64,000 bases of DNA from positions 124,001 through 188,000 of the forward strand of contig JACQZU010000014.1 in the NCBI GenBank assembly GCA_016213735.1. Direction: 5' to 3'. The notes under the pieces were generated by a model. The model ran no database searches. It was not told the origin of the DNA and worked only from the letters and a program-made list of their open reading frames with translations. Each line of letters begins with the position of its first letter. The stretch's first letter is position 1. The position numbers were made by a program, and so were the translations under genes. Positions 1 to 64,000 of the stretch are shown in pieces. The DNA comes from Acidobacteriota bacterium. Its GTDB lineage: Bacteria > Acidobacteriota > Holophagae > Holophagales > Holophagaceae.

Positions 1-1
1 C

Positions 2-988
2 GCGGCGCTCGGGGTCCAGTCCGCCCTGGCCGGGAAACGGACTCTGGTGATGACCTTCGACCCTTCCCTTCGCCTCAAGGACGCCCTGGGCGTGGGCGAA
101 GCAGCCCGGGACCGGGGGGTCCGGGTGCCCCTGGACGCGCCGGGAACCCTGGATGCCTCCCTCCTGGACGCCAAGGCCACCTTCGACCGCCTGGTGTCCA
201 AATACGCCCCGGACCCCGCCGCGGCGGACCGTATCTTCCGGAACCGGTTCTACCGGGACCTGGCGGGCACCCTGGCCGGGATCCTGGAATACATGGCCAT
301 GGAGCGCCTCTTTGAAGCCCGGGCGGAGGGAGCCCATGACCGGATCATCCTGGACACCCCCCCGACCCGACAGGCCCTGGACTTCCTCCAGGCGCCGGAT
401 CGCATCGTGGACTTCCTGGACAGCCGCGCCGTGAAGATGGCCCTGGACCCGATCTGGGAGAGGGATCCGCGAAGCATGAGCCTGCCCGCCCGCCTGGCCG
501 CCCGGGCCGGGATGGAAATGGCGGACCGCACCCTGGGCCGGCGTTTCCTGGAGGATCTGGTGGAATTCGTGCGCGCCTTCAACCCCCTTTTCGACGGATT
601 CCGCGACCGGGCGGAAGAGGTCCGGCGCCTGCTGCGGGACGAAGGGACCCTGTTCCTCCTCGTGGCGGGACCGGGCCCGGATCGCATCCCGGACGCGATG
701 TTCTTCCTCCGGAAGCTGAAGGAAGCCGGACACCGCCTGGGTCCCCTGGTGGTGAACCAGGTGCATCCCCCCGTCGAAAACCCCCGGGCCGGGAGCCCGG
801 ACCTGCATCCCGGGCTCCGCCTCCTGGCCCATCTGGGCTCCAGGGACCAGGAAGGCCTGCGCCAGATTCGAGACCTGCTGCCCGGCCCGGGGTCCGTCCT
901 CGAACTCCCGGCCCAACCACGCCCCCCCTCGGATCTGCCCTCCCTCGCGGCCCTGGCCCGGGCGATGCTGATCCAATTGGATAACTAA
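2..988 (+). CDS. ArsA-like anion-transporting ATPase, N-terminus outside window
   Basis: This is the C-terminal part (about 328 residues) of a soluble P-loop ATPase of the ArsA/GET3 family. The frame is already open at base 2. It enters at the conserved segment after the P-loop helix (AGKRTLVMTFDPS), where the family reads KRTL-V-x-DPA, so the Walker A loop lies upstream of the window. A switch-II-like segment, DTPPTRQALDFL, lies about 110 residues in; the usual family form is D-T-A-P-T-G-H. The replacement of G-H by R-Q is unusual. Bacterial ArsA-like proteins of this size are often not arsenic pumps, and no arsenic gene is next to it, so the substrate cannot be told. It ends about 100 bp before phaR, with an operator-like repeat in between. 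Confidence 0.75.
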   Translation, partial: AALGVQSALAGKRTLVMTFDPSLRLKDALGVGEAARDRGVRVPLDAPGTLDASLLDAKATFDRLVSKYAPDPAAADRIFRNRFYRDLAGTLAGILEYMAMERLFEARAEGAHDRIILDTPPTRQALDFLQAPDRIVDFLDSRAVKMALDPIWERDPRSMSLPARLAARAGMEMADRTLGRRFLEDLVEFVRAFNPLFDGFRDRAEEVRRLLRDEGTLFLLVAGPGPDRIPDAMFFLRKLKEAGHRLGPLVVNQVHPPVENPRAGSPDLHPGLRLLAHLGSRDQEGLRQIRDLLPGPGSVLELPAQPRPPSDLPSLAALARAMLIQLDN

Positions 989-1012
989 TCGATGATATAT
1001 TGATTGTTAAAA

Positions 1013-1067
1013 AATTTACCGCATTGCGGAAAAAAAGAGTTGCGCGATTGCCGCAATGCGGTAAATT
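1013..1067. promoter_or_regulatory. Paired palindromic operator upstream of phaR
   Basis: AATTTACCGCATTGCGG (1013-1029) and its exact reverse complement (1051-1067) flank a 21-bp A-rich spacer. Each arm also contains its own palindrome, CCGCA-N-TGCGG, so this looks like two dimer sites 38 bp apart. A further TTGC-type element lies between them. PhaR repressors of other bacteria recognise TTGC/TGC-containing palindromes and repress their own gene and phasin genes. The site ends 21 bp before the PhaR start codon, so autoregulation is the simplest reading. No T-run follows the second arm, which argues against a terminator. Confidence 0.7.
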
Positions 1068-1088
1068 GGATTCCGGAGGGACACCCGG

Positions 1089-1571
1089 ATGATCCGGCTC
1101 ATCAAGCGCTACGGCGGGGGCAGCCGCAAGCTCTACGACACCGAGGAGAGCCGCTACGTCTCCCTCGAGGAGCTCTCGGCCTGGATCCGCGCCGGCCAGG
1201 AGCTCCGGGTGGTGGACAGCGCCAGCGGCGAGGACGTCACGGCCCAGACCCTCACTCAGAGCCTCTACGAGGAACAGAAGCGAGGCTTCTCCATGCTCTC
1301 GAGGGACTTCCTCCACCAGGTGATCCGCCGGGGGGGACAGGCCTTCAACGAGGGAGTGGAGCAGGTCCAGGCCAAGGTGGACAAGGTGGTCCGCGCCTCG
1401 GTGGATAGCCTCTCCCCCAACGGGGCGCTCCAGGAAGAGATGAGCCTCCTGCGCCAGCGGCTCGGCGAACTGGAATCGGCCCTGGCCCAACTCGAATCGC
1501 ATCCCGCTCCCGCCCCGAAGGGCCGGAGCTCCCGAGCCCCCAAGGGGCGGCGCCCCGGGCGCAAACCCTGA
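1089..1571 (+). CDS. phaR: PhaR-type polyhydroxyalkanoate synthesis regulator
   Basis: A 160-residue transcriptional regulator that in PHA-producing bacteria represses phasin genes and is titrated away by PHA granules. Residues 1-65 hold the PHA/PHB accumulation regulator DNA-binding domain, with the hallmark IKRYGGGSRKLYDTE followed by Y-V-S-L-E-E-L. The middle is helical and the C-terminus is a basic tail rich in Pro, Arg and Lys. A GGAGGG ribosome site lies 8 bp before the ATG. A phasin gene starts 46 bp downstream, which supports the PHA role. A paired palindrome just upstream is a likely autoregulatory operator. No PHA synthase gene is in the window. Confidence 0.88.
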   Translation: MIRLIKRYGGGSRKLYDTEESRYVSLEELSAWIRAGQELRVVDSASGEDVTAQTLTQSLYEEQKRGFSMLSRDFLHQVIRRGGQAFNEGVEQVQAKVDKVVRASVDSLSPNGALQEEMSLLRQRLGELESALAQLESHPAPAPKGRSSRAPKGRRPGRKP

Positions 1572-1617
1572 CCCGGACCATCCATTTTCCCGGCCGACGG
1601 CCGGCACGGAGGACACC

Positions 1618-2019
1618 ATGAGCACGAAGAAGAAGAACGAAGCCATCCCCGCCCTGAAGGAATCCGCCTACGACATCTGGCTGGCGGGCCTGGGTGCCTT
1701 CTCCCTGGCCGGCGAAGAGGGCAGCAAGCTCTTCCGGCAGCTGGTCGAGAAGGGCAGCGAACTCGAGGAAGCCAACAAGGCCAAGCTCGCCAAGCTCGGC
1801 GAAAAGGCCGCCGACCTCAAGGTGGACGCCAAGGCGGCCATGAAGAAGGTTGCCTCCCCGGTGGAGGCCGGCCTGGCCACCGCCATGCACCGCCTGGGCG
1901 TGCCCACCCGCGAGGAGATCGTCACCCTCACCAAGCGGGTCGAGGACCTGACCAAGCTCGTGGCCCAGCGCGGCCAGGGCGAAACGGCCTCCAGGCCGAA
2001 GGGCCGGGCCAAGGCCTGA
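1618..2019 (+). CDS. Phasin / PHA granule-associated protein
   Basis: A 133-residue, strongly amphipathic, alanine- and lysine-rich helical protein typical of phasins, which coat polyhydroxyalkanoate granules. The segment YDIWLAGLGAFSLA near residues 19-32 matches the conserved start of the PhaI/PhaF-type phasin domain. The end is Lys/Arg-rich, like the DNA-binding tail of PhaF but much shorter. GGAGG precedes the ATG. It lies between phaR and a patatin-like lipase gene and is probably cotranscribed with both. Family assignment is good; the exact phasin class is uncertain. Confidence 0.82.
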   Translation: MSTKKKNEAIPALKESAYDIWLAGLGAFSLAGEEGSKLFRQLVEKGSELEEANKAKLAKLGEKAADLKVDAKAAMKKVASPVEAGLATAMHRLGVPTREEIVTLTKRVEDLTKLVAQRGQGETASRPKGRAKA

Positions 2020-2028
2020 GGCGGGACC

Positions 2029-3234
2029 ATGGCGGGCGAGGAGCGGGAAGGCAGGAAATCCAAGCTGGGCCTGGCCCTCGCCGCCGGCGGGGTCCTGGGG
2101 GGCGTCTACGAGGTGGGCGCCCTCCGGGCCCTGGAGGAATCCATCGAAGGTCTGGACCTCAACGATCTTCACGTCATCGTGGGCGTCAGCGCCGGCGCCT
2201 TCGTGGGATCCCACCTGGCCAACGGCGTCACCGTCTCCCAGATGGTGGCGGGCCTCCTCTCCGATGGCGGGGAGGGCGCCCTCTTCGATCCCTCCATCTT
2301 CTTCGTTCCCGCCTACCGGGAACTGAGACGGCGGGGCGCCCAGCTGCCCTCCATCCTGGCGGAGGCCCTGGTCCAGCTGGCCAAGGGGCCGGAGGACCCT
2401 TCCTTCATCGGAACACTGGAAAGCCTCGGGCGCTCCCTCCCGGTCTGCCTGTTCGCCAGCGAGCCCATCCGGGAATACCTGCACCGGACCTTCAGCGCGG
2501 GCGGGCGGACGGACGACTTCCGGCGCCTGCCGCGGAGGTTCAGGGTGGTGGCCACCAACGTGGAGACCGGGGAGCCCGTGGTCTTCGGAGGACAGGGTCA
2601 GGACCACATCCCCATCTCCCGGGCCGTCCAGGCCAGCACGGCCGTGCCGGGGCTGTACCAACCTGTGGAGGTGGAGGGAAGGGTCTGCGTGGATGGGGTG
2701 CTGTTGAAGACCATGCACGCCTCCGTGGCCCTGGACCAGGGCGCGGACCTGCTGCTCTGCGTGAACCCGCTGGTGCCCATGAATGTCGGTTCGGAGGACG
2801 CCCGGGACGTTCTGGGCCGCCGGGCGGTTCAGCGCGGGGGCCTTCCGACCCTGCTCTCCCAGGCCTTCCGGATCCTCATCCATTCCCGCGTGTCCCTGGG
2901 CCTGGAGCGGTACAACCAGGGCTTCCCCAAGTCCGATTTGGTGCTCTTCCAGCCCGACCCCAGCGAACATCGGCTCTTCACCAACCTCTTCCGCTTCCAC
3001 TCTCGGCGACGGGTCTGTGAGATCGCCTACGATCAGACCCGCCGGGACCTCCTGGAGCGGCGCGAGGTCCTCGAGCCTGTGTTCCAGAAGCACGGCCTGT
3101 CCCTGAAGCTCGAGGTCCTGCAGGACCGGCGGCGATCGGTATGGGACTGCGCGGGAGGCCCCGCCCGGGAGGTCAAGGTCACGGACCTGCTCGACGATGC
3201 CCTCCAGTCGCTGGAGCGAAGCCTGGTGGGGTGA
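2029..3234 (+). CDS. Patatin-like phospholipase / lipid acyl hydrolase
   Basis: A 401-residue patatin-family serine hydrolase. The oxyanion-hole motif AAGGVLGGVYEVGAL is near residues 19-33, the nucleophile elbow VGVSAGAF near residues 56-63, and the catalytic Asp in CVDGVLL near residue 223, giving a Ser-Asp dyad. There is no signal peptide, so it should act in the cytoplasm on membrane lipids or on storage granules. It starts 9 bp after the phasin stop codon with a GGCGGG-type ribosome site, so it belongs to the phaR-phasin unit. A role in mobilising stored lipid or polyester is an inference from this position; a phospholipase is equally possible. Confidence 0.85.
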   Translation: MAGEEREGRKSKLGLALAAGGVLGGVYEVGALRALEESIEGLDLNDLHVIVGVSAGAFVGSHLANGVTVSQMVAGLLSDGGEGALFDPSIFFVPAYRELRRRGAQLPSILAEALVQLAKGPEDPSFIGTLESLGRSLPVCLFASEPIREYLHRTFSAGGRTDDFRRLPRRFRVVATNVETGEPVVFGGQGQDHIPISRAVQASTAVPGLYQPVEVEGRVCVDGVLLKTMHASVALDQGADLLLCVNPLVPMNVGSEDARDVLGRRAVQRGGLPTLLSQAFRILIHSRVSLGLERYNQGFPKSDLVLFQPDPSEHRLFTNLFRFHSRRRVCEIAYDQTRRDLLERREVLEPVFQKHGLSLKLEVLQDRRRSVWDCAGGPAREVKVTDLLDDALQSLERSLVG

Positions 3235-3243
3235 GGCCCACCC

Positions 3244-4530
3244 TCAGGGCAAGGTCTTCAAGGCCTGGAATTCCTCCTCGAAACACTGCACCAGGCGTTC
3301 CGGGTCCGCCTCGATGGCGGTGTCGGTCATCACCCCCACCTGGACCTTCCCCGCGAAGCTCAGGATGGAGATGCCCACGCCGATGCGGGCCCGCTGGGGA
3401 ACCCAGAAGAGCAGGCTGCGCACGCGGCTCCCCCCGATGGAGATCTCCCGCTGGGGCCCGGGGACGTTGGTGACGACGGCGGTGCACTTGTTGGCCAGGA
3501 AGTCGATGAGGCCGCAGCTGGGCTTGCCGGGCAGGAGGGTCACCAGCAGGCGTTGGAGCACATAGACCACGAGGGGCGCCACGGATCGCTTCAATTCGTC
3601 CATCCGGGCCTTGACCGCCAGGATCCGCTGGGGGAACTCACGGCCGCCCGCGGGCAGGGTGAGGGGGACGGCGGCGAAACGGTTCTCCAGCACGAGGGGA
3701 TCCCAGGGGGGGCGGACGTTGACGGGCATGGAGACCCGGAAGTGCGGGGGCGCTTTTTCCCCCCGGAGGCCCAGGTAGCGGGAGAAGGCGCCGGAAACGG
3801 AAGCCATCAGCACATCGTTGACCGTGGCGCCGGTCCGCTCCTTGGCCCCCTTGATCACGGCCAGATCCAGGGGTTCGGTCCAGGCCACCCGTTTCTCCCC
3901 TGAAAGGGAGGGGCCATGAAGCCCTTGGCGGTCGGGGACCCAGAAGAGGCGCCGGAGCAGGACCCCGGGGGCGGAAGCCGCGATCAGGAGGGCCCGAAGG
4001 AGACGCTGGCCCCTGCTCGGCCCCGCGGGAAGGGAACCCCGGGCCACGCCATCCCCCCGGTGCCAGTCCTCGTCCATGAGGGCGAACATCAAGGAGACCA
4101 GGGCCATTCCGTCCGCGATGCTGTGGTGGATCCGGATGAGCAGGGCGCTGGCCCCGCCTTCGAAGGCCTCGATGACCTGGATCTCCCACCGGGGCCTGCC
4201 CCGGGGCAGCTTCCGGCTGGCCTCCACCCCGACGTAGGCCTGCACCTCCGCCAGGGTCCGGAGGGAGGGATCCCGGGCCGGGACGATATGCCGGGACAGG
4301 TCGAAATCGGGATCGCTCTCCCAGAAGAGCCGCCCACCCTTCGGGGCAATGCGGCAGCGCAGCCGTTCGAACCTTTCCCGGCCCTCGCCTTCGAAGATCT
4401 TCCGCTGGAAGGCATCGCGCAAGGTCTCGACGCCCAGGGGCTCGGTGACCACCACGGCGTTGATCACCATGAGGTTCGCAGGGGAATCCTGAAGCCAGAT
4501 GACGTCGTTGGAGGCGATCCGCTCGAACAC
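3244..4530 (-). CDS. Wax ester synthase / diacylglycerol acyltransferase (WS/DGAT)
   Basis: A 428-residue bifunctional acyltransferase that transfers acyl groups from acyl-CoA to long-chain alcohols or diacylglycerol, making wax esters or triacylglycerol. The condensation-type active-site motif HHSIADG lies near residue 135, and further family blocks include F-DLSRHI near residue 80 and VNDVLMASVSGAFSRYL in the second half. The length fits the family (430-480). The start is GTG at 4530 with GGAGG overlapping the end of ubiB just upstream, so translation is coupled to ubiB. It is the last gene of the HMG-CoA reductase-ubiB-WS/DGAT operon and converges on the patatin gene with a 9-bp gap. Confidence 0.9.
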   Translation of the reverse strand: MFERIASNDVIWLQDSPANLMVINAVVVTEPLGVETLRDAFQRKIFEGEGRERFERLRCRIAPKGGRLFWESDPDFDLSRHIVPARDPSLRTLAEVQAYVGVEASRKLPRGRPRWEIQVIEAFEGGASALLIRIHHSIADGMALVSLMFALMDEDWHRGDGVARGSLPAGPSRGQRLLRALLIAASAPGVLLRRLFWVPDRQGLHGPSLSGEKRVAWTEPLDLAVIKGAKERTGATVNDVLMASVSGAFSRYLGLRGEKAPPHFRVSMPVNVRPPWDPLVLENRFAAVPLTLPAGGREFPQRILAVKARMDELKRSVAPLVVYVLQRLLVTLLPGKPSCGLIDFLANKCTAVVTNVPGPQREISIGGSRVRSLLFWVPQRARIGVGISILSFAGKVQVGVMTDTAIEADPERLVQCFEEEFQALKTLP

Positions 4531-4531
4531 C

Positions 4532-6217
4532 CTACCTCCGCCGCACGGCCAGGACGAAGGCGATGGCGAAGAGCCCGGACCACACCAGCCAGTGGGCCCG
4601 GAAGCCCATGGCCACCGCCCCCGCCACCAGGCAGGAACCGGCGATGAGGGTGCCCCGCAGGCCGGACAGGGGGCTCTCCGGGGGTTGCCGGGCGAACTTC
4701 TCCAGCACCCGGAGGCCGTCCGTCACCAGGAGGGGCATCTTGGCCATGGCGTCCACCATGTCGGGCACCCCGCGCATGCCCTCGGTGAAGAAGCGCATGG
4801 GGCTGAACTGGTGGATGAAGAGGCTGCGGATGTGCCGCTTGGAGACCTCCGCCACGTCGAAGCCCGGGAGCAGGACGTTGCCCACCCCCTCGAAGGTCAC
4901 CAGGGCCTTGACCATGAGGACCATTTCCACGGGGAAGTACATGTTGTGCCCGGCCCCCTTCGAGAGGGACTGGAGGATCAGCTGCCCGAGGGAGAACTCC
5001 TTGAAATTCGAGGCGCGCTTCCATCGGGCCGCGATGTCCACGGCGTCCCGGCGGAAACCGTTGGGATTGGCGCCGGGGCCCGGGATGGCGATGGCGGTCA
5101 GGTAGCGGGCGGCGTTCTCTCCGTCGCCCATGACCAGGGCGAAATAGTAGTAAAGGAGGGCCTTCCGGAGGTCCTCGTCCAGCCGCCCTACCATGCCCAG
5201 ATCGATGAATCCCACCTTGGGCCCGGGCAGGATGATGAGGTTTCCGGGATGCAGGTCCGCATGGAAGAATCCGTCCCGGTAGAGCATCCGGATGATGGAC
5301 ATGGCCCCCAGGTCCGTGAGGCGCCGGCGCTGCTCCTCCGGCAGTTCCCGGGCTTCCGGGGAGTCCGGGGAGAGGCCGTCGAAGAACTCCATGCACAGCA
5401 CGTTCCGTCCGCTGAATTCCCGGTAGATCTTGGGGAAGACCACGTCCGGCACGTCGTTGAAGTGGTCCGAGAAGGTCTCCGCGTTCTCCGCTTCCAGGCG
5501 CAGGTCCACCTCCCGAAGCGTGTAGGTGCAGAATTCATTCACCAGCTGGCGGGGCATGAAGCGGGGGATGATGACCTGGGCGATGGCCCCGAGGAGCTTG
5601 AGCAGCCGCGCGTCCCGTTCCAGCGTCTGGCGGATGCCGGGTTTCACCACCTTCAGGATCACCCGTTCCCCGTGGATGGTGGTGGCCCGGTGGGTCTGCC
5701 CGATGGAGGCCGAGCCCAGGGGCACGGGCTCGATGTGGAGGAACATCTCCTCCACGGGCCGCTTCAGGTCCTTCTCGATGATCTGGCTCAGGACCTGGAG
5801 GGGGACGACCGGCAGACGATTGAGGAGGTGTTTCAGCTCGGAGGTGATGGCCAGGGGCAGGAGGTCCTCGCGGAGGCTGAGGATCTGGCCCAGCTTGATG
5901 TAGGTGGGACCCAGGCGTTCCAGGCGGCGGCGAAGCTGGACGGCGAAGGGTTGCCCTCGCAGGTCGCGATCCACGAAGATCCGCCCGGGAAGCGCCGCGA
6001 ACCAGAGCAGGACGTAGCGCCCGCCGCGCAGGCCGCCGTCCTCTCGCCGCTCCCGAAGCTGGGCAGCCAGTCCGCCGAAAAGCAGGCCCAGGAAGTGCCG
6101 GTAGGTGACCAGAAGACGCCGCAGAAGGCCCTGGCTGCGCCAGGTCCGCATGATCTCGAAGCCCTTGGCCCGGAGGAGCTCCTCCTGGGCCTGGAATTCC
6201 TCAGCGATTGCGCCCAT
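4532..6217 (-). CDS. ABC1/UbiB-family atypical kinase/ATPase
   Basis: A 561-residue membrane-associated UbiB/ADCK family protein, which supports isoprenoid-quinone (ubiquinone-type) biosynthesis in well-studied members. The family KxGQ motif appears as YIKLGQILSLR, the atypical nucleotide loop as GSASIGQTHRA, followed by VILKVVKPG with the invariant Lys. The catalytic HxDLHPGN and FIDLGMVGRL follow. Two hydrophobic C-terminal segments (about residues 518-557) end in basic residues, as usual for UbiB. The start lies inside the end of the HMG-CoA reductase gene (17-bp overlap) with a GAGGA ribosome site. Its placement with HMG-CoA reductase and WS/DGAT suggests an isoprenoid or neutral-lipid role, but the substrate is not visible. 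Confidence 0.88.
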   Translation of the reverse strand: MGAIAEEFQAQEELLRAKGFEIMRTWRSQGLLRRLLVTYRHFLGLLFGGLAAQLRERREDGGLRGGRYVLLWFAALPGRIFVDRDLRGQPFAVQLRRRLERLGPTYIKLGQILSLREDLLPLAITSELKHLLNRLPVVPLQVLSQIIEKDLKRPVEEMFLHIEPVPLGSASIGQTHRATTIHGERVILKVVKPGIRQTLERDARLLKLLGAIAQVIIPRFMPRQLVNEFCTYTLREVDLRLEAENAETFSDHFNDVPDVVFPKIYREFSGRNVLCMEFFDGLSPDSPEARELPEEQRRRLTDLGAMSIIRMLYRDGFFHADLHPGNLIILPGPKVGFIDLGMVGRLDEDLRKALLYYYFALVMGDGENAARYLTAIAIPGPGANPNGFRRDAVDIAARWKRASNFKEFSLGQLILQSLSKGAGHNMYFPVEMVLMVKALVTFEGVGNVLLPGFDVAEVSKRHIRSLFIHQFSPMRFFTEGMRGVPDMVDAMAKMPLLVTDGLRVLEKFARQPPESPLSGLRGTLIAGSCLVAGAVAMGFRAHWLVWSGLFAIAFVLAVRRR

Positions 6218-7742
6218 ATTCCTCGTGCGACGAGACCCACTCCAGTGAGGATATCGCGGCCGCGAGGGAGATTTCGCCCGCGAGCACCACGCCGCCGACG
6301 ATTTCCGCGAGCTTGTTCACCTTGCCCCTCCCCGAGCAGCCCAGGATGTCCAGGCACTCCTTCTGGGTGGGCAGGGAGGTCCCGCCTCCGTGGGTGGCCA
6401 CGATGAGGGAAGGGATGGTGATGGACATGTAGAGGTCCTTCTCCGGGGTCAGCTCGGTGTAGATGATGCCGGAGGACCCCTCGGAGACGTTGGCCACGTC
6501 CTGGCCGATGGCGATGAACATGGCGGTGATGGCGTTGGGGCTGTGGCAGCCGTTGTTGTTGGCCCCGGACAGGATCGCTCCGATGTTGCTCACCCCCCAG
6601 TGGTAGTGGAGGCTCTCGGGCTCCACCCGCATCACCTCCAGGAGCACGTCCCGCTTCACGACGCATTCCGCGGTGACGCGCTTCCCGCGGGTGTGCATGA
6701 CGTTCACCTGCGAGGCCTTCTTGTCCGTGGCGAGGTTCGACTCCAGGTAGAAGCGCTGGATGGTCTTGTTGTTCTCCAGGATCCAGCTGCAGGCCGCGAA
6801 GGTGGCCCGGCCCACCATGTTCTGGCCCGCCGCGTCACCGGTGGTGAAGTTGAAGCGAAGGAACGCGAACTTGTTGGCCAGGTAGGTGTCGATGTAGCTC
6901 AACTTGCCGCTGCGGGTGGTGAGTTCGGCCTCCCGCCTGATGTCGTCGATGTGCGCGTCCACCCATTTCCGGAACTGCAGGGCCTCCCGGGCGCTCTCGA
7001 AGATGAACACGGGGGCCCGCTGCATGTGGTCGTCCTGGACGGTGCACTTCACCCCGCCGCAAAGGTTGAGCACCTTCATGCCCCGGTTGTACGAGGCCAC
7101 CAGGGTGCCTTCGGTGGTGGCCAGCGGGATGAGGAACTCCCCGTCCGCGTGCTGGCCATTGACCCTCAGGGGACCGGCGAACCCCAGCGGGATCTGGGCC
7201 ACTCCGGTGAAGTTCTCGATGTTCCCCTTGGTGACCGCGGGATCGAAGGAGTACTGCGTGAGGTGCTGCAGCTTGACGCCGGCGAATTCCTCCAGGAAGC
7301 GCTGCCGGTCCTTGATCACGTCGAGGCCGTAGTTGTCGTCCTTGGAATAGGGCACGGTGAGCGGCCTTTCCTTGGGCTTGGCCGGATTGTCCTCGACCGT
7401 GAAGCTGAGGGAGCCAAGGCCCTTCACCTCCAGGGCGATCTCGAGGCTGTGGAGTCCGTCCCCCAGGACCTGGCCCGGCAGCCGGAGGAAGGCCACCCGC
7501 TTCAAGGGGAATTCCACGGCCTTGTCCGGGCTGATCTCGGAGGCAGGGCGCCAGGCCCCGTCGCCGAGGTCCACTTCGATGCTCGAGGCCGGGAAGCTCT
7601 GGTCGTCGACCTTGACGTGCTTGATCCGGTGGAGGGTCACGTCCGTCAGGCGGTTCTTCAGGCTGAAAAGGGCTCCTTCCCCCGAGTTCAGCAGGGATCC
7701 ATAGGTGTAGAGCTTCCTCAGGAGGAGCTGCGGCATCATCAT
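6201..7742 (-). CDS. Class I hydroxymethylglutaryl-CoA reductase with extra N-terminal domain
   Basis: HMG-CoA reductase, which makes mevalonate for isoprenoid synthesis (513 residues). The catalytic set is class I: IPLGFAGP near residue 185, ATTEGTLVAS with the catalytic Glu near 211, TDKKASQVN with the catalytic Lys, GDAAGQNM with the catalytic Asp, GGGTSLPTQ, and WVSSHEEYGRNR near the C-terminus with the catalytic His. The first roughly 125 residues form a beta-rich domain (SLKNRLTDVTL onward) that minimal prokaryotic enzymes lack. Its pattern faintly recalls the DUF6379/C-glycoside deglycosidase beta-subunit domain, a low-confidence guess. The chosen ATG at 7742 has AAGGA upstream; further Met codons lie at 7739 and 7736. 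First gene of the HMGR-ubiB-WS/DGAT operon. Confidence 0.9.
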   Translation of the reverse strand: MMMPQLLLRKLYTYGSLLNSGEGALFSLKNRLTDVTLHRIKHVKVDDQSFPASSIEVDLGDGAWRPASEISPDKAVEFPLKRVAFLRLPGQVLGDGLHSLEIALEVKGLGSLSFTVEDNPAKPKERPLTVPYSKDDNYGLDVIKDRQRFLEEFAGVKLQHLTQYSFDPAVTKGNIENFTGVAQIPLGFAGPLRVNGQHADGEFLIPLATTEGTLVASYNRGMKVLNLCGGVKCTVQDDHMQRAPVFIFESAREALQFRKWVDAHIDDIRREAELTTRSGKLSYIDTYLANKFAFLRFNFTTGDAAGQNMVGRATFAACSWILENNKTIQRFYLESNLATDKKASQVNVMHTRGKRVTAECVVKRDVLLEVMRVEPESLHYHWGVSNIGAILSGANNNGCHSPNAITAMFIAIGQDVANVSEGSSGIIYTELTPEKDLYMSITIPSLIVATHGGGTSLPTQKECLDILGCSGRGKVNKLAEIVGGVVLAGEISLAAAISSLEWVSSHEEYGRNR

Positions 7743-7814
7743 GAGAGTTCCTTTGGATTGGGTCCCCATAATGTGTCAGAGGACCCCTCCTTCCGCCATA
7801 CCTGAAGATTCCTC

Positions 7815-9221
7815 GTGCCACATTCCCCCGCCCTTTCCCCGGTCACCTCGTTATTCGAGGCCCAGGATTCGTCCCGCTGGTCTCTGGGTGCCTCGGGGGC
7901 GGAGGCCCGCCGCATCCGGCTCGGACGCCTGCGGGCAGGGCTTCTGGCAAGGGAGTCGGAACTCCTGTCGGCCCTGCACGCCGACCTCGGGAAGGCGCCA
8001 CGGGAGGGCACCCTCACAGAGTTGCACCCCGTCCTCGCCGAGATCGCCCACGCCCTCCGACACCTGCCCGGCTGGATGGCTCCGCGCCGCGTGGGAACCC
8101 CCCTCTCCCTCCTGGGAACCCGAAGCTGGATCCGGCCCGAGCCCAAGGGGCGGGTCCTCATCATGGCCCCCTGGAACTACCCGGCCCTTCTCACCCTGGC
8201 CCCTCTGGTGTCCGCCGTGGCGGCGGGGAACGCCGTGATCCTGAAACCCTCGGAGAAGGCGCCCGCCACGGAGGCATTCCTGGGAAGCCTGATCGCGGAT
8301 TGCTTCCCGCCCGAGGAAGTGGCGGTGGTCGTGGGGGGGCCCGAGGTGGCCCAGGAACTTCTGAACCTTCCCTTCGACCACATCTTCTTCACCGGTTCTT
8401 CCCGGGTGGGCCGCCTGGTGATGTCCGCCGCCGCCCGGCACTTGAGCAGCGTCACCCTGGAATTGGGGGGCAAGAGCCCGGCCCTTCTCACCGAGGGCGC
8501 CGACCTGGCCTGCGCGGCCCGTCGCATCGCCTGGGGGAAATGGCTCAACGCCGGCCAGACCTGCGTGGCCCCGGACTACGTGCTGGTCCCCGAGAACCTC
8601 GAGGTGCGTTTCCTGGAGGAACTGGAAAGGGCGGTCGAGAATCTCTACGGGGCGGATCCTCTGGGCAACCCTGACTACGGCCGGATCATCGACGGGGCGG
8701 CCTTCCAACGACTGGGCGTCCTGCTTCGGTCGTGCACGGGCCAGGTGGCCTTCGGCGGCGGGCAGGACGAGGCATCCCGGAAGATGGCGCCCACGGTCCT
8801 GCGGGGCCTGGGCCCGGAGGATCCCTTGCTGCAGGAGGAAATCTTCGGCCCCCTCCTCCCGGTGCTGGCCTACCGCACCCGGGAAGAGGCCCTCGGCTGG
8901 ATGCGCCGGCTGGGGGATCCCCTGGCCAGTTACCTCTTCACCGGAGGCCGCAAGGAGGCCAAGGCCTGGATCCGGGACACGCGGGCCGGAGGCACGGTGC
9001 TCGGCCACGCGGTGATCCATCTCGGAAACCCGGAGCTTCCCTTCGGGGGGCGAGGGTCCTCGGGGTTCGGTGGCTGCCATGGCCGGCACGGCTTCGGAAC
9101 CTTCAGCCATGAACGGGCGGTGCTGGCTTCGGGGTGGCTGGACACGGTGGCTTGGACCTTCCCCCCCTACGGGGGTCGATTCCAGGACCTGGTGTTTCGC
9201 TTCCTCCGGTGGACGGTTTGA
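7815..9221 (+). CDS. Aldehyde dehydrogenase (fatty-aldehyde/class 3 type)
   Basis: A 468-residue NAD(P)-dependent aldehyde dehydrogenase oxidising an aldehyde to the acid. The sequence shows APWNYPALL and the cofactor-binding ILKPSEKAP, the FFTGSSRVGR loop, the catalytic Glu in ELGGKSP, and the catalytic Cys in NAGQTCVAPDYVL. The short length, Y-P instead of F-P in the substrate loop, and the hydrophobic C-terminal tail (PPYGGRFQDLVFRFLRW) resemble class 3/fatty-aldehyde dehydrogenases, which may attach to membranes. It diverges from HMG-CoA reductase across 72 bp and faces the wax-ester synthase operon, so a role with long-chain aldehydes is plausible. The ribosome site is weak. Confidence 0.85.
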   Translation: MPHSPALSPVTSLFEAQDSSRWSLGASGAEARRIRLGRLRAGLLARESELLSALHADLGKAPREGTLTELHPVLAEIAHALRHLPGWMAPRRVGTPLSLLGTRSWIRPEPKGRVLIMAPWNYPALLTLAPLVSAVAAGNAVILKPSEKAPATEAFLGSLIADCFPPEEVAVVVGGPEVAQELLNLPFDHIFFTGSSRVGRLVMSAAARHLSSVTLELGGKSPALLTEGADLACAARRIAWGKWLNAGQTCVAPDYVLVPENLEVRFLEELERAVENLYGADPLGNPDYGRIIDGAAFQRLGVLLRSCTGQVAFGGGQDEASRKMAPTVLRGLGPEDPLLQEEIFGPLLPVLAYRTREEALGWMRRLGDPLASYLFTGGRKEAKAWIRDTRAGGTVLGHAVIHLGNPELPFGGRGSSGFGGCHGRHGFGTFSHERAVLASGWLDTVAWTFPPYGGRFQDLVFRFLRWTV

Positions 9222-9233
9222 CAAAGTGTCAAA
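9217..9233. promoter_or_regulatory. Perfect palindrome upstream of ornithine aminotransferase
   Basis: TTTGACA-AAG-TGTCAAA is a perfect 7+3+7 palindrome overlapping the stop codon of the aldehyde dehydrogenase gene. It is followed by an A/T-rich stretch containing TTTGATCACC, and it lies about 100 bp before the rocD start codon. It includes a consensus-like -35 hexamer (TTGACA). It could be an operator for a dimeric regulator or the stem of a weak terminator; only A residues, not T residues, follow on the plus strand. Confidence 0.5.
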
Positions 9234-9336
9234 AAATTTGATCACCATTTAGGCAATAAGCAAATCACCAGGGCTTCCTGCCTACAATGTGCAGAGCAGG
9301 GACTCCTTCCGTCCCCCCCCGCCCCGGAGGACCCCC

Positions 9337-10551
9337 ATGACCGCCACCGCCACCCGCGCCGCCGACCTGATCGAGCAGGAAAACCGTTTCGGAGCCCACA
9401 ACTACCATCCCCTGGACGTGGTCTGCACCAAGGGGGAGGGCGTCTGGCTCACCGACGTGGAGGGCCGGCGGTACATGGATTTCCTGGCGGCCTACAGCGC
9501 CGTGAACCAGGGCCACAATCATCCGCGCATCGCCGAGGCCATGATCGCCCAGGTGCGGACCCTGGCCCTCACCAGCCGGGCCTTCCGGAACGACCAGTTC
9601 CCGCCCCTGCTGGAGAAGCTCTGCCGCCTCACGGGCTTCGACAAGGCCCTGCTCATGAACAGCGGGGCCGAGGCGGTGGAGACCGCCATCAAGGCGATGC
9701 GGAAATGGGCCTACGACAAGAAGGGCATCGAATACGGCAAGGCCGAGATCGTCGTGGCTGACGGCAACTTCCACGGCCGCACCACCACCATCGTCGGGTT
9801 CAGCACGGACCCGGACAGCACCAGCCGTTTCGGGCCCTTCACTCCGGGCTTCCGGATCGTCCCCTACGGGGACCTCCAGGCGGTGGAGGCCGCCATCGGG
9901 CCCAACACCGCGGCCCTGTTCATGGAACCCATTCAGGGGGAGGGCGGGGTGGTCATTCCCCCCGCGGGGTTCCTGAAGGGGCTTCGGGCCCTGGCCGACA
10001 AGCACGAGATCCTCCTGGTCCTGGACGAGATCCAGTCCGGCCTCGGCCGCACCGGAAAGCTCTTCGCCTTCGAGCACGAGGGCATCCGGCCCGACGGCGT
10101 CACCATCGGCAAGGCCCTCAGCGGGGGCTTCTACCCCGTGAGCGCCTTCCTGGCCAACGACGCCGTGATGGACGTCTTCACCCCCGGGATTCACGGCTCC
10201 ACCTACGGCGGCAATCCCCTGGCCTGCGCCGTGGCCCGTGCCGCCCTGGAGGTGCTGGTGGACGAGAAGCTGGTGGAGCGCACCGCCGAGCTTGGGGCTC
10301 ACCTCAAGGCCCGCCTCGGTTCCATGAAAACCGACAAGGTGAAGGAGATCCGCTGCATCGGTCTCTGGGCTGGGGTAGAGCTCAGGCCCGAGGCCGGCGG
10401 TGCCCGGAAGTTCTGCTACGCCCTCAAGGAACGCGGCATGCTCTGCAAGGACACCCACGTGAACACGATCCGGCTGGCCCCCCCGCTCGTGATCACGAAG
10501 GAGCAGGTGGACTGGGCCGTGGACCAGCTGGAGGCCGTGCTCCAGGGCTGA
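9337..10551 (+). CDS. rocD: Ornithine--oxo-acid aminotransferase
   Basis: A PLP-dependent class III aminotransferase of 404 residues converting ornithine and 2-oxoglutarate to glutamate semialdehyde and glutamate. The sequence closely follows the OAT family: RYMDFLAAYSAVNQGHNHPRI, NSGAEAVETAIK, FHGRTTTIVG, EPIQGEGGV, the PLP-phosphate-region VLDEIQSGLGRTG, and the Schiff-base Lys in GKALSGGFYPVSAF. The ATG at 9337 is preferred over in-frame codons from 9289 because GGAGG sits just upstream and the family starts here. It appears monocistronic, with a palindromic operator-like site about 100 bp upstream. Confidence 0.93.
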   Translation: MTATATRAADLIEQENRFGAHNYHPLDVVCTKGEGVWLTDVEGRRYMDFLAAYSAVNQGHNHPRIAEAMIAQVRTLALTSRAFRNDQFPPLLEKLCRLTGFDKALLMNSGAEAVETAIKAMRKWAYDKKGIEYGKAEIVVADGNFHGRTTTIVGFSTDPDSTSRFGPFTPGFRIVPYGDLQAVEAAIGPNTAALFMEPIQGEGGVVIPPAGFLKGLRALADKHEILLVLDEIQSGLGRTGKLFAFEHEGIRPDGVTIGKALSGGFYPVSAFLANDAVMDVFTPGIHGSTYGGNPLACAVARAALEVLVDEKLVERTAELGAHLKARLGSMKTDKVKEIRCIGLWAGVELRPEAGGARKFCYALKERGMLCKDTHVNTIRLAPPLVITKEQVDWAVDQLEAVLQG

Positions 10552-10570
10552 GCCCCCCGCGGTTTCGGAG

Positions 10571-10587
10571 CCTCCGGAATCCGGAGG
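10571..10587. repeat. Short hairpin after rocD
   Basis: CCTCCGG-AAT-CCGGAGG can form a 7-bp stem with a 3-base loop in the 55-bp gap between rocD and the next gene. No T-run follows, so it is at best a weak or factor-assisted terminator or an RNA-stabilising hairpin. Confidence 0.35.
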
Positions 10588-10593
10588 GAATGG

Positions 10594-10599
10594 TATAAC
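10594..10599 (+). promoter_or_regulatory. Possible -10 element of a near-leaderless promoter
   Basis: GGTATAACC contains TATAAC (5/6 match to the -10 consensus) only 7 bp before the ATG of the TPR gene. No Shine-Dalgarno lies at the proper distance. If used, transcription would start at or next to the start codon, giving a leaderless mRNA. No convincing -35 was found. Confidence 0.3.
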
Positions 10600-10606
10600 C
10601 GTCGGC

Positions 10607-11506
10607 ATGCCGTTGAACTTCATTTCGATACTGTCATGGGGTATTGCGGTGCAGGCGGCCTCGCCCCCGGCTCCCCCCACGGCCACCATCTCCGTAGGGA
10701 GGGACCTGCGAACCGGCCTTCCCTTCGACCAGCAGGTGACCGGGCTCCAGAAGGCGGGGCGCTGGGGGGAACTGGCCGACCTCTTCGAAGGGATGAGCCC
10801 CGGGGACCGGGGGCAGAGGTTGGGAGTCTGGCTCGAAGCCCTGAAGAAGGCCCAGCGCTGGGAACGGCTCCAGGGGGTGCTGCAGGCCGCCTTGCCCCAG
10901 CTGGAGGCCGGGGGCAGGGTGGCGCTGCCGGAACGCCTGCTCCTCGCCACAGCGCGGGAGCACCTGGGGATGAAGCAGGCGGCCTTCGAAGGGGCCATGG
11001 AGGTTGGCGCCCTCGGGTCCCCATTGGGGTTCTTGATGGCAGGTCATCTTGCGGTCTCCGTCCTGCGGGACGACTGGCTGGAGAGGGCCGCGGACGCCCT
11101 GTGCGCCAAGCACGACAAGATGGCAGAAGGGTGGACCTGGAAAGGGGAAATTCTCTTCAGGGCCGGAAGGTACGGGGAGGCCGAAGCCCCGCTCAGGAAG
11201 GGCCTGGAGCGTGACCCCCGGAACGCGGCCGGCTGGTGCAACCTCGCCGGATGCCTGAACGTCCGAAGGGCCTACACGGATGCCATCCGGTCCTGCGATC
11301 AGGCCCTCGCCCTGGACCCCACCCTGGTTCAGGCCCATTTCAACCGGGGCCTGGCTCAATTCGGGCTTCGCCAATATGCCGAGGGCCGGGAGGACATGCG
11401 GAAAGCCCAGGCCCTGGAACCCTCCGATCCCGGGGTCCGTGCGCGGATCCAGGAGAACCTCCGCCTGGCCGACCGCTATCTGGCCAGCCTGGCGAAGGCG
11501 AAGTAG
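10607..11506 (+). CDS. Exported TPR-repeat protein
   Basis: A 299-residue protein with a short hydrophobic start (MPLNFISILSWGIAVQAASPP) that looks like a signal peptide, though it has no positive charge before the core. The rest is helical with at least three tetratricopeptide units in the second half: a unit from about residue 175 (ILFRAGRYGEAEAPLRKGLE), then GWCNLAGCLNVRRAYTDAIRS, then AHFNRGLAQFGLRQYAEG. Such repeats bind partner proteins; no enzyme domain is visible. It stands alone after rocD. Start uncertain because no good ribosome site is present. Confidence 0.7.
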   Translation: MPLNFISILSWGIAVQAASPPAPPTATISVGRDLRTGLPFDQQVTGLQKAGRWGELADLFEGMSPGDRGQRLGVWLEALKKAQRWERLQGVLQAALPQLEAGGRVALPERLLLATAREHLGMKQAAFEGAMEVGALGSPLGFLMAGHLAVSVLRDDWLERAADALCAKHDKMAEGWTWKGEILFRAGRYGEAEAPLRKGLERDPRNAAGWCNLAGCLNVRRAYTDAIRSCDQALALDPTLVQAHFNRGLAQFGLRQYAEGREDMRKAQALEPSDPGVRARIQENLRLADRYLASLAKAK

Positions 11507-11700
11507 GGAGAAAGGCTCTGCGCCACCCCTGCACCCTGGGCGGGAGGGCCCCATCCGGAAGGGCCAAGCCCCGCCCCACGGGGTGAGGGGCGCCCCCGCA
11601 GCTTGACCAGGCCAGGCCCCCAAAATCGCAGTGGGGTTCCAGCCCAGGCCGGTGGCCTGCAGGCGCCCGGCCGGGCTTGGCGCCCTGGCGGCGGGCCGGC

Positions 11701-12663
11701 CTACTGCCCCTCGATCCGCTTCAGGACGGCCTCGTCCTGCGGAAGCATTTTCACTTTTGCGAGGCGCCGCACCGCGCCCCGCCAGGCGGGGTCCTGGGCA
11801 AAGACCTGCTTGAAGACGGGAAGTGCGGCCTCCAGGTGCCCTGCCTGCACCATGCCCACGGCCTTCCAGAAGGGCAGCTCCGCGATGTGGGGGGCGAGGG
11901 CGGCGGCGGCCTCGTAGGCGCGGCGCGCCTCCACCCACTGGTTCTTCGCGGCGAAGGAATCTCCCTCGTTCATGAGGAGGTAGGCCCGCTGCAGTTTCAC
12001 CAGCCGTCCCAGCTCGGCCACGGGATCCGGGTGGTCCTCCACCCTCAGGTCGAAGCTTCGCTCGGCCCAGGGTTTTCCCTCCGAGCGGGCGGGCACCACG
12101 AGGATCGCGGCGGACTGGCGGCCCCGGAAATCGCCTCCTTCGGCCTCGGCCGCGCGCAGGGCGGCGAGCAGCCGGTCCGCCAGGTCCCCCTTGCTTTCCC
12201 GGAAGGCCCTCGCCATGGCGGGCCACACCGAGGCCCTGGCCATCATGTTGGCCTGGCAGCTGAAGCCCTCTCCGGAGGCCTGGCCCGCCTCCGCGATGCA
12301 CAGGTTCCCCGTGTGCACCGCCACGCGTCCCTGTGCGTCCACCATGGCCACCTGCCGCGTTTCCCGTTCGGGGTCGGCGGCCAGCAGCGCCTTCAGGGCT
12401 TCCGGGGCGGGCTTGCCGGCGCGCATGAGGTCCAGGCCCAGGCGGCCGTAGCTGGGCTCGGCCAAGCTCTGGGTGGCCACGGCCCCTACGCCCGCCTCCG
12501 CCCACGGGACCACGCCGCCCACGTTGAACCAGTGGCTCTGCACGGCCACGCCGAATTCCCCGGTCTTCGGGTCCCGCGCCACGATGCTGTAGGTGTGGAC
12601 CGGGCGGGAGGGAACCTGGGCCAGGGCGGCGAGGCCCAGGAGGGCGGACAGGAAAAGGCGCAT
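11701..12663 (-). CDS. DUF1028 family (Ntn-hydrolase-like) exported protein
   Basis: A 320-residue protein whose first 220 residues are a DUF1028 domain, a family proposed to adopt an Ntn-hydrolase fold with unknown substrate. After signal-peptide removal the mature start HTYSIVARDPKTGEFGVAVQS matches the family N-terminus, and GVGAVATQSLAEPSYG and QGRVAVHTGN are further blocks. Residues beyond about 220 are TPR-like helices. The ATG at 12663 was chosen over 12696 because GGAGG precedes it and a clean signal peptide (MRLFLSALLGLAALAQ) then starts the protein. Some relatives fuse this domain to a peptidoglycan-binding module, absent here. It lies 25 bp after the TMEM175-like gene. Confidence 0.82.
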   Translation of the reverse strand: MRLFLSALLGLAALAQVPSRPVHTYSIVARDPKTGEFGVAVQSHWFNVGGVVPWAEAGVGAVATQSLAEPSYGRLGLDLMRAGKPAPEALKALLAADPERETRQVAMVDAQGRVAVHTGNLCIAEAGQASGEGFSCQANMMARASVWPAMARAFRESKGDLADRLLAALRAAEAEGGDFRGRQSAAILVVPARSEGKPWAERSFDLRVEDHPDPVAELGRLVKLQRAYLLMNEGDSFAAKNQWVEARRAYEAAAALAPHIAELPFWKAVGMVQAGHLEAALPVFKQVFAQDPAWRGAVRRLAKVKMLPQDEAVLKRIEGQ

Positions 12664-12688
12664 GGGGCCTCCGGGATGGGATTCCAGC

Positions 12689-13288
12689 CTAGCCACCCTG
12701 GGCCCCGTCCGACTCTTTGAGCGCCGACTCGATCCGGCGGTCCGGGATGACCCACATCACCGCCACGGCCACCGAGATGCCCACGGAGATCCAGGGGTTC
12801 ACGAAGCTCAGGGCCACCGCCAGAACGTAGGCCCCCAGGCTGGCCAGGCCCTTGCGATCGCGCCCCACCGCACGGGCGAGGGCCGAGTCCTCGCCGTGGT
12901 GGGCCACCAGCTGGCGGCTCAGGATGTAGTAGGCCGTACCCGCCAGGAGGAGCACGGCGTTGTAGAACAGCACGGGCCAGGCCGCGAAGCCGTTCTCGCC
13001 CATCCAGCCCGTCACGAAGGGCAGCAGGGAGAGCCAGAAGAGCAGGTGGAGGTTGGCCCAGAGGATCTTCCCGTTCACCTTCCGGGCCGCCTGCAGCAGG
13101 TGGTGGTGGTTGTTCCAGTAGATCCCCAGGTAGGTGAAGGAGAGCAGGTAGCTCAGGAAGACCGGGAGGATGGGCTTCAGGGAGGCCAGGCTGGCGTCCC
13201 CGTGGGGCACCTTCATCTCCAGCACCATGATGGTGAGGATGATGGCCATCACCCCGTCGCTGAAGGCCTCGAGGCGGCTCTTGGGCAT
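12689..13288 (-). CDS. TMEM175-family potassium channel (DUF1211)
   Basis: A 199-residue integral membrane protein with six predicted helices. The family signature RxxxFSD is present in the first helix as RLEAFSDGVMAIILTIMVLE, followed by YLGIYWNNHHHLL in the next helix block. Bacterial TMEM175 proteins are single-repeat, tetrameric, leak-type K+ channels. The ATG at 13288 has GGAGG upstream; longer reading in the same frame has no homology. It is 26 bp downstream of the GNAT gene in the same direction, so the two are probably cotranscribed. Confidence 0.88.
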   Translation of the reverse strand: MPKSRLEAFSDGVMAIILTIMVLEMKVPHGDASLASLKPILPVFLSYLLSFTYLGIYWNNHHHLLQAARKVNGKILWANLHLLFWLSLLPFVTGWMGENGFAAWPVLFYNAVLLLAGTAYYILSRQLVAHHGEDSALARAVGRDRKGLASLGAYVLAVALSFVNPWISVGISVAVAVMWVIPDRRIESALKESDGAQGG

Positions 13289-13314
13289 GGGGCTCCTCCC
13301 TCCAGTGACTCCCT

Positions 13315-14160
13315 TCAGGATGCGCGTTCCGGCGCCAGCAGGACCACCTTGGGATAGGCGACCCGGAAGCCGTGGCGCTCCATGTTCCGCTGGCTGGGGC
13401 TGCCCGGGGCGGTTCCGCTCACCGCGAGGTCGCATCCTGCGGCGCGGGCGGCGGCCAGCCGGGCCCGGATCAGGGCGCCCTGGACGCCCTTCCGCCGGTG
13501 GCGAGGGGGGACGCCGGCCCCGGAGAGCACGGCGGTCCCCTCGTGCAGGAACAGGGTGCCCCCGCCCAGGAGTTCCCCGTCCCGCGAGGCGCACCAGAGC
13601 TGGGTCCCCGGCGCCTTCGCGGAAGGCATGAAGGCCTCCAGGACCTCGGCGGGGACGGCCTCGGGCCCACACTCCAGGAACCCGGCCATCACGACCCGGA
13701 GAAAGGCCTCGGGATCCCTGCCGGGGCCGATCTCCAGGCCCGGAGGGGGTGCCTCCCATTCCTCCGAGGGCGCCAGGACGCGGCTCCAGGCCAGCTGGAA
13801 TTCCTGAATCCGGTAGCCCCTCTGCCCCAGGGCCTGGAAGAGGCCCGGGTCCGCCAGGGGGCAGAGCTCATACTGGGGCCGTCCGCCCTCGCGGGAAAGG
13901 TGTGCTTCGATGCGGTCCAGGTCGGCCTGGTCGAGAGGGCCCGCCAGTCCCATGGCCAGCGCCTGGCTCAGGGGATGCCCCGGACCCAGGAAGAAGGCGA
14001 ACCCCTCCCCGGCTTCCAGGACAAGGCCACCAGGGGTGGCCCGGCAGCAGGCGAGGTTCTGTGCAGCCTGGGCCCGCTCCAGGCGAAGGGCCAGGGTCCG
14101 CCACGCTTCGTTCCGCCGGGCCTGCAGGGCGTCCAGATCGCGCGCGAGGGAGGGTTCCAT
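13315..14160 (-). CDS. GNAT-family N-acetyltransferase
   Basis: A 281-residue protein with a C-terminal GNAT acetyltransferase domain (about residues 145-275). The acetyl-CoA pyrophosphate loop appears as VPPRHRRKGVQGALI, and the late segment SQRNMERHGFRVAY is the usual end of the fold. The N-terminal half looks like a second, degenerate GNAT-like or helper domain. The ATG at 14160 has a GGAG ribosome site; the frame remains open far upstream but only as an antisense shadow of the transporter gene. The acceptor substrate is unknown. Confidence 0.82.
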   Translation of the reverse strand: MEPSLARDLDALQARRNEAWRTLALRLERAQAAQNLACCRATPGGLVLEAGEGFAFFLGPGHPLSQALAMGLAGPLDQADLDRIEAHLSREGGRPQYELCPLADPGLFQALGQRGYRIQEFQLAWSRVLAPSEEWEAPPPGLEIGPGRDPEAFLRVVMAGFLECGPEAVPAEVLEAFMPSAKAPGTQLWCASRDGELLGGGTLFLHEGTAVLSGAGVPPRHRRKGVQGALIRARLAAARAAGCDLAVSGTAPGSPSQRNMERHGFRVAYPKVVLLAPERAS

Positions 14161-14201
14161 GTCGGCTCCGGGGGAATCGGAAGTTCGGGTTCTGCGCTTG
14201 T

Positions 14202-15383
14202 TCAAGGCGGAGGGGCGGCGTCGGCGGTGCGCGCCCTGAATCGGCTCAGGAGTCCTGCGCTGCCCAGGCCCAGGAGGGCGCAGGCCCCCCAGGTGGCGGC
14301 GGGCCCCAGCCGCGAATAGGCCAGCACCCCCAGCCAGGGGCCCAGGGCCAGGGCCGCGGCGAAGGAGAGGGCGTAGAGGCCCATGTATTCGCCCCGGCGG
14401 TCCGCCGGGGCCAGGGTGGCCACGGCGTCGCTCATGGCCGGCAGCAGGATCATCTCGCCGAAGGTCCAGACCACCACCGTGGCCACCAGCGCCCCCCGGG
14501 TGAACGCGAAGGCCGTGAGGCCGAAGCCCGCGGCGTAGAACAGGCTCCCCAGCGCGAGCTGGCGTCCGTGGGGCCAGCGGGCCATGGCCAGGTTCAGGGC
14601 CACCTCCAGCCCCACGATGATCAGGGTGTTCACGGTGAAGATGAGCCCGAAGAAACGGGTGCCGTGCCCCAGGTCCCTCACCACCCAGAGGGGCAGGGCG
14701 CCCTCGATCTGGAAGAAGACGACGAGAACGGGGAGGAAGGCGAGGAGCAGGAACAGCAGGCGGCGGTCCGTCCAGGGACTTCGGCCCGGCCGTCCGCCTT
14801 CGGGAGCCGGGTTGTCCTGGACCTTCAGGAAGAACACCAGCAGGAGCCCCGAGAGGAGCGTGGTGAGGCCGTCCCCCCAGAAGACCCACCGGAAGCTGTG
14901 GTGCGCGATGAGGCCCCCCAAGGCCGGACCCACGGCCATCCCCAGATTCACCGCCAGCCGGTGCAAGGCGTAGACGGCCTTCCGCTTCTCCGGGGGCGCC
15001 TGGCTGACCAGCAGGGCCATGGCGGAGGGCCAGAAGGCCTGGCCGAGGGCCGCCCACAGGGCGATGAGAGGGAAGAGCAGGAGGCGGGAGGCCGCCAGAG
15101 GGATGGCGAGCAGAGCCAAGGCCGACAGGAGGAGGCTCGCCACGAGGACGCGGGCGTGGCCCAGCCGGTCCGCCAGCCGGCCGGACACGGGCGATGAGAC
15201 CAGGCCCCCGGCCCCGTAGACCATCATGGCCATCCCCGCCTGCTCGGCGCTCCAGCCACGGGCCTCGGTCAGGTAGAGGAGCAGGAAGGGCAGGGCCATG
15301 GTGCCCAGGCGGTTCACCAGGGTCGTCCCGCAGACGAGCCAGACCGTGGAAGGAAGGCCCTTCAGACCGCGCCAGGGGTTCAC
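14202..15383 (-). CDS. MFS transporter, drug-efflux type
   Basis: A 393-residue major facilitator with about 12 hydrophobic segments. The loop 2-3 signature is seen as GRLADRLGHARVL near residue 70, and a loop 8-9 counterpart is weaker. GMAVGPALGGLIAHHSFRWVF after helix 5 resembles the antiporter motif C of drug-efflux MFS proteins. Substrate cannot be told. It is followed 41 bp later by the GNAT gene on the same strand and is divergent from the TlpA gene. Confidence 0.85.
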   Translation of the reverse strand: MNPWRGLKGLPSTVWLVCGTTLVNRLGTMALPFLLLYLTEARGWSAEQAGMAMMVYGAGGLVSSPVSGRLADRLGHARVLVASLLLSALALLAIPLAASRLLLFPLIALWAALGQAFWPSAMALLVSQAPPEKRKAVYALHRLAVNLGMAVGPALGGLIAHHSFRWVFWGDGLTTLLSGLLLVFFLKVQDNPAPEGGRPGRSPWTDRRLLFLLLAFLPVLVVFFQIEGALPLWVVRDLGHGTRFFGLIFTVNTLIIVGLEVALNLAMARWPHGRQLALGSLFYAAGFGLTAFAFTRGALVATVVVWTFGEMILLPAMSDAVATLAPADRRGEYMGLYALSFAAALALGPWLGVLAYSRLGPAATWGACALLGLGSAGLLSRFRARTADAAPPP

Positions 15384-15606
15384 CCTTCCAATCTACCGAA
15401 ACCCTTCAGACACCGGATCCCCGTCCGGGCTGCCGTCCGCCTCCGCCCCACCCCTTCAGCCGTCCACCGGACGGGGGGCCCCCCAGGCCGGGGCCCAGAA
15501 GCCTGCGGAAACCCCACATGGGCGCGGGGCGGGAGAGACCCCGAGGGAGCCCGGCAGGCGGCGGGCGGCAGGGCGTTATCATGCGGGCATCCCGGGAGGG
15601 TGCGCC

Positions 15607-16125
15607 ATGGGTCGCTTCCTGATCGCCTGCTCGGCCCTTCTGCTCTGGATCGGTCTCGGCTGCCAGCAATCCGGCTCGGGCAGTTCCCTCGCCCGGCCCG
15701 GGACCGACGTCGGGCGGGTGGCCCTGGTGGACGCCTCGGGCCAGCGCAGCAGCCTCGCGGACTACCGGGGGCGGGTGGTGCTCATCGACATCTGGGCCAC
15801 CTGGTGCCCGCCCTGCCGGCGCAGCCTGCCGGAACTGGCGCAGCTCCAGCGCGGCAGCGGCCCCGAGGCGGCGGTGCTGGCGATCTCCGTGGACGAGAAG
15901 GGCTGGGAGGCGGTTCGGCCCTTCCTGGCGGAACGCCCCGAACTGGGCCTTCGGGCCCACCTTCCGGCGGACCGGAAGGCCCTGGAGGCCCTGGGCTCGA
16001 TCCGGGGAATCCCGACCAGCTTCGTCCTCGATCGCCAGGGACGGGTGCGCAGTTCCTGGGTGGGGTACCAGGAAGGCCGGGCCGCCCGGGAGCTGGCCGA
16101 GGCCCTGCGGACCCCGGCGGGATGA
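15607..16125 (+). CDS. TlpA-like thioredoxin-family lipoprotein
   Basis: A 172-residue secreted thiol-disulfide oxidoreductase. The signal peptide ends in a lipobox-like LGLGC, so the mature protein is probably membrane-anchored in the envelope. The thioredoxin core contains WATWCPPC (redox CxxC) near residue 66, and the cis-Pro loop IRGIPTSFVLD near residue 138. TlpA/ResA proteins reduce disulfides during cytochrome c maturation or protect envelope thiols; this is a cytochrome-rich genome segment. GGGAGGG precedes the ATG. It overlaps the next gene by ATGA, indicating a coupled operon. Confidence 0.9.
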   Translation: MGRFLIACSALLLWIGLGCQQSGSGSSLARPGTDVGRVALVDASGQRSSLADYRGRVVLIDIWATWCPPCRRSLPELAQLQRGSGPEAAVLAISVDEKGWEAVRPFLAERPELGLRAHLPADRKALEALGSIRGIPTSFVLDRQGRVRSSWVGYQEGRAARELAEALRTPAG

Positions 16126-17432
16126 CCGCCGTCCCTGCGGCGGCCATCCGACGTGCCTGGCTTTTGGGCTTGGCCACCCTTTTTTCGGCCGCCCTGGGGC
16201 TTTCAGGGGGCGTGGCCCTGCTCCCAGATCCCTGGCCAGCGGTGGTAGCCACCCTCCTGGCCACGGGGCTGGTGCTCCTCCTGGCGCTCCAGGTCGTGGG
16301 CACCTGGATGGGAACCACTTTCCGCCTGGTTGCGGGTCTCCATGACTGGGTTCATTTCTGGGTCGCTCGCTTTGCCCCGGATCCGGGGGCCATCCTCTTC
16401 GATTGGGCCGCGGCCGCCGGTGATTTGCCCCGGGCGGCCCGCTTCCTGGAGGCTGCGGCGAGGCGGGGCTACCCCCCGGCCATCCGGGAACAGGGCCGGT
16501 GGATCCTGGAGGGAGGTTTGGGTCCAGCCGCCAGGGGGGCTGGGCTGCCCTGGATTGAGCGGGCCGCCGCGGCCGGCGATGTCGAAGCCCTGTTCTGGCT
16601 AGGGGAGGCTCGGCGCTGGGCTCTGGGATGCCCCCGGGATCTCCGGGGTGCCCATGAGGCAAACCTTTGGGCGGCGAAGAGGGGCTACCGCCCCGCTGTG
16701 CTCCGCGCAGCAACGGACTACCTGTCCGGAGAGGGCGTGGACCCGGATGAAACCGAGGCCTCGGACTGGTTGCGACGGGCCTCAGGGATTCCCGGGGAGG
16801 ACCTCCCGCCCCCGCCCCTGCTGCACCAGGTCACGGAGCGGGGAGGGCGGGTGGCTGCCGAGCTGCGCGAGATGCTCGAGGCCGCCGACCAACTTGCGGA
16901 CCGCGGCTGGACACACTGGTCTTTTCGGGTATTCGTCGCAGCAGCCGTGTTCCTATCCCTGGGAGGAGTGGCCTACATCGCCTTTTTTTCGGCCTTTCGA
17001 CCCCTCTCCCTCGGCCTGCTGTTCTGCCTTGGCTTGGTGTGGGTGATCTACCGGGGCCTCGGCCATGGCTTGCCCGGAACCCCCCGCGAGCAGCGGAGCT
17101 TGGAAACGCGTGCGGCGGGAGGGGATGATTCGGCCTGCTACGAACTCGGTCTTCGATTTGAAAGGGGTCATCCGGGTCTGGCGCCAGACCCCGTGGCGGC
17201 GAGGCACTATTACCAGGTCGCCTCCGATGCGGGACACCCCCAGGCGGCCCTTCATCTTGCCGACTTCCTCGCCTGGGGGAAGGGAGGGCCGCGGGACATG
17301 GCCCAAGCCCGCACGCTGCTGGAAGCGCTATGCCGGCGGGGCCATCCTGAGGCCCTGGTCCGCCTCCAGCGGCTCGGGATTGAGAGGGTTGCAGTGCCGG
17401 CCGATAGGGGGGAAGAAGCGAGTTCTCCATGA
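16122..17432 (+). CDS. Sel1-repeat membrane protein
   Basis: A 436-residue protein with two N-terminal membrane segments (about residues 10-30 and 38-60), a block of Sel1-like repeats (residues 85-225, e.g. AARRGYPPAIREQGRWILEG), a second pair of membrane segments near 265-310, and two more Sel1 repeats at the end (YYQVASDAGHPQAALHLADF). Sel1 repeats are TPR-like helices that bind proteins. The start overlaps the stop of the TlpA gene and the end overlaps the start of the next lipoprotein gene, so the three are one operon. Function unknown. Confidence 0.8.
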   Translation: MTAVPAAAIRRAWLLGLATLFSAALGLSGGVALLPDPWPAVVATLLATGLVLLLALQVVGTWMGTTFRLVAGLHDWVHFWVARFAPDPGAILFDWAAAAGDLPRAARFLEAAARRGYPPAIREQGRWILEGGLGPAARGAGLPWIERAAAAGDVEALFWLGEARRWALGCPRDLRGAHEANLWAAKRGYRPAVLRAATDYLSGEGVDPDETEASDWLRRASGIPGEDLPPPPLLHQVTERGGRVAAELREMLEAADQLADRGWTHWSFRVFVAAAVFLSLGGVAYIAFFSAFRPLSLGLLFCLGLVWVIYRGLGHGLPGTPREQRSLETRAAGGDDSACYELGLRFERGHPGLAPDPVAARHYYQVASDAGHPQAALHLADFLAWGKGGPRDMAQARTLLEALCRRGHPEALVRLQRLGIERVAVPADRGEEASSP

Positions 17433-17932
17433 CCCGAGTCTCCCTTGGCATCCTCCTCCTCGCCGCCCTCCTGGCCTGTGCGAAGGAGCAGCCCCGGCGG
17501 GTCCAGAACGACAACCTGGGAATCGCCGCCACCTTTCCCGGCGAACCGAAGCTCTACAAACATCAGGAACCCACCCCCTTCGGGTCCATGGAGTGGTTCG
17601 ACACGGCCTACAGTCCCCCGGGCCGCATGGACGAGAGCTTCCACGTTCAGGTGGGCAACCTGCCCGAGGGGACCAAGGGGGGGGCCACCCCCGCCGAGGT
17701 GGCGGAAACCTTCGCCGCCTGGCTTCGTGCCCGCCTGGGAAGCCTTGACCGGCGCAGCCTCCCCGGCGGGGGAGGAGCCGGTTTCGCCTACCGCGCGGCG
17801 GGCCCCGGGGGAACGAGGATCGAAGGGGTCCTGGTGGTTCGCCGGGGCCGGCTCCACCACGCCCAGGGCACGGTGGCCCCCGGGGGAGAGGCCCGGATGC
17901 GCGCCTTCATTGACGGATTCGAAGTCCGCTGA
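17429..17932 (+). CDS. Small lipoprotein of unknown function
   Basis: A 167-residue predicted lipoprotein: signal peptide MTRVSLGILLLAALLAC with the lipobox Cys at residue 17. The mature part reads like small beta-rich envelope proteins that begin with a V-x-F-P-G-x-P type segment (here AATFPGEPKLYKHQEP). No catalytic motif is recognised. It overlaps the Sel1 gene by ATGA. Its last 26 bp overlap the end of the convergent HAD gene. Confidence 0.72.
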   Translation: MTRVSLGILLLAALLACAKEQPRRVQNDNLGIAATFPGEPKLYKHQEPTPFGSMEWFDTAYSPPGRMDESFHVQVGNLPEGTKGGATPAEVAETFAAWLRARLGSLDRRSLPGGGGAGFAYRAAGPGGTRIEGVLVVRRGRLHHAQGTVAPGGEARMRAFIDGFEVR

Positions 17933-18560
17933 GGCCGGGCGCCAGCACCTGAAGAAAGGCCTCCGGGTCCGCCGCCTCTGGAAGGACGGGGTGATCCCCG
18001 GGAACCCGGTCGCCCACGCCCACGAAGGGGATGCCCGCCGCCTGGGCCGCCTCGGCGTCGTGAGGCCGGTCCCCCAGGTAGGCGTGGGGTCCTCGGCAGC
18101 CCGCCACCATGCGGAGCAGGAGCGCGCTGCGGCTCAGGCGGGGCAGGCTTCCGATGCGGGGCACCTCCGGGGGGACCCCCAGCCGCTCCAGCTTGAAATC
18201 CAGGAGCCGGGGGGCGTTTCCCGAGACGATGGCCACCGAGAAACCCCTGGCCCGGAGGCCCCGGAGGGCGCCCAGGGGACCGGTGAAAACCGCGTGGCCC
18301 GAGGCGCCCGGGGGGAAGGCCCCTTCGAAGCGGGACAGGCAGGCTTCCTGGAACTCCAGGTAGTGGGCTTCTTCCAGGTCCCTTCCGAATCGGTTCCGGT
18401 GCAGTTCCTCCACGATCTCCCAGTCGGTGCTCCCGGCGCAGCGACGCAGTTCCTCGGAGCCGGGTTCCCCGCCCCAAAGTTCTCCCAAGGCCTCCCTCAG
18501 CAGGGTGTAGCCTCCCCCGAAGTGCCCCAGGGTGCCATCGAGGTCGAAACAGATGGGCAT
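17907..18560 (-). CDS. HAD-family hydrolase (phosphoglycolate phosphatase-like)
   Basis: A 217-residue haloacid dehalogenase superfamily phosphatase. Motif I is FDLDGTLG at residues 5-12 with the nucleophile Asp, motif II is IVSGNA near residue 115, and motif IV is YLGDRPHDAEAAQAAGI near residue 160; the helical cap lies between motifs I and II. The ATG at 18560 has GGGAGG upstream. It diverges from the next exported protein gene by 49 bp and converges, with overlap, on the lipoprotein gene. The physiological substrate is unknown. Confidence 0.85.
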   Translation of the reverse strand: MPICFDLDGTLGHFGGGYTLLREALGELWGGEPGSEELRRCAGSTDWEIVEELHRNRFGRDLEEAHYLEFQEACLSRFEGAFPPGASGHAVFTGPLGALRGLRARGFSVAIVSGNAPRLLDFKLERLGVPPEVPRIGSLPRLSRSALLLRMVAGCRGPHAYLGDRPHDAEAAQAAGIPFVGVGDRVPGDHPVLPEAADPEAFLQVLAPGLSGLRIRQ

Positions 18561-18609
18561 CCTGCCTCCCATGGCCACCCGGGGCGCTCCCTGGCATCCT
18601 CGAAAGGGT

Positions 18610-19290
18610 ATGCCGATCCGCGCCCTGCCGCTCCTGCTCTTTCTCCTCGCACTTCCCGGCCTCTCCGCCAAGGAACCGAAGGACCCGACCCAGGGGAAGG
18701 TCCCCCAGGAGGAAGGCAGGGCCGCGAAACGCCCCAAAGAGTCCGAGGGCCTGCGCTACGTGATCCAGCTTCGTCTCCGGGGGGAGGAGAAACCCTGGGA
18801 GACCCGCTTCACCGTGCTCCCCACGCCCCCGGTCCAGAGCCACAACAAGGTGAAGAAGCCTCGCCTGGGCGGCTGGCGCCTCGTGGCGGACCGCAGCCAG
18901 GGCACCCCCCACGTGCTGCCCTTCCTGCTGGGCCGGGCCGAGCGCCTGCTTTACATTTCCGGGCCGGCCCCCCAGGCGGAGGCCGAACCCTTCGTGCTGC
19001 GCTTCGGGGCCAAGAACTGCCCCGTGTGGCGCGTGCAGGTCCCCCCCGGAGTCAAGGCCAGCGCCTACCTCGCGGAACTGGGCCCCAACCTCCTGGCGGT
19101 CTGCGACCTCAGCGCGAAGTTCGAGAGGGGGGAGATCATGGGCATCGAGCTGCACCTGGAAGGCATCGGCCTGAAACCCGGCATCGCCCCCCCCGAAGAG
19201 GGCACCTCCCTGCTGAGCACCCTCCAGCGCTGGGCCGCCACCGGGAGTGCGGGGGAAGGCCCCACGGGAGGCGGCGAAGGCACCGAGTAG
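18610..19290 (+). CDS. Exported protein of unknown function
   Basis: A 226-residue protein with a clear signal peptide (MPIRALPLLLFLLALPGLSA). A charged linker follows (KEPKDP... to about residue 55), then a beta-rich domain of roughly 130 residues containing two Cys (in AKNCPVW and LAVCDLS) that could form a disulfide. No family recognised. The ATG at 18610 is almost abutted by AAAGGG, too close for a normal ribosome site, so a leaderless or weakly initiated message is possible. It precedes the monoheme cytochrome gene by about 260 bp. Confidence 0.65.
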   Translation: MPIRALPLLLFLLALPGLSAKEPKDPTQGKVPQEEGRAAKRPKESEGLRYVIQLRLRGEEKPWETRFTVLPTPPVQSHNKVKKPRLGGWRLVADRSQGTPHVLPFLLGRAERLLYISGPAPQAEAEPFVLRFGAKNCPVWRVQVPPGVKASAYLAELGPNLLAVCDLSAKFERGEIMGIELHLEGIGLKPGIAPPEEGTSLLSTLQRWAATGSAGEGPTGGGEGTE

Positions 19291-19553
19291 CCCGGCCACG
19301 TCGCAGATTGCCACAGCCCCAAGGCCCCGCCTCCCTCCCTGCCTCCGGAGGGGAGTCGAATCCTCTCGAAGCTTAAGTTGCCTTTATCAAACAGATGGAT
19401 CGGATCCGCAGGGTCCTCCGAGGGACCAGCGGCCCTTTGGCCCCGCCTTTGCACAAGGCTGGTCGGGACCGCCCCCAAACCTGACCGGACGCGGCGCCCC
19501 CACCCACCTCGCAACCCACGCCGCCCCTTGCGGCCCTTTCACCAGGAGGCGCC

Positions 19554-19832
19554 ATGCGCCGCTCCACCCTTCCTCTGCTCGCCGCCGCGATCTGCTTCGC
19601 GCTGGCCCTGCCCGTCAACGCCAAGATGCCCTTCGTGAAGAAGGCCCAGGAGCTGGGCTTCAAGGACATCAAGAACTGCGCGTCCTGCCACAAGGAGGCC
19701 ATGCCCAAGGCCGCCGCCAAGGGCGAGCCCTACGGAGAGGTGGGCCAGTTCCTGCTCGACACCAAGGCCAAGAAGAAGGCCGCCGAGGTGGACCTCGCCT
19801 GGCTGAAGGACTACAAGCCGAAGGCCCAGTAG
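19554..19832 (+). CDS. Small monoheme c-type cytochrome-like protein
   Basis: A 92-residue exported protein: signal peptide MRRSTLPLLAAAICFALALPVNA, then a 69-residue Lys/Ala-rich mature part with one heme-binding motif, CASCH, near residues 43-47. AGGAGG precedes the ATG. There is no obvious distal Met ligand in a standard position, and the fold is too short for a class I cytochrome, so it may be a minimal electron carrier or a heme-binding peptide. A nearly identical copy at 23110 has Arg in place of the heme His. Confidence 0.8.
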   Translation: MRRSTLPLLAAAICFALALPVNAKMPFVKKAQELGFKDIKNCASCHKEAMPKAAAKGEPYGEVGQFLLDTKAKKKAAEVDLAWLKDYKPKAQ

Positions 19833-19864
19833 CGGCTTGACGATTCCAGACCCGTGGGCGGTTT

Positions 19865-22594
19865 CTACTCGTAGATCTCCGCCGTGGCTACGACCGAGCC
19901 GTCCATGGGGAGGGGGTATCCTCCGGCGAAGAGCACCCTTCCGTCCAGCAACTGGATCCCCTGGTGGTGAAACCTGGGGATCTTCATGGGTGCCCCGAGG
20001 GACCACGTTTCACTCACCGGGTCGAAGATTTCACACCTCGGGTCATCTCCCCAGATGCCAGTGTATCCCCCCGCGGCCAATACTTTTCCATTCCCCAGCA
20101 AGGCCGCGGTCGGGAATTCTCGGCGAAGGCTCATGACCCCGGAGGGCCGGAAACTGTTCGTCACCGGATCAAAAATCTCCGAAGCCAAGATCCAACCGGA
20201 ATAATTTGATCCGCCGGCCACGAGGACCTTCCCATTGGGGAGGAGGACCAGGGCATGCTCCCACCGTGCTTGGGAGGAGTTGGTTGTTGCCGTAAAGGTC
20301 CCCGAAGCCGGATCGTAGATTTCTGCGCCCGGGAAGGGGCCTGAAGCATCCGCTCCTCCGTGGATCAATACTTTTCCATTGGGAAGCAGACAAGCTTGAT
20401 GGCTCTCCCGGGGCCTGGACAGGGAGCCCGTCGAGGACCATGTGCCTGTTGAGGGGTCGTAGATCTCCGCACTGCTCAAATGGACCCCCGCAACGTTGTT
20501 CCACCCGCCGGCGACCAGGACCTTCCCGTTCTGGAGGAGGGTCGCGGAATGATGCACCCGCGGAGTTGCAAGGGTTCCGGTCGGGGTGAAGGCTTGGGTT
20601 CCAGGATCGAACAGCAGGGCAGAGCTTGGTTGCGGGGGCCAGGGGACGGTTACGACCAGGACCTTCCCGTTCTGGAGGGTCGTCGCCGTGGGAACGGACA
20701 TGGGGTACGGAAGAGGCGAGGTTGATTGAAATTGGCCGCTCACGGGGTTGAACATCTCCGCGGCAGCGGTGATGGTTCCACTGGGCCCGGCTTGCCCCCC
20801 AAGGATGAGAACCCGGCCGTCGTTCAATAGGGCCGACGCACCCCAGGTGCGAGGTTCCACCATCCCCCCCGCCAGACTGAATCCACTGTTGACCCTCAGG
20901 ACAGCGTTGGAGCTGAGGACCTGGCTTTCGCTGTCGTCGGTCACCTTTACGCTGAACACCGCACCGTTGTCGCTGAGCACCGTTGGGGGGGTTTTGTATG
21001 AGCTGTCAGTGGCTCCTGGGATGTCGATCGAGTTCCTCCGCCACTGGTAGCTGAGGATTCCCCCGCCGGTTGCTACCACGGAAAAGGTGGCGGAGGCACC
21101 CCGGAAGACCGTTTGGTCCTGAGGGTGCTGGGTGATCACGGGCGGTGGGGAGGTCACCTTCAGGAACAGGGAAACGGAGCCGCTTCCTCCGCTGTTGCTG
21201 GCGGTGACCATGAATTCCGTGGTGGGAGAGGGGAGGAGGGGGGTCCCGAGAATGATGCCGGTGCCCGTGGAGAGGGAGAGACCCGACGGCAACGCGGGCG
21301 AGACTTCCCACCCCAGGGCCGGTCCGCCGGTGTTGCTGGGGATGAGCTGCGCAGGGATTCCGACGGTGAGGTTGTACGACCCGTTCCCATATCCGATGGA
21401 TGGAGGGACGTCATTCACCGTAATGGAAAGGGCGGCTCCGACGGATTCGCCGGAGACACCCAGGCCCGTCACGATGTAGGTGGCCTTGGGCGTCACCATG
21501 GTGGGGATTCCGTTGATCGCCCCGGTGGCGGTATTCAGGACCAAACCGGACGGCAGGGCGGGGGAAACGGCATAGGAGGCGATGGCCCCGCCCGAGCTGC
21601 TGGGCACGTTCGGTTGGACGGGAATCCCCCGGGTGTACACCGCCGGGTTGAAGGAATAGGTCAAACCCTGAGGGGCTGGTTCTACCACCCAAATGCTGAT
21701 CCCCGTGGTACAGGAACCTCCACTGTTGGCAGCGGTGACCACGAAATCCGCTTTTCCGGTCGTGGCGCTGGGGATCCCCGAGATGACTCCGGTTGCGGTG
21801 TGCAGACTCAGCCCGGGGGGAAGTGCCGGGGCCACCGAGTAGGAGGTGGGCTGCCCCCCGCTGGTGGTTGGAATGTTGGGGGGAATGGCCAGGCCTCTCG
21901 TGTACGTGGCGCTGGCCGTGGCATAGGTCAGGCTGGCCGGGGGTTGGTCCACCACCGCCAAGTGGAGAGTGACGCTCGTGCTCCCGCCCGTGTTGGCTCC
22001 GGTGACTGTGTAGGGGAGGTTTGGGGCCACAGCACCGGGCGTGCCCTTGATTGCTCCGCTGGCGGGATCGAGAACGAGCCCGGCGGGGAGCAGCGGCTCC
22101 ACCGAATAGGTGACGATGGTGCCTCCGGAATTGGAGGGAAGGTTCGGAGCGATGGGCACACCTCTCGTATAGATCGCGGGGTTGGTGGCGTAGGCCAGGT
22201 TGTTGGGCGCCTGGTCCCGTACCGTGAGGGTGAGGGTGACGGTCGCGCTGCCGCCGGCGTTGCTCGCGGTGACGAGGTAGGGCGCGCTGGGGGAAGTGAC
22301 CGCAGGTGTTCCCGAAAGCACTCCCGAAGAACCGCTGAAAGAAAGCCCTGCTGGGGGAGCGGGCTGGATCGCGTAGGTGGTGGCCGCGCCTCCGGAGTTG
22401 CTGGGCGCGTTGGGGACGATGGCCTGGCCCCTGGTGTAAACAGCGGGATTGGCGGAATAGACCAGGTTTTGCGGGGCCGGGACCGGGGAGTCTCCCGAGG
22501 CCCCACCTCCGGTTGAACCGCAGGCGGTCAGGGTGGAGACCAAGAGGATGAGGGTCCCCAGGAGGGTCAATGGTGCGAAGGGCCGGATTCTCAT
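19865..22594 (-). CDS. Large kelch / putative-Ig repeat lipoprotein (paralogue 1)
   Basis: A 909-residue predicted surface lipoprotein; signal peptide with lipobox LTAC, then a Gly/Ser linker. About five tandem putative-Ig (He_PIG-like) repeats of 75-80 residues follow, each with YTRG, PPGLSL and GTP-type signatures. Next is one I-set-like Ig domain (ITQHPQDQTVFRG to about residue 590), then seven kelch-like blades, each carrying LLxNGKVLVAGG, that should close a beta-propeller. Such proteins mediate adhesion or substrate binding; no enzyme motif is seen. The ATG at 22594 (AGGAA upstream) is preferred to 22678 because the signal peptide starts there. The domain order matches the protein at 25010-27736 throughout. 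Confidence 0.82.
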   Translation of the reverse strand: MRIRPFAPLTLLGTLILLVSTLTACGSTGGGASGDSPVPAPQNLVYSANPAVYTRGQAIVPNAPSNSGGAATTYAIQPAPPAGLSFSGSSGVLSGTPAVTSPSAPYLVTASNAGGSATVTLTLTVRDQAPNNLAYATNPAIYTRGVPIAPNLPSNSGGTIVTYSVEPLLPAGLVLDPASGAIKGTPGAVAPNLPYTVTGANTGGSTSVTLHLAVVDQPPASLTYATASATYTRGLAIPPNIPTTSGGQPTSYSVAPALPPGLSLHTATGVISGIPSATTGKADFVVTAANSGGSCTTGISIWVVEPAPQGLTYSFNPAVYTRGIPVQPNVPSSSGGAIASYAVSPALPSGLVLNTATGAINGIPTMVTPKATYIVTGLGVSGESVGAALSITVNDVPPSIGYGNGSYNLTVGIPAQLIPSNTGGPALGWEVSPALPSGLSLSTGTGIILGTPLLPSPTTEFMVTASNSGGSGSVSLFLKVTSPPPVITQHPQDQTVFRGASATFSVVATGGGILSYQWRRNSIDIPGATDSSYKTPPTVLSDNGAVFSVKVTDDSESQVLSSNAVLRVNSGFSLAGGMVEPRTWGASALLNDGRVLILGGQAGPSGTITAAAEMFNPVSGQFQSTSPLPYPMSVPTATTLQNGKVLVVTVPWPPQPSSALLFDPGTQAFTPTGTLATPRVHHSATLLQNGKVLVAGGWNNVAGVHLSSAEIYDPSTGTWSSTGSLSRPRESHQACLLPNGKVLIHGGADASGPFPGAEIYDPASGTFTATTNSSQARWEHALVLLPNGKVLVAGGSNYSGWILASEIFDPVTNSFRPSGVMSLRREFPTAALLGNGKVLAAGGYTGIWGDDPRCEIFDPVSETWSLGAPMKIPRFHHQGIQLLDGRVLFAGGYPLPMDGSVVATAEIYE

Positions 22595-23109
22595 GAGATT
22601 CCTGAGTGTTGCGGACAGGGCCTGGATTCCTGCCGGGATGTCGATTCGAAGGGGATGTCGGGATAGGGAATTCTCCAATAACCATTATTGAAAATCAATT
22701 TTTCAAGAATTCACCATGGAAGAGGTTCCTGGAGCCAGGTTTCCCGCAGGGCTCGCGGACCTCATTCAGAGGGGGACTTTGGCTTTCCACACGGGGTCTT
22801 CGGGCCAATCCTGCCAAGGGGGGCTTTTCGGCGGCACCGCCCGCCCCAGCGCCGCAGCCCCGGAGGAAACCGAGGTGGCGTTCCGGGGTGGGGAGGGACG
22901 CTCAGAGGCCCCCCTGGTGGGGCAAGGGCCCTGCGGAGACGGAGGCACGGGTTCCCCCGGTTTACGGCCAGAGCCTCCGCCCTTTCGCTCAAGGATGGTC
23001 CCTCGATTGGATATGGAAGCCTCCCCCTCCGGGCGTCAGGGCGAGGGCCTGAGGTGGGTGGGCGACGGCGGCTCCGATCCCAACGGAGAGGAAACGGCGG
23101 GTTCATGGC
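22595..23109. other. 515-bp intergenic region with AT-rich promoter for kelch gene 1
   Basis: Bases 22670-22715 are AT-rich and hold a Fur-box-like palindrome plus a second inverted repeat, TTGAAAA-TCAAT-TTTTCAA (22688-22706); this is the likely promoter of the minus-strand kelch gene. The remainder (about 22716-23109) is GC-rich. Reading frames there show no family resemblance or ribosome site, so I see no gene in it. Confidence 0.5.
22676..22690. promoter_or_regulatory. Fur-box-like palindrome before kelch gene 1
   Basis: CAATAACCATTATTG is a palindrome (CAATAA-CCA-TTATTG) about 80 bp before the start codon. It matches 10 of 15 positions of the 7-1-7 Fur box TGATAATNATTATCA. A better match sits at the equivalent place before the second kelch gene. 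Confidence 0.4.
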
Positions 23110-23400
23110 GTGACAGGGGCCCGCCGCTCCACCCTTCCTCTGCTCGCCGCCGCGATCTGCTTCGCGTTGGCCCTGCCCGTCAACGCCAGGATGCCCTTCG
23201 TGAAGAAGGCCCAGGAACTGGGCTTCAAGGACATCAAGAACTGCGCGTCCTGCCGCAAGGAGGCCATGCCCAAGGCCGCCGCCAAGGGCGAGCCTTACGG
23301 CGAGGTGGGCCAGTTCCTGCTCGACACCAAGGCCAAGAAGAAGGCCGCCGAGGTGGACCTCGCCTGGCTCAAGGACTACAAGCCGAAAGCGGGTTCGTAA
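23110..23400 (+). pseudogene. Copy of the monoheme cytochrome gene with heme-ligand His changed to Arg
   Basis: A 266-bp block (23122-23387) matches 19557-19822 at 259 positions by hand alignment. The copy begins just after the original start codon and ends before the original stop, so it lost the original ATG, ribosome site and last residues. It can be read from GTG 23110 (MTGARRSTLP..., 96 residues) but has only weak Shine-Dalgarno potential. The heme motif is CASCR instead of CASCH, caused by CAC to CGC, which should prevent normal c-type heme ligation. Of seven changes, five are silent. A strong terminator follows. Either a decaying copy or a non-heme variant. Confidence 0.7.
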
Positions 23401-23422
23401 GGCCGCTGCGTCGCGATCCAGG

Positions 23423-23446
23423 GGGGCCCGGAAAGGGCCCCTTTTT
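23423..23446 (+). terminator. Rho-independent terminator after cytochrome copy
   Basis: GGGGCCC-GGAAA-GGGCCCC forms a 7-bp GC stem with a 5-base loop, directly followed by TTTTT. It begins 22 bp after the stop codon of the copied cytochrome gene. Confidence 0.85.
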
Positions 23447-23629
23447 CATGAAGGGACACCGTGACCTACCCATTCGAAGCCCTGCGCCGAGGGCTCTCCA
23501 TCCTCCGGAAGGGCGGAAGACTCTGAGGCGAGAGGGGGCTCCGCTTGGAATTGAAATTTTCATAAATTCTATCCTTTGCGTGTTCTTGGGCCAGGACTAA
23601 GCTGGTGCGGACTTCCGGGAGGTTCGACC

Positions 23630-24172
23630 GTGTTTCGACGCCATGCATCGGCCCTCTTCGCCCATCTTTTCGCGTTCCTGGCGCTGCTGGGGGCCCTGGC
23701 CTGCACGGAGGACCTCCGCGGGAAGCAACCTCCCCAGGCGTCCTACACCCACGAACCCGTCCTGATGACCTACGAAGAGCTGCGGTCCTCCTTCGCGGTG
23801 CAGGGCCCCCGGGACATCGTCAAGAACGGGAAGATCCTGCGCTTCGGCGACCTGCTCTTCGTCACCGAGCGCTACGAGGGCATCCACGTGATCGACAACG
23901 CCGACCCCGCGCACCCGGCGCCCAAGGCCTTCCTGCGGATCCCGGGCACGGTGGACATGGCCTGCAGGGACGGCGTGCTGTACGCGGACAACACGGTGGA
24001 CCTGCTCGCCATCGAGATCACGGGGACCCCCATGCGGGTGCTGAAGCGCATGGAATGGGCCTTCCCCTGGGACCCCTACCAGGCCGTGGACGATCCCCGG
24101 GTGACCTTCCCCTGGGACGTCTACGCCTGGCAGAGCCGGGGCGTCGTCGTCGGCGCCCGGCCGAGGAGTTGA
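23630..24172 (+). CDS. LVIVD-repeat lipoprotein (first of pair)
   Basis: A 180-residue predicted lipoprotein starting at GTG 23630 with GGGAGG upstream; the lipobox is LGALAC. The mature part contains LVIVD-type propeller units such as LLFVTERYEGIHVIDNADP and LYADNTVDLLAIEI. LVIVD proteins are surface-associated beta-propeller fragments of unknown function, common in bacteria with large secretomes. It is followed after 3 bp by a second LVIVD gene, so the two are cotranscribed and may act together. An AT-rich stretch at 23550-23580 is the likely promoter. Confidence 0.75.
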   Translation: MFRRHASALFAHLFAFLALLGALACTEDLRGKQPPQASYTHEPVLMTYEELRSSFAVQGPRDIVKNGKILRFGDLLFVTERYEGIHVIDNADPAHPAPKAFLRIPGTVDMACRDGVLYADNTVDLLAIEITGTPMRVLKRMEWAFPWDPYQAVDDPRVTFPWDVYAWQSRGVVVGARPRS

Positions 24173-24175
24173 GCC

Positions 24176-24925
24176 ATGACCATTGGAACGCGCCTTCGTG
24201 GATGGGCCACCGCCGCGGCCCTGATCGTCGCTTCGAGCTGCGGGGGAGGCGGCAGCAGCGGCGGCTCCGCTTCCGGTTCGCCCCCCAGCACCGGCACCCC
24301 CGGCAGCCTTTCGCGCTTCGCCATCGTGGGGGACCGCCTCTACACCGTGGGCAAGAGCGAGCTCCAGAGTTTCGACATCCGCCGGCCCTGGGACCCGGTC
24401 AAGAAGGGCATCGCCTGGGTCGGGTGGAACATCGAGACCCTCGGCGGCCACGAGAACCTGCTGCTCATCGGCTCGTCGGACGGCCTGTACATCTTCGACA
24501 CCGCCAACCCGGACCAGCCCCAGCGAAGGGGCCGTCTCCTCCACGCCACCGCCCGGGATCCCGTGGTGGCCCAGGGCGGCACCGCCTACCTCACCCTTTC
24601 GGGCACGATCAACCAGCTGGACGTCATCGACATCCAGGACCCCTCGGCCCCCCGCCTGCTGCGCTCCTACCCCATGCGGCGCCCCCAGGGCCTGGGCCTG
24701 GACGGGAAGCACCTCTTCCTGTGCGACGGCGAGGACGGCCTCAAGGTCTTCGACGCCACCGATCCCATGGACCTCAAGCAGGTGGACCGCGTGCCCGGCC
24801 TCCTGCCCCGGGACCTCATCGCCGCCGACCAGCTGCTGGTCACCACCACCCAGATCGGCGTTTTCCAATACAGCTACGCCAGCCTGCCCCTGCGCTTCCT
24901 GAGCCAACTGGGCTACCGCCGCTAG
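24176..24925 (+). CDS. LVIVD-repeat lipoprotein (second of pair)
   Basis: A 249-residue lipoprotein (lipobox-like VASSC, then a Gly/Ser linker) built of about five propeller-like units, e.g. LLLIGSSDGLYIFDTANPDQP, INQLDVIDIQDPSAPRLL and LFLCDGEDGLKVFDATDP. This is the LVIVD repeat pattern. It starts 3 bp after the previous stop codon with GAGGAG as ribosome site. Together the two genes could supply one complete beta-propeller. They lie between the cytochrome copy and the second kelch gene, so this pair interrupts an otherwise repeated arrangement. No enzyme motif. Confidence 0.78.
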   Translation: MTIGTRLRGWATAAALIVASSCGGGGSSGGSASGSPPSTGTPGSLSRFAIVGDRLYTVGKSELQSFDIRRPWDPVKKGIAWVGWNIETLGGHENLLLIGSSDGLYIFDTANPDQPQRRGRLLHATARDPVVAQGGTAYLTLSGTINQLDVIDIQDPSAPRLLRSYPMRRPQGLGLDGKHLFLCDGEDGLKVFDATDPMDLKQVDRVPGLLPRDLIAADQLLVTTTQIGVFQYSYASLPLRFLSQLGYRR

Positions 24926-25009
24926 CCGCGGCCCTGGGAACCGGGGCCCCCGTCTGAAAACCCATTTCAGGAGCACCCGGAACCCCGGGGACCCAAGGCA
25001 TCCCAAGCG

Positions 25010-27736
25010 TCATTCGTAGATTTCCGCCTTCGCAACGATGGGTCCCGAAACAGGCAAGAAATACCCTCCTGCGAATAGCACACGCCCATCCTTCAGCAGG
25101 ATCCCCTGGTGGGCAAACCGAGGGACCACCATGGGTGCGCCCAGGGTCCAATTCCCGGTGGCGGGGTCCCAAACCTCACACCGGGGATCATCCCCTGAGT
25201 TGCCGACGAATCCCCCTGCCGCGAGGACTTTCCCATCTCCCAGGTGCACTGAGGTCAGGCTGGCCCTCGGGAGGTTCATGGCTCCTGAGGTCTGGAAACT
25301 GTTGCTCGCCGGGTCGTAGAGCTGGGAGACGAAGACCGGCCAGCCTGAATTGGAACCGCCCACCACGAGGACTTTTCCGTTGGGCAGCGGGACCAGTGCG
25401 TGGCAATCCCGGGGCCCTGGCACATTGGCCGTTGGAGCAAAGGTACCAGTCCCCGGGTCGTAGACCTCCGCCTCGGGAATCATGGGACCATTTCGGTTTC
25501 CGCCATGGATCAGCACCTTTCCGTTGGGTAGAAGGCAGGCGGCATGGTCTTTCCGGATGCCACCCAGGTTTCCGGTCAGGGTCCAGCTTCCCGTGGTGGG
25601 GTCGTAGATCTCCGCGCTGCCCAGCATGGCCCCGCTTGGGACTGAGACGCCCCCGGCAACCAGGACCTTTCCATTGGCAAGAAGGGTCGCGGAGTGATGG
25701 GTCCGGGGGGCGTGAAGGCTCCCTGTGGGCGCAAAGGTTTCACTGCCAGGGTCCCAAAGCAGGGCGGAGGGTTCGGAGGGGATGAATGGGACGGAGACGA
25801 CCAGCACTTTGCCGTTGGGAAGGAGGGTCGCCGTGGGTGTGCTCGCCGGAAAGGGAAGGGGGTTCGTGGACCGGAACTGGCCGGTCGCCGGGTTGAAAAT
25901 CTCCGCGAAGGCTATGAGCTCCGTTTCCGTCTGGCCCCCGAGGATGAGGATCTGGCCGTTGTCCAGCAGGACCGAGGCGCCCCATGTCCTGGGCGTCACC
26001 ATCGTTCCCGAGGTCGTGAAGGCTCTTTGGACCCTCAGGAGCGCCCGGGTGCTGGGTGTGCTCCCACCGTAGGAATCCGATACCGCCACGCTGAAAAACG
26101 CATTGTCGTCCCCCAGGACCGTGGCGGGAGTGGTGTAAGAGGTGCCCGTGGCTCCCGGAATGTCGGCCCCGTTCTTGCGCCACTGGAAGCTGAGGGGTCC
26201 CGTGCCGGTGGCGGCCACGGAAAAGGTGGCCTTCGTTCCGCGGTATACCAACTGGTCCTGGGGCTGCTGGGTGATGGCCGGCGGTTGTGGGTTGACCTTC
26301 AGGTACAAGGAAACGGATCCGCTCCCGCCGCTGTTGGTGGCGGTCACCATGCGCTCCTGCGTCCCGGCCATGTCGGTCGGTGTCCCGGAGATCAGGCCCG
26401 AGGTGGGGGACAGGGAGAGTCCCAGGGGAAGGGCTGGGGACACGCTCCATGCCAAAGCCGTCCCTCCGGTGTTGGTCGGGGTCAGATGGACCGGGACGCC
26501 CACAGTGAACGTGAAGGACCCGCTCCCGTACCCGATGGAAGGTGGGATGTCATTCACCGTGATGGACAAGGCCGCGCCAACGCTTTCCCCCGAGATCCCA
26601 AGGCCCGTCACCAGGTAATTGGCCTGGGGGAAGACCGCGGTGGGTATTCCAGTGATCACCCCGGTGGTGGGGTGCAGGGCGAGACCTGTGGGCAGGGGCG
26701 GGGACACGGAGAAGGACGCGATGGCGCCGCCGGAACTGGTGGGCAGATTGGGTGAAATCGGCATACCCCGGGTGTACACCGCCGGATTGGCGGAATAGGT
26801 CAGCCCCTGGGGGGCAGGTTCTCCGATCCGGATCTGGATCCCTGTGCTGCAAGAGCCGCCGCTGTTGCTGGCGGTAACCGTGAAAAGGGAGGTTCCGGTT
26901 ACAGCGGTGGGGGTGCCCGTGATCACCCCGGAAGAGGCATGGAGGCTGAGGCCCCCCGGGAGTGCGGGCTGGACGGAGAAGGAAGTCGGCTGGCCCCCCG
27001 TGGTGCTCGGGAGGTTGGGCACAATGGGGACCCCCCGCGTGTAGCTGGCGCTGGGTGTGCTGTAGGCGAGGTTGGCCGGAGCCTGATCCACAACGGTCAG
27101 TTGGAGCGTTGTGCTGGTGCTCCCCCCGGAATTGGAGCCGGTGACCGTGAAGGGGGCGCTGGGACTCACCCCTGAAGGCGTTCCGGTGATCCCTCCCCTG
27201 GTCGGATCCAGGAAAAGCCCCGGGGGCAGGGCCGGGTCCACGGAATAGGTCACGATGGCCCCTCCGGCGTTGGACGGGATGTTGGGGGGAATGGGGGTGC
27301 CCTTGGTATAGGTCGCGGGGTTGCTGGTGTAGGAAAGCTCGGTGGGCGGAAGGTCACGGACCGTAAAGGTGAGCGATGCGGTCGCGGTTCCCCCGGCGTT
27401 GATGGCGGTGATCAGGTAGGCCTGCGTGGGGGCGGGGACGACCGGAGTGCCCGAGAGGATTCCTGAGCTAGGGCTGAAGGAGAGCCCTGCAGGGGGAGAG
27501 GGCTGGATCGAGTAGGCGGCGACCGGACCTCCCGTGCTGCTGGGCATATTGGGCGGGATGGCCTGGCCCTTGGTGTAAATGGCGGGATTGGCCGAATACG
27601 AGAGGTTTTGCGGAGAGGAAACTGGAGGTCCCCCTGGGGCGCCGCCCCCGCTGGAACCGCAGCCGCCCAGCCCGGTGACCAGGAAAGAGAGGAGGGCAAA
27701 GCAGAGAAACCGTTGGGGATTAGGGGTGATTCGCAT
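25010..27736 (-). CDS. Large kelch / putative-Ig repeat lipoprotein (paralogue 2)
   Basis: A 908-residue paralogue of the kelch protein at 19865-22594 with the same order. It has a lipoprotein signal (LGGC), about five putative-Ig repeats (YTKG, PPGLSF, SGTP signatures), one I-set-like Ig domain (ITQQPQDQLVYRG), and seven kelch blades with LLPNGKVLVVGG. The ATG at 27736 has AGGAG upstream and places the signal peptide at the start. The two proteins align along their whole length but differ at many residues, including surface loops, so they diverged much earlier than the cytochrome copies beside them. Probably cell-surface adhesion or binding proteins; function not proven. Confidence 0.82.
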   Translation of the reverse strand: MRITPNPQRFLCFALLSFLVTGLGGCGSSGGGAPGGPPVSSPQNLSYSANPAIYTKGQAIPPNMPSSTGGPVAAYSIQPSPPAGLSFSPSSGILSGTPVVPAPTQAYLITAINAGGTATASLTFTVRDLPPTELSYTSNPATYTKGTPIPPNIPSNAGGAIVTYSVDPALPPGLFLDPTRGGITGTPSGVSPSAPFTVTGSNSGGSTSTTLQLTVVDQAPANLAYSTPSASYTRGVPIVPNLPSTTGGQPTSFSVQPALPGGLSLHASSGVITGTPTAVTGTSLFTVTASNSGGSCSTGIQIRIGEPAPQGLTYSANPAVYTRGMPISPNLPTSSGGAIASFSVSPPLPTGLALHPTTGVITGIPTAVFPQANYLVTGLGISGESVGAALSITVNDIPPSIGYGSGSFTFTVGVPVHLTPTNTGGTALAWSVSPALPLGLSLSPTSGLISGTPTDMAGTQERMVTATNSGGSGSVSLYLKVNPQPPAITQQPQDQLVYRGTKATFSVAATGTGPLSFQWRKNGADIPGATGTSYTTPATVLGDDNAFFSVAVSDSYGGSTPSTRALLRVQRAFTTSGTMVTPRTWGASVLLDNGQILILGGQTETELIAFAEIFNPATGQFRSTNPLPFPASTPTATLLPNGKVLVVSVPFIPSEPSALLWDPGSETFAPTGSLHAPRTHHSATLLANGKVLVAGGVSVPSGAMLGSAEIYDPTTGSWTLTGNLGGIRKDHAACLLPNGKVLIHGGNRNGPMIPEAEVYDPGTGTFAPTANVPGPRDCHALVPLPNGKVLVVGGSNSGWPVFVSQLYDPASNSFQTSGAMNLPRASLTSVHLGDGKVLAAGGFVGNSGDDPRCEVWDPATGNWTLGAPMVVPRFAHQGILLKDGRVLFAGGYFLPVSGPIVAKAEIYE

Positions 27737-27819
27737 GGGGCTCCTGGCCGGCCGGGTTCGCACGAGTTCTACGGGCGGGGAGATTCAGGTTTTTGAGGTC
27801 AGGCAAGGAAAGAAAAATT

Positions 27820-27834
27820 TCATAATCATTATCG
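27820..27834. promoter_or_regulatory. Fur-box-like site before kelch gene 2
   Basis: On the minus strand this reads CGATAATGATTATGA, matching 13 of 15 positions of the 7-1-7 Fur box TGATAATNATTATCA. It contains GATAAT, a 5/6 match to a -10 hexamer, so a bound repressor would cover the promoter. It lies about 85 bp before the start codon inside a sharply AT-rich stretch (27805-27850). Confidence 0.55.
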
Positions 27835-28016
27835 AAAAATATTTATTAATCGTAACCCAGTGGTCTTCAGGGAGCCACCTTCCGGCCGGCGAAACGTCCA
27901 CGGGAAGGGGGGACTCTCCCCAAGTAGCATCGCTCGGTGTCTGCAAGGAATGCAGGTAGAATGATGGGTTCGGCCCATCCTGGCCCGCGCCTTGAAAGCC
28001 TCCTGTCCGGGGACCC

Positions 28017-29843
28017 ATGACCGCCATCGAGAAGATCCGCAACGTCGCCATCATCGCCCACGTGGACCACGGCAAGACCACCCTGGTGGACGCCATGTTC
28101 AAGGGCGCCCACATGTTCCGGGACAACCAGCGGGTCCAGGAGCGGGCGCTGGACAGCAACGACCAGGAGCGGGAGCGGGGCATCACCATCCTGGCCAAGA
28201 CCACGAGCCTGCACTGGGGGGGCTACCGCTTCAACATCGTGGACACCCCGGGCCACGCCGATTTCGGGGGCGAGGTGGAGCGGGTGCTGAGCATGGTGGA
28301 TTCCGTGCTGCTGGTGGTGGACGCCTTCGACGGCCCCATGCCCCAGACCAAGTTCGTCACCCGCAAGGCCCTGGCCCTGGGCCTGCGGCCCATCGTGGTG
28401 GTCAACAAGGTGGACCGCCCCGGGGCCCGGCCCCTGTGGACCCAGGACCAGGTCTTCGAACTCCTCATCGAGCTGGGGGCCACGGACGAGCAGCTGGACT
28501 TCCCCTGCGTCTTCGCCTCGGCGAAGGAGGGCTACGCCCTGCTGGATCCCAACGACTCCTCCGAGACCCTGGACCCCCTCTTCGACACCATCGTCAAGCA
28601 CTGCCCCGTGCCCAAGGGCAGCCCGGAGAAGCCCCTCCAGATGCTCGTGACCCTCATGGACTACAACGACTTCGTGGGCCAGATCGGGATCGGGCGGATC
28701 GTCAACGGCCGCATCAAGGTGGGGGACACGGTGTCCCTCGTCAAGCGCGACGGCAGCGTGCAGCAGCACCGGGTCACCCAGCTCTACGGCTTCGAGGGTC
28801 TCACCCGGGTCCAGCTCCAGCAGGGCAGCGCCGGGGAAATCGTGGCCCTGGCGGGCATCCCCGACATCCGGGTGGGCGAGACCATCGCCAGCCTGGAGCA
28901 GCCCGAGGCTCTGCCCTACGTGGACATCGACGAGCCCACCATCTCCATGATGTTCATGGTGAACACGGGCCCCTTCGCGGGGCAGGACGGCAAGTACGTC
29001 CAGTCCCGCCGCATCCGGGACCGGCTCACCAAGGAGCTGCAGCACAACGTGGCCCTTCGGGTGGAGGACACCGAGGCCCCGGACATGTGGAAGGTCTCGG
29101 GGCGGGGCGAGCTGCACCTCTCGGTGCTCATCGAGACCATGCGGCGAGAGGGCTTCGAGCTCTGCGTGAGCCGTCCCGAGGTCATCCTCCACGTGGATCC
29201 CCAGTCCGGGGAGAAGCTGGAGCCCTACGAGGACGTGACCATCGACATCCCCGAGGCCTACATGGGCGTGACCATGGAACACATGGGGAACCGCAAGGCG
29301 GAGATGCAGGACATGGCCAACGAGGCCGGCCGCCTGCGCCTGCACTTCAAGATCCCCAGCCGCGGCCTCATCGGATTCCGCAGCGAGTTCATGACCGACA
29401 CCCGGGGGGAGGGCATCCTCCACAGCCTCTTCAGCCACTACGGCCCCTACAAGGGCGAGCTGCCCGGGCGCAAGAACGGCGTCCTGGTGAGCATGGAGGC
29501 CTGCGAGGCCGTGGGCTTCGCCCTCATGAACCTGGAGGAGCGGGGCGTGATCTTCATCCACCCCGGGACCCGATGCTACGAGGGCATGATCGTGGGCGAG
29601 CACGCCCGGGAGAACGACCTCGTGGTGAACGTCGCAAAAGGGAAGAAGCTGTCGAACATGCGGGCCAGCGGAAGCGACGAGGCCACGCGCCTCACCCCGC
29701 CCCGGGAGCACACCCTGGAGCAGGCGCTGGAGTACATCGAGTGGGACGAGCTGGTGGAGGTGACCCCCAACTTCATCCGCATGCGGAAACGCGTGCTGGA
29801 CGCCCAGGAGCGCCGGAAGTTCGAGAAGCGGTCGTCGGAGTAG
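28017..29843 (+). CDS. typA: Ribosome-associated GTPase BipA/TypA
   Basis: A 608-residue translational GTPase of the BipA/TypA family, which binds 70S ribosomes and assists 50S assembly and stress adaptation. The G1 loop is [14 protein letters not shown] (residues 11-24), the switch I region [11 protein letters not shown]3 [15 protein letters not shown]4 [10 protein letters not shown], and G5 SAKEGYA. The later EF-G-like domains and BipA C-terminal region ([18 protein letters not shown] onward) are intact; length is normal. The ATG at 28017 gives the canonical N-terminus. Its promoter must lie in the 280 bp shared with kelch gene 2. It converges on the narK pair. Confidence 0.96.
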
Positions 29844-29921
29844 GCCTCGGCCCCAAGGGGACAGCCGTCGCGAGAATCAGGATTCCGTTGGCGCCCCTGG
29901 AGCCTGCGGGGCCCATCCCTC

Positions 29922-31313
29922 CTACGCCCCCGGCCAGGTCTCCCTGGCCTTGTCCCACCAGGTGCCCCGCCAGGTTCCGAAGTCGTAGCGTTCGCCCTTG
30001 ATCCGGGTGTAGTACCAGAAGTTGATGGCCGTGGCCACGGCGTAGAAGGCGAGGGCGCCCCAGAAGAAGGCCCGGGCGGACCCTGTGGCCGAGATGGAAA
30101 GGCCGATGAGAGAGCTGAAGATCAGCGGCCCGTAGGCCGCCCAGGCGCCCGTCCAGCCCAGGATCTGGGCCCCCTGCCGGGGGTTGAAGGCAAAGATGAT
30201 GGGGTACTGGCGGAAGGTGGCGAAATTGCCAATCCCCGTCATCAGGAAGAGCCAGAGCATGATCCAGAAGAACCCCGTGAACTGGTGGAGCGAAGTGGGC
30301 GTGAGGTAGCCCCCCAGGATCAGGGCCAGACATCCGGCGATGAGGCCCAGGCCCGAGACCTGGGTCCAGATGCTTCCCCCGAAGCGGTCCGCCAGGGGTC
30401 CGCCCAGAAAGCGGATGGAGCTGCCCACCAGAGGGCCCAGGAAGGCGTACTTCAAGGGGTCCGGGGCTCCGGGAAAATTGCCGTAGAGGGCCTTGATCAT
30501 GAGGGGAAAGGCGGCCGAAAGGCCCGAGAAGCTGCCGAAGGTCATCACGTAGGTGACCACGCAGAACCAGGCGTGCTTGTTGTCCGTCATGCTCCTCAGC
30601 ATCTCCCCCACCGAGGGCTTTCGACCCGGCAGGCTCCGCAGCACCAGGCCGCAGAGGACCCCGGCCAGCAGGAGGTAGGGGAGGTACCAGAAGGCTGCGT
30701 TCTGGAGCCAGATGGCCTTGCTCACGGTCCCCTTCACGAAGGTCTGGGGTCCCCCGAAGGCGGCCAGCAGGGGGAAGCCGATGATCCAGGGGGTCACGAA
30801 TTGGACGATGCTCACGCCGAAGTTGCCGACCCCCGCCTGGATGCCCATGGCCGTCCCCTGGAGGCGCTTGGGGAAGAACATGGAAGTGGAGGGCATGTAG
30901 GAGGAGAAGTCCCCGCCGCCCATGCCGCAGAGAAACGCGATGATGAGGAAACTCTGGTAGGGAGTGGCAGGGTCCTGGACCGCGAAGCCCAGCCAGAGCA
31001 TGGGCACCACCTTGAGGAAGGTGGCGGTGGTCACCGTGAGGCGGGTGCCATAGATCGGGACCAGGAAGGTGTGGATGAAGCGGAGGCTTCCGCCGCTGAG
31101 GCCCGGCATCGCGGTGAGCCAGAAGAGCTGGAAGGTCGTGAACTTGAACCCGATGGCCGGCAGGCGCACCGCCACTGCGCTGAAGACGAACCAGGTGGCG
31201 AAAGAGGCGATGAGGGAAAAGGTGGTGACCGCCAGGGTCCACCAGGCCCTCCGGCTCCCCTCCTCGGCCCAGAATCCAGGATGCTCGGGTTCCCAGCGGC
31301 TCAGCAGGCTCAT
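29922..31313 (-). CDS. Nitrate/nitrite transporter, NarK2-like MFS
   Basis: A 463-residue 12-helix major facilitator of the nitrate/nitrite porter family. Both nitrate-signature regions are present: AGVGNFGVSIVQF in helix 5 and GIGNFATFRQYPIIF in helix 11. The pattern and the GGDFSSYMPSTSMFFPK segment resemble type II NarK proteins (nitrate/nitrite antiport in well-studied cases). It overlaps the stop of the upstream transporter gene by 4 bp, so the pair is translated together. It lies beside the divergent nar operon, supporting nitrate import and nitrite export for a cytoplasmic nitrate reductase. Confidence 0.88.
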   Translation of the reverse strand: MSLLSRWEPEHPGFWAEEGSRRAWWTLAVTTFSLIASFATWFVFSAVAVRLPAIGFKFTTFQLFWLTAMPGLSGGSLRFIHTFLVPIYGTRLTVTTATFLKVVPMLWLGFAVQDPATPYQSFLIIAFLCGMGGGDFSSYMPSTSMFFPKRLQGTAMGIQAGVGNFGVSIVQFVTPWIIGFPLLAAFGGPQTFVKGTVSKAIWLQNAAFWYLPYLLLAGVLCGLVLRSLPGRKPSVGEMLRSMTDNKHAWFCVVTYVMTFGSFSGLSAAFPLMIKALYGNFPGAPDPLKYAFLGPLVGSSIRFLGGPLADRFGGSIWTQVSGLGLIAGCLALILGGYLTPTSLHQFTGFFWIMLWLFLMTGIGNFATFRQYPIIFAFNPRQGAQILGWTGAWAAYGPLIFSSLIGLSISATGSARAFFWGALAFYAVATAINFWYYTRIKGERYDFGTWRGTWWDKARETWPGA

Positions 31314-32605
31314 GGAACCTCCTCCACCGGCCGCACGCCGGGCAGGTCGGTTCCGGTGGGGAATTCAGGCTCCGGTGGACGCTGGCCGGGCTCCAGGGCC
31401 TTGCCGTGGGCCCCCACCCAGGTGCTCGTCCAGTCCCGGGTGACATAAGTAATGATGGCCAGCGCCAGGACGGTCAGCGTGGCCCCTCCGAGGAAACCGG
31501 GGGTGAAGGTGTCGAAATACTGCTTGCCCAGTCCCATGGCGTTGGGGAGGAATCCTCCGGCAAGCGCCCCCACCTCGCCGATGAGGCTGCCCGCGACCGC
31601 CGTGTCGCCCTTGAACCGGAGCGGCACCAACTGGAAGACGGCCCCGTTGCCCGCGCCCATGGCTCCCATGGCGAGGGCGATCACCAGGGCCATGGCGATG
31701 GCGGAATTCGGCAGGGTGGCCGCGGCTCCCACGCCCAGGAGGATGACGGCGCACAACAGGTAGAGCACCCGGATGCCTCCCAGGTGGTCCGCCAGCCAAC
31801 CGCCCACCACCCGCAAGCCGCTCGCCGCGACGACACCGACGGTGACGTAGATCCCCACGTACTGCTTGGGGATGTGGTAGTGGTCGTGGAACAGGGTGGG
31901 GAGGAAGCTTGCCAGGCCGATGAAGCCGCCAAAGGTCACGCTGTAGACCAGGTTGAAGATCCAGGCGTCCCGGTCCACCAGGATCTTGAGATAGTCCTTC
32001 AGGCGTTTCTCCTCGCGGTCCGGTGGTTCCTTGGCGAAGATCTGGAGGAGGATCATGGCCAGCACCATGGGGATCAGGCCGAGCAAATAGACCGTGCGCC
32101 ACCCGAAGGCCAGGGCCAGGGGAGGGGCGGCCAGCATGGCGATGACGGTGCCTGAATTCCCCGCCCCGGCAATGCCCATGGCCAGCCCCTTGTATTTCGG
32201 TGGATACCATCCGGAACCAAGGGAGAGAGCCACCCCAAAGCTGGCCCCGGCAACGCCGAGGGCGATCCCCATGGCCAGGACGGCCCCAAGGGAACTGGTG
32301 AAGAAGTAGCCCCAGACCAAGCAGGCGCTGATGACCCCCATTTCAAGCATCGCGGCGCGCTTCCGGCCGATGTACTGGGCCACGATTCCCAGGGGGAAAC
32401 GCATCAGGGCTCCCGAGAAGACGGGCACCGAGACCATGAATCCCTTCTGGGCTGCGGTGAGCTTGAATTCCTGAGAGATGAAGGGCGCCATGGCCCCGTT
32501 CACCACCCAGACCGAGAAGCACACATCGAAGTAGAGGAAGGCGGTCAGCAGGGTGGGGAGGTGCCCTGACTTCAGGAACTCCTTCAGGTTCTCCACGACT
32601 TTCAT
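31310..32605 (-). CDS. Nitrate transporter, NarK1-like MFS
   Basis: A 431-residue 12-helix member of the nitrate/nitrite porter family. The nitrate signatures appear as IAGAGNSGTVIAML (helix 5) and GAGNGAVFQLVPLRF (helix 11), close to type I NarK proteins thought to symport nitrate with protons. GGGAGGG precedes the ATG at 32605. It is the first gene of the minus-strand narK pair and faces narC across a 327-bp AT-rich region. Having one type I and one type II transporter is a known arrangement (sometimes fused, as in Paracoccus) that permits both start-up uptake and nitrate/nitrite exchange. Confidence 0.88.
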   Translation of the reverse strand: MKVVENLKEFLKSGHLPTLLTAFLYFDVCFSVWVVNGAMAPFISQEFKLTAAQKGFMVSVPVFSGALMRFPLGIVAQYIGRKRAAMLEMGVISACLVWGYFFTSSLGAVLAMGIALGVAGASFGVALSLGSGWYPPKYKGLAMGIAGAGNSGTVIAMLAAPPLALAFGWRTVYLLGLIPMVLAMILLQIFAKEPPDREEKRLKDYLKILVDRDAWIFNLVYSVTFGGFIGLASFLPTLFHDHYHIPKQYVGIYVTVGVVAASGLRVVGGWLADHLGGIRVLYLLCAVILLGVGAAATLPNSAIAMALVIALAMGAMGAGNGAVFQLVPLRFKGDTAVAGSLIGEVGALAGGFLPNAMGLGKQYFDTFTPGFLGGATLTVLALAIITYVTRDWTSTWVGAHGKALEPGQRPPEPEFPTGTDLPGVRPVEEVP

Positions 32606-32932
32606 GACGGCCCTCCCAGGTGAGATTTAAAAAGGAAAGAAAAATCTTAAATATGATGAATATCCTTTACCTGCAATACAAGAGGTAGTTTCTCCATCGA
32701 AGCTGCTTTCAGAGAAAGGGGATGATATGAAATATTTAAAAACATGAAACAATTATAATAATTTTATAAGTATTTTATTTGTAATCATTTAAAAAATCCT
32801 CACCTCAATAAGAAAACATTTTGTTTTTAGGAATGATGGATCTTGAAATTTAGAATCCCGATGCCGATAATCAAATTCGGATTCATTGATCCTAAATATA
32901 TCATCGCCCTCGCCCCCCTCCCCGGAGACAAC
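32606..32932. promoter_or_regulatory. AT-rich divergent regulatory region between narK genes and narC
   Basis: 327 bp of roughly 30% GC inside a 68% GC region, the sharpest composition change in the window. It must hold the promoters of both the narK pair and the nar-ACIII genes. Visible inverted repeats: AGATTT (32623-32628) with AAATCT (32642-32647), and TACCT (32668-32672) with AGGTA (32683-32687), the latter recalling NarL-type half-sites but with a 10-bp spacer instead of 2. A TTGAT at 32887 has no proper partner for an FNR site. No good coding frame; the AT-rich reading frame from 32843 is judged upstream noise. Confidence 0.6.
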
Positions 32933-33769
32933 GTGTTCCTCCCGTCCTTGAAGCGCCTGCCCCACGGAATGGCCTTGTCCTGGGCGCTCGCGATCTCCGC
33001 CGCCCCCGCCCCCGCCCAGGAGGCCGAAGCTCAGTTCAAGCGCAGCTGCATGAGCTGCCACACCATTGGGGCCGGCAAGAAGGTCGGCCCCGACCTGAAG
33101 GACCTTGGAAAGCGCCGGCCCCATGAATGGTCGGCCCGTTTCATCACCAATCCCGCGGGCCTCCTGGATGGCGGCGACCCGATCGCCGCCACGCTCCTCC
33201 GGGAATACAACGGAGTCCGAATGCCCGAGCTGGGCATCACACCTCCCCAGGCCGAGGCCCTGCTCAAGTACATCGACGAATGCACGGCCAAGGGGGTGGT
33301 GGTGGGGAAGGCTCGGGAGATCCGCATACCCAACGTGCAGGACATCCGCATCGGCCGCGAATTGTTCACAGGCGAGCGCCGCCTGAAGAACGGCGGCCCC
33401 TCGTGCCTCTCCTGCCACAGCGCCCAGGGCATCGGCGGATTCGGCGGGGGCCGCCTGGGACCGGACCTCACGGGGGCCACGGCCAAGTTCGGGCCGGGGC
33501 TGGCGGGGGCCCTGGAAACCCCGGCCTTCCCGACCATGCAGGGCGTCTTCGCCAAGTCCCCCCTGGTGGTGGACGACAAGAACGGCATCGACGAGCCCTT
33601 CTGGATCGCAGCCTACCTCCAGAGCCTGAACGCCCAACCGCCGGCCAAGCGGGACGCCGCCTACCCGGTGGTGGGAATCCTCGGCCTGGCGGCCGGGATG
33701 CTGCTCGGCGGACGCATGGGGCGCAAGCGGCTCCGCGGCGTTCGGAAGAACCTCAAGGCCCAACGTTGA
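32933..33769 (+). CDS. narC: Membrane-anchored diheme cytochrome c, NarC-like
   Basis: A 278-residue protein with signal peptide, two CxxCH motifs (CMSCH at 39-43 and CLSCH at 158-162) and a C-terminal membrane helix ([15 protein letters not shown]) followed by a basic cytoplasmic tail. The two class-I-like heme domains should lie in the periplasm. GTG 32933 is chosen because GGAG is 5 bp upstream and the signal peptide then starts correctly; the in-frame ATG at 32843 lies in non-coding-like AT-rich DNA. A diheme cytochrome heading narGHJI is known from Thermus (NarC), where it is needed for the nitrate reductase. narG follows 19 bp later. Confidence 0.85.
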
Positions 33770-33788
33770 CCGCGGAGAGCTGATCCCC

Positions 33789-36700
33789 ATGACCGAGCGC
33801 AAGCACAGCCACTGGATCACGGACATCGTGGATCCCGAGACCCGCTCCTGGGAGGAGTTCTACCGGAACCGCTGGGCCCACGACAAGGTGGTGCGAAGCA
33901 CCCACGGCGTGAACTGCACGGGCAGCTGCGGGTGGAACATCTACGTGAAGGAGGGCATCGTCACCTGGGAACTGCAGGTGCTGGACTACCCGGCCCTGGA
34001 CGAGACGGTCCCGCCCTACGAGCCCCGGGGCTGCCAGCGGGGAATCTCCTTCTCCTGGTACCTCTACAGCCCACTGCGGGTGAAGTTTCCCTACCTGCGG
34101 GGCGCCCTCATGGACCTCTGGAACGAGGCCAAGGGCAAGCACCAGGACCCGGTGGCCGCCTGGGCCAGCATCCAGAACGACCCCGTCCGGCGGGCCCGCT
34201 ACCAGCGGGCGCGCGGGAAGGGCGGCTTCCGCCGCGCCTCCTGGGAGCAGGTGGGGGAGCTCATCGCCGCCGCCAACATTCACACCATCAAGACCCACGG
34301 TCCGGACCGCATCGCGGGCTTCAGCCCCATCCCGGCCATGTCCATGCTCAGCTACGCCGCGGGCTCGCGATTCCTCCAGCTCCTGGGCGGGACGAACCTG
34401 AGCTTCTACGACTGGTACTGCGACCTGCCTCCCAGCAGCCCCGAGATGTGGGGGGAGCAGACCGACGTTCAGGAGTCCGCGGACTGGTACAACGCCAAGT
34501 TCCTGGCGGTGATGGGCAGCAACCTGAACATGACCCGGACCCCGGACTGCCACTTCGCCGCCGAGGCCCGCCACAACGGGACCAAGATGGTGGTCTTCAG
34601 TCCGGACTTCAACCAGGTGGCCAAGTACGCCGACGAGTGGATGCCGGTGCACCAGGGCCAGGACGGCGCCTTCTGGATGGCCGTCAACCACGTGATCCTC
34701 ACCGAGTGGCACCACCAGAAGCGGGAGCCCTTCTTCCTGGACTACCAGAAGAAGTACACCGACGCCCCCTTCCTCGTGGAGCTGGTTCCGGTGGAGGGAG
34801 GGTACCGGCCGGGCCAGCTCCTCCGGGCCGGGCGCCTGGCGGAGTACGCCTCCGAGGAGAACGGCGAGTGGAAGTTCCTCATGTGGGACGAGTCCTCGGA
34901 CCGCCCGAAGATGCCCAAGGGCGCCGTGGGCCACCGCTGGGGCGCCCGGCAGGGCCAATGGAACCTCCTGCTTCAGGACGGCCGGGACGACAGCCCCATC
35001 GCGCCGGCCCTCAGCTTTCTCGGGAGCGAGGCGGTGCAGGTGAACCTGGACGATTTCGCCGGAGGGCGGACCCTCTTCCGTGGCGTGCCCGTGCGCCGGG
35101 TGCTGGTCACGGACGGGGGCAGCGCCCTGGTGGCCACGGTGTACGACCTCCTCATGGCCCAGTTCGGGGTGAACCGGGGCCTGGAGGGCGCCTACCCGAA
35201 GGACTACGACGACGCGGCCTCGGTGTACACGCCCGCCTGGCAGGAGCGCCATACCGGTCTCTCGCGGGCCAACGTGATCCGCTTCGCACGGGAATGGGCC
35301 CGCACCGCGGCCCTCACCAAGGGCAAGTGCACCGTCATCATCGGCGCCGGCATCAACCACTGGTACCACAACAACCTCATCTACCGCGCCGCCCAGCACG
35401 CCCTGGTCTTCTGCGGGTGCATCGGGACCAACGGCGGGGGCCTGGCCCACTACGTCGGCCAGGAGAAGCTGGCCCCGGTGGCCTCCTGGTCCGCCATCGC
35501 CATGGCGCGGGACTGGGTGCCCGCGAACCGCCTTCAGAACGGCCCAAGCTGGCACTACGTGAACACCGACCAGTGGCGCTACGAGCGGGAATTCAAGGCC
35601 TACCACACCACGCCCGACGGCTCGGAGCTGGTGGAAGGGCACTGCATGAACATGCAGACCCGGGCGGTCCGTTGCGGCTGGCTGCCCTTCTACCCCCAGT
35701 ACAACGAGAACCCCGTCCACCTGGTCGCCGAGGCCCGGAAGGAAGGCGCCGCGGACGAGGCCGCGGTTATCGGGAAGACCGTGGCCCGCCTCAAGGACAA
35801 ATCCCTGCGCTTCTCGGTGGAGGACCCCGACGCCCCGGAGAACTGGCCGCGGGTCTGGTACATCTGGCGGGGCAACGCCATCGGGACCTCGGCCAAGGGC
35901 CACGAGTTCTTCCTCAAGCACTACCTGGGCACCCACAGCAATGCCATCGCGGAGGAAGTGGCCGAAGGCACGCTCCACGACGTGGTCTGGCGCCCCACCG
36001 TCACGGGGAAGATGGACCTGGTGGTGGACATCAACTTCCGGATGGACACCAGCGCGCTCTACAGCGACATCGTCCTCCCCACCGCCACCTGGTACGAGAA
36101 GACCGACCTCAACTCCACGGACATGCACAGCTTCATCAATCCGCTGTCCGCCGCGGTCCCGCCCTGCTGGGAGTCCAGGAGCGACTGGGACATCTTCAAG
36201 TACCTGGCCAAGACCTTCAGCGAGCTGGCCGCCAAGCACCTCCCGAATCCGGTGGAGGACCTGGTCTCCATGCCCCTGGCCCACGACTCGCCGGCCGAGA
36301 TCGCCCAGCCCCGGATCCGGGACTGGATGAAGGGAGAGTGCGAAGCGGTCCCGGGCCAGACCATGCCGGGCATGAAGGTCGTCACCCGGGACTACACCCG
36401 GATCCACGAGAAGTTCATTGCCCTCGGCCCCCTGGTGCGGGAGCAGGGCCTGGGCGCCCACGGGGTGAAGTACCCCATCCAGGACGTCTACGACCAGATG
36501 CTGGAGACCCACCCCACGGTGGTGGTGGACGGACAGCGTCGGCCCAGCCTTGAAGAGGACATGGACGCGGCCAACGTGCTGCTGCATCTGGCCCCCGAGA
36601 CCAACGGCGAACTGGCCTACCGGGCCTACCAGTTCATGGAAGGGCGCACGGGCCTGCCGCTGAAGGACCTGGCCGAATCCTTCCGGGCCGTGCGACGCAC

Positions 36701-37415
36701 CTTCAAGGACCTGCTCAGCCAGCCCCGCAGGGTCATCAACAGTCCGGTGTGGTCGGGGCTGGTGGACGACAAGCGGCCCTACTCGCCCTTCACCTACAAC
36801 GTGGAGCGCATGGTGCCCTGGCGCACCCTCACGGGCCGCCAGCACTGCTACCTGGACCACGAGGGCTACCTGGCCTTCGGCGAGCACCTCCCCACCTACA
36901 AGCCCACCCCCCCCAGCCAGGTGCTGGGAGACCTGCGCTGCTCCAAGCGGGAGGGTCCCACCCTGGAGCTGAACTTCCTCACGCCCCACGGGAAGTGGCA
37001 CATCCACTCCACCTACGGCGACACCGAGCGGATGACCACCCTCAGCCGCGGCATGGACCCGCTGTGGATCAGCGAGGAGGACGCCGCCGCCATCGGCCTG
37101 AAGGACAACGATTGGGTGGAGATGCACAACGACAACGGGGTCGTGGTGGTCCGTTGCAACGTCAGCGCCCGGATCCCCAGGGGCGCCTGCTTCCAGTACC
37201 ACGCCACGGAGCGCACCTACGGGGTGCCCAAGTCGCCCCTGAGGGGCATGAAGCGGGGCGGCATGAACAACAGCCTCACCCGGGCCCGCCTCAAGCCCAA
37301 CCTCATGCTCGGGGGCTACGGCCAGTTCACCTACCACTTCAACTACTGGGGCCCCACCGGCGTGAACCGCGAAACGGTGGTCTACGTCCGCAAGCTCGGC
37401 CAGCTGGTCTGGTAG
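33789..37415 (+). CDS. narG: Respiratory nitrate reductase alpha subunit
   Basis: A 1208-residue molybdopterin-guanine-dinucleotide subunit that reduces nitrate to nitrite. The FS0 [4Fe-4S] ligands are visible as [11 protein letters not shown] (His39, Cys43, Cys47) and GCQRG (Cys82). The molybdenum ligand is Asp212 in [18 protein letters not shown], as in NarG. There is no twin-arginine signal, so the active site is cytoplasmic, in agreement with the NarK transporters next door. Length is normal for NarG. It follows narC by 19 bp and precedes narH by 12 bp. A nitrite-oxidoreductase reading is less likely given narJ, narI and narK. Confidence 0.96.
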
Positions 37416-37427
37416 GAGGACCCGACG

Positions 37428-38924
37428 ATGGATATCCGCTCGCAAGTGGCGATGGTCTTCCACCTGGACAAGTGCATCGGGTGCCACACCTGCTCCATCG
37501 CCTGCAAGAACGTCTGGACCGACCGCAAGGGCGCGGACTACATGTGGTGGAACAACGTCGAGACCAAGCCCGGCACCGGCTACCCCACCAAGTGGGAGGA
37601 CCAGGCCGAGTACAAGGGCGGCTGGGTGGTGAAGGACGGGCAGCTCCAGCTCCGCCTCACGGGGAAGGGGAAGTTCCTCCAGAAGATCTTCTACCAGCCC
37701 GACCTGCCCACCATGGACGAGTACTACGAACCCTGGACCTACCGCTACGAGGACCTCTTCACGGGGCCCGAGCTGGACGACCAGCCCACCGCCATCCCGG
37801 TGAGCAAGGTGACCGGGGAGTACATCGACATCGAGGCGGGACCCAACTGGGACGACGACCTCAGCGGCACTCCGCTCTACGCCCGCAACGACCCGAACCT
37901 CGCCGCGCTGAGCGAGGAGCAGCGGCTCCAGCTGCTGAGCATCGAGACCCTGGTGATGTTCTACCTGCCGCGCATCTGCAACCACTGCGCGAACCCGGCC
38001 TGCGTGGCGGCCTGCCCGAGCGGGGCCCTGTACAAGCGGGGCGAGGACGGGATCGTCCTGGTGAACCAGAACGTGTGCCGCGGCTGGCGCTACTGCGTCA
38101 GCGCCTGCCCCTACAAGAAGGTGTTCTACAACTGGAACACCGGGAAGTCGGAGAAGTGCCTGCTCTGCTACCCCCGGGTGGAGACGGGGCAGGCCCCCGC
38201 CTGCTTCCATTCCTGCGTGGGCCGGATCCGGTACATGGGCGTGCTGCTCTATGATGCGGACAAGATCGAGGCTGCGGGCCTGCGGCCCGATTCCGAGCTG
38301 GTGACCGCCCACCGCGGGCTGCTGGCCGACCCCGACGACCCGGCGGTGATCGAATCGGCCAGGAAGAACGGCGTCACCGAGCAGGTGCTCAAGGCCGCCC
38401 GGAACAGCCCCGTCTACAAGTTCGTCAAGGACTGGGGCCTGGCCCTGGCGCCCCATCCCGAGTTCCGCACCTTCCCCAGCCTGTTCTACGTGCCCGCCCT
38501 GGGCCCCGTGACCTACGCGGTGGAGAACGGGGTGGCCCTGAACCCCAGCTCCGTGGACGAGATCTTCGCGCCCCTGGAGCAGGCGCGCCTTCCCATGGAG
38601 TACCTGGCCAGCCTCTTCGGGGCGGGCCAGGAGGCCCCCATCCGCTACGCGATGAAGAAGATGATGGCCATCCGGACCTTCAAGCGCGCCCAGACCGTCG
38701 GGGACGTGGAGATGAAGGTCGCCCTGGAGGGGCTCCGGGAAGCGGACTGCACCCCCGAGGAGGCCGAGTCCATCTACCGCCTGACCAGCCTCTGCACCTT
38801 CGAGGAGCGCTTCGTCATTCCCGCCAGCCACCGGGAGCAGGCCGTGGAGGTGCTCACCAACCCCCTGGAACAGAAGGGCGCGGCGGGCTTCGGCTTCCGC
38901 GAACAGCCGGTGCGGGGGCTGTGA
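37428..38924 (+). CDS. narH: Respiratory nitrate reductase beta subunit
   Basis: A 498-residue iron-sulfur electron-transfer subunit linking NarI hemes to NarG. Four ferredoxin-like Cys clusters are seen: CIGCHTCSIACKNVW near residue 16, CNHCANPACVAACPSG near 184, CRGWRYCVSACPYKK near 217, and CLLCYPRVETGQAPACFHSC near 244. Trp in the third cluster (CRGW) replaces a Cys, as expected for the [3Fe-4S] centre of NarH. Length and order fit the family. Its stop codon overlaps the start of narJ. Confidence 0.96.
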   Translation: MDIRSQVAMVFHLDKCIGCHTCSIACKNVWTDRKGADYMWWNNVETKPGTGYPTKWEDQAEYKGGWVVKDGQLQLRLTGKGKFLQKIFYQPDLPTMDEYYEPWTYRYEDLFTGPELDDQPTAIPVSKVTGEYIDIEAGPNWDDDLSGTPLYARNDPNLAALSEEQRLQLLSIETLVMFYLPRICNHCANPACVAACPSGALYKRGEDGIVLVNQNVCRGWRYCVSACPYKKVFYNWNTGKSEKCLLCYPRVETGQAPACFHSCVGRIRYMGVLLYDADKIEAAGLRPDSELVTAHRGLLADPDDPAVIESARKNGVTEQVLKAARNSPVYKFVKDWGLALAPHPEFRTFPSLFYVPALGPVTYAVENGVALNPSSVDEIFAPLEQARLPMEYLASLFGAGQEAPIRYAMKKMMAIRTFKRAQTVGDVEMKVALEGLREADCTPEEAESIYRLTSLCTFEERFVIPASHREQAVEVLTNPLEQKGAAGFGFREQPVRGL

Positions 38925-39547
38925 TGCGCGTGCCCGTCCACCTCATCCCCGGCCTGGCGGCCCTCCTGCGCTATCCCGGCCCCCGCACGGCGGCCATGGC
39001 GGCGGGCCTGGCGGACGCCGCCATGGAGACCGCCCACCCCTGCCAGGAGCACCTGGAGGCCTTCGCCCTCAGCGCCGCCACCCTGGAACTGCCTGAACTC
39101 CAAGAGCACTACACCCGCAGCTTCGACCTGAACCCCGAGTGCTCGCTCGAGATCGGCTGGCACCTCTTCGGGGAGAGCTACAAGCGGGGCCAGTTCCTGG
39201 CCATGATGCGCTTCCACCTGCGGGAACACGGCATCGAGCCCGGCGCCCACCTTCCCGACCACCTGCCCGCCCTCCTGGAATTGGTCATGAAACTCGAGAG
39301 CCAGGACGCCATGGACCTGGTGGACGACTGCATCCTCCCGGCCCTCGAGAAGGTCCTGCCCGCATTGAAGGACGGGGTCTACGCCCACCTGTTGCAGGCC
39401 CTCTTCCTCCTCTTCACCGCCCACCGGACCAGCTCCGGTGGGGACCGCCCGGACCCGCCGGTCCTCTGCGTCCCCCCCGGGGCCCCCCACGACGATTCGA
39501 GGCAAGGCCCGTCCTCGTCGTCCCCCGCCGAGGTGAGCCATGCTTGA
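38924..39547 (+). CDS. narJ: Nitrate reductase molybdenum cofactor assembly chaperone
   Basis: A 207-residue cytoplasmic all-helical chaperone of the NarJ/TorD family that holds NarGH until the molybdenum cofactor is inserted. The segment LQEHYTRSFDLNPECSLEIG near residues 57-76 is the NarJ hallmark (Y-x-x-x-F-D with conserved hydrophobics). The ATG at 38924 overlaps the narH stop (TGATG); GTG at 38921 is an alternative one codon earlier. The last 8 bp overlap narI. The C-terminal 30 residues are Pro/Ser-rich and poorly conserved. Confidence 0.9.
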   Translation: MRVPVHLIPGLAALLRYPGPRTAAMAAGLADAAMETAHPCQEHLEAFALSAATLELPELQEHYTRSFDLNPECSLEIGWHLFGESYKRGQFLAMMRFHLREHGIEPGAHLPDHLPALLELVMKLESQDAMDLVDDCILPALEKVLPALKDGVYAHLLQALFLLFTAHRTSSGGDRPDPPVLCVPPGAPHDDSRQGPSSSSPAEVSHA

Positions 39548-40214
39548 AGCCTTCCTCTTCGTGGGCTACCCCTATGCCGCCCTGGTCCTGGCGGTGGTGG
39601 TCGGCATCCTCCGCTTCACCTGGAGGCCCTTCAGCTACTCGAGCCTCTCCAGCCAGTTCCTGGAGAACAAGCAGCTCTTCTGGGGCAGCGGCCTCTGGCA
39701 CTGGGGGATCCTCTGGGTCCTCGCGGGCCACTTCGTGGCCTTCCTGGTCCCCGACTGGATCCTGGCCTGGAACGCCAAGCCCCTGCGCCTGTACCTCCTG
39801 GAGGCCTCGGGCCTGATCATGGCCCTCCTGGCCCTGATGGGGATCATCTCCCTCATGGTCCGGCGGGCCACCAGCCCCCGGGTCAAGGCGGTGACCACGG
39901 TGATGGACTGGGTGCTCCTGGCCTTCCTCCTCCTGCAGGTCTACACGGGCATCGACACCGCCCTCCGCTACCGCTGGGGCAGCTCCTGGTACGCCTCCAA
40001 CGCCGTGCCGTACCTCCGAAGCCTGCTCATGCTGAGCCCCAAGCCCGAGTTCATCCGCCCCCTCCCCTGGATGGCCAAGGTGCACCTCCTGAGCGGCCTC
40101 TCGGTGATCCTCCTGCTCCCCTTCTCCCGCCTGGTGCACGTCCTGGTGGTACCCATCTGGTACTACTGGCGGAAGCCCCAGGTGGTGATCTGGAACCGCC
40201 GGGGCCTGCGATGA
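39540..40214 (+). CDS. narI: Respiratory nitrate reductase gamma subunit (cytochrome b)
   Basis: A 224-residue, five-helix membrane subunit that binds two b hemes, anchors NarGH and oxidises quinol in known enzymes. The expected His ligands are seen at 54 and 64 (LWHWGILWVLAGHFVAF) and at 182 and 200 (KVHLLSG, RLVHVLVV). Length is normal. It overlaps narJ and is followed 28 bp later by actA on the same strand with no terminator between, so the nitrate reductase genes and complex III genes are probably one transcript. Confidence 0.95.
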   Translation: MLEAFLFVGYPYAALVLAVVVGILRFTWRPFSYSSLSSQFLENKQLFWGSGLWHWGILWVLAGHFVAFLVPDWILAWNAKPLRLYLLEASGLIMALLALMGIISLMVRRATSPRVKAVTTVMDWVLLAFLLLQVYTGIDTALRYRWGSSWYASNAVPYLRSLLMLSPKPEFIRPLPWMAKVHLLSGLSVILLLPFSRLVHVLVVPIWYYWRKPQVVIWNRRGLR

Positions 40215-40242
40215 ATCCGCGGAGGCTGGCCGGAGGGCCCGC

Positions 40243-40827
40243 ATGAACGTCCGCACCGTCCTCCTGGCCGGCGCCGTGGCCCTGCTGGCCTCCCTCACGA
40301 TTTTCGCCCTCAGCGTGGACCTGAAGCTGCTGGGCGACAACAGCGGCTACAAGCCCGCCCAGCCCATCGCCTACTCCCACGCGCTCCACGCCGGGGAACT
40401 TCGCATGGACTGCCTCTTCTGCCACACCGGGGCCGAGAAGGGCCGCCACGCGGGCATCCCCCCGGCCAGCACCTGCATGAAGTGCCACGAGGTGGTGGTG
40501 AACCGCGCGGGCACCAAGCCCGGCGTCTCCGACCCCAGCCCGGAAATCGCCCGGCTGCGCCAGGCCGTCCAGTCGGGCCAGCCCATCGCCTGGGTGCGGG
40601 TGCACCGCCTGCCGGCCCACGTCCAATTCCCCCACAGCCGCCACGTCAACGCGGGCGTCCCCTGCCAGGCCTGCCACGGCGAGGTGCAGGGAATGGAACG
40701 GGTGGAGCAGGCCCGTCCCCTGAACATGGGCGAGTGCCTGGCCTGCCACCGGGCCGAGAACCAGAAACAGCAGCAGGCGGGCCGCGCCCCCGGCGCCCCC
40801 ACCGACTGCACCGCGTGCCACCACTGA
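40243..40827 (+). CDS. actA: Alternative complex III pentaheme cytochrome c subunit
   Basis: A 194-residue protein with an N-terminal membrane anchor (VLLAGAVALLASLTIFAL) and five CxxCH motifs at residues 57-61, 78-82, 141-145, 165-169 and 189-193. Five hemes, the anchor and the place before an ActB-type gene identify ActA of alternative complex III, which passes electrons from quinol to periplasmic carriers. The gene lies 28 bp after narI and 10 bp before actB. Confidence 0.92.
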   Translation: MNVRTVLLAGAVALLASLTIFALSVDLKLLGDNSGYKPAQPIAYSHALHAGELRMDCLFCHTGAEKGRHAGIPPASTCMKCHEVVVNRAGTKPGVSDPSPEIARLRQAVQSGQPIAWVRVHRLPAHVQFPHSRHVNAGVPCQACHGEVQGMERVEQARPLNMGECLACHRAENQKQQQAGRAPGAPTDCTACHH

Positions 40828-40837
40828 GGAGGGTCCG

Positions 40838-43744
40838 TTGAAAGTCTGGAAGAGCCTCGGCGAGCGGCGCGGGCTGGTGATCAAGTCCCGGGCGGAGTTC
40901 GACCACGAGCTGCCCGTGGGGGAAAGCGTGCGGCAGATCAGCCGGCGCGACTTCTTCCGCTTCTCGGGCCTGGGCTTCGCCGCGGGCCTGGCCATCAGCT
41001 GCAAGAGCAGGACCGTGGAGAAGGCTCTGCCCTACCTGAACGCCCAGGAGGGCGTGACCCCGGGCATCGCCCAGTGGTACGCCACCACCTGCGGCGGCTG
41101 CTCCGCGGGCTGCGGGGTCCTGGCCCGCAGCCGGGACGGCAGGCCCGTGAAGCTGGAGGGCAATCCCGAGCACCCCGGAAACCGGGGGGGGCTCTGCGCC
41201 ATCGGCCAGGCCCAGACCCGGGGCCTCTACGACGGCCAGCGCCTCAAGGGACCCCGGAGCGGGGGGAAGGCCTGCGACTGGCCCGCCCTAGACGCCGAGC
41301 TCTCCGGGGCCTTCGAGGAGGCCCGGAAGCGCGGGGGGCGGGTGCGGGTCCTGGCCGGCAGCCTGGCGGGCCCCTCCCTCGCGGCGGCCGCCCAGGCCTT
41401 CCTGGGAACCTTCAAAGATGGGCGCCTGCTGCGCTACGACGCCCTCAGCTGCGCGGCCATCCCGGCCGCCTACCAGCGGACCCACGGCGTCCGGCTATTC
41501 CCCCGGATCCGCCTCGAGGAGGCCTCCGTGCTCCTCGGGGTGGAGGCGGACTTCCTGGGCACCTGGGTGGACCCCGCGGGCTTCACCCGGGCCTATGCCA
41601 GCCGCCGGGGACCGGACAATCCCCGGCCCATGTCCCGGCACCTCCAGGCGGAGAGCGGCCTCAGCCTCACGGGCTCCAACGCGGACGAGCGCTTCCGCCT
41701 GGCGCCCTCCGAGGTCCAGGCCTTCCTGGAGGCCCTGGCCCACCCCCTCGGCCTGGGGCCTGTCCCCCAGGCCCGGACCGCCCTGCTCCAGGCTGCAGAG
41801 CGCTGGGCCGCCCTGCTCAAGGAGCATGCCGGAGAAGCCCTGGTCCTCTGCGGCGCGAACGCCCTTCCCGCCCAGGTCCTGTGCGCGCGGATCAACCACG
41901 CCCTGGGGGCTGAGGGACGCTGCCTGGACCTGACGGCCCCCAGCCGCCAGAAGGAGGGGGACGACGAGGCCCTGGGGGCCTGCATCGAGGACATGGCCTC
42001 GGGGCGGGTGGACGCGGTGCTCCTGGCGGGAGTCAATCCCCTGTACGACCTGCCCCCGGCCTTCGCCGCGGCCTTCCATAAGGTGCCCCTGCGGGTGGGT
42101 ATGGGCCTGTCCCTGGACGAGAGCGCCCTGGCCTGCACCCACCTGGCCCCCGACCACCACTGGCTGGAGGGCTGGCGGGACGCGGAGCCCGCCGCGGGCC
42201 TGGCAGCGGTAGGCCAGCCCCTGATCAACCCCCTCTTCCAGACCCGGGAAGCCCTGGAAAGCTTCCTCGCCTGGGTGGGGAAGCCCCAGCAGGCCCAGGA
42301 CTTCATCCAGGCGCGCTGGCGGCGGGAGCTGCACCCGAAGGTGGCCGGGGCGGGAAGCTTCGAGGCCTTCTGGCACGAGACCCTCCGAAAGGGATTCGTG
42401 GCCTTCGAGGCCCCCGGGAAGGCCCCCTCCTTCCGGGAGCCCGCGCCCCTGCCGAAGGCCCCGGTTCCCGCCGGGCCCTACGAACTGCTGCTCCAAGGCT
42501 CGGTGGCCATGGGGGACGGCGCCCAGGCCCACAATCCCTGGCTCCAGGAGCTGCCCGACCCCATCACCAAGCTCACCTGGGGCAACGCCCTGTCCCTCTC
42601 CCCCAAGACCGCCAGGGCCCTGGGCCTGGAGCAGGGGGACCTGGTGGCCCTGGCCCCGGAGGGCCTCCCCGAGCGGGAGCTTCCCGTGGTGGTGCAGCCC
42701 GGCCAGGACGACCGCACCCTGGCGGTGGCCCTGGGCCACGGCCGCGGCGCCGGCGGGGAGGCGGGCCTCGGCGCGGGGGTGAACGCCTTCGCCTGGCGCG
42801 GCTTCCAGGGAGGCTTCCTGGCGCCCCTCCCCGGTGCCCCGAGGATCCGGCCCCTGGGCCGGCGGGTGGAGCTGGCCACCACCCAGGACCACCACCACCT
42901 CGAAGGCCGCGAACTGGTGCGGGAGATGGCCCTGGCCCCCTACCTGCGGGACCCGGCCTCCGCGCGCCCCCACGAAGAGGTCGGCCCCTCGGTGTACGGC
43001 GAGCATCCCCACGGCAAGCACCGCTGGGCCATGGTCATCGACCTGAGCAAGTGCACCGGCTGCTCCGGCTGCGTCCTGGGCTGCATGGCCGAGAACAACA
43101 TCCCGGTGGTGGGCCGCGAGGAGGTGGCCCGGAAGCGGGAGATGCACTGGCTGCGCATCGACCGCTACTACGCCGGCAGCGAGGAGGAGCCCCAGGTCTT
43201 CCACCAGCCCATGATGTGCCAGCAGTGCGACCAGGCCCCCTGCGAGAACGTGTGCCCCGTGCTGGCCACGGTCCACAGCGAGGAGGGCCTCAACCAGCAG
43301 GCCTACAACCGCTGCGTGGGGACCCGCTACTGCGCCAACAACTGCCCCTACAAGGTGCGCCGCTTCAACTGGTGGGAGTACCCCCATGACGGCGAGGTGG
43401 AGCGCCTGGCCCTCAATCCCGACGTCACGGTGCGAAGCCGCGGCGTGATGGAGAAGTGCAGCTTCTGCGTCCAGCGCCTCCTGGCGGCCAAGTTCGCCGC
43501 CAAGAACGAGGGCCGGGAGCTGCGCGACGGCGAGGCCCTGCCCGCCTGCATGCAGAGCTGCCCCGCCCAGGCCATCGTGTTCGGGGACATGCAGGATCCG
43601 GGGAGCCGCATCAGCAGGGTCCTGCGGGATCCGAGGCGCTTCCTGGTCCTGGGGGAGCTGGGCATCGGCCCCGCGGTGAGCTACCTGACCCGCATCCGCA
43701 ACGCGGACGCCACGGAGCACCGAGGAGGCCACCATGGCGCCTGA
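40838..43744 (+). CDS. actB: Alternative complex III iron-sulfur / molybdopterin-like subunit
   Basis: A 968-residue ActB. A twin-arginine motif ([10 protein letters not shown] near residue 36) targets it to the periplasmic side. The N-terminal two thirds resemble molybdopterin oxidoreductases ([12 protein letters not shown] near 85) but in characterised ACIII no cofactor is bound. The C-terminal part is NrfC-like with clusters [43 protein letters not shown] and CSFCVQRL...CMQSCP. The start is TTG 40838 with GAGGAGGG just upstream; no alternative fits the Tat signal better. It overlaps actC by 11 bp. Confidence 0.93.
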
Positions 43745-45137
43745 GGGAACCGCCCACGCCCTGCCGGGGGCCCTGGAGCCGGGGGTGGACCCCCACTACG
43801 GCCATGTCCTGCCGCTCATCGACGGCAACAAGAGCTACGCCCAGGTCACCGAGGAGGTCTTCTCCACGACCGAGCGGCGGCCCCCCCTGCGCTGGTGGCT
43901 GGCCTTCGCCGCAGCCTTCGCCATGCTGCTGCTGGGGGTGTGGGCGGTGTCCCAGACCATCCGCCTGGGCATCGGGACCTGGGGCCTGAACCGCACGGTG
44001 GGATGGGCCTTCGACATCACCAACTTCGTCTTCTGGGTGGGCATCGGCCACGCCGGGACCCTCATCTCGGCCATCCTCTTCCTCTTCCGGCAGCAGTGGC
44101 GCACCAGCATCAACCGCGCCGCCGAGGCCATGACCATCTTCGCCGTGATGTGCGCGGCCACCTTCCCCATCATCCACATGGGCCGGCCCTGGCTCGCCTT
44201 CTGGCCGCTGCCCTACCCCAACGACCGGGGGCCCCTGTGGGTGAACTTCAAGAGCCCTCTCCTCTGGGACGTCTTCGCCATCAGCACCTACTTCACGATC
44301 TCCCTGACCTTCTGGTACATCGGCCTGGTTCCGGACCTGGCCACCATGCGGGACCGGGCCCGGACCCGAGTGCGGAAGGCGGTCTTCTCGATCCTCAGCC
44401 TGGGCTGGAACGGCTCCAACCGCACCTGGAGCCGGTACGAGACGGTCTACATGCTCCTTGCGGGCCTGAGCACCCCCCTCGTGGTCTCCGTGCACACCAT
44501 CGTCTCCATGGACTTCGCCACGTCCGTGATTCCGGGCTGGCACGCCACCATCTTCCCCCCCTACTTCGTGGTGGGCGCCGTGTTCTCCGGGTTCGCCATG
44601 GTGCTCACGCTCATGATCATCGCCCGGAAGGTCATGGGCCTGGAGGACTACATCACCGCGCGGCACCTGGAGGCCATGACCAAGGTGATCATCGCCACCG
44701 GCATGATCGTGGGCATGGCCTACGCCACGGAGTTCTTCATCGCGTGGTATTCCGGCAACCCCTTCGAGAAGTACGTCTTCCTCAACCGGGCCCTGGGCCC
44801 CTACCAGTGGGCCTACTGGAGCATGGTGGCCTGCAACGTGCTCAGCCCCCAGTTCTTCTGGTTCAAGAAGGTCCGCACCACCCCCTGGATGATCTTCGTG
44901 CTCTCCATCTTCGTGAACATCGGGATGTGGTTCGAGCGTTTCGTGATCATCGTGACCAGCCTGCACCGGGACTACCTGCCCTCCAGCTGGGCCCTGTACC
45001 GCCCCACCTTCATCGAGGTCGCCACCTTCATCGGGAGCTTCGGCCTCTTCTTCACCTGCTTCCTGGTCTTCACCCGCCTGCTCCCCGTCATCGCCGCGAG
45101 CGAGGTGAAAGGAGTGTTGAAGCATGGCCAGCACTGA
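43734..45137 (+). CDS. actC: Alternative complex III NrfD-like membrane subunit
   Basis: A 467-residue polytopic protein of the NrfD/PsrC family with about ten helices; this subunit of ACIII forms a quinol site and a possible proton path. Family features include the long first loop ([19 protein letters not shown]), [26 protein letters not shown] and HTIVSMDFA in the membrane part. It overlaps both neighbours (11 bp with actB, 14 bp with the fused actDE gene), so subunit synthesis is coupled. Confidence 0.93.
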
Positions 45138-46325
45138 GTTCCTCCACGGCACCCGCCTCCGCGCCGCCTTCGACTCTCCGGAGGGGATCCTGGCCGCGGT
45201 CCGGGCCTTGCGCGCCGAGGGGCACCGCGTGCTGGACACCTACACGCCCTTTCCCGTCCACGGCATGGACGAGGCCATGGAGCTCCGCCCCTCCCGGCTG
45301 CCCCGGGCCTGCCTGGGCTTCGGACTGCTGGGCCTGGCCCTCGCCGTGGCCCTCCAGGTCTGGACCTCCGCCTTCGACTACCCCCTTCGCGTGGGCGGCA
45401 AGCCCCTGGCGGCCATCCCCGCCTTCATCCCCGTCACCTTCGAACTGACCGTGCTCCTGGCGGGCCTGGGGGTGGTGGCGAGCCTCTTCGTGGTCGCCGG
45501 TCTGCGCCCCAGGTTCCGGGTGCCGGACCTGCACCCCGGGGCCAACGACGACCGCTTCGTCCTGGCCTGCGAAGTGCTGGCCGGAAGCAACCCCGAGGAC
45601 GTGGCCACACGCCTGGAGGGGATGGGCGCCACCGGCGTCGCCCTCCTGGTGGACGACCGCCTGGCGCGGGCCGATTCCTTCTGGGAGCGGAAGGCTGGAC
45701 CCGGCATCTACCTCCTGGCGGCCCTGCCCGCCGCGGCGGTCCTGGGCCTGCTGGCCCTCCTGAACCGCGACTACCACTTCCGGAACCTGAGCTGGGACGG
45801 CGGCATGGGCGCCCAGGTCTCCGCGGCCTCCTTCGACGCCAGCGGGGTCCTCCCAGGGGGCACCGTGCTCCAGCCCCCTCCCCGGGGCACGGTCCCACGG
45901 GACGGCTTGGCCCCCCTGGGCTTCGGCCCCGGCAAGGAGGAGGCGGCCCGGGCGGGTCGGGAGCTCCAGAACCCCTTCCAGCCCACCCAGGCCAACTTCA
46001 ACCGGGGCCGCCAGGTCTACGAGCGGGCCTGCGCCGCCTGCCACGGAAAGGACGGCGACAACAACGCTCCCATCGTGACCGAGCGCAAGGCCTTCTCCCC
46101 CAGCATCCTGGTCTCCAAGAAGGTGGTGGACCAGCCCGACGGCTACCTCTTCCACGTGGCCACCTTCGGGGGCCCCGAGAAGATGCGCGGCCTGGGGGAC
46201 CTCATCGGCCGGGAGGACCGTTGGAAGGTGGTGCTCTACCTCCGCGAACTGCAGAAGGCCGCCGCCCCCAGGCCCCCGAGCCCTCCAGCCGCGCCGCCCG
46301 CCGCCCCGGCCCCCGGAGCCAAGCC

Positions 46326-46329
<4 letters not shown>
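45124..46329 (+). CDS. actDE: Fused ActD-ActE subunit of alternative complex III
   Basis: A 401-residue protein joining two ACIII subunits. Residues 1-175 are ActD (DUF3341): two helices (residues 58-77 and 96-128) between soluble segments, starting with the family pattern of a Pro/His-rich loop ([13 protein letters not shown]). A third helix at about 195-212 ([18 protein letters not shown]) then leads into an ActE-like monoheme cytochrome domain with [12 protein letters not shown] near residue 305 and a distal-Met candidate in [11 protein letters not shown]. It ends in a Pro/Ala-rich tail. In Rhodothermus the two are separate proteins. It overlaps actF by ATGA. Confidence 0.88.
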
Positions 46330-47477
<1,148 letters not shown>

Positions 47478-47821
47478 GGGGGGAGAGAGCCCCCGACATC
47501 CGCCCGGGCACGCGCGTCCCGGGGCCGAGCCGCATGGGAAGTTCGGGGTGCGGGGGAACAACTTGGCGCAGGGGAGACAAGGCGTCCGGTCCCGGATAGT
47601 GGCCCCGGCGCACGGCTGCCGCATTGGATTCCTGGTTCGAAGGAATGGGGTCCAAGTCCGAACTTCACCTGACCATCTGCGGCCTTGAGGAATTGTCCGG
47701 GGTACTGAATCCTTGTGACCGATTGGATGAATTCAGTAGAATCAACTTTTTACAATGACGATGCTTCCAGGGTGTGTGGTCGGATCCCGAACCCAGAAGA
47801 ATCGTTTCCCCGAGGTGTGAA
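47478..47821. other. 344-bp intergenic region after actF with a candidate promoter
   Basis: Just after the actF stop are GC hairpins (GGGGG...CCCCC at 47478-47495, and CCCGGG repeats near 47503-47523) without a T-run, possibly a factor-dependent end of the nar-ACIII transcript. Further on, TTGTGA (47713-47718) and TAGAAT (47737-47742) with 18-bp spacing form a plausible promoter for the next gene. No RNA gene or protein gene seen. Confidence 0.45.
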
Positions 47822-50800
47822 TTGTCCAATCCCATTCTTCGAGCATCCTTTCTGCTGCTGGTTTTCGCCCCCATGCCCCCGCTGTCTGGTCAGGTGGCAG
47901 GGTCGAAGCAAGTCGAATCCACCGCAGTGCATAGCTATTCCCACGTCCCGGCTGTTTTTGAAGAGGTCAAGCACCTCTGGAGCTTCCAGAAGGACGGGAC
48001 GGGTCGCAGAGAATTCCACGCCCGTGTGCTTGTCCAGCATGAAGCCGCCATCACTGGCCTCGGCCAGCTTTCCTGGGCCTACGCCTCGGCCAACGAATCT
48101 CTGGATTTGCTTTACCTCCGAGTCATTCGCCCCGACGGTTCCATCACCCAGCTCGCACCAGACGCTGTGCAAGACCTTCCAGCCGCCGTGAACCAAGGGG
48201 CGCCGGCTTTCACGGATTTTCGGGAAAGGCATGTCACGGTTCCCGCGCTATGTCTGGGTGCAAGATTGGAATTCGGGTATGCCGTATCCCTGAACAAACC
48301 CCATGTCCCAGAACATTTCTGGGGACAACATCGTTTCGAAAAGCGGGGGGCCTGCCTTTCGGAAATCTTGGAGATCCGGTACCCGACCAGTGCTTCGGTC
48401 CGCTTCAAATCGAAGGCGGGTCTGACACCGAAAACGACCACGCAAGGAAGTACAACCTTGCAGCGGTGGGAACACAGACACATAGAACCCCCTTCGGATC
48501 CTGCCGCGGGTGAGGAAGCCATGGCGAAGCTCAAGAAACGCATCGAGGAATGGACCGAGGACGCCAAGGTTCCGGACGTCCAGTTCACGACCTTCAAAGA
48601 CTGGAATGAAGTCGGGGATTGGTATGCAGCACTGGAACGGCCACGCAGGGATGGGAGCGTGATGTTCTCGACGCCCACGATCCAGTTGCTGAAGGACAAG
48701 GTTGAGAAAATGGATCAGGTGAAGTCCTTCTACGCCTTCTTGGCCCGGGATTTCCGGTACGTGAGTCTCTCCTTCGGTCAAGGCCGTTTTCAACCCCATC
48801 CGGCAGGGGAGGTCCTAACAAATCGATACGGAGACTGCAAGGACAAGAGCCTGTTGCTCGCCACCTTCCTCGAAGGAATCGGCGTCAAGGCCGACCTCGT
48901 CCTATGCAGCAGTTTTCAAAAGGTGGATCCCGAGATTCCTTCCCCGGCGCAATTCGACCACCTGATGCTGCGGGCCAGCCTCTCCGATGAGGTTCTCTGG
49001 CTGGATCCCACCATCCCCCTCATGCCCTTCCAGGCCCTCGCCCCCAGCCTTCGAGGCTCGCGAGCGCTGGTGGTCAGGCCTGGCGGCAAATCAGCCATCG
49101 AGACCATCCCCCAGGAACCACCCTTCGAAACCAGGCAACTGATCGACATCAAGGGCAGCTTGACGGAAGACGGGACGCTTTCAGGTGTCGCCTCCGTGCA
49201 GCTGCGCACGGACGAAGAGGTGAGGATCCGGAATATCTTCAGGAACGCCCCCCCCGAAACCCGCAATCGAATGATCGGGAGCAGCCTTGAGATCCCGGGT
49301 GAGATCCTGGATGTCAAGGCGATGGAGGTGGATGACCTCACCATTCCCCTCGAATTGAAGATCACCTTCAAAGCCAAGAAATACTGGGAATCGGGCAAAT
49401 CACCGAGCTCAGAATTGGAACCCCCTCTACCCAAGTTGGATTTCCACCGCTACTGCAAAGATGAAGGCCGGGACGAAAAGGAATATCCTGGGGGCCCTCT
49501 TCTCCAAGTCCAGGATTTGACGATCACCCTTCCCAAGGGCTGCAAAGTTACCCCGCCCTTGCCCGTTCAGGTGCAACGAGACTATGGGAGCTACGGCTCC
49601 AGTTCAGCCTTCGACAAGGGCGTCCTGCGCCTCCACCGGGAGTTGAAATTCCAAGGGGGCCAGCTAAAGACTGGCCAATCCGACAATTGGGACGCCTTCC
49701 ACCGTGCGGTGAAGGGGGACTTGGCGCAGAAGGTTCGAATGGAGTGGGACGCCGCCCAGGCTGGGCCATCGGCGGGGGCCGTCGCCTCAGGAAAAGATGC
49801 CGAAACCTTGGCCAATGAGGCAGGCGAGGCCATCGTAAAAAGCAACTACCCCTTGGCGCTCACCCTACTGAGGGCGGCGGTGGAGAAGGACCCCAAGCAT
49901 CGCCATGCTTGGAACAATCTCGGCCGGGCACACGCTGGGTTGGGGCAGTACAAGGAAGCCGAGATCGCATACAAGCGAGCGATCTCCCTGAACCCGTTCA
50001 ATGAATTTGCATACAACAATCTTGGCATCACATTGGTTGCCCTTGGCCGGTTGGAAGAGGCGGACAGCGCATTCCGCAAGCAGATCGAAGTCAATCCCTT
50101 GGATGAGTACGCTCACTTCAACCTCGGGAAACTCCTGCTCCGTACCAAGAAGGACAACGCGGCATTGGAGGCCCTCGAACGGGCCAACCAGATCACCCCC
50201 AACGACAGCCAACGGGTCCTCGCCCTTGGGGAGGCGCTCCTTCGCAATGGGCAGCAGGAAAAGGCCAAGGGCCTGTTCGAAGGATTAGCAGAGAAGAGCA
50301 ATGGCCCCTCCAACTGGAACAACATCGCCTACACCCTTTGTGAGCATGGGGGTGACCTGGACTACGCCCAGAAACTTGCTGAAAGCGCGTTGCAATCCAA
50401 TTCCGCGCGGATGAAGACGGGCCGCTTGGCCAGCAATCCAATGGCGCAAGCCTTCGCCACCCAGAGAATGGCCGCCACCCTGGACACCCTTGGTTGGATC
50501 CACCACCGCCAAGGGGATCAGGAGAAAGCCCTGCGGTACGTGGAGGCAGCTTATTTCCTGTCCCCATCTCCCGAAGTCGCCTTGCATCTCGGAACCCTGT
50601 TCGAATTGCGGAAAGAACGCACGAAAGCCATCGCGGCCTATGCCGGTGCCCTGCTGCCTTCCGCCTTACCCCCGGATCCTGACCAGGAAGACCCAAGGGA
50701 GGAGATCCGAAAACGAGTGCTTTCACTTTCGGGCAGCTCTTCCGCAGCTGATGCCGCCATCCAGCAATCCACCAAGCTTGATGTCCAGAGAAGGACGATC

Positions 50801-51133
50801 CTTCTGCACATAAAGCAAGGAAAAACAGTCTTTGGCCAGGCCTTCATCGCACTGGGGCCCGGGAACCGCGTGTTGGAAGTGCACCTCAACGACGATCTCG
50901 GTGAAAAGCTTCCAGGCCTGGTTGGAGCCATCGAAAGGGCCCCTTTTCCCCCTCTTCTTTCCGAAGGGCTTCCGGTGGATCGCGTGGTCATCAGTGCGCT
51001 GGTTTCAGGCACAGAAAAATCAGGGCAGGTCATCCTGACCCTGATGAATGCCCCCGCCTCCATCGCGCCCGGCACACTTTCAATGCCGGCCCCCGCAAGC
51101 AACCCCACGAAAAAAACAGTCCCGAAGAAATGA
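47822..51133 (+). CDS. DUF3857 / transglutaminase-like / TPR exported protein
   Basis: A large exported protein (about 1103 residues). After the signal peptide (PILRASFLLLVFAPMPPLSG) comes a DUF3857 domain (residues about 40-235), then a transglutaminase-like domain with a full triad: Cys in NRYGDCKDKS near 339, His in FDHLML near 379 and Asp in WLDPT near 393. TPR repeats follow (from about 690: AWNNLGRAHAGLGQYKEAE, YNNLGITLVALGRLEEAD, HFNLGKLLLRTK). TTG 47822 is preferred because GAGG lies 6 bp upstream and the signal peptide then begins at once; GTG 47774 would extend it. Its GC content and codon choice are visibly lower than its neighbours. Substrate unknown. Confidence 0.83.
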   Translation: MSNPILRASFLLLVFAPMPPLSGQVAGSKQVESTAVHSYSHVPAVFEEVKHLWSFQKDGTGRREFHARVLVQHEAAITGLGQLSWAYASANESLDLLYLRVIRPDGSITQLAPDAVQDLPAAVNQGAPAFTDFRERHVTVPALCLGARLEFGYAVSLNKPHVPEHFWGQHRFEKRGACLSEILEIRYPTSASVRFKSKAGLTPKTTTQGSTTLQRWEHRHIEPPSDPAAGEEAMAKLKKRIEEWTEDAKVPDVQFTTFKDWNEVGDWYAALERPRRDGSVMFSTPTIQLLKDKVEKMDQVKSFYAFLARDFRYVSLSFGQGRFQPHPAGEVLTNRYGDCKDKSLLLATFLEGIGVKADLVLCSSFQKVDPEIPSPAQFDHLMLRASLSDEVLWLDPTIPLMPFQALAPSLRGSRALVVRPGGKSAIETIPQEPPFETRQLIDIKGSLTEDGTLSGVASVQLRTDEEVRIRNIFRNAPPETRNRMIGSSLEIPGEILDVKAMEVDDLTIPLELKITFKAKKYWESGKSPSSELEPPLPKLDFHRYCKDEGRDEKEYPGGPLLQVQDLTITLPKGCKVTPPLPVQVQRDYGSYGSSSAFDKGVLRLHRELKFQGGQLKTGQSDNWDAFHRAVKGDLAQKVRMEWDAAQAGPSAGAVASGKDAETLANEAGEAIVKSNYPLALTLLRAAVEKDPKHRHAWNNLGRAHAGLGQYKEAEIAYKRAISLNPFNEFAYNNLGITLVALGRLEEADSAFRKQIEVNPLDEYAHFNLGKLLLRTKKDNAALEALERANQITPNDSQRVLALGEALLRNGQQEKAKGLFEGLAEKSNGPSNWNNIAYTLCEHGGDLDYAQKLAESALQSNSARMKTGRLASNPMAQAFATQRMAATLDTLGWIHHRQGDQEKALRYVEAAYFLSPSPEVALHLGTLFELRKERTKAIAAYAGALLPSALPPDPDQEDPREEIRKRVLSLSGSSSAADAAIQQSTKLDVQRRTILLHIKQGKTVFGQAFIALGPGNRVLEVHLNDDLGEKLPGLVGAIERAPFPPLLSEGLPVDRVVISALVSGTEKSGQVILTLMNAPASIAPGTLSMPAPASNPTKKTVPKK

Positions 51134-51283
51134 TTCGACAGGGATTGCTGCGCTTCGCCAATGTGGTTGCGCTTGCGCTATGTGATCCCTTTTCACCTCA
51201 GCTTGGCCCCTGAAGTGGGTTGGATGCCCCTGGGAGGGGGGTGCCTAGGCCAGGGGGAATTCAATTCCAGCCTGGGTCCGGTA

Positions 51284-54200
51284 TCAGAACACCACCCGGA
51301 GAATTGCCCCAGCGACGGTGATCACCAGGCCACCGGTCGGTCCCGAGGCGACGGCCCAAGGGAAGGCCAGGGAAGCCGGTAGAATTCCGGGCTTGGTTTT
51401 TCCATGCCGGAGAATCCCCACGGGTGTGCTCACGGCCCCCGATGGAGCGAGTTTCCGGATGGCGTGGTTGTAGGAATCGCAAACCCAGATGTTGCCATCT
51501 GGGTCCACGGCAATGCCCTCCGGATGATTGAATCGGGCGGATCCGCCGCCCCCATCCGCGGCCCCGGGGGAGTCCGCAAGCCCGGCCACCGTGCTGACCT
51601 GTCGGGCTGGGGTCATCTTGCGAACGGTGTGGGCCAGGACGTCCGTCACGTAGAGATTGCCGGAAGCGTCGCATGCAAGGTATTCCGGGGAGTGGAATCG
51701 CGCGTTGGGTCCGAAACCATCGCTGGACCCCCCGTAGCCGGGAGTGCCTGCCACGGTGCTCACTTCCCCGGTGGACGTGATTTTCCTGATCGTCAGATTC
51801 CCTGAATCCGCGACGTAGAGGTTGCCGAAGCTGTCCATGGCCAGGCCGACGGGCGCGCTGAACCTGGCCGCCGTGCCCACCGCATCCGTGCTGCCCGCCA
51901 GGCCAGCCGATCCCGCAACTGTACTGACCTCCCCGGCTGGTGTGATTTTCCGGATGGTGTGGGTCCAGATCTCGCTCACATAGAGGTTGCCGGCCACGTC
52001 CATCGCGATTCCAAAGGGACCATTGAAGCGGGCAAGATTCCCCGGGCCGTCCGTGGACCCCGGCACTCCGGGGGCCCCGGCGAGGGTGCTCGTCGTGCCA
52101 TCCGGGGTGATCTTCCGGACCACATGGAAGTTCCCGTCCGCGACGAACACGTTTCCCGAGGGATCCATCACGGCGGCATTCTGGTACCCAAACCGGGCGG
52201 AAGCCCCCTGGCCATCCACGCAACCCGTGGGGGCCGTCCCTTCCCCGGCCAAGGTGCTGACGAAACCGGAGGGGGTCACCTTGCGGATCGTGCTGCTTCC
52301 TGAGTCCGCCACGAGCAGGTCCCCGCCGCTGGCTCGCCGGAGTCCTGTGGGCGCGTTGAAGCGCGCCGTGGGTCCAGGACCATCCGCCACGCCCCGTTCC
52401 CCTGCTCCTCCAGCCCAGGTGCTCACCTCCCCGGTGGAACTGACCCTCCTCAGGACCTGGTTGCCGGTGTCGGCCACGGTGAGGACCCCTGCCCCATCCA
52501 CGGCAATGCCCCGGGGGGAGAAGAACCGGGCAGCCGTTCCGGCCCCATCGGCGAATCCCTTGAGGCCGGCGGAGCCTGCCAGGGTCCGGACCTCTCCCGT
52601 AGGGGCGACGGTCCTGATGGTGTGGTTGCCGGAGTCGGCCACGTACACCACGCCTCCGGCGTCCACGCAGACAGCGTTGGGACTCCGGAAGCGCGCCGCC
52701 CCTCCCATCCCATCGGCGCTCCCAGGTGTTCCGGCCAAGCCGGCCAAGGTCCCCACGCTGCCAGAAGGAGTCAGGGTCCGGATGGTGTGGTTCGAAGTAT
52801 CCGCAATGACCAGGGTCCCGTCCGGGGCCAGCGCGATGCCCCTGGGAAAGGCGAATCGGGCGGTGGCGGCGGGCCCATCCTGGGCGCCGAATCCACTGCC
52901 GGCCAGTGTGGTGACCACCCCGGCGCCCGTCACCCGTCGGAGCCTGTGGTTGACCGTGTCCACCACCACCAGGTTACCGCTGCCATCCTCCACCAGGTCC
53001 GAGGGGAGGCTGAAGCGGGCGGCGCTCCCGGTCCCGTCCGTGGATCCGTCCATGCCCGCGAATCCGGCGATGGTGGAAACCACGCCCGCGGAGGTGACCT
53101 TCCGGAGGGTGTTGTTGTTGGTGTCGGCGACGAAGGCGTTTCCGGTCGCATCCCACGCCACCCCCCGGGGGGTGGCGAAGGCCGCACCGGGCCCGGAACC
53201 ATCCAGGCTGCCCTCACCCAAGGGAACGCCCGCCAGCACGGCGATACTCCCCGGGTTGGACACGCGAAGCTGAAACGCCAGGGTGTGGGACAGGATCCCG
53301 TCTTGGCCGGTCAGGACGAGATCATGGACACCTGGCGTGGCGGCCAACGGGACGTTGACCAGGAGGGCCCCGTTGTTCTTTCCGGCCTCGATCGAACCTG
53401 TCCCTATGATGCCCTGGGGGTTGTTCGCGATCCCGAGTGTGATGGTCCGGTTGTGGCCTCCAACCCGGGTGGCCGTCACCCCCAGGCTGGCGCTTTGCCC
53501 ACATGGGATGGGCGGAATGCTCCCCAGGGCCAGGGAGAAGTCCTTCCCCGCGGCGACCGCCAGGTTGAAGGTTGCGGAGCGCGTGACCCAGCCATCGTTC
53601 CCTCGGGCCTCCAGAGGGAAGGTCCCAGCCGGGGTCAGGTCCGGGATCGTGAGGAACAGGGTTCCGGAAACACCTCCTTGGGGGATGGTGGCGGAACCTG
53701 TGATGCCCTGGGGATTGGGCGCGAGGGTGACGGTGATCTGGGCGTCGTGGCCTTCCGTCCGGACGGACCAAACCATTCCAACGAAGGTGTCTCCGGGAGA
53801 GACACTGGAGGGAGGCGAGACCGAAATCCTGAAATCGGGGCCTGCAAGGACGTTCAGATCCAAGGATGCCTGCCGAACCAAGGACCCGTCCGACCCAAGC
53901 AAGGTCAGGGAACAAGCCCCGGGGGGGACGCCTCGAGGGACCTGAAGGGTCAGGGATCCATTCCCCGAACCACCCGGAATGGTGCCGCTGCCGAGGATGC
54001 CCTGGGGGTTGTCCGCCAGGGATAGGGTGATGGGGGCTGTGTGGCCTCCTGTTCGGGAAGCGAGCACCCCGCAGTTCCCAAGGCTCCCTGCGGCGATAGG
54101 GGACGGCGGTTGTGGAATGCCGAGAGCAAAATCCTTGGTGGGAAGAATGGTCACTTGGAACGCTGCAGACCGTGTCCGTATCCCGTCGTTCCCGCGAAGG

Positions 54201-55114
54201 ACAAGGCTGACGGATCCGGTCGGGGCTCCGAGGGGCACGGAGAGCAGGAGACTTCCTTCCGAGGCCCCGGAAGGAACGGTGCCATTCCCCGTGATGCCAG
54301 CAGGGTTGGAATCAAGCACCAGCGTGATCGCACTGGTGTGACCTCCAGTGCGGACAGCCCCCACCTGCAGCGAATTGGCCGAAGGGTTGCCCAGGGGGCC
54401 CGGGGTCCCCACGGTGAGTCCGAAATCCGGGGCGAGCACCACGGTGATTTCCAAGGTCGCTTCCCTGGACCGGGTCCCATCGCTCGCCGCGCAGGTGAGG
54501 CGGTAGGTCCCAGGCACCGTTCCGCTTGGAACTTCAACCGGAAGGTCCCCGGTGCTGGAATTCTCCGGTATGGTCACGACCCCGCGGATCCCTTGGGGGT
54601 TGGTGGAAACCTGGACGGTGACCACCGCGGCCTGTCCCCCCTTACGCGTGAGGGTCACGCGGGTTGAACAAAGGTCCCCCACCACGGCCTGGGGAATGGG
54701 GACCAGCGTGAAGGAAAAATCCGGAGCGTCGGTGATCGTCAAGGCGAAGGTGGAAGATTTCGACAGCACCCCGTCCGTCCCCACCACGGTGAGCGGAACA
54801 GGCCCAGGCTGCACACCTGCGGGCACGGTGAGGGCCAAAGTTCCCGAGGGGGCCCCTGGAGCAACGGTCCCTGATCCTGTGATTCCCTGGCCGTTGGCCA
54901 TGAGGCGGAGGGTGATCTCGAGGGCGTGTCCTCCACTCCTCGTCACGAGCACGTTGGTTGTTCCGGATCCCCCCGCCGGGACTGCGGGGGAAACCGAGAC
55001 AGAGAGGGAGAAGTCCACCTGAGGCGGCACCTCCCCCCTGGGGCTTCCTCCCCCGCTTCCGCACGCCACGGAGAGGGCGAGCGAAAGGCTTACCATGATT
55101 CGGCGCAGGAGCAT
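51284..55114 (-). CDS. Giant Ig-like / NHL-repeat lipoprotein
   Basis: A 1276-residue predicted surface lipoprotein: signal peptide with lipobox SVAC, then six tandem domains of about 95 residues. Each domain has the pattern R-x-GGH-x-x-x-ITL and NPQGIxGxGTIP (for example RTGGHTAPITLSLADNPQGI). From about residue 625 come eleven NHL-type blades plus a partial twelfth. Each blade has DGxGxxARFxxPxG followed by GNLYVADxxNHTIRKIT, enough for two six-bladed propellers. NHL propellers bind protein or sugar ligands; no catalytic site is seen. GGGGGAG precedes the ATG. It stands alone, with an AT-rich promoter-like stretch at 55160-55200. Confidence 0.83.
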   Translation of the reverse strand: MLLRRIMVSLSLALSVACGSGGGSPRGEVPPQVDFSLSVSVSPAVPAGGSGTTNVLVTRSGGHALEITLRLMANGQGITGSGTVAPGAPSGTLALTVPAGVQPGPVPLTVVGTDGVLSKSSTFALTITDAPDFSFTLVPIPQAVVGDLCSTRVTLTRKGGQAAVVTVQVSTNPQGIRGVVTIPENSSTGDLPVEVPSGTVPGTYRLTCAASDGTRSREATLEITVVLAPDFGLTVGTPGPLGNPSANSLQVGAVRTGGHTSAITLVLDSNPAGITGNGTVPSGASEGSLLLSVPLGAPTGSVSLVLRGNDGIRTRSAAFQVTILPTKDFALGIPQPPSPIAAGSLGNCGVLASRTGGHTAPITLSLADNPQGILGSGTIPGGSGNGSLTLQVPRGVPPGACSLTLLGSDGSLVRQASLDLNVLAGPDFRISVSPPSSVSPGDTFVGMVWSVRTEGHDAQITVTLAPNPQGITGSATIPQGGVSGTLFLTIPDLTPAGTFPLEARGNDGWVTRSATFNLAVAAGKDFSLALGSIPPIPCGQSASLGVTATRVGGHNRTITLGIANNPQGIIGTGSIEAGKNNGALLVNVPLAATPGVHDLVLTGQDGILSHTLAFQLRVSNPGSIAVLAGVPLGEGSLDGSGPGAAFATPRGVAWDATGNAFVADTNNNTLRKVTSAGVVSTIAGFAGMDGSTDGTGSAARFSLPSDLVEDGSGNLVVVDTVNHRLRRVTGAGVVTTLAGSGFGAQDGPAATARFAFPRGIALAPDGTLVIADTSNHTIRTLTPSGSVGTLAGLAGTPGSADGMGGAARFRSPNAVCVDAGGVVYVADSGNHTIRTVAPTGEVRTLAGSAGLKGFADGAGTAARFFSPRGIAVDGAGVLTVADTGNQVLRRVSSTGEVSTWAGGAGERGVADGPGPTARFNAPTGLRRASGGDLLVADSGSSTIRKVTPSGFVSTLAGEGTAPTGCVDGQGASARFGYQNAAVMDPSGNVFVADGNFHVVRKITPDGTTSTLAGAPGVPGSTDGPGNLARFNGPFGIAMDVAGNLYVSEIWTHTIRKITPAGEVSTVAGSAGLAGSTDAVGTAARFSAPVGLAMDSFGNLYVADSGNLTIRKITSTGEVSTVAGTPGYGGSSDGFGPNARFHSPEYLACDASGNLYVTDVLAHTVRKMTPARQVSTVAGLADSPGAADGGGGSARFNHPEGIAVDPDGNIWVCDSYNHAIRKLAPSGAVSTPVGILRHGKTKPGILPASLAFPWAVASGPTGGLVITVAGAILRVVF

Positions 55115-55547
55115 TTTCTCCCCCAGGGTGTGGCACTTCGGGAATTATTGCCCAAGCGGTCCTGTTTTAAGAGCTATTTTGTAGGTGTATTTTGTGCTTC
55201 GATTCAAAGTCCGCCCGAGCACCCAGGCAACGCCTCCAGTTGGGTCGACGCCGTGTTCAGCAGGGATTCCAGCACCGGCGTCTACCCCTGTCGCGGGAGC
55301 AGGTCCCTCCGGTCGCGGGGCAAGCACCTTGGTCAGGCGAACCGGCGTGGCGGTGAGGATGCCTCTCCTTCTGTGCACTCCCATCCCAGGGGCGGCAGTC
55401 CTGCCCATGGTCGGAGGACAGGACCGGGCGGCCCATCAGAAGGGGTGTGCCCCACCGTGTCTCTGCCCAATTCCATAGCCGTCCCCCAAGCTCTGAGATC
55501 CCCCCGCCTCCGGCGCCCGGTCGGGCTCCATGGCCAGGTCCGCCTTC
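55115..55547. other. 433-bp intergenic region
   Basis: The part next to the NHL gene (55160-55200, TTTTAAGAGCTATTTTGTAG and around) is AT-rich and probably its promoter. The rest up to the end of pheA is GC-rich with no coding frame that shows a family, start signal or repeat. I see no RNA gene in it. Confidence 0.45.
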
Positions 55548-56360
55548 CTACCCCCGGAAGCGCGGATACGACCCCAGCACCCGCAGCATGACGGCGTACT
55601 CTCCCAGGTGCGACAGGGCCCGGCGGGGCGCCTCGTCTTGGGCGGCCCCCAGGAAATCCACGTAGAAGAGGTATTCCCATGGGCTGCCCTGCAGGGGCCG
55701 GGATTCGATCTTGGTGAGGTCGATGTCCCGGAGGGCGAAGACGCTCATGGCCTTGAAGAGGGCCCCGGGGAGGTTCTTGAGGGTGAAGACGATGGAGGTC
55801 TTGGCCTCGCCGGAGGGCTCCACGGGCTCCCGCTGGATGGCCAGGAAGCGCGTGAAGTTCTCGGGATTGTCCTCGATGTCCTCGTCGAGAACCTCCAGGC
55901 CGTAGAGGGACGCCGCGCGGCGGGAGGCGATGGCGGCGGCGTCCCGGGCACCGGACTCCTTGAGGAGCTTCACGCTCCCGGCGGTGTCGTAGGCGGGTTC
56001 GGGCCGGATGCCGTGGCGGCGCAGGTAGTCCGCGCACTGGCCCAGGGCCTGGGGGTGGCTGAGGGCCCGCCGGACGCCGCCCTTCGGGACGCCCGGCAGG
56101 GCGATGAGGCAGTGCTGGACCCGCAACAGGTGCTCCCCCACGATGTGCAGGCGGTTCCGCAGCAGCAGGTCGTAGTTCTGGTGGATGCTGCCCGCCAGGG
56201 AATTCTCGATGGGGATCAGGCCGGCGCCGCAGGCCCCGGCGTTCACCGCCTCGAAGACCGCCTCGAAGGATTCGCAGGGCAGGGTCTCCCCTTCCCCGAA
56301 GTGGCCGAGAACCGCCTGCTCGGAGTACGCGCCGGGCTCGCCTTGGAACGCCACCTTCAT
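55548..56360 (-). CDS. pheA: Prephenate dehydratase with ACT domain
   Basis: A 270-residue monofunctional prephenate dehydratase making phenylpyruvate for phenylalanine synthesis. It starts with the family signature [14 protein letters not shown], contains [17 protein letters not shown], the DTAGSVKLL loop, and the catalytic NFTRFLAI near residue 165. The C-terminal ACT domain carries [11 protein letters not shown] and [10 protein letters not shown], the Phe-binding motifs of feedback-inhibited enzymes. No chorismate mutase domain is fused. Its ATG overlaps the stop codon of the aminotransferase gene (ATGA), which would transaminate the product or prephenate itself. Confidence 0.94.
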
Positions 56361-57552
56361 GCGCGCCTCCCCTTCTGCCGTCCGGCCCAGGCCAGGATCC
56401 GCCGGAATCCCGCCTCCACCTCCTCGTCGGAGGCCGCGATGCTCATGCGGACGAATCCCTCACCCTGCGCTCCGAAGGCGGACCCGGGCACCAGGCCGAC
56501 GCCCTCCTCCTCCAGGATCCCTTCGCAAATCTCCACGGAACCGAGCCCCAGGTGCCGGAAGTCCAGGAAGAAGTAGAAGGCTCCCCGGGGAGCCGCCACG
56601 CCCACCTGTCCGCCGGCCTCGGCGGCGATCCGCAGGACCCGCTCCCGGCGCCGCCCGTAGGCCGACCGCATGCGGGCGGTCTCCTCCTGCACGGCGGGGT
56701 CCGACAGGGCGAAGGCCGCGGCCTTCTGGACGAAGGGCGCCACGCAGGTGATGGAATTCTGGCTGGCCTTGAGGGCCCGGCCGATCACCTCGGCGGGGGC
56801 CGCCAGGAAGCCCACCCGCCAGCCGGTCATGGCGTAGGTCTTGGAGAGGCTGTTCACCAGGAGCGTGCGGGCCTTCGCGCCGGGGGGGCGGCGGCGCTCC
56901 CGGGCCGTTCCCCGTAGTAGAGGCTGCCGTAGACCTCGTCGCTGACGATCCAGAGGCCCCGGGCCTCCGCCAGGCCCTGCAGGGCCTCGAGGTAGGCCGG
57001 GTCCGGGTAGGCGCCGGTGGGGTTGGAGGGGTAGTTCAGCACGAGGGCCCGGGTCCGGGGCGTGACGGCCTGCGCCCAGGCGTCCAGGGCCGGCAGGAAG
57101 CCGGTCTCCGCGGGGGCGGGAACCCGCGCCACCGTGCCCCGAAGCATCACCGCCATGTTGGCGTGGGTGGCCCAGCTGGGATCGGGGACCAGCACCTCGT
57201 CCCCGGGATTCAGGATGGCCTGGAGGGCCGTGTGGTAGGCGTGGATGCCGCCGTGGGTCACCAGGATCTCGGTGGCGGGGTCGTAACCCACGCCCTCGTC
57301 CCGCAGAAGTTTGGCGGCGATGGCCTGCCGCAGGTCCAGGGTCCCCTGGGAGGGCCCGTAGTGGGTCAGCCCGGCTTCCAGGGCCCGCAGGGCCGTTTCC
57401 CGGACGGAGGCGGGCGTCGCGAAATCGGGGTCCCCCACCTGGAGGCCGATGATGGGCCGGCCCGCCGCCTTGAGGGCCAGGATCCGGTCGGCCATGGCCA
57501 CGGTGGCGGAGGGGCGAAGCAGGTCGAACTGCTGGTTGAGGAGGCGCTCCAT
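56357..57552 (-). pseudogene. Class I aminotransferase interrupted by a one-base frameshift
   Basis: Two reading frames together encode one PLP aminotransferase of fold type I (about 398 residues). Frame 1 from ATG 57552 gives the N-terminal half: PIIGLQVGDPDFATP, HYGPSQGTLDLRQAIA, NYPSNPTGAYPDPAY and SDEVYGSLYY. The downstream frame gives the catalytic Lys in SLSKTYAMTGWRVGF and the C-terminus. The break falls at the G7 run 56882-56888 (C7 on the coding strand): adding one base restores an unbroken family-like sequence. A sequencing error, slippage or real inactivation are all possible. As the gene is coupled to pheA, a prephenate or aromatic aminotransferase is likely, though aspartate is not excluded. 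Confidence 0.8.
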
Positions 57553-57638
57553 CCCAAGATTCTGCCTCCTCCCCGCCCAAGCTGGGCCCGAATCGGGCAA
57601 ACCCCGATCGGTGTTTCAATGAAGCACCGGCCGGCCCC

Positions 57639-58850
57639 ATGAGAATCCCCGCCCTCCTTCTGCTCCTCTCCGTCCTGTCGGCCTGCGGGGGAGGCGGCGG
57701 CGGGGGTGGATCCCCCGCTCCCCCCCGTCCTCTCGCCGTGGCCCCGGCGAAGGTGATCCTCAATCCTGGCGAGGTCCAGGGCTTCCGGGCCCTGGATTCC
57801 CTGGGAAGGGAGGTCCCGGCGGCCTGGGCCCTGGAAGGCGGGTCCACGGGGCTCAGCCCCGACGGGTTCTTCACCGCGCCCCCAACCCCGGGCGACCACC
57901 GGATCCGCGCCACCGGAGGGGACGGAGGCACCGGGACGGCGGCCGTCACCGTCACCACCGCGCCCCTTCCGACCCCCAGCCGCCTGGGCATCTGGCTGTG
58001 GCGCCTGGAGCGGATTGCCGCGGCCTCCAGCCATGCCCAGTTGGCTTCCCTGCTCCGGGCCCGGGGCATCCGCCGGATCTTCCTGAAGGTGGCGGATGGG
58101 TCCCGGCAGAATTCGATCCAGGTCGGCCTGCCCTGGGACGATCCGGCCATCGCCCCGGCCTACCACGCCCAGGGGCTGGAAGTGTGGGCCTGGAGCTACA
58201 ACTACCCCGGCGCCTCCGCCTACCACCGGGACCAGGCGGGGGCCCTCCTCAACGCCGCCCGCAACGGCTTCGACGGCTTCGTCGTCGACATGGAGAGCGA
58301 ATTCGAGGGCGCCCTGCCCAGCCAGATCACGGATTTCTACGCCGCCTTCTCGGAGTCCCGGGACGAGGCCCTCCGGCAGGGGTGGATCCCCTCCCGCGGC
58401 GCCTTCCCGCTCTTCTGCACCACCTTCGGCAACGTGGGCTCGGACCTCCCTTCGGGCCAGCGCCATCCCCTGGGGGGCCACTTCACCCAGGCCCAGCTTC
58501 AGGCGGCCGACGCCCTGGTGGACGGCTGGATGCCCCAGACCTACCTGGAGGCCTGGAACAAGGTGAAGGAACCGGCCCGCTTCCTGGCCGAGGGCAACCG
58601 CGTCTACCGCGCCTGCGGGCTCGTGAAACCCCTCTGGCACATCACCCAGACCGAGGAGGGGGAGGCCGGCCCCGGGGACATCGACGCATTCTTCGCCGAG
58701 GCCTTCAAGGCCCTTGGCCCCGACGCCCACCACACGTCGGTGTGGTCCATCCCCAACGCGGGCCAGACCAACGGCCAGGGCCAGCGCGTGGACGCCCGGA
58801 TCTGGGACACCCAGGGCCGGGTGGACTGGCGCGTGTTCACGCCCCGGTGA
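57639..58850 (+). CDS. Lipoprotein with barrel-like glycosidase-type domain
   Basis: A 403-residue predicted lipoprotein: lipobox LSAC followed by eight glycines, an Ig-like segment (residues about 30-105), then a domain of some 290 residues that reads like a TIM barrel. Alternating strands and acidic ends are seen in LGIWLWRLERI, RRIFLKVADG, LEVWAWSYNYPG, FDGFVVDMESEFEG, DGWMPQTYLEAW and HHTSVWSIPNAG. DMESE on the fourth strand looks like the acidic pair of a glycoside hydrolase, but I cannot name the family. Its 3' end meets the decayed BNR-protein remnant on the other strand. Confidence 0.7.
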   Translation: MRIPALLLLLSVLSACGGGGGGGGSPAPPRPLAVAPAKVILNPGEVQGFRALDSLGREVPAAWALEGGSTGLSPDGFFTAPPTPGDHRIRATGGDGGTGTAAVTVTTAPLPTPSRLGIWLWRLERIAAASSHAQLASLLRARGIRRIFLKVADGSRQNSIQVGLPWDDPAIAPAYHAQGLEVWAWSYNYPGASAYHRDQAGALLNAARNGFDGFVVDMESEFEGALPSQITDFYAAFSESRDEALRQGWIPSRGAFPLFCTTFGNVGSDLPSGQRHPLGGHFTQAQLQAADALVDGWMPQTYLEAWNKVKEPARFLAEGNRVYRACGLVKPLWHITQTEEGEAGPGDIDAFFAEAFKALGPDAHHTSVWSIPNAGQTNGQGQRVDARIWDTQGRVDWRVFTPR

Positions 58851-59178
58851 GGGGACTCGCCCATCCCGGCGTACACCCGGGCGGGATCGCTCTCGGCCGC
58901 CGCCAGGGCCCCGCGGAGCCCATCCTGAGGCCCATCGGGGAGAGGTTGTTCCAACGGCGGCCGCCGTCCGTGCTCTTCCACACCCCGCCCCCGGTGGCCC
59001 CGAAATAGAAGGTGACCGGATGGCGGCGCACGCCCGTCACCGCGGTCACGCGGTCCCCCCGGAAGGGTCCGATGCAGCGGAAACTCAGGCCTCCGAAGGG
59101 CTCCGGCGCCCCCTCGGCGCCGACCAGGAGGGTCCCCGCCAGAAGAAACCCCAAGGTGCAGTGGATTCCGGGAAACAT
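58851..59178 (-). pseudogene. Truncated, frameshifted 5' remnant of a BNR/VPS10-type repeat protein
   Basis: From ATG 59178 (G-rich ribosome site upstream) the reading gives a signal peptide, then FRCIGPFRGDRVTAVTGV and FYFGATGGGVWKSTDGGRRW. This is the unmistakable start of large BNR/sortilin-like beta-propeller proteins that usually exceed 900 residues. After MGSAG the frame is lost at a GGGG run; shifting one base gives ALAAAESDPARVYAGMGES, the expected continuation. Homology then ends where the neighbouring lipoprotein gene ends. So at least one frameshift and a large 3' deletion have occurred. Confidence 0.75.
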
Positions 59179-59339
59179 GGACCCCCCAGGAGGAAGGCCT
59201 CATTTTACGGGACTTATCTGTTCACCCCTCGCGATTTTCCACCTTCGCTCAACCGGGTCCGGGCTCCCGCCGTAGATCCCTCAAACACCTTGGCCGAGGA
59301 CTGCCCACAGGGTCCGAGACCACTTTGAAGGGAGACTCC

Positions 59340-61223
59340 ATGAACCGTCGGATGACGAGTTGCCTGATGGCCGGCCTGATGGCCGTGGGGGTGGTGGCCT
59401 CGCCCCCGTCCCCGAAGGCCCCGCCCCCCCTCCGGGATTTCTTCCGGAATCCGGAGAAGACGGGCTTCGCCATCTCCCCGGACGGCAAATACCTGTCCTG
59501 GCTGGCCCCCTACGAGAAGCGCCTGAACGTGTTCGTGCGCCCCCTGGCCGGGGGACCCGAGCAGCGGGTGACCTCCGAGACCGCCCGGGACCTGGCGGGC
59601 TACTTCTGGAAGGGCGACCGCATCCTCTACGTCAAGGATTTCGGTGGCGACGAGAACTTCCACGTCGTGAGCGTGGACCTGGCCGGAAAGGACCTGAAGG
59701 ACCTCACCCCGGGAGAGAAGCTCCGGGCCCAGATCGAGGATGAACTCGAGGACGATCCCGGCTACGTCCTGATCTCGCACAACCGCCGCGACCCCAAGGT
59801 CTTCGACGTGTTTCGGGTGGACGTGAAGTCGGGCAAGGAGGTCCAGGTCGCCCAGAACCCGGGCAACATCACGGGCTGGCTGACCGACCACGATGGCCGC
59901 CTCCGGGTCGCAACCACCAATGACGGCGTGAACACCAGCCTCCTGTACCGGGCCTCCGAGAAGGACGAATTCAAGCCCATCCTGACCACCAACTTCAAGG
60001 AGACGGTGAACCCGCTCTTCTTCACCTTCGACAATCGGCGGCTCTACGTGGCCTCCAATCGGGGGAGGGACAAGCAGGCCATCTTCGAGTTCGACCCGGC
60101 GACGGCCAAAGAGGGCAAGCTGATCTTCGAGCATTCCGAAGTGGACGCCGGCGGCCTGGTCTTCTCCCGCAAGCGGAAGACGCTCCTCGCGGCCCCCTTC
60201 ACCACCTGGAAGACGGATCGCCACTTCCTGGACGCCGAGGCCAAGGCCATGTTCGAGAAGGTCCAGGCCCAGCTTCCCGGGTACGAAGTGGGTTTCGCGG
60301 GCAATGACAAGGCCGAAGAGAAGTTCATCGTGGCCGCCTTCAGCGACCGGACCCGGGGGAAGCGCTACCTCTACGAGAAGGCCTCCGGGAAGCTGACGCT
60401 CCTGGCGGAGGTCTCTCCCTGGCTGAAGGAGGAGGAACTCAGCGAAATGAAGCCCGTGAGCTACACCTCCCGGGATGGCCTCACGATCCACGGCTACCTC
60501 ACGCTGCCCAAGGGCAAGGAAGCCAAGAACCTGCCCGTGGTGATCAATCCCCACGGCGGCCCCTGGGCGAGGGACGTGTGGCGCTTCAATCCTGAGGTGC
60601 AGTTCCTGGCGAGCCGCGGCTACGCCGTATTCCAGATGAATTTCCGGGGCTCCACGGGCTACGGCCGCAAGTTCTGGGAGGCCAGCTTCAAGCAGTGGGG
60701 CGGCACCATGCAGGACGATGTGACGGATGGGGTGAAGTGGCTGGTGTCCAAGGGCATCGCCGACCCCAAGCGGGTGGCCATCTACGGCGGCAGCTACGGC
60801 GGCTACACCACCCTGGCGGGCATCACGCTGACCCCCGACCTCTATGCGGCGGCGGTGGACTACGTGGGCGTGTCCAACCTCTTCACCTTCATGAAGACCA
60901 TCCCTCCCTACTGGAAGCCCTTCCTCGCGATGATGTACGAGATGGTGGGCGATCCGGAGAAGGACAAGGCCCGGATGGAGGCCACCAGCCCCGTCTTCCT
61001 GGCCGACCGGATCAAGACGCCCCTGTTCATCGCCCAGGGGGCGAAGGATCCCCGCGTGAACAAGGACGAGAGCGACCAGATGGTGGCCGCCCTCAAGAAG
61101 CGCGGAGTCGAGGTGGAATACATGGTCAAGGACAACGAGGGCCACGGCTTCCGCAACGAGGAGAACCGATTCGCCTTCTACGAGGCCATGGAGCGGTTCC
61201 TGGCCAAGCACCTGAAGCCCTGA
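59340..61223 (+). CDS. S9-family prolyl oligopeptidase-type peptidase
   Basis: A 627-residue exported serine peptidase. Signal peptide (MTSCLMAGLMAVGVVA), then a beta-propeller domain (about residues 40-370, e.g. FAISPDGKYLSWLAP and FTFDNRRLYVASNRG) that filters substrates, then an alpha/beta-hydrolase domain. The triad is Ser in YGGSYGGYTT near 484, Asp in QGAKDPRVN near 569 and His in NEGHGFRNEEN near 601. It resembles dipeptidyl aminopeptidase/acylaminoacyl-peptidase. The ATG at 59340 has GGGAG upstream; TTG 59325 would only add five residues. A strong terminator follows, so it is monocistronic. Confidence 0.93.
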   Translation: MNRRMTSCLMAGLMAVGVVASPPSPKAPPPLRDFFRNPEKTGFAISPDGKYLSWLAPYEKRLNVFVRPLAGGPEQRVTSETARDLAGYFWKGDRILYVKDFGGDENFHVVSVDLAGKDLKDLTPGEKLRAQIEDELEDDPGYVLISHNRRDPKVFDVFRVDVKSGKEVQVAQNPGNITGWLTDHDGRLRVATTNDGVNTSLLYRASEKDEFKPILTTNFKETVNPLFFTFDNRRLYVASNRGRDKQAIFEFDPATAKEGKLIFEHSEVDAGGLVFSRKRKTLLAAPFTTWKTDRHFLDAEAKAMFEKVQAQLPGYEVGFAGNDKAEEKFIVAAFSDRTRGKRYLYEKASGKLTLLAEVSPWLKEEELSEMKPVSYTSRDGLTIHGYLTLPKGKEAKNLPVVINPHGGPWARDVWRFNPEVQFLASRGYAVFQMNFRGSTGYGRKFWEASFKQWGGTMQDDVTDGVKWLVSKGIADPKRVAIYGGSYGGYTTLAGITLTPDLYAAAVDYVGVSNLFTFMKTIPPYWKPFLAMMYEMVGDPEKDKARMEATSPVFLADRIKTPLFIAQGAKDPRVNKDESDQMVAALKKRGVEVEYMVKDNEGHGFRNEENRFAFYEAMERFLAKHLKP

Positions 61224-61241
61224 ACGGCCCACCGGCCCGCA

Positions 61242-61272
61242 GGCCCCCGGGGGCGACCCCGGGGGCCCTTTT
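61242..61272 (+). terminator. Rho-independent terminator after the S9 peptidase
   Basis: GGCCCCCGGGG-GCGA-CCCCGGGGGCC is a perfect 11-bp GC stem with a stable GNRA-type tetraloop, followed by CTTTT. It lies 18 bp after the stop codon. Confidence 0.92.
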
Positions 61273-61549
61273 CCTTGGGGGCAAGCGGGCAGCTCCATCC
61301 CAGGGTCTGCGGAAGGTGGGCGGGCATTCCAGGTCCAGGATTCCAAATCGGGATCCGATTCCGCAAACGGGACCGGCAGGCCGGGATCCCCCGAAGTCGG
61401 GGTGTGGGTAACAACTGCCCGTTCTTCAATTAGGCCATCCGCCCAAGCTGGTACGAACAGTGATTGGCTCCCGGGACCCCCCTGGAGTCGTCATGCCAGC
61501 GCCCCCCCATCGGTCAGTCCTCGAAGGAGGCTCTGGTGAGTTTCGGTGG
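61273..61549. other. Intergenic region between convergent genes
   Basis: Together with the terminator this is a gene-free stretch of 326 bp between the ends of the S9 peptidase and response-regulator genes. No coding frame, repeat or RNA gene is recognisable. No terminator for the minus-strand gene was seen. Confidence 0.4.
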
Positions 61550-62932
61550 CTAGCCCCGCAGCCCCCACTGCTTCATCCGCTGGTACAGGGTGGTCCTGCC
61601 GATCCCGAGGATGGAGGCCGCCTTGGTGATGTCGCCCCGGGTCTGTTCCAGGACTCGCACGACGTGCTGACGTTCGACGGCCTGGAGGGTGAGGTCGTCC
61701 TCCGGGGGCCTCGGGAGGGCGGGCGCCTGGCCCGAGGTGAACTCTTCCGGTCCGATTTCGGGCCCCGCGGCCATCATGACCGCGCGCTCGAGGGCATTCC
61801 GGAGTTCCCGGATGTTGCCGGGCCAGGCCTGCTGCTGCAGGTGCCTGATCGCCGCTCCGGTGAGCTTGAGTTCGACCCGGCCCTGTTCGGCCGCGACCTG
61901 GGGGAAAAGGCTCCGCAACAGGACGGGAATGTCCTCCGGCCGCTCCCGCAGGGACGGGACCTGCAGGACCACGGCGGAAAGACGGAAGTACAAGTCAGAC
62001 CGGAATCCGCCGTTCTGGACGACGCGCTCGAAATCGGCGTGGGCCGCGGCCAGCAGGCGCATGTCCGAAACGCGCTCCTGGGTCGAGCCGAGGCGCCGAA
62101 AACGTCGGTCCTCCACGACCTTCAGCAGGGCGGACTGGATCCGGGGGTCCATGCTGCTGATCTCGTCGAGAAACACCGTGCCTCCGTGGGCCAGCTCCAG
62201 GAGCCCCGGCTTGGACTGGACCGCCCCCGTGAAGGCGCCCTTCTCGTAGCCGAACAGCTCCGCCTCCATGAATTCACGGGTGAGGGCCGCGCAGTTCAGG
62301 TCCACGAAGGCCTCTTCACGCCGAGGTCCGTTCTCGTGCAGCCAGCGGGCCAGGACGCCCTTCCCGGTGCCGGTCTCCCCCAGGAGCAGGACGGGCGAGG
62401 CGGCGAGGGCGGCCCGCTCTGCCTGTTTCCTCAGGTCCAGGATGGGCCGGCTGGATCCCACGAAGGGATCATGCACCGTCCGGGTCCAGGCCTGGCAGCG
62501 CAGCACCTTCCGCTGCCGGGCCCCGGCGAGGGTCCGATCGATCAGCAGCCGGAGGCTTTTCAGGTCGAGGGGCTTGGTCAGGAACTGGTCCGCCCCCTCC
62601 TGGAGGGATTGCACCGCCAGTTCGACGGTGCCAAAGGCCGTGAGGACGATGACCGGAAGCTCTGCCTGCCACCTCCTCAGCTGGGTCATGAGGTCCAAGG
62701 CGTTTCCGTCGGGAAGGTCGAAATCCAGCAGCGCCAGGTCCGGGTTCGAGACCCTTGCGAGGGCCAGGGCCTCGGCGAGGGTGCCCGCAGAGTCCACCTG
62801 GAACCCGGCACCTGCGAGGAAACGCCCGAGGGCGAAGCGCAATCCAGGTTCATCTTCTGCCAGAAGAATCCGGATGGGTCGGGCGGGGTCCACGCCCGGA
62901 GGTCGGTCCTGGTTGCGAAGTTCAACGCTCAT
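61550..62932 (-). CDS. Sigma-54-dependent response regulator (NtrC family)
   Basis: A 460-residue transcriptional activator with three domains. The receiver domain (residues 20-135) has the phosphoacceptor Asp70 in [11 protein letters not shown] and Lys117 in LTKPLD. The AAA+ domain has Walker A GETGTGKG and the sigma-54 loop GAFTGA in [12 protein letters not shown], followed by [10 protein letters not shown]. The C-terminal Fis-like helix-turn-helix is [20 protein letters not shown]. The ATG at 62932 was chosen from the domain start; the ribosome site is weak. No partner kinase is complete in the window; the membrane protein at 63536 might belong to one. No clear -24/-12 promoter was found here. 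Confidence 0.92.
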
Positions 62933-63056
62933 CCCATGCAGTCTAATCCGTCTTAACCCCACCCCGATGTCCGCCGGGACCCCCTGAGGGCCCGCCTTCT
63001 TCCCCGAGGCTGAAGCCCGGATCGGAGTTCGGACATCCCTTTTCCGGAGAACCACC

Positions 63057-63536
63057 ATGCACCGAATCCTCCTTTCAGCCCTCGTGCTCGGAAGCCCCTT
63101 GATCGCCCGGGAGCCCGGTCCCCTCCGGCAGCCCGCCGTCCATTCGTCCCCCATCTCCGTGGCCGCTGCCCCGGTGGCGGGCGCCCGGGTGAGCCGCGCC
63201 GATGCGGAACGGATGATCCAGAACCGGGAGAACCGGCTCACTCCCAGCGCACAGCAGCGCAATTTCGTGAAGGACCCCGCCGGCGTCCACGGCTGGGCCT
63301 TCAGCCGCAGGGCTCTGCTGGAGATGCTCGGGGCCATGAAGGACCAGTCCGACGACGCACTCGTCTACGTGGTTCTCGGGGATGCGGAGAACACCGACGC
63401 CGCGGGCATCCCCATCCCGGGGACCTGGCACGAGACCCTTATTCTGTGTGAGGTTCGCCCCTTCACCATGCCGATGGGGATCTTCCTGGCAGAAGGGGAT
63501 CCCTACTTCCTTCAGCATCCCGTACTCTGGCCCTGA
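63057..63536 (+). CDS. Small exported protein of unknown function
   Basis: A 159-residue protein with a signal peptide (MHRILLSALVLGSPLIA), then a Pro/Ala/Val-rich linker to about residue 45. A compact domain follows with RNFVKDPAGVHGWAFSRRALLEML and DALVYVVLGD. No cysteine pair or catalytic motif; family not recognised. CGGAGA precedes the ATG. It diverges from the response-regulator gene by 124 bp and overlaps the start of the following membrane-protein gene (TGATG), so the two are coupled. Confidence 0.7.
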   Translation: MHRILLSALVLGSPLIAREPGPLRQPAVHSSPISVAAAPVAGARVSRADAERMIQNRENRLTPSAQQRNFVKDPAGVHGWAFSRRALLEMLGAMKDQSDDALVYVVLGDAENTDAAGIPIPGTWHETLILCEVRPFTMPMGIFLAEGDPYFLQHPVLWP

Positions 63537-64000
63537 TGCCCCTGAGCCACCTGCTGATGCTGATCCCGCCGCTCGCTGCGAATGCCCTGGGCCTGGCCGT
63601 AGGGTTCCACCGCCGCGGGCGGCTGGATCCGCCTCTCCGCTGGCTGGTCGCCTATCTGTTTCTATGTCTGCTGACCACCCTGGGGATGGTGGCCCTGGCC
63701 GCGGTCCGGGGCAACAACTGGGCCCTGGTCCACCTGTTCGCCCCCGTGCAGCTCCTGGGATTCGCCTGGATGTTTTCAGGGTGGGTGCCAGGCTGGATGG
63801 GCAGGACCTTCCGATGGACGGCGGTGAGCTTCGCCCTGGCCTGGCTGTGGTTCCTTCCCCAGGAGGACCTCACCCGGTTCAGCGGGATCAGCTTCCACGT
63901 TCAGACCCTCCTGATGCTCGGGGGGAGCCTCGGGGCGCTGTTCCATTTTTCGCTCCAGGCGGACCGCCCGCTGTTGGACCACCCCGGCGCCTGGGTCGCC
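63536..64000 (+). CDS. Polytopic membrane protein, C-terminus outside window
   Basis: An open frame of 155 codons from ATG 63536, overlapping the previous stop codon by one base, runs to the window end without a stop. It is strongly hydrophobic, with about five helices (e.g. LLMLIPPLAANALGLAVGF, WLVAYLFLCLLTTLGMVAL, VHLFAPVQLLGFAWMFSGW, WTAVSFALAWLWFLP, TLLMLGGSLGALFHF). Such a block could be the sensor part of a membrane histidine kinase, which would suit the nearby response regulator, but no kinase motif is within the window. Confidence 0.6.
   Translation, partial: MPLSHLLMLIPPLAANALGLAVGFHRRGRLDPPLRWLVAYLFLCLLTTLGMVALAAVRGNNWALVHLFAPVQLLGFAWMFSGWVPGWMGRTFRWTAVSFALAWLWFLPQEDLTRFSGISFHVQTLLMLGGSLGALFHFSLQADRPLLDHPGAWVA

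Follow-up and report, generated by a model that had tools for sequence, protein, structure and literature searches.

A near-identical second copy of an exported monoheme protein gene in a Holophagaceae genome has lost its heme motif and start signals and is most likely an early pseudogene

A draft Holophagaceae genome of 28 contigs carries a gene for a small exported protein twice, and the second copy reads CASCR where the first has the c-type heme motif CASCH. The two copies share their orientation, lie 3,565 bp from each other on one 493-kb contig, and are the only ones in the genome. The initial annotation offered three readings of copy 2: a decaying copy, a donor for gene conversion, or a heme-free partner that competes with copy 1. 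The question is which of these fits best. We analysed a 64,000-nt stretch of the contig (the window), and positions are counted from its first letter. The features are:

19495 to 19553, plus strand: leader of copy 1 with SD (AGGAGG), assigned by its by-eye likeness to the pre-SD leaders of relatives.
19554 to 19832, plus strand: copy 1, intact gene for a 92-aa exported single-heme (CASCH) protein, assigned by an ATG with SD and by homology.
19826 to 23121, no strand assigned: intervening block of 3.3 kb, a minus-strand kelch/Ig gene (~19865-22594) and ~0.5 kb without a clear gene.
23110 to 23400, plus strand: frame of copy 2, open for 96 aa when read from GTG 23110, a doubtful start that has no GGAGG nearby.
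23122 to 23390, plus strand: copied block, 97% identical to 19557-19825, with CASCR at 23242-23256.
23423 to 23446, plus strand: intrinsic terminator after copy 2, with stem GGGGCCC/GGGCCCC, loop GGAAA and five T.

A repeat search of the window returned one repeat pair, 19557-19825 and 23122-23390 (269 nt, 97%). The block of copy 2 is identical to copy 1 at 261 of 269 positions, with eight substitutions and no indels; the 259/266 given initially is the same alignment, ended three bases sooner. Six substitutions are silent (copy 1 to copy 2: CTG to TTG at L17, GAG to GAA at E33, CCC to CCT at P59, GGA to GGC at G61, CTG to CTC at L84, and AAG to AAA at K90). The other two are missense, AAG to AGG (K24R) and CAC to CGC (H46R), which bears out the earlier description of mostly silent changes with two amino-acid changes, one of them at the heme ligand. 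Specifically, H46R turns CASCH into CASCR and removes the heme-ligand His from copy 2. The two proteins are ~96% identical.

The identity begins exactly at codon 2 of copy 1, as first described, and ends ~2 codons short of its stop. Within 60 nt of the copies the flanks have no similarity above chance, and a weak 28-nt match lies farther upstream (p ~0.01 against mononucleotide shuffles). No flank of copy 2 repeats any flank of copy 1, and on this ground we set aside a tandem duplication that simply took in a longer segment. The block had been called oddly gene-shaped. Its coding-only edges are less odd than that, because conversion between paralogs with unrelated flanks leaves such a block, but the loss of exactly the ATG stays odd.

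Copy 1 has the AGGAGG four bases ahead of its ATG, with a duplex energy of −10.3 kcal/mol, and its protein is 61-70% identical to the copies in the closest relatives. The leader of copy 1 has a profile score of 3.2 bits, barely over the best random window (3.1), and the profiles of relatives' leaders and 3' regions are too weak to classify either flank. No intrinsic terminator was found after copy 1; the convergent kelch/Ig gene ends 33 bp past it. This gene of the intervening block has Pfam He_PIG and Kelch matches, and the block matches a second kelch gene (25010-27763) at 69% nt identity, with no other large match genome-wide. The two genes, both on the minus strand, are paralogous He_PIG/Ig plus kelch lipoprotein-like genes, and they flank copy 2 together with a gene pair at 23605-24925, the second of which has a borderline LVIVD repeat match.

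No Pfam or NCBIfam model matched either copy above cut-off. The gene was found in 39 of 80 relatives by single-sequence search and in 61 of 77 same-family genomes by profile search. Most of these matches, with duplicates removed, gave 92 distinct copies, from family genomes plus one from another family. The encoded proteins have a signal peptide, judged by eye, a mature part of ~60-70 aa and one heme motif, and the invariant columns include both Cys. CxxCH is present in 91 of the 92 distinct copies, and copy 2 (CxxCR) is the sole exception. Copy 1 is a full member of this unnamed Holophagaceae family of tandem exported single-CxxCH proteins; it has the signal peptide, CxxCH and the C-terminal KAxxKAxEVDxxWLKDY. 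Copy 2 has the signal peptide and the C-terminal motif but not CxxCH and, judged from its sequence, is a homolog in which the cofactor motif has been lost.

The AlphaFold model of the protein has moderate confidence (mean pLDDT 74). PDB sequence and fold searches, the latter with this weak model, gave no significant match to a solved cytochrome. An electron-transfer role of the family would follow from the heme motif only.

Could the CASCR form still bind heme covalently? NrfA is a multiheme enzyme whose CxxCK motif is matured by a dedicated lyase. Copy 2 is like NrfA in that Lys or Arg replaces the His after CxxC; it differs in that NrfA has multiple hemes and a dedicated lyase, whereas no dedicated lyase is linked to copy 2. 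The genome has two separate CcsA/ResB (System II) loci (genome G000, contigs C1 and C15; L056, L057, L066, L067), and CcmE was not detected in it. Purified CcsBA attached no heme to any peptide with a substituted His (A, M, K) that was tried (PMC8112865). CXXCR failed with HCCS (PMC4158909) and, as cited there, with Ccm; a plasmid-expressed yeast CXXCR has been reported (PMC4158909). Covalent heme on copy 2 is thus very unlikely, given System II without CcmE and the published failures with CcsBA, HCCS and Ccm. A dedicated synthase that matures CxxCR, with Arg or a distal residue ligating the heme, could be imagined from the presence of two CcsA/ResB loci, but two System II loci require no such explanation and the motif occurs in no relative; we consider this extremely improbable.

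The start of copy 2 has also changed. Relatives usually carry an SD (GGAGG or similar) and an ATG immediately ahead of codon 2 (Arg or Lys). In the leaders of one genus (L009, L013, L016, L018, L021 and similar), a short GTCCCGC-loop-GCGGGAC hairpin recurs immediately 5' of the SD, some 20-45 nt ahead of the ATG, and leader regulation by this hairpin is possible. Copy 2 alone has CxxCR, and it has no SD-ATG at the usual site; its sole in-frame start is GTG 23110. The nearest purine-rich stretch, GGAGAGGA, ends 17 nt ahead of this GTG. The anti-SD duplex energy at GTG 23110 is −6.0 kcal/mol, a value that 20% of random 13-mers drawn from the window also reach, and it is inside the range of 44 relatives (median −9.5 kcal/mol, range −13.1 to −3.7). 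A mini-frame, ATG-GCG-TGA (23105-23113), overlaps the GTG, and reinitiation there is conceivable. The frame of copy 2 is intact and retains a usable signal peptide. A sigma-70 promoter scan found no site for copy 2, and none for copy 1 either.

The intrinsic terminator after copy 2 was missed by the consensus scan. The copy had been said to keep a strong terminator; the terminator exists, but it lies beyond the end of the copied block, and nothing like it stands at copy 1. The flanking signals are one-sided, with the SD before copy 1 and the terminator after copy 2.

A base-calling or assembly error in a draft genome could in principle have produced the CGC, as a single base decides the motif. 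However, the seven further differences show that the two copies were resolved, and a copy 2 that truly encoded CASCH would still be without SD-ATG. Such an error is therefore quite improbable.

Missense changes are fewer than neutrality predicts. Two missense changes out of eight compare with ~69-76% expected without selection (P ~0.004-0.013; 0.011-0.033 if 2/7 is counted instead). This suggests that selection acted for part of the history, or else that a diverged allele gave rise to copy 2. By comparison with relatives, K24R, H46R, TTG at L17 and AAA at K90 occurred on the copy 2 branch. The missense deficit may come partly from purifying selection on copy 1 itself, but those changes that can be clearly polarised belong to copy 2. 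The simplest fit would be a functional period or a diverged-allele origin, followed by recent decay of copy 2.

The mostly silent changes, together with the open frame, the retained signal peptide and the terminator, also speak for a rival reading, in which translation starts at GTG 23110, perhaps through reinitiation, and the heme-free product acts with copy 1 or competes with it, for instance by taking up the heme synthase. Peptide analogs do inhibit cytochrome c biogenesis (PMC8112865). Against this stand the poor start site, the lack of a sigma-70 promoter-like site (shared with copy 1) and the lack of a CxxCR paralog in any relative, which make this reading unlikely. A functional heme-free twin is possible at long odds, and an expressed, exported twin, heme-free by design and tuning the maturation or electron transfer of the heme-bearing copy, is highly doubtful. 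None of the other 91 distinct copies is a CxxCR twin, and a literature search on the term found no natural case.

Tandem arrangements recur in the family. Pairs separated by 60-230 nt occur at fourteen loci of relatives, their members 62-92% identical in nucleotide sequence, and the 97% between the copies here is above that range. One locus (L097; G081:C70:36400-38900) has three tandem copies, of which two share 92% nt identity and are separated by 136 nt; at L042 and L046 a more distant family member follows ~2.1 kb after the main copy, each having a terminator of its own. The closest genus (G010, G025, G033) has a leader followed by a and b, which no terminator separates, and then a terminator-like hairpin; these hairpins were read by eye and are below the strict terminator rule. 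The window resembles such a pair whose members have 3.3 kb between them. In half-gene trees of the relatives (supports 48-90 and 44-73), a and b tend to cluster by genome over their 5' halves, and over the 3' halves the b copies cluster by position, which hints at partial conversion between the a and b copies.

The two copies here are 97% identical within the genome and ~70% identical to relatives, all of other genera. Concerted evolution of prokaryotic paralogs (PMC6053082) likewise makes paralogs of one genome far more alike than orthologs; here, in contrast, there are two copies only, one apparently dead, and conversion is plausible. A recent duplication would explain the 97% equally well. 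Conversion, the basis of the earlier donor proposal, is plausible from half-gene groupings of modest support, but these do not reveal which copy would be donor and which recipient. Copy 2 could also serve as a silent cassette that trades sequence with copy 1 and either preserves it or now and then damages it. The identity confined to the coding part and the signs of homogenisation in relatives' tandem pairs are in line with such exchange. However, recent duplication accounts for the identity just as well, the half-gene tree supports are 48-90, no alternative alleles were seen, and a block bounded by direct repeats, as here with 3.3 kb between them, would also be prone to deletion. We regard a silent cassette as unlikely.

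No gene flanking the copies lies near the family gene in 20 relatives' regions, and synteny therefore gives the event no direction. The one other match, in L054 and to a frame antisense to the GTPase gene (28014), was set aside as coincidental.

Of the three readings offered at first, a decaying copy fits best: the start codon and good SD are gone, the universal heme His is gone, and a conserved Lys24 is changed. A pseudogene is recognised by lost expression signals or an inactivating change relative to functional homologs, and copy 2 has such losses. We put the probability at about 0.6 that copy 2 is a second copy of the gene with little or no function, derived from a split tandem pair or from a recent duplication or conversion; its state is most likely that of an early pseudogene. 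Counting against decay are the mere two missense changes in eight, the intact frame, the signal peptide, the remaining terminator, the anti-SD energy within the relatives' range and the absence of neighbouring genes in common with the relatives examined.

In the decay scenario, the 3.3-kb block with the kelch gene would have split an ancestral leader-a-b-terminator pair, or duplication of one gene would have taken place around this block. Copy 1 would have retained the 5' signals and copy 2 the terminator only, and the 97% identity would stem from recent duplication or from gene conversion across the coding part. Copy 2 would later have gathered changes, the loss of the heme-ligand His among them. 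Any product would be exported heme-free and probably degraded.

Copy 2 would have greater importance only if the heme-free form is made. As it stands, the locus offers a clean snapshot of a duplicate whose cofactor site and start signals are being lost at a stage when the coding frame has hardly diverged.
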